NCBI GenBank assembly: GCA_949287505.1
Contig: CASEGX010000078.1
Span: 1 to 34,321, forward strand
Length of the DNA: 34,321 bases
Direction of reading: 5' to 3'
From: an uncultured Spirochaetales bacterium
GTDB lineage: Bacteria > Spirochaetota > Spirochaetia > Sphaerochaetales > Sphaerochaetaceae
A program made the position numbers and the translations under genes. Positions 1-34,321 of this stretch are shown here, piece by piece; the stretch's first letter is position 1; each line of letters starts with the position of its first letter. A model generated the notes under the pieces. It worked only from the letters and a program-made list of their open reading frames with translations, made no database searches and was not told the DNA's origin.

Positions 1-326
1 CCCGGATCAAGGGCATGCTCGGCATCGATGAATGCCGCGATTCCGCCAAGCTTCTGGCTTTCTGCAATGGCATGTAGGGCAAGAGTGGTCTTTCCAGAGG
101 ATTCTGGTCCGTAAATCTCTATTATCCTTCCCTTAGGATAACCTCCAACTCCCAGAGCCTCATCAAGCATGATGGATCCGGATGGGATAACCTCCACATC
201 CAGTGTCTCCTTGTTATCCCCGAGCTTCATCAGGGAGCCCTTTCCGAACTGCTTGTCTATCTGAAGACGTGCAGCCTCCAGTGCTTCGCGCTTGCCTTTA
301 TTATCTGTATCAGAGATCTTAGCCAC
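1..326 (-). CDS. recA: Recombinase RecA (N-terminal part, cut by window edge)
   Basis: The first 108 codons of RecA, the ATP-dependent strand-exchange protein of homologous recombination and, where present, the SOS co-protease. The start is GTG at 326-324, preceded six bases upstream by GGAGG (337-333). The N-terminal helix ([20 protein letters not shown]) is followed by the [22 protein letters not shown] region and the Walker A box GPESSGKTT (about 72-110 on the plus strand). The segment ends in [10 protein letters not shown], all characteristic of RecA. No ATG fits as a start; the first in-frame ATG lies inside the conserved N-terminal helix region. The gene lies 43 bases downstream of dtd and may be co-transcribed with rpe-dtd, but the short gap also holds a possible promoter and a palindrome. 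The 3' part lies outside the window. Identification is secure. Confidence 0.97.
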
Positions 327-340
327 TTAATACCTCCACT

Positions 341-373
341 AATATATACGCAGCAGACTGCTGTTTCCGTCAG
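341..373 (-). promoter_or_regulatory. Possible recA promoter with 13-bp palindrome in the spacer
   Basis: Read on the minus strand, the gap before recA contains CTGACG (373-368, four of six matches to TTGACA) and TATATA (348-343), 19 bases apart. An odd palindrome, CAGCAG-A-CTGCTG on the plus strand, lies at 351-363 inside the spacer. A repressor bound there would block the promoter, so a LexA-type operator is one reading. The -35 is weak and overlaps the dtd stop codon. The predicted start of transcription would fall in or near the Shine-Dalgarno sequence, so this is only a candidate. Confidence 0.3.
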
Positions 374-828
374 CTTCTGTGAGGAAAACATGCAGAGTCC
401 AGAATAAAAGTCACTGGACCATCATTAATATAGCTTATTTCCATATGAGCGCCGAATACACCGCACTGGACGTTAAGACCCATAGCACGCAGCATATCAG
501 CAGCATCTGAATATATCCTCTCGGCTCTTTCCGGTTTTTCCGCAACATCGAAGGAAGGCCTGTTCCCATGATAAACATCTGCAGAAAGCGTGAACTGGCT
601 GATGAAGAGAACGGAAGCGCCGCTTTCCATCACGGAGCGGTTCATTTTCCCGTTCTCATCCTCAAAGCAGCGCAGTCTGACAATCTTTTCGAGAAACCGG
701 GGAAGGATGGAAAGGTCATCATCTTTATCGACGCTGAAGTAAATCAGAAGGCCTTTGCCGATTTCACCTGTTATCCTTCCGTCAACCATGCACGATGCAT
801 TCAGGACTCTTTGTATGACCGCTTTCAT
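370..828 (-). CDS. dtd: D-aminoacyl-tRNA deacylase (DTD)
   Basis: A 152-residue protein of the DTD1 family, which hydrolyses D-aminoacyl-tRNA (and Gly-tRNAAla) to keep D-amino acids out of translation. The two family signature motifs are both present: SQFTLSA, and the Gly-Pro motif in NDGPVTF near the C-terminus. The length is normal (about 145-150 residues), and the N-terminus MKAVIQRVLNASCMVDG is typical. Its ATG (828-826) overlaps the rpe stop codon in an ATGA arrangement, which suggests translational coupling. recA follows after 43 bases. No odd features seen. Confidence 0.97.
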   Translation of the reverse strand: MKAVIQRVLNASCMVDGRITGEIGKGLLIYFSVDKDDDLSILPRFLEKIVRLRCFEDENGKMNRSVMESGASVLFISQFTLSADVYHGNRPSFDVAEKPERAERIYSDAADMLRAMGLNVQCGVFGAHMEISYINDGPVTFILDSACFPHRS

Positions 829-1490
829 TCCACCAGGCCCTCGAGCTCATGCAGGAATCCGCCTTTGTCGTCCTCTGAGAAGAAAGATGTTCCCATGATT
901 GCAAGGTCAAGCCCGTTAAGATAGAGCTCCCGGATATTCTTCTTCCCGATTCCGCCATCGGCTCCGATGATATATCTCAGCCCACCGTCCGTACGCCTGG
1001 AATCCAGTTCCTGGATCTTGTCTATCATCTGCGGAATGAAACGCTGCCCGCCCCATCCTGGGTTTACGGTCATCACAAGAACGCTGTCAACTATAGGCAG
1101 TACGCTTTCAATAAAAGAGACCGGAGTGCCCGGATTTATGGCAACACCCGCATCCTTTCCGCTTTCTTTGATCATGGAAAGGACCCTCCAGAGATGTCTT
1201 GTTGATTCAGCATGGACAGTGATCATATCCGCACCGGCTTTTATGAATCTCTCGATATGCTTCTCCGGATTCTCTATCATCAAATGAATATCAAAGACAA
1301 GATCCGAAAGAGGCCGCAGATCCTCTACGAATTTGGCTCCGAACGTGATCTCCGGGACGAATGACCCATCCATGATATCGAAATGAGCGTAATCAGCACC
1401 GGAAGCTGCAATGATTGACAGCTCCTCCCCTGCTCTGGAGAAGTCTCCACCAAGCAGTGAGGGCGAGAACATCAGGCTTCTCTGTTTCAT
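825..1490 (-). CDS. rpe: Ribulose-phosphate 3-epimerase
   Basis: A 221-residue TIM-barrel enzyme that interconverts D-ribulose 5-phosphate and D-xylulose 5-phosphate in the pentose phosphate pathway. It shows FSPSLLGGDF at the N-terminus, HFDIMDGSFVP (metal and catalytic residues H36 and D38), DIHLMIENP, MTVNPGWGGQRF, the GADGGI phosphate loop and a C-terminal MGTSFF. The reading frame extends upstream to 1817, but the family N-terminus fits ATG 1490 (MKQRSLMFSPS). A second candidate is ATG 1472 (MFSPS), preceded by GAGAAG. Because a promoter -10 lies only eight bases before 1490, the choice between a leaderless and a short-leader start is open. The stop overlaps the dtd start. Confidence 0.95.
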   Translation of the reverse strand: MKQRSLMFSPSLLGGDFSRAGEELSIIAASGADYAHFDIMDGSFVPEITFGAKFVEDLRPLSDLVFDIHLMIENPEKHIERFIKAGADMITVHAESTRHLWRVLSMIKESGKDAGVAINPGTPVSFIESVLPIVDSVLVMTVNPGWGGQRFIPQMIDKIQELDSRRTDGGLRYIIGADGGIGKKNIRELYLNGLDLAIMGTSFFSEDDKGGFLHELEGLVE

Positions 1491-1497
1491 ACAGTGG

Positions 1498-1527
1498 AGT
1501 ATAGCACATATGGCGCTTTCATTCCAA
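1498..1527 (-). promoter_or_regulatory. Sigma70-type promoter of rpe-dtd(-recA)
   Basis: On the minus strand TTGGAA (1527-1522) and TATACT (1503-1498) are separated by 18 bases. Transcription would start near 1491, directly at the ATG at 1490 or 19 bases before the ATG at 1472. The -10 matches consensus in five of six positions and the -35 in four. Confidence 0.5.
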
Positions 1528-1539
1528 AGCAGATTCGAT

Positions 1540-1568
1540 TTGCCAAACCGGTTTTGATATGGTATATT
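1540..1568 (+). promoter_or_regulatory. Sigma70-type promoter of the long greA gene
   Basis: TTGCCA (1540-1545) and TATATT (1563-1568) are separated by 17 bases, each matching consensus in five of six positions. Transcription would start near 1575, giving a leader of about 70 bases that ends in AAGGAG (1635-1640) seven bases before ATG 1648. The rest of this 157-base divergent gap (1491-1647) holds the rpe promoter and only a weak GCAGG/CCTGC inverted repeat near 1584-1600. Confidence 0.6.
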
Positions 1569-1647
1569 CAGAATAGATCCGAGCAGGGATAATGCCTGCC
1601 CGGCTTTTATTTTACAGTCTGAATGCTGATTCAGAAGGAGAATATGA

Positions 1648-4383
1648 ATGATAGACTTCAAGCAGTTGCTCAGCAATGAGAAAAATCTTGGGAAGAATCC
1701 GGCAGCCGCATACAAAGTGTCTGCATTTGAGAATATAGATAAAGAACTTATTGCCATCGAGGATGATGACAGGAAATATGACCTCAGGGATGAAGCAAAG
1801 AAAGAGCTTGAGAACAATGAGGATTCACTTATCCTGAGCTATATTGCCGGCAGGATAGGCATCCTTCTGCGTCCCCATGAGTACAACATGAGACTTAACA
1901 ACCTCCTCCTGTCCTTCTATGAGGCGGGAAACTGGGATGTGGTCAAGTATATCGGTGCCATCATCCTCTCCGCAGGCGAATCATCAAAGGCACTCCGTGT
2001 GCTCGGTGATGTTGCGGACCTGCAGGGAGATGAGGAGAAGAAATGGGATTACTATGAGCGTCTTGTCAAATCCGACAGCACCGATAAGGAGATAATCACC
2101 GTGGTCGCTGATCACTTCGAGGAGTCGGGTGACAAGCAGAAGGCCATGAATTATTACCAGAGAGCACTTCTCCGTCTCCAGAAGACCGATGATGAGGCCC
2201 ATATCAAGGAACTTTTCCAGAAACTCCTCGATAACGGCAGAAGCGGTTATCCTTTCTATTCATCATTCGTGGAGAAGGAAACGGAAAGAAATCCTCAGCT
2301 CGCTCTTGAGCTTTACAGGCTTCTTCTTGCCGCGCTTCTTAAGGAAAAGAATGCCTACCAGGAGACTTCATCCGAGTATAGAAGGAATATCGACAATACA
2401 ATTGAGATTGCAAGACGTATGCTGACAATCGCTCCGGATGACCAGGATACGAGAAAAACACTTGTAGAGGCCCTTTCTCTCAAGTACAAGAACTCACAGC
2501 GCCTTGATGAGTGTCTCAGGCATCACAACATACTCTCCTCTTCCAAGGATCCGGTTAAAGTCCTTGATGAATTCGAGAGGGATATCTCCTTCTCTGCCAA
2601 TACATATGTACTGCAGAAGGCAACACGCCGTGTAGGCCTGATCGTAGGGGTAGCAAACCGCACTGTGACAGTCCGCTACAGCGCAGCGGATACGCAGGAG
2701 ATAAAGCTTGAGAGTGCATTCGATGCTCTCACACCGCTTTCAAAGCAGCATATGAGGGCAATCAAGAAGGGTGTCCCTGCTGCCAAGATCAAAGCAAAGA
2801 TCCTCGGAGAAGGAGGCGTTGCATGGCTTGTGCGTACACTCCTCTTTTCAGCACAGGACAACAAGGAGACTCTGAAGGAGATGAAGGCTGATGTCGTTCC
2901 GTCAATCCTCACGGATAATGAATGGAAGAACATCACCGACAGCATCAAGACAGAGCTCCGGGAGAACAGCTACATAAGGATCATCCCGGGTGCAACTGAT
3001 ACATACCAGCTTACAGCTTATCCATCGACTCCGGAGGAAAAGCAGCTCTATGTATTCCGCAACGAGACAAGTTTCTACGGCAAGGTGAATGCGGCGCTCA
3101 CAGCTCTTTCCATTCCGGGAATCGAGAAATCCTCCGATGCATTCATGGAGATGGTTTCCTATTTCCAGGATCAGCTCAGCGCAGAAAAGAATCCGCTTTC
3201 AGAGCGCATTGCAGCGGTTCTTCTCCTTGACTATCTCTCGGAGAAGGAAGTTCCTGTCACATTCGATGTATCCTTTGAGAGTCTCTATCATGATCTCGAT
3301 GAGAGCGAGAAGAAGGATGTTTTCGCCGCTATTGACAATACAGTCCTCAAAAAGGAGTTCGTCGATCATCTCATCGATGCAGACAAGAGCATTGCTGCGG
3401 GAACGCTTGTGAACATCTTCCCGATCTACATCAGCTCATACATTCCCTCCAAGCTGAGAAGGCTTAACAAGGGTGCTGACTACTATGCGCTGATCAAGCG
3501 CTCCGTAGAGTCCTTCAGAGACTGTATCCCTGCCTTCATATTCTTCTCATGCGAGGCGAATCTCTCCGATCAGGATCTCTGGAAAGCTGATATCACGAAG
3601 GAACAGATATTCCGCACCAAGCTTCTTGCCCTTTCACATGTAACGAAGGCACAGAGCACTGCAGAGACCAAGAAGAACATAAAGGTACTCAGGAAGAATC
3701 TTGTTGAAGATGGCGCAATCGCCTCTTTCATCAAATCTGCATCCAAGGAAGAGATTGAGGAACTGAGACCGCTCATACTCTTCAATGAAGGACTTGAGAC
3801 AGAGGAGAAAGCCGCGCTTAAGAGTGCAATTCTCTCACGCTTCCCCGACTTCGATTTCAATGAGGCAAAAAAGGAGGCTCCGAAGCCATCCAGTCCGAAA
3901 GTCGTTTCCGGTTTCCTCTGCACTCAGAGAAGCTATGACAAGAAGAAGGAAGAGCTTAAGGATATCAACACAGTGCAGATGCCAGAGATCCTTAAGGAGA
4001 TCAACTTCGCCCGTGAGCTTGGAGACCTCAGGGAAAACAGCGAGTATCAGTACGCAAAGGAGCATAAGAGAGAGCTTGAGAGAAGAATCGGAGAGCTCAA
4101 CAATGATCTTGCTACTGTCCGCGTCATGACACCTCAGGATGTGCTTCCAGGCCTTATCGGATTCGGAACCAAGGTAAGGCTGCAGGACAGGATAAACGGC
4201 GGCGAGGTTGTCTATACATTCATGGGAAGATGGGAGTCCGAGCCTGAGAAAGGTATCATTGACTTCAATGCGCCTCTTGGACAGCATCTCGTGAATCACA
4301 AGACAGGTGATGATGTCAGGTTTGAGATCAATGAACGCCAGTATGACTTCACAGTCCTCTCAATCGAACCTGTAGAATTCTGA
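1648..4383 (+). CDS. greA: Long transcription elongation factor GreA with N-terminal helical/TPR-like extension
   Basis: A 911-residue protein. The last 156 residues (about 756-911) form a complete GreA. They contain the coiled-coil finger with the tip motif ELGDLRENSEYQYAKE, whose acidic residues D793 and E796 correspond to those that hold catalytic Mg2+ at the RNA polymerase active site and trigger cleavage of backtracked RNA. A C-terminal FKBP-like domain follows. Residues 1-300 are rich in paired amphipathic helices (for example SSKALRVLGDVADLQGDEEK and KQKAMNYYQRALLRLQKTDD) resembling TPR repeats. Residues 300-750 are mostly helical and unassigned. Ordinary GreA has about 158 residues. 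Long GreA proteins of about 900 residues are, as I recall, usual in Borrelia and Treponema, so this is probably a lineage-specific fusion rather than an error. The start is supported by AAGGAG at 1635-1640. It has its own promoter and terminator. Confidence 0.93.
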   Translation: MIDFKQLLSNEKNLGKNPAAAYKVSAFENIDKELIAIEDDDRKYDLRDEAKKELENNEDSLILSYIAGRIGILLRPHEYNMRLNNLLLSFYEAGNWDVVKYIGAIILSAGESSKALRVLGDVADLQGDEEKKWDYYERLVKSDSTDKEIITVVADHFEESGDKQKAMNYYQRALLRLQKTDDEAHIKELFQKLLDNGRSGYPFYSSFVEKETERNPQLALELYRLLLAALLKEKNAYQETSSEYRRNIDNTIEIARRMLTIAPDDQDTRKTLVEALSLKYKNSQRLDECLRHHNILSSSKDPVKVLDEFERDISFSANTYVLQKATRRVGLIVGVANRTVTVRYSAADTQEIKLESAFDALTPLSKQHMRAIKKGVPAAKIKAKILGEGGVAWLVRTLLFSAQDNKETLKEMKADVVPSILTDNEWKNITDSIKTELRENSYIRIIPGATDTYQLTAYPSTPEEKQLYVFRNETSFYGKVNAALTALSIPGIEKSSDAFMEMVSYFQDQLSAEKNPLSERIAAVLLLDYLSEKEVPVTFDVSFESLYHDLDESEKKDVFAAIDNTVLKKEFVDHLIDADKSIAAGTLVNIFPIYISSYIPSKLRRLNKGADYYALIKRSVESFRDCIPAFIFFSCEANLSDQDLWKADITKEQIFRTKLLALSHVTKAQSTAETKKNIKVLRKNLVEDGAIASFIKSASKEEIEELRPLILFNEGLETEEKAALKSAILSRFPDFDFNEAKKEAPKPSSPKVVSGFLCTQRSYDKKKEELKDINTVQMPEILKEINFARELGDLRENSEYQYAKEHKRELERRIGELNNDLATVRVMTPQDVLPGLIGFGTKVRLQDRINGGEVVYTFMGRWESEPEKGIIDFNAPLGQHLVNHKTGDDVRFEINERQYDFTVLSIEPVEF

Positions 4384-4402
4384 TTCAGGAAAAACAGCAA
4401 AA

Positions 4403-4445
4403 GCCCCTAAGCGATCCGGAAGGAGAACTTAGGGTTTTCTTTTTT
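4403..4445 (+). terminator. Rho-independent terminator after greA
   Basis: CCCTAAG (4405-4411) pairs with CTTAGGG (4428-4434) and is followed by a T-rich run (4435-4445). It begins 22 bases after the greA stop and isolates greA from the next gene. Confidence 0.8.
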
Positions 4446-4502
4446 CTCCGGATTCCAGCATTTCCATGTTAGACTGACACAAACATATAATGAGGTGATA
4501 CT

Positions 4503-5144
4503 GTGAAGTATATCTGTTCTGTCTGTGGATATGTCTATGATGAAGAAGCAGAGGGCATCCCATTTGATTCCCTTCCGGATGATTGGTCATGCCCGATGTG
4601 TAAAGCCCCTAAGTCGCTTTTCGAGAAGGAAGAGATGAAAGACGAACCGTCTTCATCCCGGAAGGAGAGCGTCATCGATGATGATATGGAGAAGCTTCCT
4701 GCTGGAGTTCTTGCCGCGATATTCTCCAACCTCTCCAGAGGTGCCGAGAAACAATACAAGGAAAGAGAGAAAGAGCTTTTCTCCGTCATCGCTTCCTACT
4801 TCACGGCATCAGTGCCTCCTGTTGAGGATCCCTCTTCATCTTCAATCTCATCATTATTGGAAGAGGATCTGTCAGTCCTCTACCCTGAGATAAAGGAAAG
4901 AGCGGGAGCTGTATCAGACAGGGGGACACTGAGAGTCACTGTATGGGGCGAGAAAGTCTCTCGGATAGTGTCAGCAATCCTGGCGCGCTATGAAAAGGAA
5001 GGCAGCGCATTTCTTGAGGATACGGAGATCTGGGTGTGCAGTATCTGCGGCTTTGTATATATCGGGGACACGCCCCCATCAATCTGCCCTGTCTGCAAGG
5101 TTCCGGACTGGAAATTCGAGAGAATCCAGGGAGGTGCAGTATGA
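4503..5144 (+). CDS. Double-rubredoxin protein with helical middle domain
   Basis: A 213-residue predicted cytoplasmic electron carrier. Residues 1-45 form a classical rubredoxin ([22 protein letters not shown]; iron ligands C5, C8, C30, C33). Residues 175-208 form a second, shorter rubredoxin-like knuckle of the rubrerythrin C-terminal type ([24 protein letters not shown]179, C182, C195, C198). Between them lie about 110 helical, charged residues, including a motif around [17 protein letters not shown], which I cannot assign and which lacks the repeated ExxH di-iron motifs of rubrerythrin. The start is GTG 4503, preceded by GAGGTGAT (4492-4499), an almost perfect anti-SD match. The stop overlaps the next gene's ATG, so the two are coupled. 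Related domains occur, from memory, beside or within FMN-binding glutamate-synthase-like proteins of anaerobes. The partner enzyme is not visible here. Confidence 0.85.
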
Positions 5145-5761
5145 AGAAGATAGCAGTAAGAAACCTCAGACTCTGTACAAAGGACTGTCTCTGCCTCTAT
5201 GTCTGTCCGACAGGTGCGACAGATACGGAGAACAGCATCATCGATGCTGACAAATGCCTTGGATGCGGATCTTGCAGCGATGCCTGCCCTTCCGGAGCCA
5301 TAAGCATGGTTCCACTTGTGTATCCACCTCAGCAGGTGAAGAGTGAACGGGTCCGGAAAGCGGTTGAACGCCTTGCAGTGAATAAGGCAAAGGAAGAGAA
5401 AACTGCATTGCAGATTGCAGAGCAGACAGAGGATGGGAATCTTCAGAGACTCATGAAGGCGGTGGCAAGATCCTCAAGGCTCGTTGCAGAAGATCTCATG
5501 CGAGAAGGTGGATACATGCTTCCACAGAGCAGTGCCTCGCTCCGCCTCGTGAGGGAGCTGAGAGACAACCCTCCATCTCCGTCCTTTCCTGAAAAGGAAG
5601 CTACAGAAATACTTTCCCGTCTTAAAGCAAACGATGCCAGTACCGATGGAAAGGGAAAATACAGATGCTCTGTATGCTTTTCTGAGTTCGATCTCGATAG
5701 CGGTGAGGAGAAAACCTGTCCGATGTGCCATGCCTCTGATGACAAGCTAGAGAAAATCTGA
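5141..5761 (+). CDS. Ferredoxin-rubredoxin fusion protein (2[4Fe-4S] plus rubredoxin-like knuckle)
   Basis: A 206-residue protein starting at ATG 5141, with AGGGAGGT (5128-5135) five bases upstream and an ATGA overlap with the preceding gene. Residues 8-55 form a bacterial ferredoxin. The second cluster is standard (C39, C42, C45, C49-P). The first has ligands C12, C16, C18 and C22-P, so its second cysteine is shifted by one from the usual CxxCxxCxxxCP. Residues 60-165 are helical and charged, without a family I can name. Residues 173-204 form a rubredoxin-like knuckle ([14 protein letters not shown]176, C179, C193, C196). With the upstream gene it probably forms a dedicated redox relay. The reading frame extends upstream of 5141 inside the previous gene, but only the internal ATG has a good ribosome site. 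Confidence 0.85.
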
Positions 5762-5781
5762 ACTCCATCAAGGACAAAGCA

Positions 5782-5807
5782 AACCGCTTCTGGAATCAGG
5801 AGCGGTT
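5782..5807. terminator. Bidirectional stem-loop between convergent genes
   Basis: AACCGCT (5782-5788) pairs with AGCGGTT (5801-5807). With CTG/CAG inside and one T-G pair the stem is about 11 bp, with a GAAT loop. On the minus strand it is followed by TTGCTTTG, so it can terminate the lipoprotein gene. On the plus strand the tail is less T-rich. It sits midway between the two convergent stop codons. Confidence 0.6.
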
Positions 5808-5832
5808 CATCATCATAACAGTAAAAGAATAC

Positions 5833-6432
5833 TTAATCTGCAACAGCCGGAACCAAGCCAACCCCGACTGCTTTCACTGTTGTCTCTATATACCTGTCAT
5901 CAGTGAAATCGACAACATATGAAGGGAATACGACAAATGCAGCGCCCTTCGACCAGGCATCCTGTATCATGTCAGCTATGGCGTTTGCAAGCGATACATC
6001 ATAGGGATCGATTCCTTCCATGGAAATGGAATCCATAGCAGAGCCTTCATTCTCTACAAGCCTGCCATACATGTGAGTGTCGCCATCCTCCGGATTGTCC
6101 GCATTCACACGCCCTTTGCCTTCAACAGTTCCGACTATCTCATATATGCCGTTTCCGAGATCTTCCGGTGTAAGCACAAACAGGGAACGCAGCGGCATCA
6201 TGCTCTCCCCTCCCGGCATTGTATCACCGGAAGGTACAAACATCGGTGTCACATTCTCCTTTCCGGGAACAGGGGGCTCTGCTTTCTCTTTGAACTTGTA
6301 ATCAGGAACTTCCAGCTCCCTTTCTTCAGGAGTGTAGGATGAAACTGTGTCAGAGCTCTCAACAGTAGTGCAGGATGCCAGAAAAATGGCAGCAACGAGC
6401 AACAGGGAAAACAAATATACTGATTTTCTCAT
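5833..6432 (-). CDS. Hypothetical lipoprotein
   Basis: A 199-residue protein with a clear lipoprotein signal: positively charged MRKS, a hydrophobic stretch VYLFSLLLVAAIF, then the lipobox LASC with C21 as the predicted acylated residue. The start ATG 6432 has GGAG six bases upstream; ATG 6444 is an alternative but lacks a ribosome site. The mature part begins with an acidic linker, then a Pro/Met/Gly-rich stretch (about 60-80), then a C-terminal region (about 145-190) with SLANAIADMIQDAWSKGAAFVVFPSYVVDF, which resembles small alpha/beta lipoprotein domains. I do not recognise a named family. It lies 14 bases downstream of the outer-membrane protein gene and shares its transcript, so the two may work together in the outer membrane. 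Confidence 0.8.
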   Translation of the reverse strand: MRKSVYLFSLLLVAAIFLASCTTVESSDTVSSYTPEERELEVPDYKFKEKAEPPVPGKENVTPMFVPSGDTMPGGESMMPLRSLFVLTPEDLGNGIYEIVGTVEGKGRVNADNPEDGDTHMYGRLVENEGSAMDSISMEGIDPYDVSLANAIADMIQDAWSKGAAFVVFPSYVVDFTDDRYIETTVKAVGVGLVPAVAD

Positions 6433-6446
6433 ATCATTCTCCATTA

Positions 6447-7868
6447 TCAATAGAACCTGTATACAAGGCCAATCGAGAAATCGCAGGTAAGGAACCATGA
6501 ATCCTGCAGATCATAACCATATCCTTCGCTTATATAATACGGATAACCCCAGACATGTCCTGCATTGGCCTTGATGCCGAGGTTGAGGCCGAAATTATTG
6601 CCGAAGATGAAGTAATTCTTCAGCTCTGCACCTGCACCGAATCCGAACATTCCTCTTGCACCCCAATACAGTGAAGCCTCGGTATTGAGAAGCAGGCGAT
6701 ACATCTCGCCATCGACGAGCTTGAATGAAGCGCCAGCATCAACCGTGCCGAATGTCGTTGTGTGTTCATCTGAATCGCCGAAATAGACGGAGACACCAGC
6801 AGAAAGTCCAACCCGACCGACATCAGACTGACTCAGAAGGTAGTTCTGACGTGAAATCTCAGCCTCTATCTCTTGAATGCGCTTATCAATATCGCTGGTG
6901 TCGCCATTTCTTAAGACAACGAGGATTCCATCGTAAAGATAATCCATCACTTCTCTCTTCGCAGCAGAGTCCTCAATGGGCTTGAATGTTTCCTCGTAAA
7001 GATTCACCTGGCGCTGTATTTCAGCCTTGATACGCTGAATGTCATAACAGGCCTTGTCATAAACCTCGCCTATTCTGACTTCATACTCATTATCCACCGC
7101 CTGATACTGTGCCTGAAGTGCTGCAAGCCTGCTTTCCTCATAATCTGCAGCGACAGCAAGTCTTGCGCTGATATCAAGATAGACATCACTGTCCACAAGA
7201 CTGTCATTCTCATCCACATATGTGAAGTATCTTGTCTCCCTGTAGCCTTCCGGATTTATGATGGCCTCGCGCTCATCAGCTTTCTCACGGACAACAGCCT
7301 TCTCTTCCTGTATGATGGCCTTCCTTGCATCTCCGCTCTGATCCGCCTGAAGGCGATGGATTTCAGCATCCGCTTCTTTCCATACGCTCTCAGCCTCTCT
7401 GGAAAGCTCCTCGATTTTTGCAAGATACTCAGCCCGCCTTGCCGCAATTGCCTCGGGCGTTGCCTCTGTCTTTATCTCCAGAGCTCTATCTGCAAGCGGC
7501 TCAATCCACAAAAAGAAGGTCTCCATGCTTGCAGTTGCCTTCTCCTCATCTGTGAAAAGATCCTTATAGCTGCCATCAGAGAGCATCTCGAATGTGATTG
7601 TCCTTGCTTTGGCTGCAAGTCCGGATATTGCCTCCTTTTCAGCTTTCAGCTCCTCAAGCTCAGGAGTGGTCTTTATAAGCTCCTTTTCCCCATCGTCATT
7701 GTCAAAGAAAACAGATGTCGAGAGGTCTAAACCTGTCCACCACCTGCTTTCGAACATAGGACCGAACGAAAGCTCTAGAGAAGGAAAATACTCATGAGCA
7801 GAGATTGGCAATACAGCCATCAGGGCAAACAATAATGAAAGAATAATCCTGTGATTTTTCCCACGCAT
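6447..7868 (-). CDS. Predicted outer-membrane protein: periplasmic coiled coil plus C-terminal beta-barrel
   Basis: A 473-residue exported protein. The Sec signal peptide is MRGKNHRIILSLLFALMAVLPISA, with predicted cleavage before HEYFP. A short aromatic-rich segment (SLELSFGPMFESRWWTG) follows. Residues about 65-330 are highly charged and helical, with long Glu/Lys/Ala/Arg-rich stretches typical of coiled coil. From about residue 340 the sequence alternates aromatic and small residues in strand-like segments (VGLSAGVSVYFGD, MYRLLLNTEASLYWG, GFGAGAELKNYFIFG, GLNLGIKANAGHVWG) and ends in FSIGLVYRFY, a C-terminal aromatic signal like that recognised by BamA. I recognise no named family. The ATG at 7868 has no Shine-Dalgarno sequence, but a strong promoter lies directly upstream. 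The lipoprotein gene follows. Confidence 0.82.
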   Translation of the reverse strand: MRGKNHRIILSLLFALMAVLPISAHEYFPSLELSFGPMFESRWWTGLDLSTSVFFDNDDGEKELIKTTPELEELKAEKEAISGLAAKARTITFEMLSDGSYKDLFTDEEKATASMETFFLWIEPLADRALEIKTEATPEAIAARRAEYLAKIEELSREAESVWKEADAEIHRLQADQSGDARKAIIQEEKAVVREKADEREAIINPEGYRETRYFTYVDENDSLVDSDVYLDISARLAVAADYEESRLAALQAQYQAVDNEYEVRIGEVYDKACYDIQRIKAEIQRQVNLYEETFKPIEDSAAKREVMDYLYDGILVVLRNGDTSDIDKRIQEIEAEISRQNYLLSQSDVGRVGLSAGVSVYFGDSDEHTTTFGTVDAGASFKLVDGEMYRLLLNTEASLYWGARGMFGFGAGAELKNYFIFGNNFGLNLGIKANAGHVWGYPYYISEGYGYDLQDSWFLTCDFSIGLVYRFY

Positions 7869-7874
7869 GGGATG

Positions 7875-7904
7875 ATTATATGCTTTTAGCTCTGCAAGTG
7901 TCAG
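7875..7904 (-). promoter_or_regulatory. Strong sigma70-type promoter abutting the start codon of the outer-membrane protein gene
   Basis: On the minus strand CTGACA (7904-7899) and a perfect TATAAT (7880-7875) are 18 bases apart. Transcription is expected at about 7868, which is the A of the start codon, and no ribosome-binding sequence lies between. This points to a leaderless transcript for the outer-membrane protein and lipoprotein genes. Confidence 0.65.
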
Positions 7905-7917
7905 CAGTCACACATCA

Positions 7918-8409
7918 TCAGTCAGGGAAATAAACAACCTGGGTATCCACACCTGAAGATGAAAGCACTGCAAGAAGATCCTCGGCTTTCAGGAAAACCG
8001 TTTCGGTGTTGTCATTCGGATGTATTCCGATCAGACCTGAAGAGAAGAACGAATCAAGTATGAACCGGGCTCTATGATGAGTGTCGTTGAGAAGGCCGAA
8101 AGGTGTGACTTCTCCCTTGCCAAGGCAGAGTATCTCTGCAAGATCATTCTCAGATGCGAAAGAAAGCGGCCGCGATTGAAGCATTGTCCTCAGTGCTTTC
8201 AGGTCTGCGGTCCTGTCATTACGGATTGTCACTAAAAAGTATTCTCTCTTCTTATCATCCCGGAGAAAGAGATTCTTTGCGATTCTCTCACTGCCAGGAA
8301 CACCAGCTTCCTCCATCTCACTGATGGAGAAAACTGCCTTATGCCTTTCCGAGGAATAGACAATACCCTTCTCATCAAGAAGGGAAATAACGCCATTTCT
8401 ATCTACCAT
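7918..8409 (-). CDS. YbaK/ProX-type prolyl-tRNA editing protein
   Basis: A 163-residue single-domain deacylase of the YbaK/ProXp (PrdX) family, which removes wrongly attached amino acids (such as alanine) from tRNAPro in trans. Family features are KNLFLRDDKKREYFLVTI with the conserved lysine, LSFASENDLAEIL, GEVTPFGLLNDTHH and the C-terminal GIHPNDNTETVFL. The best start is ATG 8409, with AGAGG a few bases upstream; it overlaps the end of tgt by 11 bases. The frame runs further up to 8442 without support. This is the last gene of the nusA operon. Dtd, another tRNA proofreading enzyme, lies elsewhere in the window. The substrate is inferred from the family only. Confidence 0.9.
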   Translation of the reverse strand: MVDRNGVISLLDEKGIVYSSERHKAVFSISEMEEAGVPGSERIAKNLFLRDDKKREYFLVTIRNDRTADLKALRTMLQSRPLSFASENDLAEILCLGKGEVTPFGLLNDTHHRARFILDSFFSSGLIGIHPNDNTETVFLKAEDLLAVLSSSGVDTQVVYFPD

Positions 8410-9532
8410 TCTTACCTCTGTAGAATCTGTCGAGATAATCACGTTTGAATTCCTTGAACCTGTCCTCCGCGATTGCCTTTCTGATCCTGATCATCAGATC
8501 ATAGAGATACTGGAGATTGTGTTCTGTAGCAAGCATTCCGCCAAGCATCTCATTGCATTTGATGAGGTGGTGCATATATCCCCTTGAATACTCCCTGCAG
8601 CATGTGCACTGACAGCCTTCCTGAATCGGGCCGTGATCAAAGCGGTACTGCGCTTTTTTGAGGGCAATCACACCATCATCGGTGAAGAGGCCGCCGTTAC
8701 GTGCCATACGCGTTGCAAGCACGCAATCAAAGAGGTCAATACCGTTCTCAACCGCTTCCAGGATATAATCAGGGCTTCCGATACCCATGACGTATCTTGG
8801 TTTTTCCTTCGTGACAAAGGACGCTGTATAGGCAAGAAAATCGCAGAAAACGCTCTTCTCCTCTCCCACTGAAAGGCCGCCGATGGCAACACCCGGGAAA
8901 TCCATGCCGGAGATTACCTCTGCAGAGTCTTTCCTGAGATCCTCATAGAAGTTTCCCTGCACGATGCCGAAGAGGTTTCCGGGAAAGCTTTCCCCCAGCC
9001 TGGCCTTCTCCTTAAGGGCTCTCTCTGCCCACAGCCTCGTTATGTTCCACGCTTCAGCGGCTGCCTTGTGATCAATTCCAGGAGGAGTGCAGACATCGAG
9101 CATCATCGCGATATCCGAACCGATAACAGCCTGGATATCCACGACTTTCTCCGGTGTGAAGATATGCCTTGAACCATCGATGTGGCTCTGGAATGTCACT
9201 CCGTTTTCCTTGATTTTCCTCAGTCCGGAAAGGGAGAACACCTGAAAGCCACCTGAGTCAGTGAGAATGTTCCTGTCCCAGTGCGAGAAATTGTGGAGTC
9301 CGCCGTAATCCTTCAGCACTTCCGTTCCTGGTCTGAGATAGAGATGATAGGTGTTTCCTAGTATGATCTTATATCCTATATCCCTTACTTTATCATGATA
9401 GATTCCCTTGACAGTGCCATTTGTGCCGACAGGCATGAATGCCGGAGTCTCAACATCGCCATGCGGCAGAGAAAGGATTCCAAGGCGTGCCTCAGTATCC
9501 TTATCCTTCTTGATTATCCTTATTATGCTCAT
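8399..9532 (-). CDS. tgt: tRNA-guanine transglycosylase (queuine/preQ1)
   Basis: A 377-residue TIM-barrel enzyme that exchanges guanine 34 for preQ1 in tRNAs with GUN anticodons, a step in queuosine synthesis. It shows the active-site motif TDSGGFQVFSL (D92), the base-binding GIVQGNFY and GGLSVGE, the nucleophile region FDCVLATRMARNG (D269) and the zinc site (C307, C309, C312 and H338). The length is normal. Its ATG overlaps the stop of the upstream lptG-like gene in an ATGA arrangement. The 3' fragment of queA, the next enzyme of the pathway, lies near the right end of the window in a separate unit. Confidence 0.98.
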   Translation of the reverse strand: MSIIRIIKKDKDTEARLGILSLPHGDVETPAFMPVGTNGTVKGIYHDKVRDIGYKIILGNTYHLYLRPGTEVLKDYGGLHNFSHWDRNILTDSGGFQVFSLSGLRKIKENGVTFQSHIDGSRHIFTPEKVVDIQAVIGSDIAMMLDVCTPPGIDHKAAAEAWNITRLWAERALKEKARLGESFPGNLFGIVQGNFYEDLRKDSAEVISGMDFPGVAIGGLSVGEEKSVFCDFLAYTASFVTKEKPRYVMGIGSPDYILEAVENGIDLFDCVLATRMARNGGLFTDDGVIALKKAQYRFDHGPIQEGCQCTCCREYSRGYMHHLIKCNEMLGGMLATEHNLQYLYDLMIRIRKAIAEDRFKEFKRDYLDRFYRGKNGR

Positions 9533-10608
9533 ATTTTCCTACCTAAGAGAGAGATGACAAGAGAAAGAAGACATGTAAGCACAAGAGGTGCCACGACAGT
9601 CATCATCGGAGTGACTGCCCCTTGATGTCCCATGATGGAGAATACCATATCAGCGACATAGTATATGACAGCAATGGAAAGGGACTGTATGACGGAGAAA
9701 AGCAGTACATTCTTCTTGAAATTGTAATTCATCGAGACTGAAATGAACATGAGGACGAGAATGGCGAGAGGAGACCCAAGCCGACGGTAATAATCCGTTG
9801 CCTTCTCCTGCCATGTGGTCCTGTCAGATGACCAGAGTCTCTCAAGATACTCTTTGGCCGTTTCCCTGTCCATTGTCTCGATGGATGTATTCTGACTGCG
9901 GAAAAGACGTGGCTCAGGGTCAAAAAGAGGTTCTTCATACTCTCCTCTGTACTCTGTCTTCACATCCCTTCCGCTTACTGTATAGACTCTGGCACCTTCA
10001 AACACCCACCAGCCTTTGTCACTGTCATATCTTGCCCTGTCAGCTTCCACTCTCGACTCTATGACGCCATCTGCGCTTTTCACGAGAATCGGGTTATAGA
10101 TCTCCCCTGTTGCTTCACTGAAGCGCTGTGTATAGATCAGAAAACCGTCCTCATCAGTAAGGACAATATTCCTGCTGTCCCTTGTTGAGGATGCACCGAA
10201 CAGCTCCGTCTCCAGCTCGTCATGTCTGTTCGCGGCAGCAATGACAGTATGTTCCTGAAACACCGATCCAAGGATTGTGAGGACAATGGCAAGCATTATG
10301 ATCGGCAGACGAAGCCTTGCCGGACTTACACCGGCATTGAGAATCGGGATCATCTCATTGTTTGCAGTAAGTGTGGAAAGGAAATACGTCACGGCAAACA
10401 GGAACGATATGGAGGCAACCATCATGAGATACTCAGGAAGTGAGAGTATGATATATTCGATAAGCGATGGTATCTCCACACCACCGTGCATGATCTGGTC
10501 CATTTTCGAAAAAAGCTCAACAGCAGCAAGGATTGCGGCAAAAATAAGTATCGTAACGACTGCAATCCTGATGATGGATGAAAGCGTGTAACGTGTGAGA
10601 ATCTTCAT
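9529..10608 (-). CDS. lptG: LptF/LptG family permease (second of pair)
   Basis: A 359-residue inner-membrane protein of the YjgP/YjgQ family, half of the ABC transporter LptB2FG that extracts lipopolysaccharide or related glycolipid from the inner membrane. It has hydrophobic segments near residues 12-30, 47-75 and 100-115, a periplasmic beta-jellyroll-like section (about 120-260) and three C-terminal membrane segments (about 275-355). The N-terminus MKILTRYTLSSIIRIAV is typical. AGGAAGG precedes the ATG, which overlaps the stop of the previous gene by four bases. Assignment as G rather than F rests only on gene order. The ATPase (lptB) is not in the window. Confidence 0.88.
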   Translation of the reverse strand: MKILTRYTLSSIIRIAVVTILIFAAILAAVELFSKMDQIMHGGVEIPSLIEYIILSLPEYLMMVASISFLFAVTYFLSTLTANNEMIPILNAGVSPARLRLPIIMLAIVLTILGSVFQEHTVIAAANRHDELETELFGASSTRDSRNIVLTDEDGFLIYTQRFSEATGEIYNPILVKSADGVIESRVEADRARYDSDKGWWVFEGARVYTVSGRDVKTEYRGEYEEPLFDPEPRLFRSQNTSIETMDRETAKEYLERLWSSDRTTWQEKATDYYRRLGSPLAILVLMFISVSMNYNFKKNVLLFSVIQSLSIAVIYYVADMVFSIMGHQGAVTPMMTVVAPLVLTCLLSLVISLLGRKI

Positions 10609-11945
10609 CTTGCCTTCCTGAAACGCATGATAAGCAGAACTGCTATCAAGAGTATAGCCAGATCAGGCAGTGCTATTAAGAGATAAGGAGAACTTGAGAT
10701 GTTGAAGATCTCAAGCTGGACGCCGAAGAGCATATACCAGTATGCAACCGCAATAAGCAGTGAGATCGCGAAACCAGTGAGTTTTCCATGCTTTACACGG
10801 AACATCGATAATGGCAGCGTGATGAGCGTCAGGCAGAAGCATGCGGCTGAGAGCACGAATTTCTTCGTCAGCTCGGCTTTGTAATACTGGGAATAGAAAT
10901 TACGCGGAATCTTGTCACCTCTTGAGATGATCGCACTGGATGCTTCGGAGGCAGAAGCTGCGATATCCTCGCGTGAGCTCTCACCGCGTGAAGCGCTCTT
11001 CAGCGTCTCTGCAAATGAGAGCCTCGCATCCTCCCTTCTTTCATGCCAGGTGGCGATATCCTCCCTTTCTCCTTCCGCTCTCTCCCTTATTCCGCTGATG
11101 AGATCCCGCGACGAGAGGTTTACAGGGGCAGAGCTTGTCAGGGATGGAATCTGCTCGGAGAAATCGAGGAAGAACACTGCAGATTCTGCCGATGAAAGAC
11201 CATACGAATCAAGATCATCCCGGTCCGATATCAATATCTCAGGATTATCAAGCTGCAGGGAATAGATATAATTCCAGCTGTCAATGAGCTCAAGCGTGCC
11301 TCTTTCCGAGAGAACAGTTCTGCTTTCTCCTGTCTCCTCATCTGTTGATATGAGCACGATATCATGAATGACATTACCTTCGGCCTCTCCATTGGACAGG
11401 ACGATGTTTCCGACGGTGTTGACGCTGTTTGACTCTATCTCGAATGTCGGCATCTCCTGCATCAGAACACTCAGTCTGTCCTCATATACGACAGAAGACC
11501 ATGGAAGGACGGCATCTGCAAAGAAAAATGTGACAAAGGAAAGGAATATGGAGGCCACGATCAAAGGCCTGTAGACTCTTGCAGAAGCTATTCCGGAGCT
11601 CCGTATGGCAAGAAGCTCATTCGATGAACCGAGGTCACCAAGCACCATTGACGAGGCTGCAAGGGATGCAAATGGGAAGATGTATATCAGGAACTGAGGC
11701 ATTGACAATGCAACCATTTCCAGCATTGTCTTCATGTCTATGTTCTTAAGAAGAATCCTCTGTACAAGCAGAAGAATCGAATTAATGAAGAATATGCAGA
11801 AGAAAAAAGAGAACGCTACAGCGAAGTTCTGAGCGAATTCCCGGAGGATGAATCTGTAAAGAAGGGAATAGCGGCCTCTTGTAGGTTTATCAGACACCTG
11901 TAGATCCGAATCCTCCCTCTCCTCTTGCACTATCAGAGAGGTCAT
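10605..11945 (-). CDS. lptF: LptF/LptG family permease (first of pair), with enlarged periplasmic part
   Basis: A 446-residue partner of the next gene. YRFILREFAQNFAVAFSFFF is the typical LptF/G first membrane segment, and further segments lie near residues 80-105 and 125-150. A periplasmic jellyroll-like region (about 155-280) and three C-terminal membrane segments (about 360-440) follow. About 70 charged residues (SRDLISGIRERAEGEREDI onward to ISRGDK, roughly 280-350) are added before the C-terminal segments, which explains a length above the usual 360. The start is uncertain. ATG 11945 has GAGGAAG upstream but lies 56 bases inside dut. GTG 11897 would overlap dut by only 8 bases but has no good ribosome site. 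Confidence 0.85.
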   Translation of the reverse strand: MTSLIVQEEREDSDLQVSDKPTRGRYSLLYRFILREFAQNFAVAFSFFFCIFFINSILLLVQRILLKNIDMKTMLEMVALSMPQFLIYIFPFASLAASSMVLGDLGSSNELLAIRSSGIASARVYRPLIVASIFLSFVTFFFADAVLPWSSVVYEDRLSVLMQEMPTFEIESNSVNTVGNIVLSNGEAEGNVIHDIVLISTDEETGESRTVLSERGTLELIDSWNYIYSLQLDNPEILISDRDDLDSYGLSSAESAVFFLDFSEQIPSLTSSAPVNLSSRDLISGIRERAEGEREDIATWHERREDARLSFAETLKSASRGESSREDIAASASEASSAIISRGDKIPRNFYSQYYKAELTKKFVLSAACFCLTLITLPLSMFRVKHGKLTGFAISLLIAVAYWYMLFGVQLEIFNISSSPYLLIALPDLAILLIAVLLIMRFRKAR

Positions 11946-12318
11946 CGGCTTCCTCGAAGGGAAGACGGTAATTACGTGCGACGACTATCTGGGCAATCCT
12001 GTCCCCGTTGTTGATCGTAAATGCCTCTGAGGAATGGTTTATAAGCAAGACCTTTACTTCTCCCCGATAGTCCGAATCAATGGTACCAGGTGCATTCAGC
12101 ACCGTGATCCCATGCTTGAGAGCAAGCCCGGAGCGTGGCCGGACCTGCACCTCATAACCCTCAGGAATCTCCATTGAGAGCCCTGTTGGGATAGCCTTAT
12201 ACTCACCGGGACGGAGAATCACGGGAGAATCAAGGTATGCCGATACATCAGCACCGGCAGCACCTTCTGTCGCATAATGCGGGATCCGAGCCCCCTTCTC
12301 CGCCTTTATCCGGATCAT
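11890..12318 (-). CDS. dut: dUTP diphosphatase
   Basis: A 142-residue trimeric dUTPase that hydrolyses dUTP to dUMP and pyrophosphate. This keeps uracil out of DNA and supplies the thymidylate precursor. All five family motifs are present in order: AGADVSAYL, PRSGLALKHGI, GTIDSDYRGEVKV (catalytic Asp and substrate-stacking Tyr), NGDRIAQIV and the flexible C-terminal RGEGGFGSTG. The length is normal. The ATG overlaps the pnp stop in an ATGA arrangement. tmk, the kinase acting on dTMP, also lies in this window but in another unit. Confidence 0.97.
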   Translation of the reverse strand: MIRIKAEKGARIPHYATEGAAGADVSAYLDSPVILRPGEYKAIPTGLSMEIPEGYEVQVRPRSGLALKHGITVLNAPGTIDSDYRGEVKVLLINHSSEAFTINNGDRIAQIVVARNYRLPFEEADDLSDSARGEGGFGSTGV

Positions 12319-14450
12319 TTTTCTTCCTTTTTCTCATCCTTTCCGGCATCCGGCTGAGCATCGATATAGGAAAGATTAAGGCGTCCCATCCTGTCAATCT
12401 CAATGAGCTTGACATTAACCTGCTGTCCTACAGAAAGGACATCTGAGACATTCTTGACTCTTGTGCGAGCAAGCTTTGAGATATGGCAGAGGCCTTCCTT
12501 GCCAGGAAGAATCTCGATGAAAGCACCGAAATCAACAATTCTCTTTACGGTACCGTTGTAAATCTTGCCTACCTCCGGTTCCTCAATGATTGAAAGGACA
12601 AGCTTCTTGGCTTCCTGTGCAGATGCATTGTTGCGTCCATAGATCATCACAGTTCCATCATCATCGATATTGATCTCAGCACCGGACTGTGCGGCAATCG
12701 TCTTGATGGTCTTTCCGCCGGTTCCGATGACTGCCCCGATCTTATCCTCAGGTACGCGGAGAGTGAGAATCTTCGGAGCATATTCAGAGATCTCTGCTCT
12801 TGGTGCTGGAAGCGTTTCAAGCATGATGGAAAGGATATGAAGCCTTCCCTCCTTTGCCTGATTGAGAGCCTTTCTCATGATCTCCGGAGTCACACCTGCA
12901 ATCTTGATATCCATCTGGAATGCGGTAATACCATCCTTTGTACCGGCTACCTTGAAATCCATATCACCGAGGTGATCCTCCTCTCCGAGGATGTCAGAAA
13001 GGATCACGTAGCGTGAATAATCTGCACCTTCTGTGATGAGACCCATTGCAATACCGGCGACAGGCTTCTTGATAGGAACACCTGCATCCATGAGGGAGAG
13101 ACAGCCACCACACACTGAGGCCATCGAGGAAGATCCGTTTGACTCCATGATCTCGGATACGACACGTATTGTATACGGGAAGACATCCTTCTTGGGAATC
13201 ACAGCCTCAAGAGCACGCTGTGCAAGGTGTCCGTGTCCGATTTCCCTTCTTCCTGTTGTCAAGCGTCCGACTTCTCCGACTGAGTATGGAGGGAAATTGT
13301 AATGGAGCATGAAATTCGAGTATGTCTTCTCTCCGTCGATTGTATCAAAGAGCTGCTCATCCTGAACGGTTCCGAGCGTTGTCACAGCAAGGGACTGTGT
13401 CTCTCCACGTGTGAAGAGTGCAGAGCCGTGTGTGCAGGGAAGAAGACCAACCTCGCATGTGATCGGGCGGATCTCCGTAACCTTTCTGCCATCTGTTCTG
13501 ACTCCATCGTTGAGAATTGAGGAGCGGAGGATGTTGTACTCCATATCCTCAAACATCTTGTCGACCTCACCCATTCTCTTCTCATCCTCTGCGATGAGCT
13601 CAGAGAACTTTGCCTTCACATCATTATGGACACGCTCAAGAGCTGCATAACGGTTCATCTTGCCTTTGACAAAGGATGCCTCCTTCTCAAGAGGATATGC
13701 ATACTCCTTCACAGGCTCGAGCCAAGAAAGGTCCTTCTCTTCGATTTCCATCAGAGGAAGCTTTTCCTTTCCGCAGATCCTTCTCAGTTCATCCTGTGCT
13801 TCGCATATTCTTGAAATGACAGGCTGAGCTGCCGCGATTGCACCAAGCATATCATCCTCACTGACTTCCTTTGCACCGCCCTCAACCATTGTAATACCGT
13901 CGTGAGTACCTGCTACAACGATATCGAGGGAAGCATTTGGCATCTGCTGGAATGTCGGATTGATGACATACTCATCTCCGATCTTGGCAACACGTACAGC
14001 AGCAATCGGACCATAGAACGGGATATCGGAAATAGTCACGGCACAGGAAGCCGCATTGATGGCCACGATATCAGGTGTGTGGCACATATCCGAGGAGACA
14101 ACGGTAGGAACGATCTGGATCTCGCGTCCGAATGCCTTGTCGAAAAGCGGTCTCATCGGGCGGTCAATAAGACGGGAGACAAGAATCTCCTTATCCTTTG
14201 GCCTTGACTCTCTCTTCAAGAAGCCTCCAGGAATCTTTCCCGCTGCATAGTATTTCTCGTTGTATTCAACCGATACAGGAACGTAATCAATCGGTTCTGA
14301 TGGTGCGTCTCCGCAGCATACTGTAGCAATGACAGCGCTGCCTGCATAATGAGCATAGATAGCACCGTTCGCCTGCTTGGCGATCTTTCCGGTCTCGAAT
14401 ACGAGATCAATATCCCCTACCTTGACCGATACTGAATGTACTTCTGCCAT
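12315..14450 (-). CDS. pnp: Polyribonucleotide nucleotidyltransferase (PNPase)
   Basis: A 711-residue 3'-to-5' phosphorolytic exoribonuclease of the RNA degradosome. Two RNase PH domains (about 10-215 and 315-540) are joined by an all-helical linker. The second has the RTDGRKVTEIRPI and DILGEEDHLGDMDFKVAGT motifs, including the conserved catalytic aspartates. A KH domain (VIGTGGKTIKTIAAQSGAEI, about 560-610) and an S1 domain (IYNGTVKRIVDFGAFIEILPGKEGLCHIS, about 625-695) follow. ATG 14450 is preceded by AAGGA. The leader contains a terminator-like hairpin and three copies of AAAGAACA, a possible place for PNPase autocontrol as known in enterobacteria. The stop overlaps the dut start. Confidence 0.98.
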   Translation of the reverse strand: MAEVHSVSVKVGDIDLVFETGKIAKQANGAIYAHYAGSAVIATVCCGDAPSEPIDYVPVSVEYNEKYYAAGKIPGGFLKRESRPKDKEILVSRLIDRPMRPLFDKAFGREIQIVPTVVSSDMCHTPDIVAINAASCAVTISDIPFYGPIAAVRVAKIGDEYVINPTFQQMPNASLDIVVAGTHDGITMVEGGAKEVSEDDMLGAIAAAQPVISRICEAQDELRRICGKEKLPLMEIEEKDLSWLEPVKEYAYPLEKEASFVKGKMNRYAALERVHNDVKAKFSELIAEDEKRMGEVDKMFEDMEYNILRSSILNDGVRTDGRKVTEIRPITCEVGLLPCTHGSALFTRGETQSLAVTTLGTVQDEQLFDTIDGEKTYSNFMLHYNFPPYSVGEVGRLTTGRREIGHGHLAQRALEAVIPKKDVFPYTIRVVSEIMESNGSSSMASVCGGCLSLMDAGVPIKKPVAGIAMGLITEGADYSRYVILSDILGEEDHLGDMDFKVAGTKDGITAFQMDIKIAGVTPEIMRKALNQAKEGRLHILSIMLETLPAPRAEISEYAPKILTLRVPEDKIGAVIGTGGKTIKTIAAQSGAEINIDDDGTVMIYGRNNASAQEAKKLVLSIIEEPEVGKIYNGTVKRIVDFGAFIEILPGKEGLCHISKLARTRVKNVSDVLSVGQQVNVKLIEIDRMGRLNLSYIDAQPDAGKDEKKEEK

Positions 14451-14464
14451 AAATAATCCTTCTT

Positions 14465-14491
14465 TGTTCTTTTCTGTTCTTTATGTTCTTT
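14465..14491 (-). repeat. Three direct repeats AAAGAACA in the pnp leader
   Basis: On the plus strand TGTTCTTT occurs at 14465-14472, 14475-14482 and 14484-14491, so the pnp messenger carries AAAGAACA three times with a 9-10 base period just before its ribosome site. The tract is purine-rich and probably unstructured. Confidence 0.7.
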
Positions 14492-14499
14492 ACACAAGA

Positions 14500-14523
14500 G
14501 AAAGCCAGGCATAGCTGGCTTTC
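14500..14523 (-). terminator. Stem-loop between rpsO and pnp (partial terminator or processing site)
   Basis: GAAAGCCAG (14500-14508) pairs with CTGGCTTTC (14515-14523) around a six-base loop. On the minus strand it is followed by TCTTGTGT, a modest T tract. It lies six bases after the rpsO stop. A terminator after rpsO and an RNase III-type hairpin in the pnp leader are both known at this place in E. coli; which applies here cannot be read from the sequence. Confidence 0.6.
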
Positions 14524-14529
14524 CTCCCG

Positions 14530-14796
14530 TTATTTTCTGAGTCCAAGATCTGCGATAAGCTGGCGGTACTCGTTGATGTCGCGATTCTTGATGTACTTGA
14601 GAATGCGTCTTCTCTGTCCGACAAGCTTCAGAAGTCCACGTCTTGAGGCATGGTCCTTCGGATTGACCTTGAAATGGTTCTGCAGATCATTGATCCTTGC
14701 AGTAAGAAGTGCAACCTGCACCTTCTCGTCACCTGTGTTCCTGGCATCATTGCCATACTTGACCACGATTTCCTTCTTCTGTTCCTTTGTGATCAT
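14530..14796 (-). CDS. rpsO: 30S ribosomal protein S15
   Basis: An 88-residue primary 16S rRNA-binding protein of the platform (helices 20-22). The full sequence matches S15: GDEKVQVALLTARINDLQNHFKVNPKDHASRRGLLKLVGQRRRILKYIKNRD, including the conserved HxxDxxSRRGL-type region (here HFKVNPKDHASRRGL). The length is the family norm. Its ATG overlaps the ribF stop in an ATGA arrangement, and a stem-loop follows six bases after its stop. Confidence 0.98.
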   Translation of the reverse strand: MITKEQKKEIVVKYGNDARNTGDEKVQVALLTARINDLQNHFKVNPKDHASRRGLLKLVGQRRRILKYIKNRDINEYRQLIADLGLRK

Positions 14797-15605
14797 CTTC
14801 TCTTCTCCAGATATAAAGAATCCAGGAGCAGCTCATCTTTCCCACACATGCTTCCAGAGAAAGAGATACGGAGAGACGCAGCATCCACCGATGCAACGCA
14901 TTCAGTCTTTCTTCCATCCCTGAAGGCAAGAGCGGCATCATACAACCCTGGTGGCGGCAGGAGCTGATGAATCGATGCTCTGCTTAAAATCAGTTCTCCA
15001 GAGCCTGATCTGTAAGGTAACGGCACAAGATCCACCCTGTAGAATTGACCGGAGAGTTCCGGGAAACACCCGAAATCTCCTTTATCTATCATCTGTCTCA
15101 GGCGGCTCGATGAGATCTTCTCACCGTTACCGTCCAGCACAGAATCAACGATTTCCGTTATTGAGTTCAGTCCCATTGACTGAAGATACTTCCCAAGATC
15201 ATGACCATCCCCAGATGAAGAGGGATTGCCGAATCTGAAATCCTCTCCCACAACCGTACCGACTGGCTTGAATGCCTCTGTCAGAAGCCGTGTGAACTCA
15301 CAAGCAGATATCTTACTGAATACAGGAGAAAAGTCAATCACTGCAAGAATATCCACACCAAAAGATGCGATGTATTGCTCCCTCAGGCGTGGAGTATCCA
15401 GCGCACCTCTTGCCCCCTTTGGATTGGAGGAGAAAGTGATGACTGCACTGCAATCTGCACGAAGCTTTTCTTTCAGCTTCATCAGAGCGTTCAGAATGGC
15501 TTTATGCCCCCTGTGCACACCATCGAAGACACCGATTGACAAGACAGTCTCCGTGTTCCTGTATTCACCGGATTTAATTAATGAATCGAAGGGGATGACA
15601 CGCAT
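14793..15605 (-). CDS. ribF: RibF-type FAD synthetase with shortened, motif-poor flavokinase half
   Basis: A 270-residue protein. The N-terminal nucleotidyltransferase half is intact: SIGVFDGVHRGH (HxGH, H31 and H34), VVGEDFRFGNPSSSGD and ISSSRLRQMI. This supports FMN adenylylation to FAD. Bifunctional RibF proteins have about 310 residues and a C-terminal riboflavin kinase barrel with a GR...FPTANL motif. Here the region after residue 180 keeps a ghost of that fold (LPPPGLYDAALAF matches the strand after PTAN), but I find no PTAN motif and no glycine-rich ATP loop. The protein is therefore probably an FAD synthetase only. ATG 15605 follows the truB stop without a gap; the stop overlaps rpsO. 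Confidence 0.88.
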   Translation of the reverse strand: MRVIPFDSLIKSGEYRNTETVLSIGVFDGVHRGHKAILNALMKLKEKLRADCSAVITFSSNPKGARGALDTPRLREQYIASFGVDILAVIDFSPVFSKISACEFTRLLTEAFKPVGTVVGEDFRFGNPSSSGDGHDLGKYLQSMGLNSITEIVDSVLDGNGEKISSSRLRQMIDKGDFGCFPELSGQFYRVDLVPLPYRSGSGELILSRASIHQLLPPPGLYDAALAFRDGRKTECVASVDAASLRISFSGSMCGKDELLLDSLYLEKRR

Positions 15606-16442
15606 TCAGAGCCTCGTGATGACAGAAAGCCTTCCGTCCTTCTTCTCACCTATTCCATAAAGCCCGTCGCCGAATGACAGGAATGCGAATGGAAGTGACG
15701 GATCACTGTCCGAAAGAACTGCAGAACGCTGCACGGTGCCATTGTCCACAAGTTTCTTTTCCGAGAGACGGAGCGTGATAGCCGAAAAAAGACCAGTCTT
15801 CTTCAACAGCTCCTCAGTAGGAAGGGAAACATCTGCAAGTGTCCATGGCCCGATCCTGAGTCTTCTCAGCTCTTCAAGATGCCCCCTTGAGCCGGAGCGG
15901 ATGGCAATGTCACGGCCAAGTGAACGGATGTATGTTCCTTTTGATACCGATGTCCTTATAACGGCATTCTGCCCATCGAATGACAGAAGCTCAAGGCTCT
16001 CGATATTTATAAGCCGCTCAGGCATTTCAATGTCATTGCCTTTGCGCGCTTCCTTGTATGCTCTTTTCCCATCGACATGCACCGCCGAGTAGACAGGAGG
16101 ACGCTGCATCTGAGGCCCGATGAAAGAAGGAATGACTCTTCTGAGATCCTCCTCACTCGGAAGCGGTGCACTTTCCACGACCACGCCTTCCGGATCAAGC
16201 GTATCCGTCTCCTCTCCGAAACGGATTGAGGCAACATATTCCTTGTCAAAAGAGGAAAAAAGCGGAGTAAGCTTTGTTGCTCCGCCAATGAGGACGACCA
16301 TAAGGCCGGATGCGAACTTATCAAGAGTCCCCGCATGTCCGACCTTCTTTCCTCTGTACTCACGCTTGAATGGATAAAGCGATTCGAACGATGTCTCTCC
16401 GCTTTTCTTGTCCATCAATATGATGGAAAACGCATCAGCCAT
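15606..16442 (-). CDS. truB: tRNA pseudouridine(55) synthase
   Basis: A 278-residue enzyme that makes pseudouridine 55 in the T loop of tRNAs. It shows GHAGTLDKFASGL with catalytic D41, KEYVASIRFGEETDTLD, QRPPVYSAVHVDGKRAYKEAR and KGTYIRSLGRDIA, all typical of TruB. The N-terminus departs from the usual GxxxxDKPxGxTS, reading IILMDKKSGETSFESL. The C-terminal part after residue 215 is a weakly conserved extension in place of a clear PUA domain. The ATG overlaps the end of rbfA by eight bases. Confidence 0.95.
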   Translation of the reverse strand: MADAFSIILMDKKSGETSFESLYPFKREYRGKKVGHAGTLDKFASGLMVVLIGGATKLTPLFSSFDKEYVASIRFGEETDTLDPEGVVVESAPLPSEEDLRRVIPSFIGPQMQRPPVYSAVHVDGKRAYKEARKGNDIEMPERLINIESLELLSFDGQNAVIRTSVSKGTYIRSLGRDIAIRSGSRGHLEELRRLRIGPWTLADVSLPTEELLKKTGLFSAITLRLSEKKLVDNGTVQRSAVLSDSDPSLPFAFLSFGDGLYGIGEKKDGRLSVITRL

Positions 16443-16791
16443 CTATTTCCTTCATAGCCTCATCAATAAGCCTGTTGACCTTCTCAGCCTCTCTGTAGCT
16501 GTCATCGCGGCGGAATGTGAGGACAGGCGTATTGCGGGTTTTGAGAATCTGGGCTATGCGCCCCTGAATAAAGCCTTTGGCACTTTCAAGAGCACGTACC
16601 GATGGATCTATACGATTGTCAGGAACGGAGGAGATATATACAGTCGCCGCTGCGTTATCAGGGGACAGCTCCACCCTTGTCACCGACGTAAATGGTGAAA
16701 GATGCGGATTCTTTATCGCTCCGGAGACGATAAGAGAACCTATCGACTCCATTATCCTGTGTTCAAGCCGCTGCTGTGAAAACTCACTCAT
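16435..16791 (-). CDS. rbfA: 30S ribosome-binding factor RbfA
   Basis: A 118-residue KH-like protein needed for late maturation of the 30S subunit and cold adaptation. The pattern RLEHRIMESIGSLIVSG, followed by VTRVELSPDNAAATVYIS and the helix GFIQGRIAQILKTRNTPVLTFRRDDS with a C-terminal VNRLIDE, is that of RbfA. The length is normal. Its ATG lies inside the last codons of infB (8-base overlap), and its stop overlaps truB. The infB-rbfA-truB order is the common bacterial one. Confidence 0.96.
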   Translation of the reverse strand: MSEFSQQRLEHRIMESIGSLIVSGAIKNPHLSPFTSVTRVELSPDNAAATVYISSVPDNRIDPSVRALESAKGFIQGRIAQILKTRNTPVLTFRRDDSYREAEKVNRLIDEAMKEIDG

Positions 16792-19465
16792 TTACTTCAA
16801 GCTTCCTTCTCACTTCTTCAGTCTCTACGATCTCAAGCACATCTCCAACCTGCAGATCCTGCCAGTTCTCGAGACCGATACCGCATTCGTATCCTTCTGC
16901 GACTTCCCTTGCGTCGTCCTTGAATCTCTTGAGAGATGCGATCTTTATCATGCCAGAGCTTATCTGGATGGAATCGCGGATTACGCGGACAAGGGCAGAA
17001 CGTTTGACCTTTCCTTCTGTGACATAGCATCCGGCAATGACTCCGACCTTCGGAACCTTGAATGTCTCGCGGACCTCCACCTTACCGATATCGACTTCCT
17101 TGATTTCCGGAGAAAGCTTTCCTTCCATCGCATCCCTGATGTCATCAACGACATCGTAGATGATGTTGTACTTCTTGATCTCAACCTTCTCCTGCTCAGC
17201 AAGAGCCTGTGCTCTCGGAGTCGGACGGACATTGAAGCCGATGACAATTGCATTTGAAGCTGCAGCAAGCGTGATATCCGACTCAATGATTGCACCGGCA
17301 GATGCACGGAGAACATTGAGCCTGATTTCGGAATTGGAGAGCTTCTGGAGAACACCCTGCAGCGCTTCGACGGAACCCTGAACATCGCCCTTGATGATGA
17401 CATTGAAGTCAGTGATCTGGCCTTCCATGATCTTCTGGTTGATATTCTCAAGCGTGATCTTGTTGTTCTTTCCGCTCTCTCCGATTCTCTCCAGCTCCTG
17501 CCTCTTTGCACCGACCATCCTGGCCTGCTTCTCATCCTCAGTGACCTGGAACGGATCTCCTGCAGACGGAATGTCTGAAAGGCCGATGATCTCAACAGGA
17601 TCGGAAGGACCTGCGCTCTTTATCTTCTTGCCCTTATCATCGAACATGGCCCTTACACGTCCCGGATAGATACCGGCAACATAGTAATCGCCCTGGTTGA
17701 GAGTACCCTTCTCGATGATTACAGTCGCAACGATACCGCGGCCCTGATCAATTCTGGACTCGAGTATCTTTCCAACTGCACGGCAGTGAGGATTTGCCTT
17801 GAGCTCGAGCATCTCGGCCTGCAGGAGGATTGTATCGAGAAGATCATCAATACCTTCCTTCTTCAATGCCGAAATACGGCAGTAGAGTGTCTGGCCACCC
17901 CACTCCTCAGGAACAAGGCCAAGCTCGGAAAGCTGCTGCATTACCCTGTCAGGATTTGCATCTGGAAGATCGACCTTGTTGATTGCGACGATGATAGGCA
18001 CCTTCGCAGCCTTTGCATGGTCTATAGCTTCCTTTGTCTGTGGCATGACACCATCATTTGCAGCAACAACGAGGACAACGATATCCGTAACCTGTGCACC
18101 GCGTGCTCTCATCATGGAGAATGCGGCATGGCCCGGTGTATCAAGGAACACGATATCTCCCTTATCTGGCACCGATACCTTGTATGCACCTATGTGCTGC
18201 GTGATACCACCGAACTCTCCTTCTGCAACATGGGAGGAACGGATTGCATCGAGAAGCTTTGTCTTACCATGGTCAACATGTCCCATGATCGTGACAATCG
18301 GGGCCCTCGGCTCCATATCCTCTTCCTTGTCCTCCTCCTGTGCGATGATGGTCTCATCGTAAAGGGAGACAAGATGGACTTCGCAGCCATACTCAGATGC
18401 GATGATCTCTGCTGTCTCATGGTCAATCTGCTGATTGATTGTAACCATGAGGCCCATATTGAACAGCTTCGAGATGATATCAGAAGCCTTGAGGTTCATC
18501 TTCTTAGCAAGATCCGCAACCGTGATTGACTCCATTATGTCAATTGATTTCGGCACGGATGCAAGCTTCTGCTCTTCCCTCTTCTTCTTCTGGAACTGGA
18601 AATCCAGCTCTTCATCCTTCTGATATCTGTCAGAATAGTCCTTTCTTCTGGAAGCAGCCTGAGGCTTCTTTCCAGGTCCCTTCTGATTCAGCTCCGGACC
18701 GGACTGTCCCGGCATCGGGCGCTGGAAACCTGGACGGCTGAAACCAGGTTTCTGACCGGGCCTGAAGGATGGACGGTCATTTCCAGGAGTATAGCTCTGA
18801 CCAGGGCGCGGCATGCGCTGTCCCTGACCCGGGCGCTGGAATCCGGACTGTGGCTTACCGTTCTGGAAACGGCGCTGACCATTCGGCTGTCTCTGTCCGC
18901 CACCTGCGGGGCGTCCACCGACAATACCTGCAACACGCGGTCTATGCGGAGCGTCAGTGGCTGCACTATCAACCTTCTGTCCAGGGACAGGAGGAAGATC
19001 AGCACTCTTGATGATGACAGGTCCGTTATGAAGCGGAGACTGTATCCTGGAGTTCTGATGATGAACCGCAGTATTGGTCATGTAGCTCTTTCCGGTAAGG
19101 ATGACATTCTCCTTATGCGGAGCCTCTTTCTTCTCTGCTGCAGGCGCACTCTGCTTTACAGCCTCCTTCTTCCTCGGCTCAGGATTGATAGGAGGGAGCT
19201 TGCTTTTGTCATAAGGAATCACAGTCGGAGTTCTTGTCGAGATTTCCGAAAGAGGTTCAGGATTTGCTTTCTTAGGCTCTTCGCGCTTCTCCTCTTCCTT
19301 CTCTTTGACCTTAACTACGATAGTTGGTTTCTTTTTTAGGATGATATGCTTCTTCTCGACCTCGACGTCATTCTCAACGCTTTTCTGAGGCTGAGGTGCA
19401 GGCTGTGCCGACCTCTTGATCACATTCACCCTGATTTTCTCGTCATTCTTGTTTTCTTCAGCCAT
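16784..19465 (-). CDS. infB: Translation initiation factor IF-2
   Basis: An 893-residue GTPase that places initiator tRNA on the 30S subunit and promotes subunit joining. The N-terminal 300 residues are a low-complexity charged, then Gly/Pro/Arg/Gln-rich linker (about 178-280). They are followed by the IF2_N helix module ([22 protein letters not shown]) and the G domain: G1 box GHVDHGKT starting at residue 395, [16 protein letters not shown] and NKVDLP. Domains II, III and C2 follow, ending with [26 protein letters not shown] precedes ATG 19465. It lies 12 bases after nusA in the classic order. Confidence 0.98.
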
Positions 19466-19477
19466 CTTTATCCTTTA

Positions 19478-20968
19478 TCACTCGAACTCGAATTCAGCTC
19501 CGCAGTTCGGACAGACTTCAGTTCCTGCAGGAAGCTCTGTATGGCAGATCGGGCATTCGAAGCTGCCACCTTCTTCCTCTTCCTCTGTAATCTCTACACT
19601 GTTCCTGACTGTCGCGATATCCTCATCGCTCAGCCCTGCTTCCTTAAGCTCCTCATCATTGTAATCGAAGAACTCCTGGATAGACCAGATATCAATATTG
19701 TGCAGTTTCTCAACAAGGCCTTCAGGAAGCCCGATATCCGTAAGAGGTGTGTCATCCGGATCGATTCCGATCTCATCATTGGAGAGAGTCTTCTCCTTCT
19801 CGATCTCGTCCTCCGACTTGAAGAGATTATCCACATTCCTGTAGATCTCCATTGTCTCTTCCATCTCGTTGAACTGATCCTGGGTCTTGACCTCGATATT
19901 CCAGTCACAGAGCATCTTCGCAAGCTTCACGTTTACACCGCCCTGCCCGATTGCGATGCCAAGCTGGTTGTCATCAACGATAGCAACGACATGCTTCGAT
20001 GCCGGATCGATTGTGACGACCCTTCTCACCTGTGCAGGAATGAGGGCATTTGCAATGAATACAAGAGGATCATCGGAGTATCTCACGACATCGATCTTCT
20101 CGCCTTCGCACTCTGTCATGACAGTCTGGATTCTCGTTCCTGCCTTGCCGACTGTGGATCCGACCGGATCGATATCTGTCTTCTTTGTGTCAACAGCGAC
20201 CTTTGTCCTCACACCGGCATGCCTTGCGATTGCCTTGATCTCAACATCGCCTGAGGAGATCTCTGGAACCTCGTTCTCGATAAGAGCCTTGACGAATTCC
20301 TTGGAAGCTCTTGTAAGGAGGATTCTCACGCCGCCTTTTCTCTTTCTGTCGCGTCCCTCGCGGCCCCTGCCTTCATCGCCCTTGTCGACTTTCTCGACAA
20401 AGAACTTGAGCTTTTCCTGAATCTCATATGTCTCGCGGGGAGACTGTCCGCGTACCGGGAATATTGCATCTGTATCCTCGAGATTGAGGTTGACAAGATA
20501 ATCACCGTTTTTGGTGGTCTTCTTTATCTCGCCGATGACAAGCTTTCCTTCCATGGCCTTTGCATCGACATACACGCGGTCCGTATTGTACTCCTTCACG
20601 ACCTGCTGTGAACGCTGCTTTGCAGACTGGACAGCCGAGTACTCGAAGTTCTTCGGATCGAGAGGAATCTCAAGCGAATCACCAGCCTCAACACCCTCCA
20701 CGAGTGCCTGAGCCTCATCTACAGGAATCTGCTTGACCCTGTCATACCAGTTCTCTTCCTCGACAACATCCTTTACAGAGTAAATCTCGACAGCCCTGTT
20801 CTCTTCCCCTGTCTTTCCCGGGAAGAAGCGGACAACGGCATTCTCATCCGTGCCGAACTTGCGCTTGTATGCGCTGACAAGCATGTCGCGGATAAGGGAA
20901 AGAACCTTCTCCTCATCCATATGTCTTTCGGTAATCATCGAATTGATTTCATCAGTCAAGTCAAGCAT
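19478..20968 (-). CDS. nusA: Transcription termination/antitermination factor NusA with C-terminal zinc ribbon
   Basis: A 496-residue RNA polymerase-bound elongation factor. It has an N-terminal RNAP-binding domain (1-125), an S1 domain (about 130-205, GEIKKTTKNGDYLVNLN), then two KH domains (about 225-370) with the conserved RKGGVRILLTRASKEFVKALIENEVPEI, DPVGSTVGKAGTRIQ and GIAIGQGGVNVKLA. A helix-hairpin-helix-like segment (about 405-455, LPEGLVEKLHNIDIWSIQEF) and an acidic stretch follow. The final 27 residues form a zinc ribbon with C472, C475, C486 and C489, which is not part of standard NusA. GGGAGG precedes ATG 20968. It lies three bases after the rimP stop. Confidence 0.96.
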   Translation of the reverse strand: MLDLTDEINSMITERHMDEEKVLSLIRDMLVSAYKRKFGTDENAVVRFFPGKTGEENRAVEIYSVKDVVEEENWYDRVKQIPVDEAQALVEGVEAGDSLEIPLDPKNFEYSAVQSAKQRSQQVVKEYNTDRVYVDAKAMEGKLVIGEIKKTTKNGDYLVNLNLEDTDAIFPVRGQSPRETYEIQEKLKFFVEKVDKGDEGRGREGRDRKRKGGVRILLTRASKEFVKALIENEVPEISSGDVEIKAIARHAGVRTKVAVDTKKTDIDPVGSTVGKAGTRIQTVMTECEGEKIDVVRYSDDPLVFIANALIPAQVRRVVTIDPASKHVVAIVDDNQLGIAIGQGGVNVKLAKMLCDWNIEVKTQDQFNEMEETMEIYRNVDNLFKSEDEIEKEKTLSNDEIGIDPDDTPLTDIGLPEGLVEKLHNIDIWSIQEFFDYNDEELKEAGLSDEDIATVRNSVEITEEEEEGGSFECPICHTELPAGTEVCPNCGAEFEFE

Positions 20969-20971
20969 GTT

Positions 20972-21454
20972 CTATGCCTCCCATCTGTATTCGAGTTTTG
21001 CCTTGGCAACATCGTCAAAAGGTAGTGTGATGGTTTCAAACTTCTCACCTCCCTCGACCTCTGCCTCTGAAAGCGTCACGGAGCTCTCATCAGCTCTCTC
21101 TATCCGTCCTGTGATATAAGCTGAATGAGATACGCTGTAGACTCTTACAAGCTTTCCAGTGAAGATGCTGAACTCTATCACATCCTTGAAGCTTCTCTGC
21201 AGACCCGGAGAGGATACCTCCAGCTCAAGATCCCTGTCAGAGAATATTACGCTGTAGCGCGGATACACGATATTATACACGGCAGCGAGGTCATCGGTAT
21301 TCACTTCCCCATCCGCCTTGTATACGACGACACGCATGTGATGCGTTCCCTGATGGACCGAGTCAACAGCCTCCACAGTTTTCAGTGAAAGTGCACTCGT
21401 AAGCTCATCAATCTCCGAAAACAATCTGGATTTTCCTGCGTCTTCTGTCAGCAT
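20972..21454 (-). CDS. rimP: Ribosome maturation factor RimP
   Basis: A 160-residue factor needed for 30S assembly and the first gene of the nusA operon. Recognisable parts are the central LELEVSSPGLQRSFKDVIEFSIFTGKLVRVYS (family SPGxxRPL-type motif) and the C-terminal SH3-like domain ending in FDDVAKAKLEYRWEA. The frame is open up to 21580, but that part overlaps the promoter and hairpin. ATG 21454 with GGAGG directly upstream gives the normal family length. N-terminal conservation is low, as usual for the family. The gene's place before nusA supports the call. Confidence 0.92.
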   Translation of the reverse strand: MLTEDAGKSRLFSEIDELTSALSLKTVEAVDSVHQGTHHMRVVVYKADGEVNTDDLAAVYNIVYPRYSVIFSDRDLELEVSSPGLQRSFKDVIEFSIFTGKLVRVYSVSHSAYITGRIERADESSVTLSEAEVEGGEKFETITLPFDDVAKAKLEYRWEA

Positions 21455-21472
21455 ATTCCTCCATTCACGAAT

Positions 21473-21496
21473 AAAGGGACCCTGACCGGTCCCTTT
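21473..21496 (-). terminator. Stem-loop in the rimP leader (terminator of the GH3 gene or attenuator of the nusA operon)
   Basis: AAAGGGACC (21473-21481) pairs with GGTCCCTTT (21488-21496) around a six-base loop, a perfect 9-bp stem. On the minus strand the stem ends in TTTATT. It lies downstream of the predicted rimP transcription start and upstream of its ribosome site, so RNA from both the GH3 gene and the rimP promoter contains it. Confidence 0.55.
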
Positions 21497-21521
21497 AAAT
21501 CGCTTTAATGAAACTGAACTC

Positions 21522-21550
21522 TGTATAACAGAAGGGATTATTTCTGTCAA
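21522..21550 (-). promoter_or_regulatory. Sigma70-type promoter of the rimP-nusA-infB operon
   Basis: On the minus strand a perfect TTGACA (21550-21545), a 17-base spacer and an extended -10, TGT-TATACA (-10 at 21527-21522). Transcription would start near 21515, giving a leader of about 60 bases. The -35 box contains the TGA stop codon of the upstream GH3 gene. Confidence 0.7.
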
Positions 21551-23631
21551 GAGCCGAGAACAACCTCGAATTCCACGCATTTTCTCCCTGTCAATGACAC
21601 GCTTCTTGCATCAGGCTGTGAAAAGCCCACGCTTACAAGGAAACGTTTTGCCACCACACCCCTCACTCCATTCTCATCCACCGTCTCGAAAGCAGACGGG
21701 GAAAGAGGAATCGAGAAATGCTCCTCTCCTCCTTTGAGTTTCAGGCGTCTGAAAGCTGCAAGGCTTCTTATCGGGGATGAAGGTAAATCAAGGGCCTTCA
21801 CATAAACCTGGAGGACATCCTCCATCTCCGAATCGGATTGAAGTACAACATCAACAGTCATCTGGCCATTATCCCACACGCCCTCTGCAGCTGTCACATC
21901 GGCCTTTCCATATGTCAGACCATATCCAAACGGATAGCGCACATTGCTCTCCGATGCATATCTGTATGTCCTTTCCTTCAGAGAGTAATCAGTATATGGC
22001 GGCAATGGATCGAGAGACCTGTAGAATGTCACAGGAAGCTTTCCGGAAGGAGAAACAGAGCCGAAGAGAATGTCTGCAATTGCCTTTCCGCCCATAGCCC
22101 CTGGATACCAGGCTATTAGTATTGCAGATGCCTTCTCTGCCTTTTCCAGATCCACCGCAGATCCGGCCTCGATGATGACCACGAATGGTTTTCCAGACGA
22201 TGCAACGAGATCAAGAAGCTTCTCCTGATGACCTGGAAGAACAAGACTGGACTTATCAGCACCCCATCCGAAATTGCTGTTGTCATGCTGCTCCCCTTCC
22301 AGCGTCTCATCGAGACCGAGGACAAGAACAACCGCATCGGATGCGGCGGTGACAGCTGCGGCCTCACTGAATCTGTCATCTTCCTTCGCAAGGTGCTCAT
22401 CACGCGTATCGCTTAAATGGCAGCCAAGACTGTAGAGAACTCTCACACCCCGTCTCTCAGCCTCATCCTCTATGCCCTCAAGCGGTGTCACATACCTTGA
22501 AGCCGTGCCATGGTAATTACCGGCAAGAGCGATTCTGTTATCCGCGTTAGGACCTATGACTCCCAGTGTCTTTATGTTTTCAAGAGGAAGAATGCCATCA
22601 TTTTTCAGCATGACGATGCTTTTCCTTGCAGCTTCAAGCGAAAGGGATCTTGCCTCAGCCGTGTCCACATCATTGATTCCAAAACCGTCCCACTCCGTCT
22701 TCTCCCCCATTCCAAGAAGATATCTTGTAGTGAAAAGCCTTACACAGGACACTGTGATATCCTCTTCCGTAATTAGATGCTTTTTCACCGCATCCAGAAG
22801 TGAGTTGTATACACAGCCGCAATTGAGGTCACAGCCGTTCTTTATCGCGAGAGCGGCAGAGTGGACAGCATCCTTTGTCACTCTATGGCCTTCATGGAAA
22901 TCACGCAGTGCCCAGCAGTCAGAGACGAAATGACCTTCAAATCCCCATTGTTTTCTCAATATGTCCTGCAGTGCGGGACTTGCACAGCATGGTTCTCCAT
23001 TGAGTCTGTTGTATGCACCCATCACAGCCTCAACCCCGGATTCGACAAGGGCATGGAATGCCGGAAGGTATGTCTCTTCCATATCGTGCCGCGATGCGAG
23101 TGCATTGAAGCTGTGCCTCAGATCCTCCGGACCACTGTGAACTGCGAAATGCTTTGCGCATGCCGCTGTCTTGAGATACTTCCCCTCGCCCTGGAGACCA
23201 CGTACGAACTCCTTTCCGAGAACCGATGTAAGGTATGGATCCTCCCCATAAGTCTCCTGCCCCCTTCCCCAGCGGGGATCGCGGAAGATATTCACGTTCG
23301 GAGACCAGAAAGTGAGACCTTTGTAGATATCATGATCGGAGAATCTTGAGGCTTCATTGTACTTTGCCCTTCCCTCCGTGCTGATTGTATCGGCAATGCG
23401 GAAGACAAGATCGCTGTCAAAAGTGGCTGCAAGCCCGATTGCCTGAGGAAACACTGTTGCTGTCCCTGCCCTCGCAACCCCATGCAGTGCCTCATTCCAC
23501 CAGTTATACTCACTGACCCCCAATCGCTCGATTGCAGGAGAAGAGAATAGAAGCTGTGAAGCTTTTTCCTTCAGCGTCATCTGTGAGACGAGTTTCTCAG
23601 CCTTTTCCTTTGCCCAGCTTCTATCACGCAT
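21547..23631 (-). CDS. Glycoside hydrolase family 3 (beta-xylosidase/beta-glucosidase-like)
   Basis: A protein of about 694 residues with the full GH3 layout and no signal peptide, so probably cytoplasmic. The N-terminal TIM barrel (to about residue 310) contains the KHF motif (AACAKHFAVHSGPE) and the nucleophile in HFVSDCWAL (D238). The C-terminal alpha/beta sandwich has GVIGPNAD and SAILIAWYPGAMGGKAIADILFG, followed by a fibronectin-III-like domain starting at RYPFGYGLTY. SDCWA and the WWNEALHGVAR segment favour the beta-xylosidase subgroup; the substrate is inferred. ATG 23631 lies seven bases after AAGGAGG. ATG 23637 (an ATGA overlap with mutS) is two codons upstream but too close to that site. 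It is the only catabolic gene in the window. Confidence 0.93.
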   Translation of the reverse strand: MRDRSWAKEKAEKLVSQMTLKEKASQLLFSSPAIERLGVSEYNWWNEALHGVARAGTATVFPQAIGLAATFDSDLVFRIADTISTEGRAKYNEASRFSDHDIYKGLTFWSPNVNIFRDPRWGRGQETYGEDPYLTSVLGKEFVRGLQGEGKYLKTAACAKHFAVHSGPEDLRHSFNALASRHDMEETYLPAFHALVESGVEAVMGAYNRLNGEPCCASPALQDILRKQWGFEGHFVSDCWALRDFHEGHRVTKDAVHSAALAIKNGCDLNCGCVYNSLLDAVKKHLITEEDITVSCVRLFTTRYLLGMGEKTEWDGFGINDVDTAEARSLSLEAARKSIVMLKNDGILPLENIKTLGVIGPNADNRIALAGNYHGTASRYVTPLEGIEDEAERRGVRVLYSLGCHLSDTRDEHLAKEDDRFSEAAAVTAASDAVVLVLGLDETLEGEQHDNSNFGWGADKSSLVLPGHQEKLLDLVASSGKPFVVIIEAGSAVDLEKAEKASAILIAWYPGAMGGKAIADILFGSVSPSGKLPVTFYRSLDPLPPYTDYSLKERTYRYASESNVRYPFGYGLTYGKADVTAAEGVWDNGQMTVDVVLQSDSEMEDVLQVYVKALDLPSSPIRSLAAFRRLKLKGGEEHFSIPLSPSAFETVDENGVRGVVAKRFLVSVGFSQPDARSVSLTGRKCVEFEVVLGS

Positions 23632-23633
23632 GG

Positions 23634-26216
23634 TCATTCCTCCTTTAAGCTCTTCACCTTCCTTTTCAGTGCAGAGACGAACATGAGAGCTTCCAGAGGC
23701 GTGGATGTATCGGTATCGAAGGCCTCGATGTCTGCAATCATATCTGAAAGAGGATTCTCATTCACTTCTCCTGCGCTGTCAATGAAAAGATCACCTTGTG
23801 ATGTGTCAAAGGAATAATCTGCAAAATGATGCTTCTGGAAAAGCATCGCTTCCTTGATGACCCCCCGGGGAAGACCTGCAAGCTTGGCAACATGTATACC
23901 ATACGAAGACGCAGCTACCCCAGGCTCTGCCTTTCTCAGGAAAGTGATGTTGTTCCTCTCCTCAAGGACTGCCATGTGCAGAAGCTGCATTCCAGATGTG
24001 TCAAGCATCGTGAGCTCATGATAATGCGTTGCAAAAAGCGTTATCGCTGAGAGCTTCTTCAGATACTGCATCACCGCATAGGCTATGGACATGCCATCCT
24101 GTGTTGATGTCCCTCTTCCGATCTCATCCATTATGATCAGCGAATGCTCTGTCGCACCACGGAGTATCGCTGCAGTCTCAGTCATCTCCACAAGGAAGGT
24201 TGATTCTCCCCTGGCAAGGTTATCACTTGCACCTACACGGCAGTAGATCCTGTCAGTTATAGGTATCATGGCACTCTCGGCAGGAACAAATGAACCCATA
24301 TGGGCCATCAGCGTTATTATCGCAACTTCCCTGAGATATGTGCTCTTACCGGCCATGTTAGGACCTGTGATGAGCGCAAAGCGTGATTGCGAGGAGGAGA
24401 AGGAATTGGCAGTATATCCCTCCCTGCCGCTATATGCCTCAACGACAGGATGACGGCCGTTGATTATGCTGATATCATCGGATTCCTGTAGCTCTGGCCT
24501 TACATAACCGCATTCAAGAGAGAGATATGCAAGGGATGAGAAGAAGTCGAGCTCCGAAATGATCTTCCCCATTCCTTCAATGGCTGTATAGAGATCCCTT
24601 GCCCTGTCAAGAAATGATGAGAAAACAATCCTCTCCCTCTCTGCTGCTTCCATCCTGGAGCTTTCTATCCTGGTCTTCATCTCCTCAAGCTCCTGGGTTG
24701 TATACCGCTCTCCACCCACAAGAGTCTGGCGTCTTATGAAATACTCCGGGACCTTGTCAGTATTGGATTTCGACACTTCAAAGTACGCACCGATGATCCT
24801 GTTCTGCCCCATCTTCATATTCGCGATTCCTGTCTCGCTGCGGATTTTCTCCATGTAGGAAGAGAGAAGCTCCTCTCCCCCTGAAAGATAGGATCTTGCC
24901 TCATCAAGGGCAGCATCATAGCCGGAAAGGATGATCGTCCCCTCATTCGCGATATTCGTGCATTCCCTGTTTATCGCCTTGAGAGCATCTGCAGAGAAAT
25001 CGATGACTGCTTCAAAGTCTCCGGAGAAATCCTCTGCAAGTTCAAGATACTCCTTCTTCTCCCCTATGAGCGAGAAAAAGGATGCGGAGGTATCTGCAAT
25101 CGCAAGCATGTCTCTGGGAGTGAGTTTTCTCAGGGAAGCCTTGGATGAAAGCCTCTCCAGGTCGGAGGAAGAAGAGAGAATAGAGCGCACTCTCTCCATC
25201 TCCTTTCTATTTCCTGCGAAGAATGAAACCCACTCCAGGCGTCTTTCTATGGCCTTCTTATCACAGAGAGGATGAAGAATCGCATCTTTCAGGAATCTTC
25301 CCCCCGATGCTGTCTTCGTCCTGTTCATTGCGGAAAAAAGGGATCCGGCGCTTCTTCCATCTGAAAGCGATGATACAAGCTCAAGATTGCGGACGGCGGC
25401 GCTGTCGAGCATGAGGTAAGAGCTGTCATCTATCCTCTCGATTGCCCTCAGCTGCGGCAGCTCTGATTTCGTGTTGTCGACAATATACTTAAGAAGGGCA
25501 CCTATAGCAGAGAGGATCGGATCCTTTTCTCCGATACCGAAAAGACGCAGTGCCGACTGAGGAAACTGACGCATTGCCTCTTTCCGTCCCTCCTTCATGG
25601 AAAAATACCATGATGGAAGCTTCGTTATGATTGCACCGCTCCTGTCTAGAACAGAGCGGAATGCCTTCTCGGAGAAATAAAGATCGTCCGATACGACTAT
25701 CTCCTTAGGAGAGACGGAGGCGATCAGCGATTCAAGTGCGTTGTATCCCTTCTCCAGAGGAAGCGTCCTGACACGGAATACGCCTGTCGAGATGTCAGCC
25801 CAGGCTGTGAATATCCCCTTTGCATTTGAATCAACGGAGAGAACGAAAGAAGATGAGAGAGAATCAAGATACTCCTCATCAACGACGGTCGCCGGTGTGT
25901 ATATTTCCGTGACGCTCCGCTTTGCAAGCTCCCGTGGATTATCAGAAAGGGAAAGCTGCTCACAGATTGCGACTTTACGCCCTGCATCAAGAAGCCTCTT
26001 CAGATAATTTCTGGCAGCATGGTAAGGAATGCCGCACATGGGAACACCTGCTCTCTGTGTAAGCGTCAGATTGAGAAGCTTTGAGACATCCTCGGCATCG
26101 GAACCGAACATCTCATAGAAATCACCCAAACGGAAGAAAAGCACCATGTCCTGATGCTTTTCCTTTATCTCCATATACTGACGCATCATCGGCGTCAGAT
26201 TTTCTTTTCCATCCAT
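23634..26216 (-). CDS. mutS: DNA mismatch repair protein MutS
   Basis: An 860-residue mismatch-recognition ATPase. The N-terminal domain begins MDGKENLTPMMRQYMEIKEKHQDMVLFFRLGDFYEMF, with the mismatch-reading F33-Y-E35. The connector, lever and clamp domains fill the middle. The ATPase has Walker A GPNMAGKST (618-626), VGASDNLARGESTFLVEM, Walker B DEIGRGTSTQDG and ATHYHEL. The frame continues upstream to 26303 into bamA, but ATG 26216 gives the conserved N-terminus. No Shine-Dalgarno sequence is visible. The start lies four bases after the bamA stop, so translation probably depends on coupling. mutL is not in the window. Confidence 0.97.
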   Translation of the reverse strand: MDGKENLTPMMRQYMEIKEKHQDMVLFFRLGDFYEMFGSDAEDVSKLLNLTLTQRAGVPMCGIPYHAARNYLKRLLDAGRKVAICEQLSLSDNPRELAKRSVTEIYTPATVVDEEYLDSLSSSFVLSVDSNAKGIFTAWADISTGVFRVRTLPLEKGYNALESLIASVSPKEIVVSDDLYFSEKAFRSVLDRSGAIITKLPSWYFSMKEGRKEAMRQFPQSALRLFGIGEKDPILSAIGALLKYIVDNTKSELPQLRAIERIDDSSYLMLDSAAVRNLELVSSLSDGRSAGSLFSAMNRTKTASGGRFLKDAILHPLCDKKAIERRLEWVSFFAGNRKEMERVRSILSSSSDLERLSSKASLRKLTPRDMLAIADTSASFFSLIGEKKEYLELAEDFSGDFEAVIDFSADALKAINRECTNIANEGTIILSGYDAALDEARSYLSGGEELLSSYMEKIRSETGIANMKMGQNRIIGAYFEVSKSNTDKVPEYFIRRQTLVGGERYTTQELEEMKTRIESSRMEAAERERIVFSSFLDRARDLYTAIEGMGKIISELDFFSSLAYLSLECGYVRPELQESDDISIINGRHPVVEAYSGREGYTANSFSSSQSRFALITGPNMAGKSTYLREVAIITLMAHMGSFVPAESAMIPITDRIYCRVGASDNLARGESTFLVEMTETAAILRGATEHSLIIMDEIGRGTSTQDGMSIAYAVMQYLKKLSAITLFATHYHELTMLDTSGMQLLHMAVLEERNNITFLRKAEPGVAASSYGIHVAKLAGLPRGVIKEAMLFQKHHFADYSFDTSQGDLFIDSAGEVNENPLSDMIADIEAFDTDTSTPLEALMFVSALKRKVKSLKEE

Positions 26217-26220
26217 CGGA

Positions 26221-28755
26221 TCAATAATAAGATGTTGTGATGGCAAGTACAAGCTTGAGACCGGTATTGCCGATTCCGGAAGAATCCCACCTTCCGCCCT
26301 CACTGTCGTTCCATGTCCAGTTCTCTACAAGATAGAGGCCGAGCGGGAAGCCCGGAATCTGCATCTTGATGCCCGCACCAAACGCAAAGTACCAGTCAAT
26401 ATTCCTGAACGATGAAAGCTCCGAAATCTCATCGGTGACACCTGTTGCGGAGGCAAAGCCTTCTGCTGCAAGCATCTGGTAGACAAGAGGATATGTGAGG
26501 TCAATCTGGTTGTGCCACAGGAATGCCTTGTCGTAAATAACGTCGAATCCTCTTCCGATGTTCATGCCATCGATATAAAGCATCTCATACCTCGTGGCGC
26601 CTTCCTTTGCGTTGTGCCATCCCCATTCTCCATCCTTTGACCAGAACTGATCGAACATGAATGAGACATTCGAAGAGAAGGAAAGCACAAGATTCATAGG
26701 TCTCTCCTCCTCATCCTGGAATGAATAGATAGAGTGATAGACCGCACCGGAAAGGGACACACGGTTATAATTGGAAAGGCCCATGAGGATACCGCCGGCA
26801 TAAGTGTAGGATGCAGAGAGAACATAGCCTCTTGTCGTGTTCTGCCTCAGATCCCTTCCATCCCATGTCACAGAGAGTGTGAGACGGTTGGACCATTGCC
26901 ATCCCTGATGATACTTGTATATCAGCTCCTCATACGGTGTATACATCGTATCGTTGTAAACCGCATGGTTTATACCCAGCGATATTCCAGCAGAGAGGAT
27001 CAGTGAACCAGGATCGAATGTGAATGTGTATCCTGTGGTATAGCCCAGCGCTATACGATAGTACTGATAGCTCATGAGATAGGCATCGGATGGGTAGAGA
27101 GGATTATCCGTCGCATACCATTCTTCTGCGGAGTTGTATCCGAGAGGGAATGTCTCCTTTGCACTGTCACGGCCATCGAACATATCGGAATTAGGATTCT
27201 TCTGCAGCGTGTTATCCCTGCTGCTGCGCTCTACAGAGAGGGAGATGGAGTTTGCCCATCTTCTGTTTCCAACCCAATCATCAGAGAGTGATACAGAAAC
27301 AGACTGTGTATCGGGAGAGAGTGTCGTGGAGATGGCGAGATCACGGCCAGTTCCTGCCAGATTCCTGTCAGCCCACTGCAAAAACCCGGAAATCGGAAAC
27401 CCGTCAACAGTTCCTCCGAATGTGGCTCCGAACTGGAGCTCCATCTGGTTTCCTTCCTCTACAGTGAATTCAATGATCACTCCATCCGGGGTGTTTCCGT
27501 AAAGAAGATCCGCACGGACTGTGGACAGAAGGCCTGTATTCATCATGTTCTGCTGGCTTCTGATGAGCGCTGAACGCGAGAAGACATCTCCGACTTTCAA
27601 GGTTATCTCACGCTCAAGGACATAAGGACGTGTCTTCGTGAGACCGTTTATGATGATCTGCTCTACTACGGACTGTGAACCCTCGCTTATGGATATATCG
27701 TAGCTTATCGTATGGTTCATCTCATCGCGGTGAGGAGTGAAGAGGACTAAAGAACGGATGTATCCGTTATCAAAATAAAGGGAATTCAGTGCTTCCTGCT
27801 GTCTGGCTATCTTCTCCGCATCATATGCATCTCCCGGCTGCATTGTGATCAGATTCTCTATAGCCTCATCGGAAAACACGTTGTTGCCAGAGAATGTTAT
27901 ATCCCCGATAGTCCATCTCTCTCCTTCCTCTATCGTATAGACAAGATTGACATAGATGGTCTTCTCATCCTCCTCGCCTGTGGGAACGATTTCCGTACCG
28001 GTCACTCTGGTATCGGGATAACCTTCCCTTCCATAGAGCTGGACGATGAGGCTGCTGTCAGTCTCGATGTTGCTCATTATGAGGTTACCTGAGTTGAAGA
28101 AGGATTTCTTTTTCTGTGTCATCACATCGGTAAGGTCCTTTGAGCTCAGGCCGGAAACTCCGGAGAAAAGGATATCCCTCACCTTATACTGCTTCCCTTC
28201 CGTCACTGTATAGAGAATGGATACCGTATTCGAAGCCTCATCGATTGTATATGAAGGCTCAACACTTGCATCCTTGTAACCACGCTGGAGGTAATAGGAA
28301 AGGACCGAGTCGGCATTTATACCGAGCATTCCCGGCGTGAAGAAGTCTCCCTCGTCAATCGACTGGGCGCGGAGAAGAGGATTGCGGCCTATTCTGTCGT
28401 TTCCGTTTATCGTGACTGAGGAGACCATAGGGTTCTCTGCAATGTTGAACTGTATGACAAGATGCTCGTCCTCACCTTCTCTCAGAGCCTCTGCACTGAC
28501 ATAGCTGAGCCATGGCTGGGCGTAGAGAACACTGTTCATTTCCGAGAATACGGCATCTGAAAATGGTTCTCCGAGATATGGGGAGAGAAGATCGTCAACT
28601 GTTTTCTCTTTTACGTTCTTAAGTCCTTCGTATCTGAAAGCGGCCATTGGCATCCCATCCCACCACACACCGCTGTTCTCAGCTGCAAAGAGCAGAGAGA
28701 ACGTGAAAAGCATGAATGTGAGAATGAGAAGGATTCTTCTCGCTGTGTTCCTCAT
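26221..28755 (-). CDS. bamA: Outer-membrane protein assembly factor BamA
   Basis: An 844-residue Omp85-family protein that folds beta-barrel proteins into the outer membrane. The signal peptide is MRNTARRILLILTFMLFTFSLLFAA, followed by five POTRA repeats (about 35-420, for example AAFRYEGLKNVKEKTVDDLLSPYLG and VEQIIINGLTKTRPYVLEREI). The 16-strand barrel region begins about residue 430 (GNQMELQFGATFGG) and ends in LKLVLAITTSYY. The conserved late-barrel pattern (GWHNAKEGATRYEMLYIDGMNIGRGF) stands where the family has its VRGF/Y loop. ATG 28755 has AAGGAG eight bases upstream; longer starts to 28830 lack one. It lies downstream of tamB, as with TP0326 after TP0325 in T. pallidum, but no skp/ompH gene follows. 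Confidence 0.96.
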   Translation of the reverse strand: MRNTARRILLILTFMLFTFSLLFAAENSGVWWDGMPMAAFRYEGLKNVKEKTVDDLLSPYLGEPFSDAVFSEMNSVLYAQPWLSYVSAEALREGEDEHLVIQFNIAENPMVSSVTINGNDRIGRNPLLRAQSIDEGDFFTPGMLGINADSVLSYYLQRGYKDASVEPSYTIDEASNTVSILYTVTEGKQYKVRDILFSGVSGLSSKDLTDVMTQKKKSFFNSGNLIMSNIETDSSLIVQLYGREGYPDTRVTGTEIVPTGEEDEKTIYVNLVYTIEEGERWTIGDITFSGNNVFSDEAIENLITMQPGDAYDAEKIARQQEALNSLYFDNGYIRSLVLFTPHRDEMNHTISYDISISEGSQSVVEQIIINGLTKTRPYVLEREITLKVGDVFSRSALIRSQQNMMNTGLLSTVRADLLYGNTPDGVIIEFTVEEGNQMELQFGATFGGTVDGFPISGFLQWADRNLAGTGRDLAISTTLSPDTQSVSVSLSDDWVGNRRWANSISLSVERSSRDNTLQKNPNSDMFDGRDSAKETFPLGYNSAEEWYATDNPLYPSDAYLMSYQYYRIALGYTTGYTFTFDPGSLILSAGISLGINHAVYNDTMYTPYEELIYKYHQGWQWSNRLTLSVTWDGRDLRQNTTRGYVLSASYTYAGGILMGLSNYNRVSLSGAVYHSIYSFQDEEERPMNLVLSFSSNVSFMFDQFWSKDGEWGWHNAKEGATRYEMLYIDGMNIGRGFDVIYDKAFLWHNQIDLTYPLVYQMLAAEGFASATGVTDEISELSSFRNIDWYFAFGAGIKMQIPGFPLGLYLVENWTWNDSEGGRWDSSGIGNTGLKLVLAITTSYY

Positions 28756-28821
28756 TAGAAATTCTCCTTCGAGCATACTAACAGATTGGTCATTTTCCTT
28801 CCACATATCCAGACGCTGAAC

Positions 28822-28856
28822 ATCAGGCAATCAGGCAAGATACACGAAAGATACAC
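28822..28856. repeat. Two pairs of short direct repeats between tamB and bamA
   Basis: ATCAGGCA occurs twice in tandem (28822-28829, 28830-28837), and AAGATACAC twice with an 11-base period (28837-28845, 28848-28856). The whole tamB-bamA gap is 106 bases. Besides the repeats it holds the bamA ribosome site and no convincing terminator or promoter. Confidence 0.6.
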
Positions 28857-28861
28857 ACAAT

Positions 28862-31800
28862 TCACCAGACAATACGCTTCGAGACACCGAATCCGAAGGA
28901 ATCGATGATATCATACAGCGTCACATTTTCCGGTTGTGTGAATATCGTGAAGACCGCAAGAGGGTTATCCCACTCAAGCGAGATCTCGATATCAAGATTA
29001 AGGTCATCGGCAAGGAATGTATGGCGAGTCTCCAGCTGGTTGCTTTCGGCGTCGAGATGGATCATACCCTCAAGATAGAGCTCCGGAGAGAGGTATTTTC
29101 CGAGATAGAGCGTCGTACCGTCAAGATACCTTGCCATAGGAGAGAGCATCTCATTTTCGATGTTCGAGGATGCATAGGAGACCGTATCGAATATGAGATT
29201 CTCGATGATATTCGTGTGGAGCGAGAACGTATCAAGAGAAAGAGATGAGCGAATGGACTGCTCAAGCGTGCTCTCGCTCTGCGTCGTTATGATACCGAAG
29301 CGGGAGAGGATGTCCACCGAAGCAGAGACAAGCGAGACCATCGAGGAGACGGAGATATCACCATAGACTGAGTTCGGGAGGATTGACTGTCCAAGTATCT
29401 GCATGATCTCGCTCAGAGGCTTTGATGGCGCGCTCTCGAATGCCGGGCTGAGGTTATCCATCGTGGCATCGCGGAGGATGAGATAGATATCCACCTGGTT
29501 TCCATCTGAATCGAAATCCCTGAGCCTTGCCCTGAGGTTGATGATAGGATTGAATCCCCTCATTTCTGTCGGATCCTGACGGAAGCTGATGTTTCCTTCC
29601 GTAATGTAGAAGTTCTTCTGGAAATAGAAGATCTCACCAGAGCGGATGTCAAGGGAACCTGAGACCTCCAGTTCTCCGAGCTCATCAACCTTGACGTTCA
29701 GGTTCTGATACTCTGCAAGATCGGCACGGAGTATCGGGTCACCGGTGAGCGGGAACAGGAACTTGACATTCTCTGTAAGAAGAAGCTTGAGATCCGAGGT
29801 CGTGCGCTTTGTTGACTCACCCTTCATCCATTCTGGCATCGGTTCCATTCCGATGGACATCGTCAGGTTCGCGGCCTTGAGGTCACCATTGAGATAGAGA
29901 ATGTCATCAGATTGCTCACCCACTCTGAGGTATCCTGTGACATCTCCCCATATGTCGATATTCGAGGATGTGAGAGGAAGCCTTATTCCAATCCAGTTGC
30001 CCTCTTCGGCAAAGACATCCACGTACCAGCCATCCATTGAAAGCGATGACGAGAGATCGATTGTGAGTGCGACGCGCCCGGGTGTCCTCTCATAAGTCTT
30101 TAGATCCAGGACAGTGCAGTCATCAACTATTGATGAGAAGGAATTGTCCCAGACAGTGAAGTACGGGTTGTGAAGGATTACCCGCTCATCCGGCATCCAG
30201 AAGACATCGAAAGACACTTCCTCTGCTGCAAGATAACCGGAAAGAAGCCAGGAGGAACCGTCTTGCACTGCAGCAATCTCTCCATGCGCAGGAGCTGGAG
30301 CTATGAATGAGACAGATGGCGTCAGGAAAAGATCTGCAACGGCTATCTCGAAGCTCTCGATATCGAACCTGAGTTCCATGCCGCCCTCCCCTGTCATTCC
30401 TTCAAGGGTGAATTCAGCGACAGGGCTGAGATCGATATCCAGAAGCGCTCTCCGATCCGAGGTATTGTAACTGCCGTTCACAAGATTGCCGGAGAATTCA
30501 AGGACATCCTGGTTTTTGCGGACATGGACAGTTCTCTCGTCAAGTTCAAAGAGTCCTCCGAGATCCGTCTTCCCGATATTTATATCCGCCTCCACTCCAT
30601 CAAGCCCGGTCCTGTACATCGAAAGCATCGAGTCATAGAGATTGCTTCCTTTCTCAAGCATTGCCTCGACTGTGACAGAAGTCGATACAGGAAGAGGTCC
30701 ATCGGCTCTTTCAAGGGAAGTGGAGAGAGAAACGTATGCCGCGGCCTTTCCGCTTTCAGAGGAGAAGCTGATCTCATCCGATGTAAGAGAGAGGCTGCCT
30801 TGTGTGAAGGAAATCGAGGACAGCTCTATCTCGCTGCGTCCGACATACATCCGTGCCTCCATCTTTACAGGATTGTTCACCATGTCAGTGCTTTCGGCCC
30901 GGACAGTTCCTGAGAAGAGGAGTGAATCCCATGTACCCGCACGTGCTGTAAGGTTTATGTTGCCGATCATATCATCCAGGCCAAAACGGCCAAGATCAAA
31001 TGAATCAGCCCTCAGAAGACCCGAGAACATACCGCTATCAGAGCGCACTATCGAAAGGCGGAACTCCTCCTGAGCCTGGGACGAGAGATACAGGGCAAAT
31101 GATGGTGTACGGTAATCGATATGCATCCTGCCGCTGAATTCAGGGAAAGCGGATGCAAAAGAGATGCTGTCAAAATCAAGGGAGGCATTATCGCCGGAGA
31201 ATGAGAAGCGGAGATCTGGATCTCCTGGCAGCATTCCGATGTTTCCAACAAGAAAATCCTCAGAATTTATTCTAAGCTGCTGTTCGGGGAAGCTGAAATA
31301 TGCACTTACAGAACCATCAAGATACGTCTGTGTGTCCTCCCCTTCCCGGATGATCGGCAACTCAAAATGATTGAAGGAAAGAAGGCCGTCAATCTCCTCT
31401 CCGAAAGAGACAGTGGCATTTGCCTTATCATTGTCGACAGTAATGAGATTATCCTGGAAATCGATGCGTATATCGAACGGATAGTAATAATCACCGCTTT
31501 TGAGCGTTGCAGAGGATTCGATGACATATTCATCCGACCAGTTCACGTTGCCGCTAAGATAACTATTTGAGAAACGCGGAATGGAAGCGTGGAAGATATA
31601 CTCCTCATCGCTCTGCAGAGTAAATGTCGCGACAAAGAGCTCATAACCGGAGTCCGTCATGGAGAGAACGAATCTGCCTTCTGGCAGGTTTGTCCTGAAA
31701 TTGATAGCTCCGCTGAATGATGCCCTTATGAAGTCTGATGTGAGCGAAAGCTGTTCTATATCTACCCCGTCATCTCTGAGATATCCGCTTCCAGCAGCTG

Positions 31801-33403
31801 CAAGAGAGAATGAGAGGTCATTGAATGCGATATCCGAAACGGCAAGAGCGAAATCCATAGGACCGGACATGTTCTCATCAAAATCCACCGCCACGCTTCC
31901 GGTGGCTGCCGTATTGCTTCCTATGTAATTGTAAAGCACCGGCACATACTCGCTGACAATCGGGACAAACGGGCTGAGAGGAAGATCCGTGTAGAATGCG
32001 CTGAGCCTTATTCCATCATCCATTTCTCCGGATATCACAAGCCTGTTGCCGAAAGAACCCTGAATGGATGAGTTTCCATCTGCGATGTTTATGAAAAGAT
32101 ATCCTTCCTCCTCCATTCCCGGAAGCACAAAGTGTTCAAGGGCTGCACTGCCGGAGATCTTCCCGTTCTCATACGATCCAAGAGAGACAGAGAGCTCTCC
32201 GCCCGTACCTTCAAGCGCAGAACCTTCAGCTCCTATTCCTATTCTTCCAGAAGCTCTCAGCTCCGGTGTGTCAGATGCCGTACCACTTATCGATATATCC
32301 TTACCGAGGAGAGGGAAATCAAGGTCTGCAAGCTCTGCTATTCCAGACACAAACTCAGGTGTGGAGAAACGGAATGATCCATCTGAGAAATCATAATAAG
32401 CCTCTGTATGCACAGCACTGTAGAGCTCTGTATCATCCTTTCCGACGAGTGCATTCTCTGCAACTATGTTAGCAGAGGAAGATGAAAGGGAAAGATCCGC
32501 TTCCGCAGCCTGCACATAAAAGCTCTCATACTCTGCATCCAGCGCCGTTACAACAGCCTCAGCATCCGTCGTCGAGCCATGGAGGGATGAACGTGAAAGA
32601 GAGAAAGAAGCGCCATATGCATTTCCGGAGAGAGAAGAGAATGACAATGCGAAAGAGGCATTCTCGAAATCATCAAGGCTCGGAGAAGACAGCTGGACCA
32701 CAGGCTGCCCTGCAGAGAAGGCAAAATCAGGAGATTTGAATGAGATTGAATCGGAGGAAGCAGAAAGCGATAGATCATTTCTTATGACTGCGCGGAGAAG
32801 CACACTCTCAGCCTCTCCTTCCATTGTATCAGATTTAAATGATACCGAAGGAAGCATCATCTCGCACCTGAGTGACTGCTCCTCTTTTTCCATATACAGC
32901 GAAAGCTCCGTATTTTCCGTGCTGATGCCAAGCCCCGATATATCAATATCATGCAGATGGATGGAGATGCTATGCGAGAACTGAGGCAGAGAGAAACCCT
33001 CTCCAGAGCTTTCCATTCCTCCGATCCCTCCTATTTCAGGAATCGAAACAAATCCGTCGATACCCTCAATCTCAAGCTCTCCAGAACCGAAAAGCACATA
33101 GCCTATCAGTGCAGGAATCCCCATATGCAGGCGAAGGACATCTATCGACACGACCTCCTTTTCCTCATACCCCACTTCAAGACCATTTATAGTGAAGCCA
33201 CCGCGGAGATTACGTTCCATGGAGTCGAAGGAAAATGAGAGCCTGCTGTCCGCATTTTCCAGAGTTTCCATAAGGCGCTCTGTGACAATGAGTGTCGGAG
33301 AAGAAAGCCCTATCGAGAAGACAGCGAAAAATGCCACGGAAACGAACAGCAGCAGAACCACCAGGGAAATGATAACAATCGAAATCGGCGAATGGTATTT
33401 CAT
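28862..33403 (-). CDS. tamB: TamB-family translocation and assembly module / inter-membrane lipid bridge protein
   Basis: A 1513-residue AsmA-like protein, the largest in the window. One N-terminal membrane anchor (about residues 8-32, SIVIISLVVLLLFVSVAFFA) is followed by some 1200 residues of repeated beta-strand segments with alternating Ser/Asp/Phe patterns (FSLSRSSLHGS, FSFSGDNASLDFDSISF and similar), which in TamB form a hollow hydrophobic groove. The C-terminal 330 residues match the conserved TamB/DUF490 domain (GSLDIRSGEIFYFQKNFYITEGNISF, INLRARLRDF, LYLGKYLSPELYLEG, SLEWDNPLAVF) and end in an aromatic residue. ATG 33403 has no clear ribosome site. Family members carry outer-membrane proteins or phospholipids between membranes. 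It is divergent from tmk and upstream of bamA. Confidence 0.93.
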   Translation of the reverse strand: MKYHSPISIVIISLVVLLLFVSVAFFAVFSIGLSSPTLIVTERLMETLENADSRLSFSFDSMERNLRGGFTINGLEVGYEEKEVVSIDVLRLHMGIPALIGYVLFGSGELEIEGIDGFVSIPEIGGIGGMESSGEGFSLPQFSHSISIHLHDIDISGLGISTENTELSLYMEKEEQSLRCEMMLPSVSFKSDTMEGEAESVLLRAVIRNDLSLSASSDSISFKSPDFAFSAGQPVVQLSSPSLDDFENASFALSFSSLSGNAYGASFSLSRSSLHGSTTDAEAVVTALDAEYESFYVQAAEADLSLSSSSANIVAENALVGKDDTELYSAVHTEAYYDFSDGSFRFSTPEFVSGIAELADLDFPLLGKDISISGTASDTPELRASGRIGIGAEGSALEGTGGELSVSLGSYENGKISGSAALEHFVLPGMEEEGYLFINIADGNSSIQGSFGNRLVISGEMDDGIRLSAFYTDLPLSPFVPIVSEYVPVLYNYIGSNTAATGSVAVDFDENMSGPMDFALAVSDIAFNDLSFSLAAAGSGYLRDDGVDIEQLSLTSDFIRASFSGAINFRTNLPEGRFVLSMTDSGYELFVATFTLQSDEEYIFHASIPRFSNSYLSGNVNWSDEYVIESSATLKSGDYYYPFDIRIDFQDNLITVDNDKANATVSFGEEIDGLLSFNHFELPIIREGEDTQTYLDGSVSAYFSFPEQQLRINSEDFLVGNIGMLPGDPDLRFSFSGDNASLDFDSISFASAFPEFSGRMHIDYRTPSFALYLSSQAQEEFRLSIVRSDSGMFSGLLRADSFDLGRFGLDDMIGNINLTARAGTWDSLLFSGTVRAESTDMVNNPVKMEARMYVGRSEIELSSISFTQGSLSLTSDEISFSSESGKAAAYVSLSTSLERADGPLPVSTSVTVEAMLEKGSNLYDSMLSMYRTGLDGVEADINIGKTDLGGLFELDERTVHVRKNQDVLEFSGNLVNGSYNTSDRRALLDIDLSPVAEFTLEGMTGEGGMELRFDIESFEIAVADLFLTPSVSFIAPAPAHGEIAAVQDGSSWLLSGYLAAEEVSFDVFWMPDERVILHNPYFTVWDNSFSSIVDDCTVLDLKTYERTPGRVALTIDLSSSLSMDGWYVDVFAEEGNWIGIRLPLTSSNIDIWGDVTGYLRVGEQSDDILYLNGDLKAANLTMSIGMEPMPEWMKGESTKRTTSDLKLLLTENVKFLFPLTGDPILRADLAEYQNLNVKVDELGELEVSGSLDIRSGEIFYFQKNFYITEGNISFRQDPTEMRGFNPIINLRARLRDFDSDGNQVDIYLILRDATMDNLSPAFESAPSKPLSEIMQILGQSILPNSVYGDISVSSMVSLVSASVDILSRFGIITTQSESTLEQSIRSSLSLDTFSLHTNIIENLIFDTVSYASSNIENEMLSPMARYLDGTTLYLGKYLSPELYLEGMIHLDAESNQLETRHTFLADDLNLDIEISLEWDNPLAVFTIFTQPENVTLYDIIDSFGFGVSKRIVW

Positions 33404-33479
33404 CTGTCAGAAAATGAGCTTAATATACTCCTCAGTACAGCATAGCATATTACTGCCTGTGGGAGAATGGAGAAGAAGA

Positions 33480-34094
33480 ATGAGTATACTTAAGTCGTTC
33501 ATCGTGTTTGAAGGCCTTGACGGAGCGGGAACAACAACCCAGATAAAGAACCTTGCAAGATATTATGAGTTCAACAAGAGAGAGTACTTTATAACCAATG
33601 AACCTACGGGCAATCCAATAGGAAGACTTGTGAGGGAAGTGCTGCAGAAAAAGGTGATCACCACACCTGAGGCCCTTGCGCTTTTATATGCTGCGGACAG
33701 AAGCGATCATCTTTATAACCCGTCATATGGCATTACAAGAATTCTGGATGAAGGCAAAATCGTGATGTCGGACCGCTACTTCTACTCATCCATAGCCTAT
33801 CAGAGTGTTGAGTGCTCAAAGAGCCTTGTAAGGACCATTAATGACTTTCCATCACCGGAGTTTCTCATATTCATTGATACCCCTGTAGAGGACTGCATGA
33901 AGAGAATCGAGAAGCGCGGAGAGGAAAAGGAGCTGTTTGACAGGGCGGAATTTCTTACAAAGGTAAGGGAAAACTATCTGGAAGAGCTGAAGCGTCTTCC
34001 AGATGGTGTGAATCTTCTTGTTGTGGATGGCAGGATGTCAATCGAGGATACGGAGGCGGAGATAAGAAGGTATCTCTCCTCTTTCAGCCTCTGA
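33480..34094 (+). CDS. tmk: Thymidylate kinase with altered P-loop
   Basis: A 204-residue dTMP kinase, which phosphorylates dTMP to dTDP. It shows [31 protein letters not shown], the [11 protein letters not shown] helix, [14 protein letters not shown] and [29 protein letters not shown]. All are typical except that the P-loop has threonine (T18) where the lysine of GxxGxGKT normally sits. ATG 33480 has GGAG seven bases upstream. The frame is open further upstream to 33192 inside tamB on the other strand, which has no support. The gene stands alone, divergent from tamB, and its last 11 bases overlap the convergent queA. Confidence 0.94.
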
Positions 34095-34321
34095 TGAATG
34101 TCGCATCACCGTAGCTGAAGAAACGATAGCCTTTCTCGATCGCATGCTGGTAGGATGAGAATATGAGATCCTTGCCGGCAAGCGCAGAGACAAGCATTAA
34201 AAGCGTTGACTCCGGGGTGTGGAAATTTGTCAGAAGGTCATCGACGAAGCGGAATCTGTAGCCTGGATGTATGAAAATTGATGTATCTCCCTGCAAACGG
34301 ACAAGATTCCCGTTCTCATCC
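34084..34321 (-). CDS. queA: S-adenosylmethionine:tRNA ribosyltransferase-isomerase (C-terminal part, cut by window edge)
   Basis: The last 78 codons of QueA, which transfers the ribosyl group of AdoMet to preQ1 in tRNA to give epoxyqueuosine, the step after Tgt. The fragment contains [37 protein letters not shown] and ends with [18 protein letters not shown], which is the nearly invariant QueA C-terminus. The frame is open to the window edge ([12 protein letters not shown] upstream), so the start lies outside. It is convergent with tmk and shares 11 bases with its 3' end. Confidence 0.95.

Follow-up and report, generated by a model that had tools for sequence, protein, structure and literature searches.

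A conserved spirochaete gene pair predicted to encode an OmpA-like outer membrane barrel and an RcsF/YbjQ-fold lipoprotein

Results

Two adjoining genes on the minus strand

The window, i.e., the whole stretch of DNA that was analysed (34,321 nucleotides), is the complete contig C78 of a 2.29-Mb metagenome assembly (G000; approximately 92% complete and 6.9% contaminated) from an uncultured gut spirochaete. Two adjoining genes on its minus strand encode a putative outer membrane barrel protein and a lipoprotein, the real start of which is MRKSVY... at position 6432 (Table 1). The initial annotation had described a 473-residue protein with a signal peptide and a final aromatic residue, followed 14 bases downstream by a lipoprotein, and all of these features were present in the sequence; the second product has an LASC lipobox. 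In the direction of transcription, the minus strand carries the genes for PNPase, two LptF/LptG permeases, Tgt, a protein with an aminoacyl-tRNA editing domain, the barrel protein and the lipoprotein.

Table 1. Positions of the two genes and of their observed or predicted features in the window
Feature	Position	Strand	Basis
Predicted outer membrane barrel protein with inserted helical hairpin, 473 aa	6447..7868	-	ORF, AlphaFold2, VIA-align
Barrel protein signal peptide, residues 1-24	7797..7868	-	Sequence MRGKNHRIILSLLFALMAVLPISA; model helix 4-19
Predicted barrel strands 1 and 2, residues 25-56	7701..7796	-	Model strand 45-54, beta periodicity, VIA alignment from residue 22
Hairpin first half, residues 69-204, predicted periplasmic	7257..7664	-	Model helices
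Hairpin tip, residues 205-224, YRETRYFTYVD	7197..7256	-	R213-Y214 at 7227-7232
Hairpin second half, residues 227-347	6828..7190	-	Model helices
Predicted barrel strands 3-8, residues 352-473, C-terminal aromatic residue	6450..6815	-	Six model strands, 14-19 residues each
Lipoprotein with predicted RcsF/YbjQ-fold domain, 199 aa	5833..6432	-	ORF, model, Foldseek, VIA
Lipoprotein signal peptide and lipidated Cys21 (LASC)	6370..6432	-	Cys21 invariant in 19 homologues
Disordered linker, residues 22-75 (54 residues, 8 Pro)	6208..6369	-	Low pLDDT
Predicted RcsF/YbjQ-fold domain, residues 76-194	5851..6207	-	Model, Foldseek, VIA
Promoter-like site, CTGACA-18-TATAAT	7875..7904	-	11 of 12 consensus positions; ends 6 bases before barrel ATG

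On the plus strand beside the pair, positions 4503-5761 encode a protein with rubredoxin-like domains at both ends, which overlaps a second ORF that encodes a ferredoxin (4Fe-4S) domain and, at its C-terminus, a rubredoxin-like CxxC region. A 911-residue protein is encoded on the same strand at 1648-4383; its GreA/GreB transcription factor portion is confined to the last 150 residues, and the long N-terminal part gave no Pfam match at E 1e-5. Profile searches of G000 found a SEDS protein and found neither a PBP transpeptidase (PF00905) nor flagellin (PF00669); because the assembly is 92% complete, these two absences are provisional. IgaA (PF07095) was likewise not found in this approximately 92% complete assembly.

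The helical region is predicted to be an insert within one eight-stranded barrel

Neither product of the pair had a Pfam or NCBIfam match above cut-off or a convincing match among PDB sequences, and the initial contig scan with the barrel protein, as well as a plasmid search, returned no relatives. The predicted structure of the barrel protein is a single-chain AlphaFold2 model built on a shallow alignment of 14 sequences (m2fd76197c40f; mean pLDDT 77, pTM 0.41); structure predictions drew solely on proteins of the window and of related loci. In this model, a strand (45-54) and two helical segments (69-204 and 227-347) are followed by six C-terminal strands (352-365, 370-386, 390-403, 407-422, 426-444 and 453-470); strand 1 has a pLDDT under 50. 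The beta-type alternation of hydrophobic residues was reached by none of 500 shuffles for residues 352-473 and by 4 of 500 for residues 25-56.

Foldseek with the full model, which is long and mixed, gave no match at E 0.001 or better. The best VIA-align matches were OmpA (9a2m; Z 13.1 over 140 residues, rmsd 3.1 Å) and NspA (1p4t; Z 12.9), followed by OmpW (12.1), a second OmpA entry (1bxw; 12.0) and PagL (11.0), with the OmpW/OprG matches at about 11-12. These alignments span residues 22-473 and unite both flanks of the insert in one eight-stranded barrel. Thus, the 473-residue protein is predicted to form a single barrel of the OmpA/NspA type. Because strands 1 and 2 come before the helices, the helical region is an insert within that barrel and not a preceding domain, as the initial annotation had it. 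The C-terminal region proposed there as a barrel is predicted to belong to an outer membrane barrel rather than to a soluble fold, with OmpA, NspA, OmpW and PagL as the best solved matches; it holds six strands instead of eight, however, and the other two lie ahead of the helices. The protein terminates at its last strand without a C-terminal OmpA peptidoglycan-binding domain, and no OmpA-C, SLH or other wall-binding domain was found by Pfam in the window barrel or its relatives.

Outer membrane barrels end with their C-terminus in the periplasm. Since six strands follow the insert, a periplasmic C-terminus places the insert in the periplasm as well, and strand 1 is not needed for this argument. 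A hairpin on the cell surface was rejected on the same even strand number. We therefore regard the insert as a helical hairpin of about 280 residues that is predicted to sit in the first periplasmic turn of the barrel. The charged coiled-coil region of the initial annotation was retained as two helical segments on the periplasmic side, but its helical periodicity was weak: modest for residues 69-204 (reached by 20 of 500 shuffles) and not significant for residues 227-347 (106 of 500). The region is termed a helical hairpin because the signal of a simple coiled-coil heptad is weak. Supposing straight helices, the hairpin would be at most about 180-200 Å long; model confidence is low at the tip (residues 205-218).

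The lipoprotein carries a predicted RcsF/YbjQ-fold domain

In the single-chain predicted model of the lipoprotein (ma8c521696d7f), residues 76-194 were of good confidence, and residues 25-46 and 57-74 had a pLDDT under 50. Foldseek matched the YbjQ/DUF74 proteins 1vr4 (E 1.3e-4) and 1y2i (E 4.4e-4) and E. coli RcsF (2y1b, E 6.1e-4; RcsF in the BamA complex, E 4.0e-3). VIA ranked 1vr4 (Z 8.9), 3qkb (8.1), RcsF (7.5) and chain B of the IgaA entry 9biy (7.4) above the remaining matches, which begin at Z 5.0. These comparisons predict a YbjQ/RcsF fold for residues 76-194, a point absent from the initial annotation. The fold alone does not single out RcsF, because the YbjQ proteins match at least as well.

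The RcsF profile (PF16358) gave no match in the window family at E 5, and one treponeme homologue reached only E 0.11. YbjQ_1 (PF01906) was not matched by the window lipoprotein; treponeme lipoproteins homologous to the window family (hhalign E 2e-19) pass its Pfam cut-off (25.3 vs 23 bits). Cys21 is the sole cysteine of the window lipoprotein, and the two RcsF-type disulphides are absent from the family, in which homologues have at most one cysteine after the lipidated region. With no profile match, no disulphide cysteines and no IgaA, the window lipoprotein is not RcsF by membership. It shares its predicted fold with the YbjQ/DUF74 proteins 1vr4, 3qkb and 1y2i, and differs from that family in being a lipoprotein with a linker and in lacking a match to the Pfam profile.

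The gene order is conserved

Among 139 genomes of the family, the unit was detected in 17, and in each of them the barrel gene comes before the lipoprotein gene. Because this order recurs in 17 family genomes, and in a diverged form in four treponeme-like genomes, the two genes are not a chance pair of ORFs. The initial annotation had proposed a two-gene unit with the lipoprotein as the partner of the barrel; the conserved gene order supports both points, and the non-conservation that it had named as refuting evidence did not occur. Lipoprotein homologues were confined to the genus of the window and one neighbouring genus, with weak matches alone elsewhere in the family; relatives of the lipoprotein locus carry the database names uncultured Spirochaetales or Spirochaetaceae, Candidatus Ornithospirochaeta and Candidatus Aphodenecus. 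In both genera, every full-length lipoprotein homologue is preceded on the same strand by a barrel gene with a signal peptide. Within the genus, the profiles of the barrel and of the full-length lipoprotein matched the same 11 of 48 genomes, with two extra matches: a weak N-terminal barrel match in G058 and a lipoprotein fragment in G052.

This fragment (L044, G052:C1:28000-41000, about 6454-6714) has no recognisable barrel gene adjoining it and is possibly a decaying or misassembled unit. G002 holds, besides its complete unit, a second one cut by a contig end. In G055 and G036, two tandem lipoprotein genes stand behind one short barrel (L037 745-1777 and L040 977-2011); as their second copies cluster in the tree, the gene was duplicated before these two genomes diverged.

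The genes flanking the unit, whose names were read from the sequences and only partly checked against family profiles, vary by group (clpB and a nucleotidyltransferase-like gene; typA/bipA; ileS; purA and a galactosidase-like gene; dnaX; tgt), indicating that the pair is kept while its surroundings change. Across the unit loci inspected, no inner membrane partner was encoded consistently beside the pair.

A further family of the class includes four treponeme-like genomes in which a homologous lipoprotein gene lies at most a few tens of bases after a gene for a DUF2715 (PF10895) barrel. Like the window barrel, these are small barrels beside a homologous lipoprotein, but the window barrel does not match the DUF2715 profile and has no sequence similarity to it. 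Common descent of the two kinds of barrel was not detectable (hhalign probability 1.9). At 27 of the 30 DUF2715 loci inspected, no such lipoprotein was found next door. Distant YbjQ-fold lipoproteins in G116, G374, G400 and G406 have no adjoining barrel, which indicates that the pairing is not a property of the fold.

The treponeme barrels bear on the possibility that the window barrel serves small-molecule uptake in the manner of OmpW/OprG. In that case, the lipoprotein would be an accessory or assembly factor, and the hairpin a decoration peculiar to the lineage. Both OmpW and OprG were among the structural matches of the window barrel (Z about 11-12), the treponeme partner barrels belong to DUF2715, and OmpW/OprG served as the basis when the four eight-stranded barrels of T. 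pallidum were modelled as possible channels (PMC8407342). However, OmpA and NspA rank top, although OmpW (Z 12.1) is within about 1 Z unit, and an uptake role leaves both the conserved periplasmic motif described below and the RcsF-fold lipoprotein unexplained. We consider it unlikely.

An Arg-Tyr motif lies in the predicted first periplasmic turn of all 17 barrels

Only four of the 17 genomes with the unit (G000, G035, G070 and G075) have the helical insert, hereafter the arm; in the other 13, the turn is about 66-112 residues long with no helical insert. An Arg-Tyr pair was present in the first periplasmic turn of all 17 barrels, in the short loop of 13 and at the hairpin tip of four. In 1000 shuffles, which do not remove relatedness, the chance expectation was a mean of 7.1 and a maximum of 13 of 17. 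The usual motif of the short barrels is YxPxRY (e.g., YVPRRY; degenerate in G065), and that of the armed proteins is xTRYxT[YW]VD. Among the four armed proteins, 7 of 20 positions are invariant in the tip vs 7 of 271 in the two hairpin halves (Fisher p 6e-6), so that by sequence comparison the tip is the best-conserved part of the hairpin. Such a pattern is more in keeping with a partner that binds at the tip than with a passive rod.

In three of the four armed loci (the window, L028 and L030), the barrel ATG is preceded at about 6-7 bases by a -10-like hexamer, which in the window is accompanied by a near-consensus -35. Upstream of the barrel gene in those three loci, no Shine-Dalgarno sequence was found; at several loci with short barrels, a GGAGG-type site is present instead. 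It is possible that the armed operon is leaderless.

The distribution of the arm is relevant to the spacer or tether role that the initial annotation had proposed, in which the hairpin alone would set the distance from the outer membrane to peptidoglycan or the inner membrane and the lipoprotein would merely stabilise the hairpin. The hairpin is predicted to be periplasmic and long enough for much of a periplasm, and a cell in whose genome no PBP transpeptidase was found could benefit from anchoring that does not depend on the wall. A coiled-coil stalk on the SlpA barrel reportedly tethers the outer membrane. The hairpin resembles SlpA and OmpM in joining a barrel to a periplasmic coiled coil; in those trimeric proteins the coiled coil precedes the barrel and an SLH domain is present, whereas the window hairpin interrupts a single eight-stranded barrel between strands 2 and 3 and is accompanied by no SLH domain. 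In OmpM, too, the coiled-coil stalk tethers the outer membrane (PMC10628300). Against such a role, 13 of the 17 genomes keep the unit but lack the hairpin, searches detected no wall-binding domain (SLH, OmpA-C or other), and conservation of the hairpin peaks at its tip. The coiled coil is thus not the essence of the unit. A tether to peptidoglycan in particular is not supported: the pair has no peptidoglycan-binding domain, and no PBP transpeptidase was detected in the genome, although the latter encodes a SEDS protein and is assembled to only about 92% completeness. Because most genomes with the unit lack the arm and no wall-binding domain was found, we regard a tether as weakened and, overall, improbable; the arm may still reach toward the inner membrane.

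The longest lipoprotein linkers occur in the armed clade

In the armed genomes, 58, 38, 37 and 20 residues separate the lipidated Cys from a conserved P.R motif; this distance was 23 in G065 and 11-19 in the remaining armless genomes. Linker length correlated with arm length, taken as the distance from Arg-Tyr to strand 3 (Spearman 0.79, p 1.6e-4). In the lipoprotein-domain tree, the four armed genomes form one clade, so the association is close to a single event; independent contrasts gave r 0.42-0.58 (p 0.015-0.095). Inside the armed clade there was no trend (arms 141, 141, 95 and 142; linkers 58, 38, 37 and 20). Linkers are therefore longest where the arm exists, and a scaling of linker with arm is suggestive; after the contrasts on the tree, we no longer count it as independent evidence. 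In E. coli, a lengthened RcsF linker restores signalling across a widened periplasm (PMC5736177).

Discussion

We propose, giving it about an even chance, that the two genes encode a dedicated outer membrane complex, with the RcsF-fold domain docked on the periplasmic turn of the barrel. The eight-stranded OmpA-like barrel would present the conserved Arg-Tyr motif in its first periplasmic turn, and the RcsF/YbjQ-fold domain of the lipoprotein, on its flexible linker, would dock on this turn as RcsF does on OmpA. In the lineage of the window, the turn would be extended into the helical hairpin, carrying the docking motif deep into the periplasm, and the long linker would let the RcsF-fold domain follow the inward-shifted motif. 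The complex might then act, in a structural or a signalling role, as an adaptor that extends inward from the outer membrane over an adjustable distance.

The RcsF/YbjQ fold of the lipoprotein points to a complex like that of OmpA and RcsF, and this is the most economical reading since E. coli RcsF binds OmpA at its periplasmic part rather than at the barrel (PMC7553776). Both systems combine an eight-stranded barrel with an RcsF-fold outer membrane lipoprotein on a flexible linker. Unlike in E. coli, the spirochaete partners are encoded by adjacent genes, and what would face the periplasm is a turn or hairpin within the barrel sequence instead of an OmpA domain at the C-terminus. The window lipoprotein also differs from E. 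coli RcsF in having no disulphide cysteines, in a genome in which IgaA was not found.

Threading through the barrel lumen has been proposed for RcsF with OmpC/OmpF. For the present lipoprotein it was rejected as a first choice, given that the eight-stranded OmpA barrel lacks an open channel and that it is the periplasmic portion of OmpA to which RcsF was shown to bind (PMC7553776).

An RcsF fold with a barrel partner and a long flexible linker could also form an envelope-stress sensor, in which the barrel holds the lipoprotein and releases it to an inner membrane partner upon damage, i.e., an Rcs-like system without IgaA. The presence of lptF/lptG upstream on the same strand in G000 is consistent with this. 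We think it very unlikely, however: besides the missing IgaA in G000, neither an inner membrane partner encoded consistently beside the pair nor a regulatory output is known.

Returning to the proposed docking complex, a more specific form of it appears possible, if rather doubtful. Spirochaetes would have a complex of a barrel and an RcsF-fold lipoprotein that is independent of Rcs, in which evolution has adjusted the distance of the Arg-Tyr motif by means of the arm, with the linker matched to it, in cells apparently lacking PBP transpeptidases.

To our knowledge, RcsF-like lipoproteins on outer membrane barrels are known mainly from enterobacteria. The gene-linked pair in spirochaetes, if the proposal is true, would suggest that small barrels are paired with this fold more widely than the Rcs pathway occurs. 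In the arm, its tip motif and the long linker, nature would have provided a counterpart to the laboratory experiments that tuned the reach of RcsF through its linker length. The proposal would also provide a testable function for lipoproteins and barrels that have no useful annotation.
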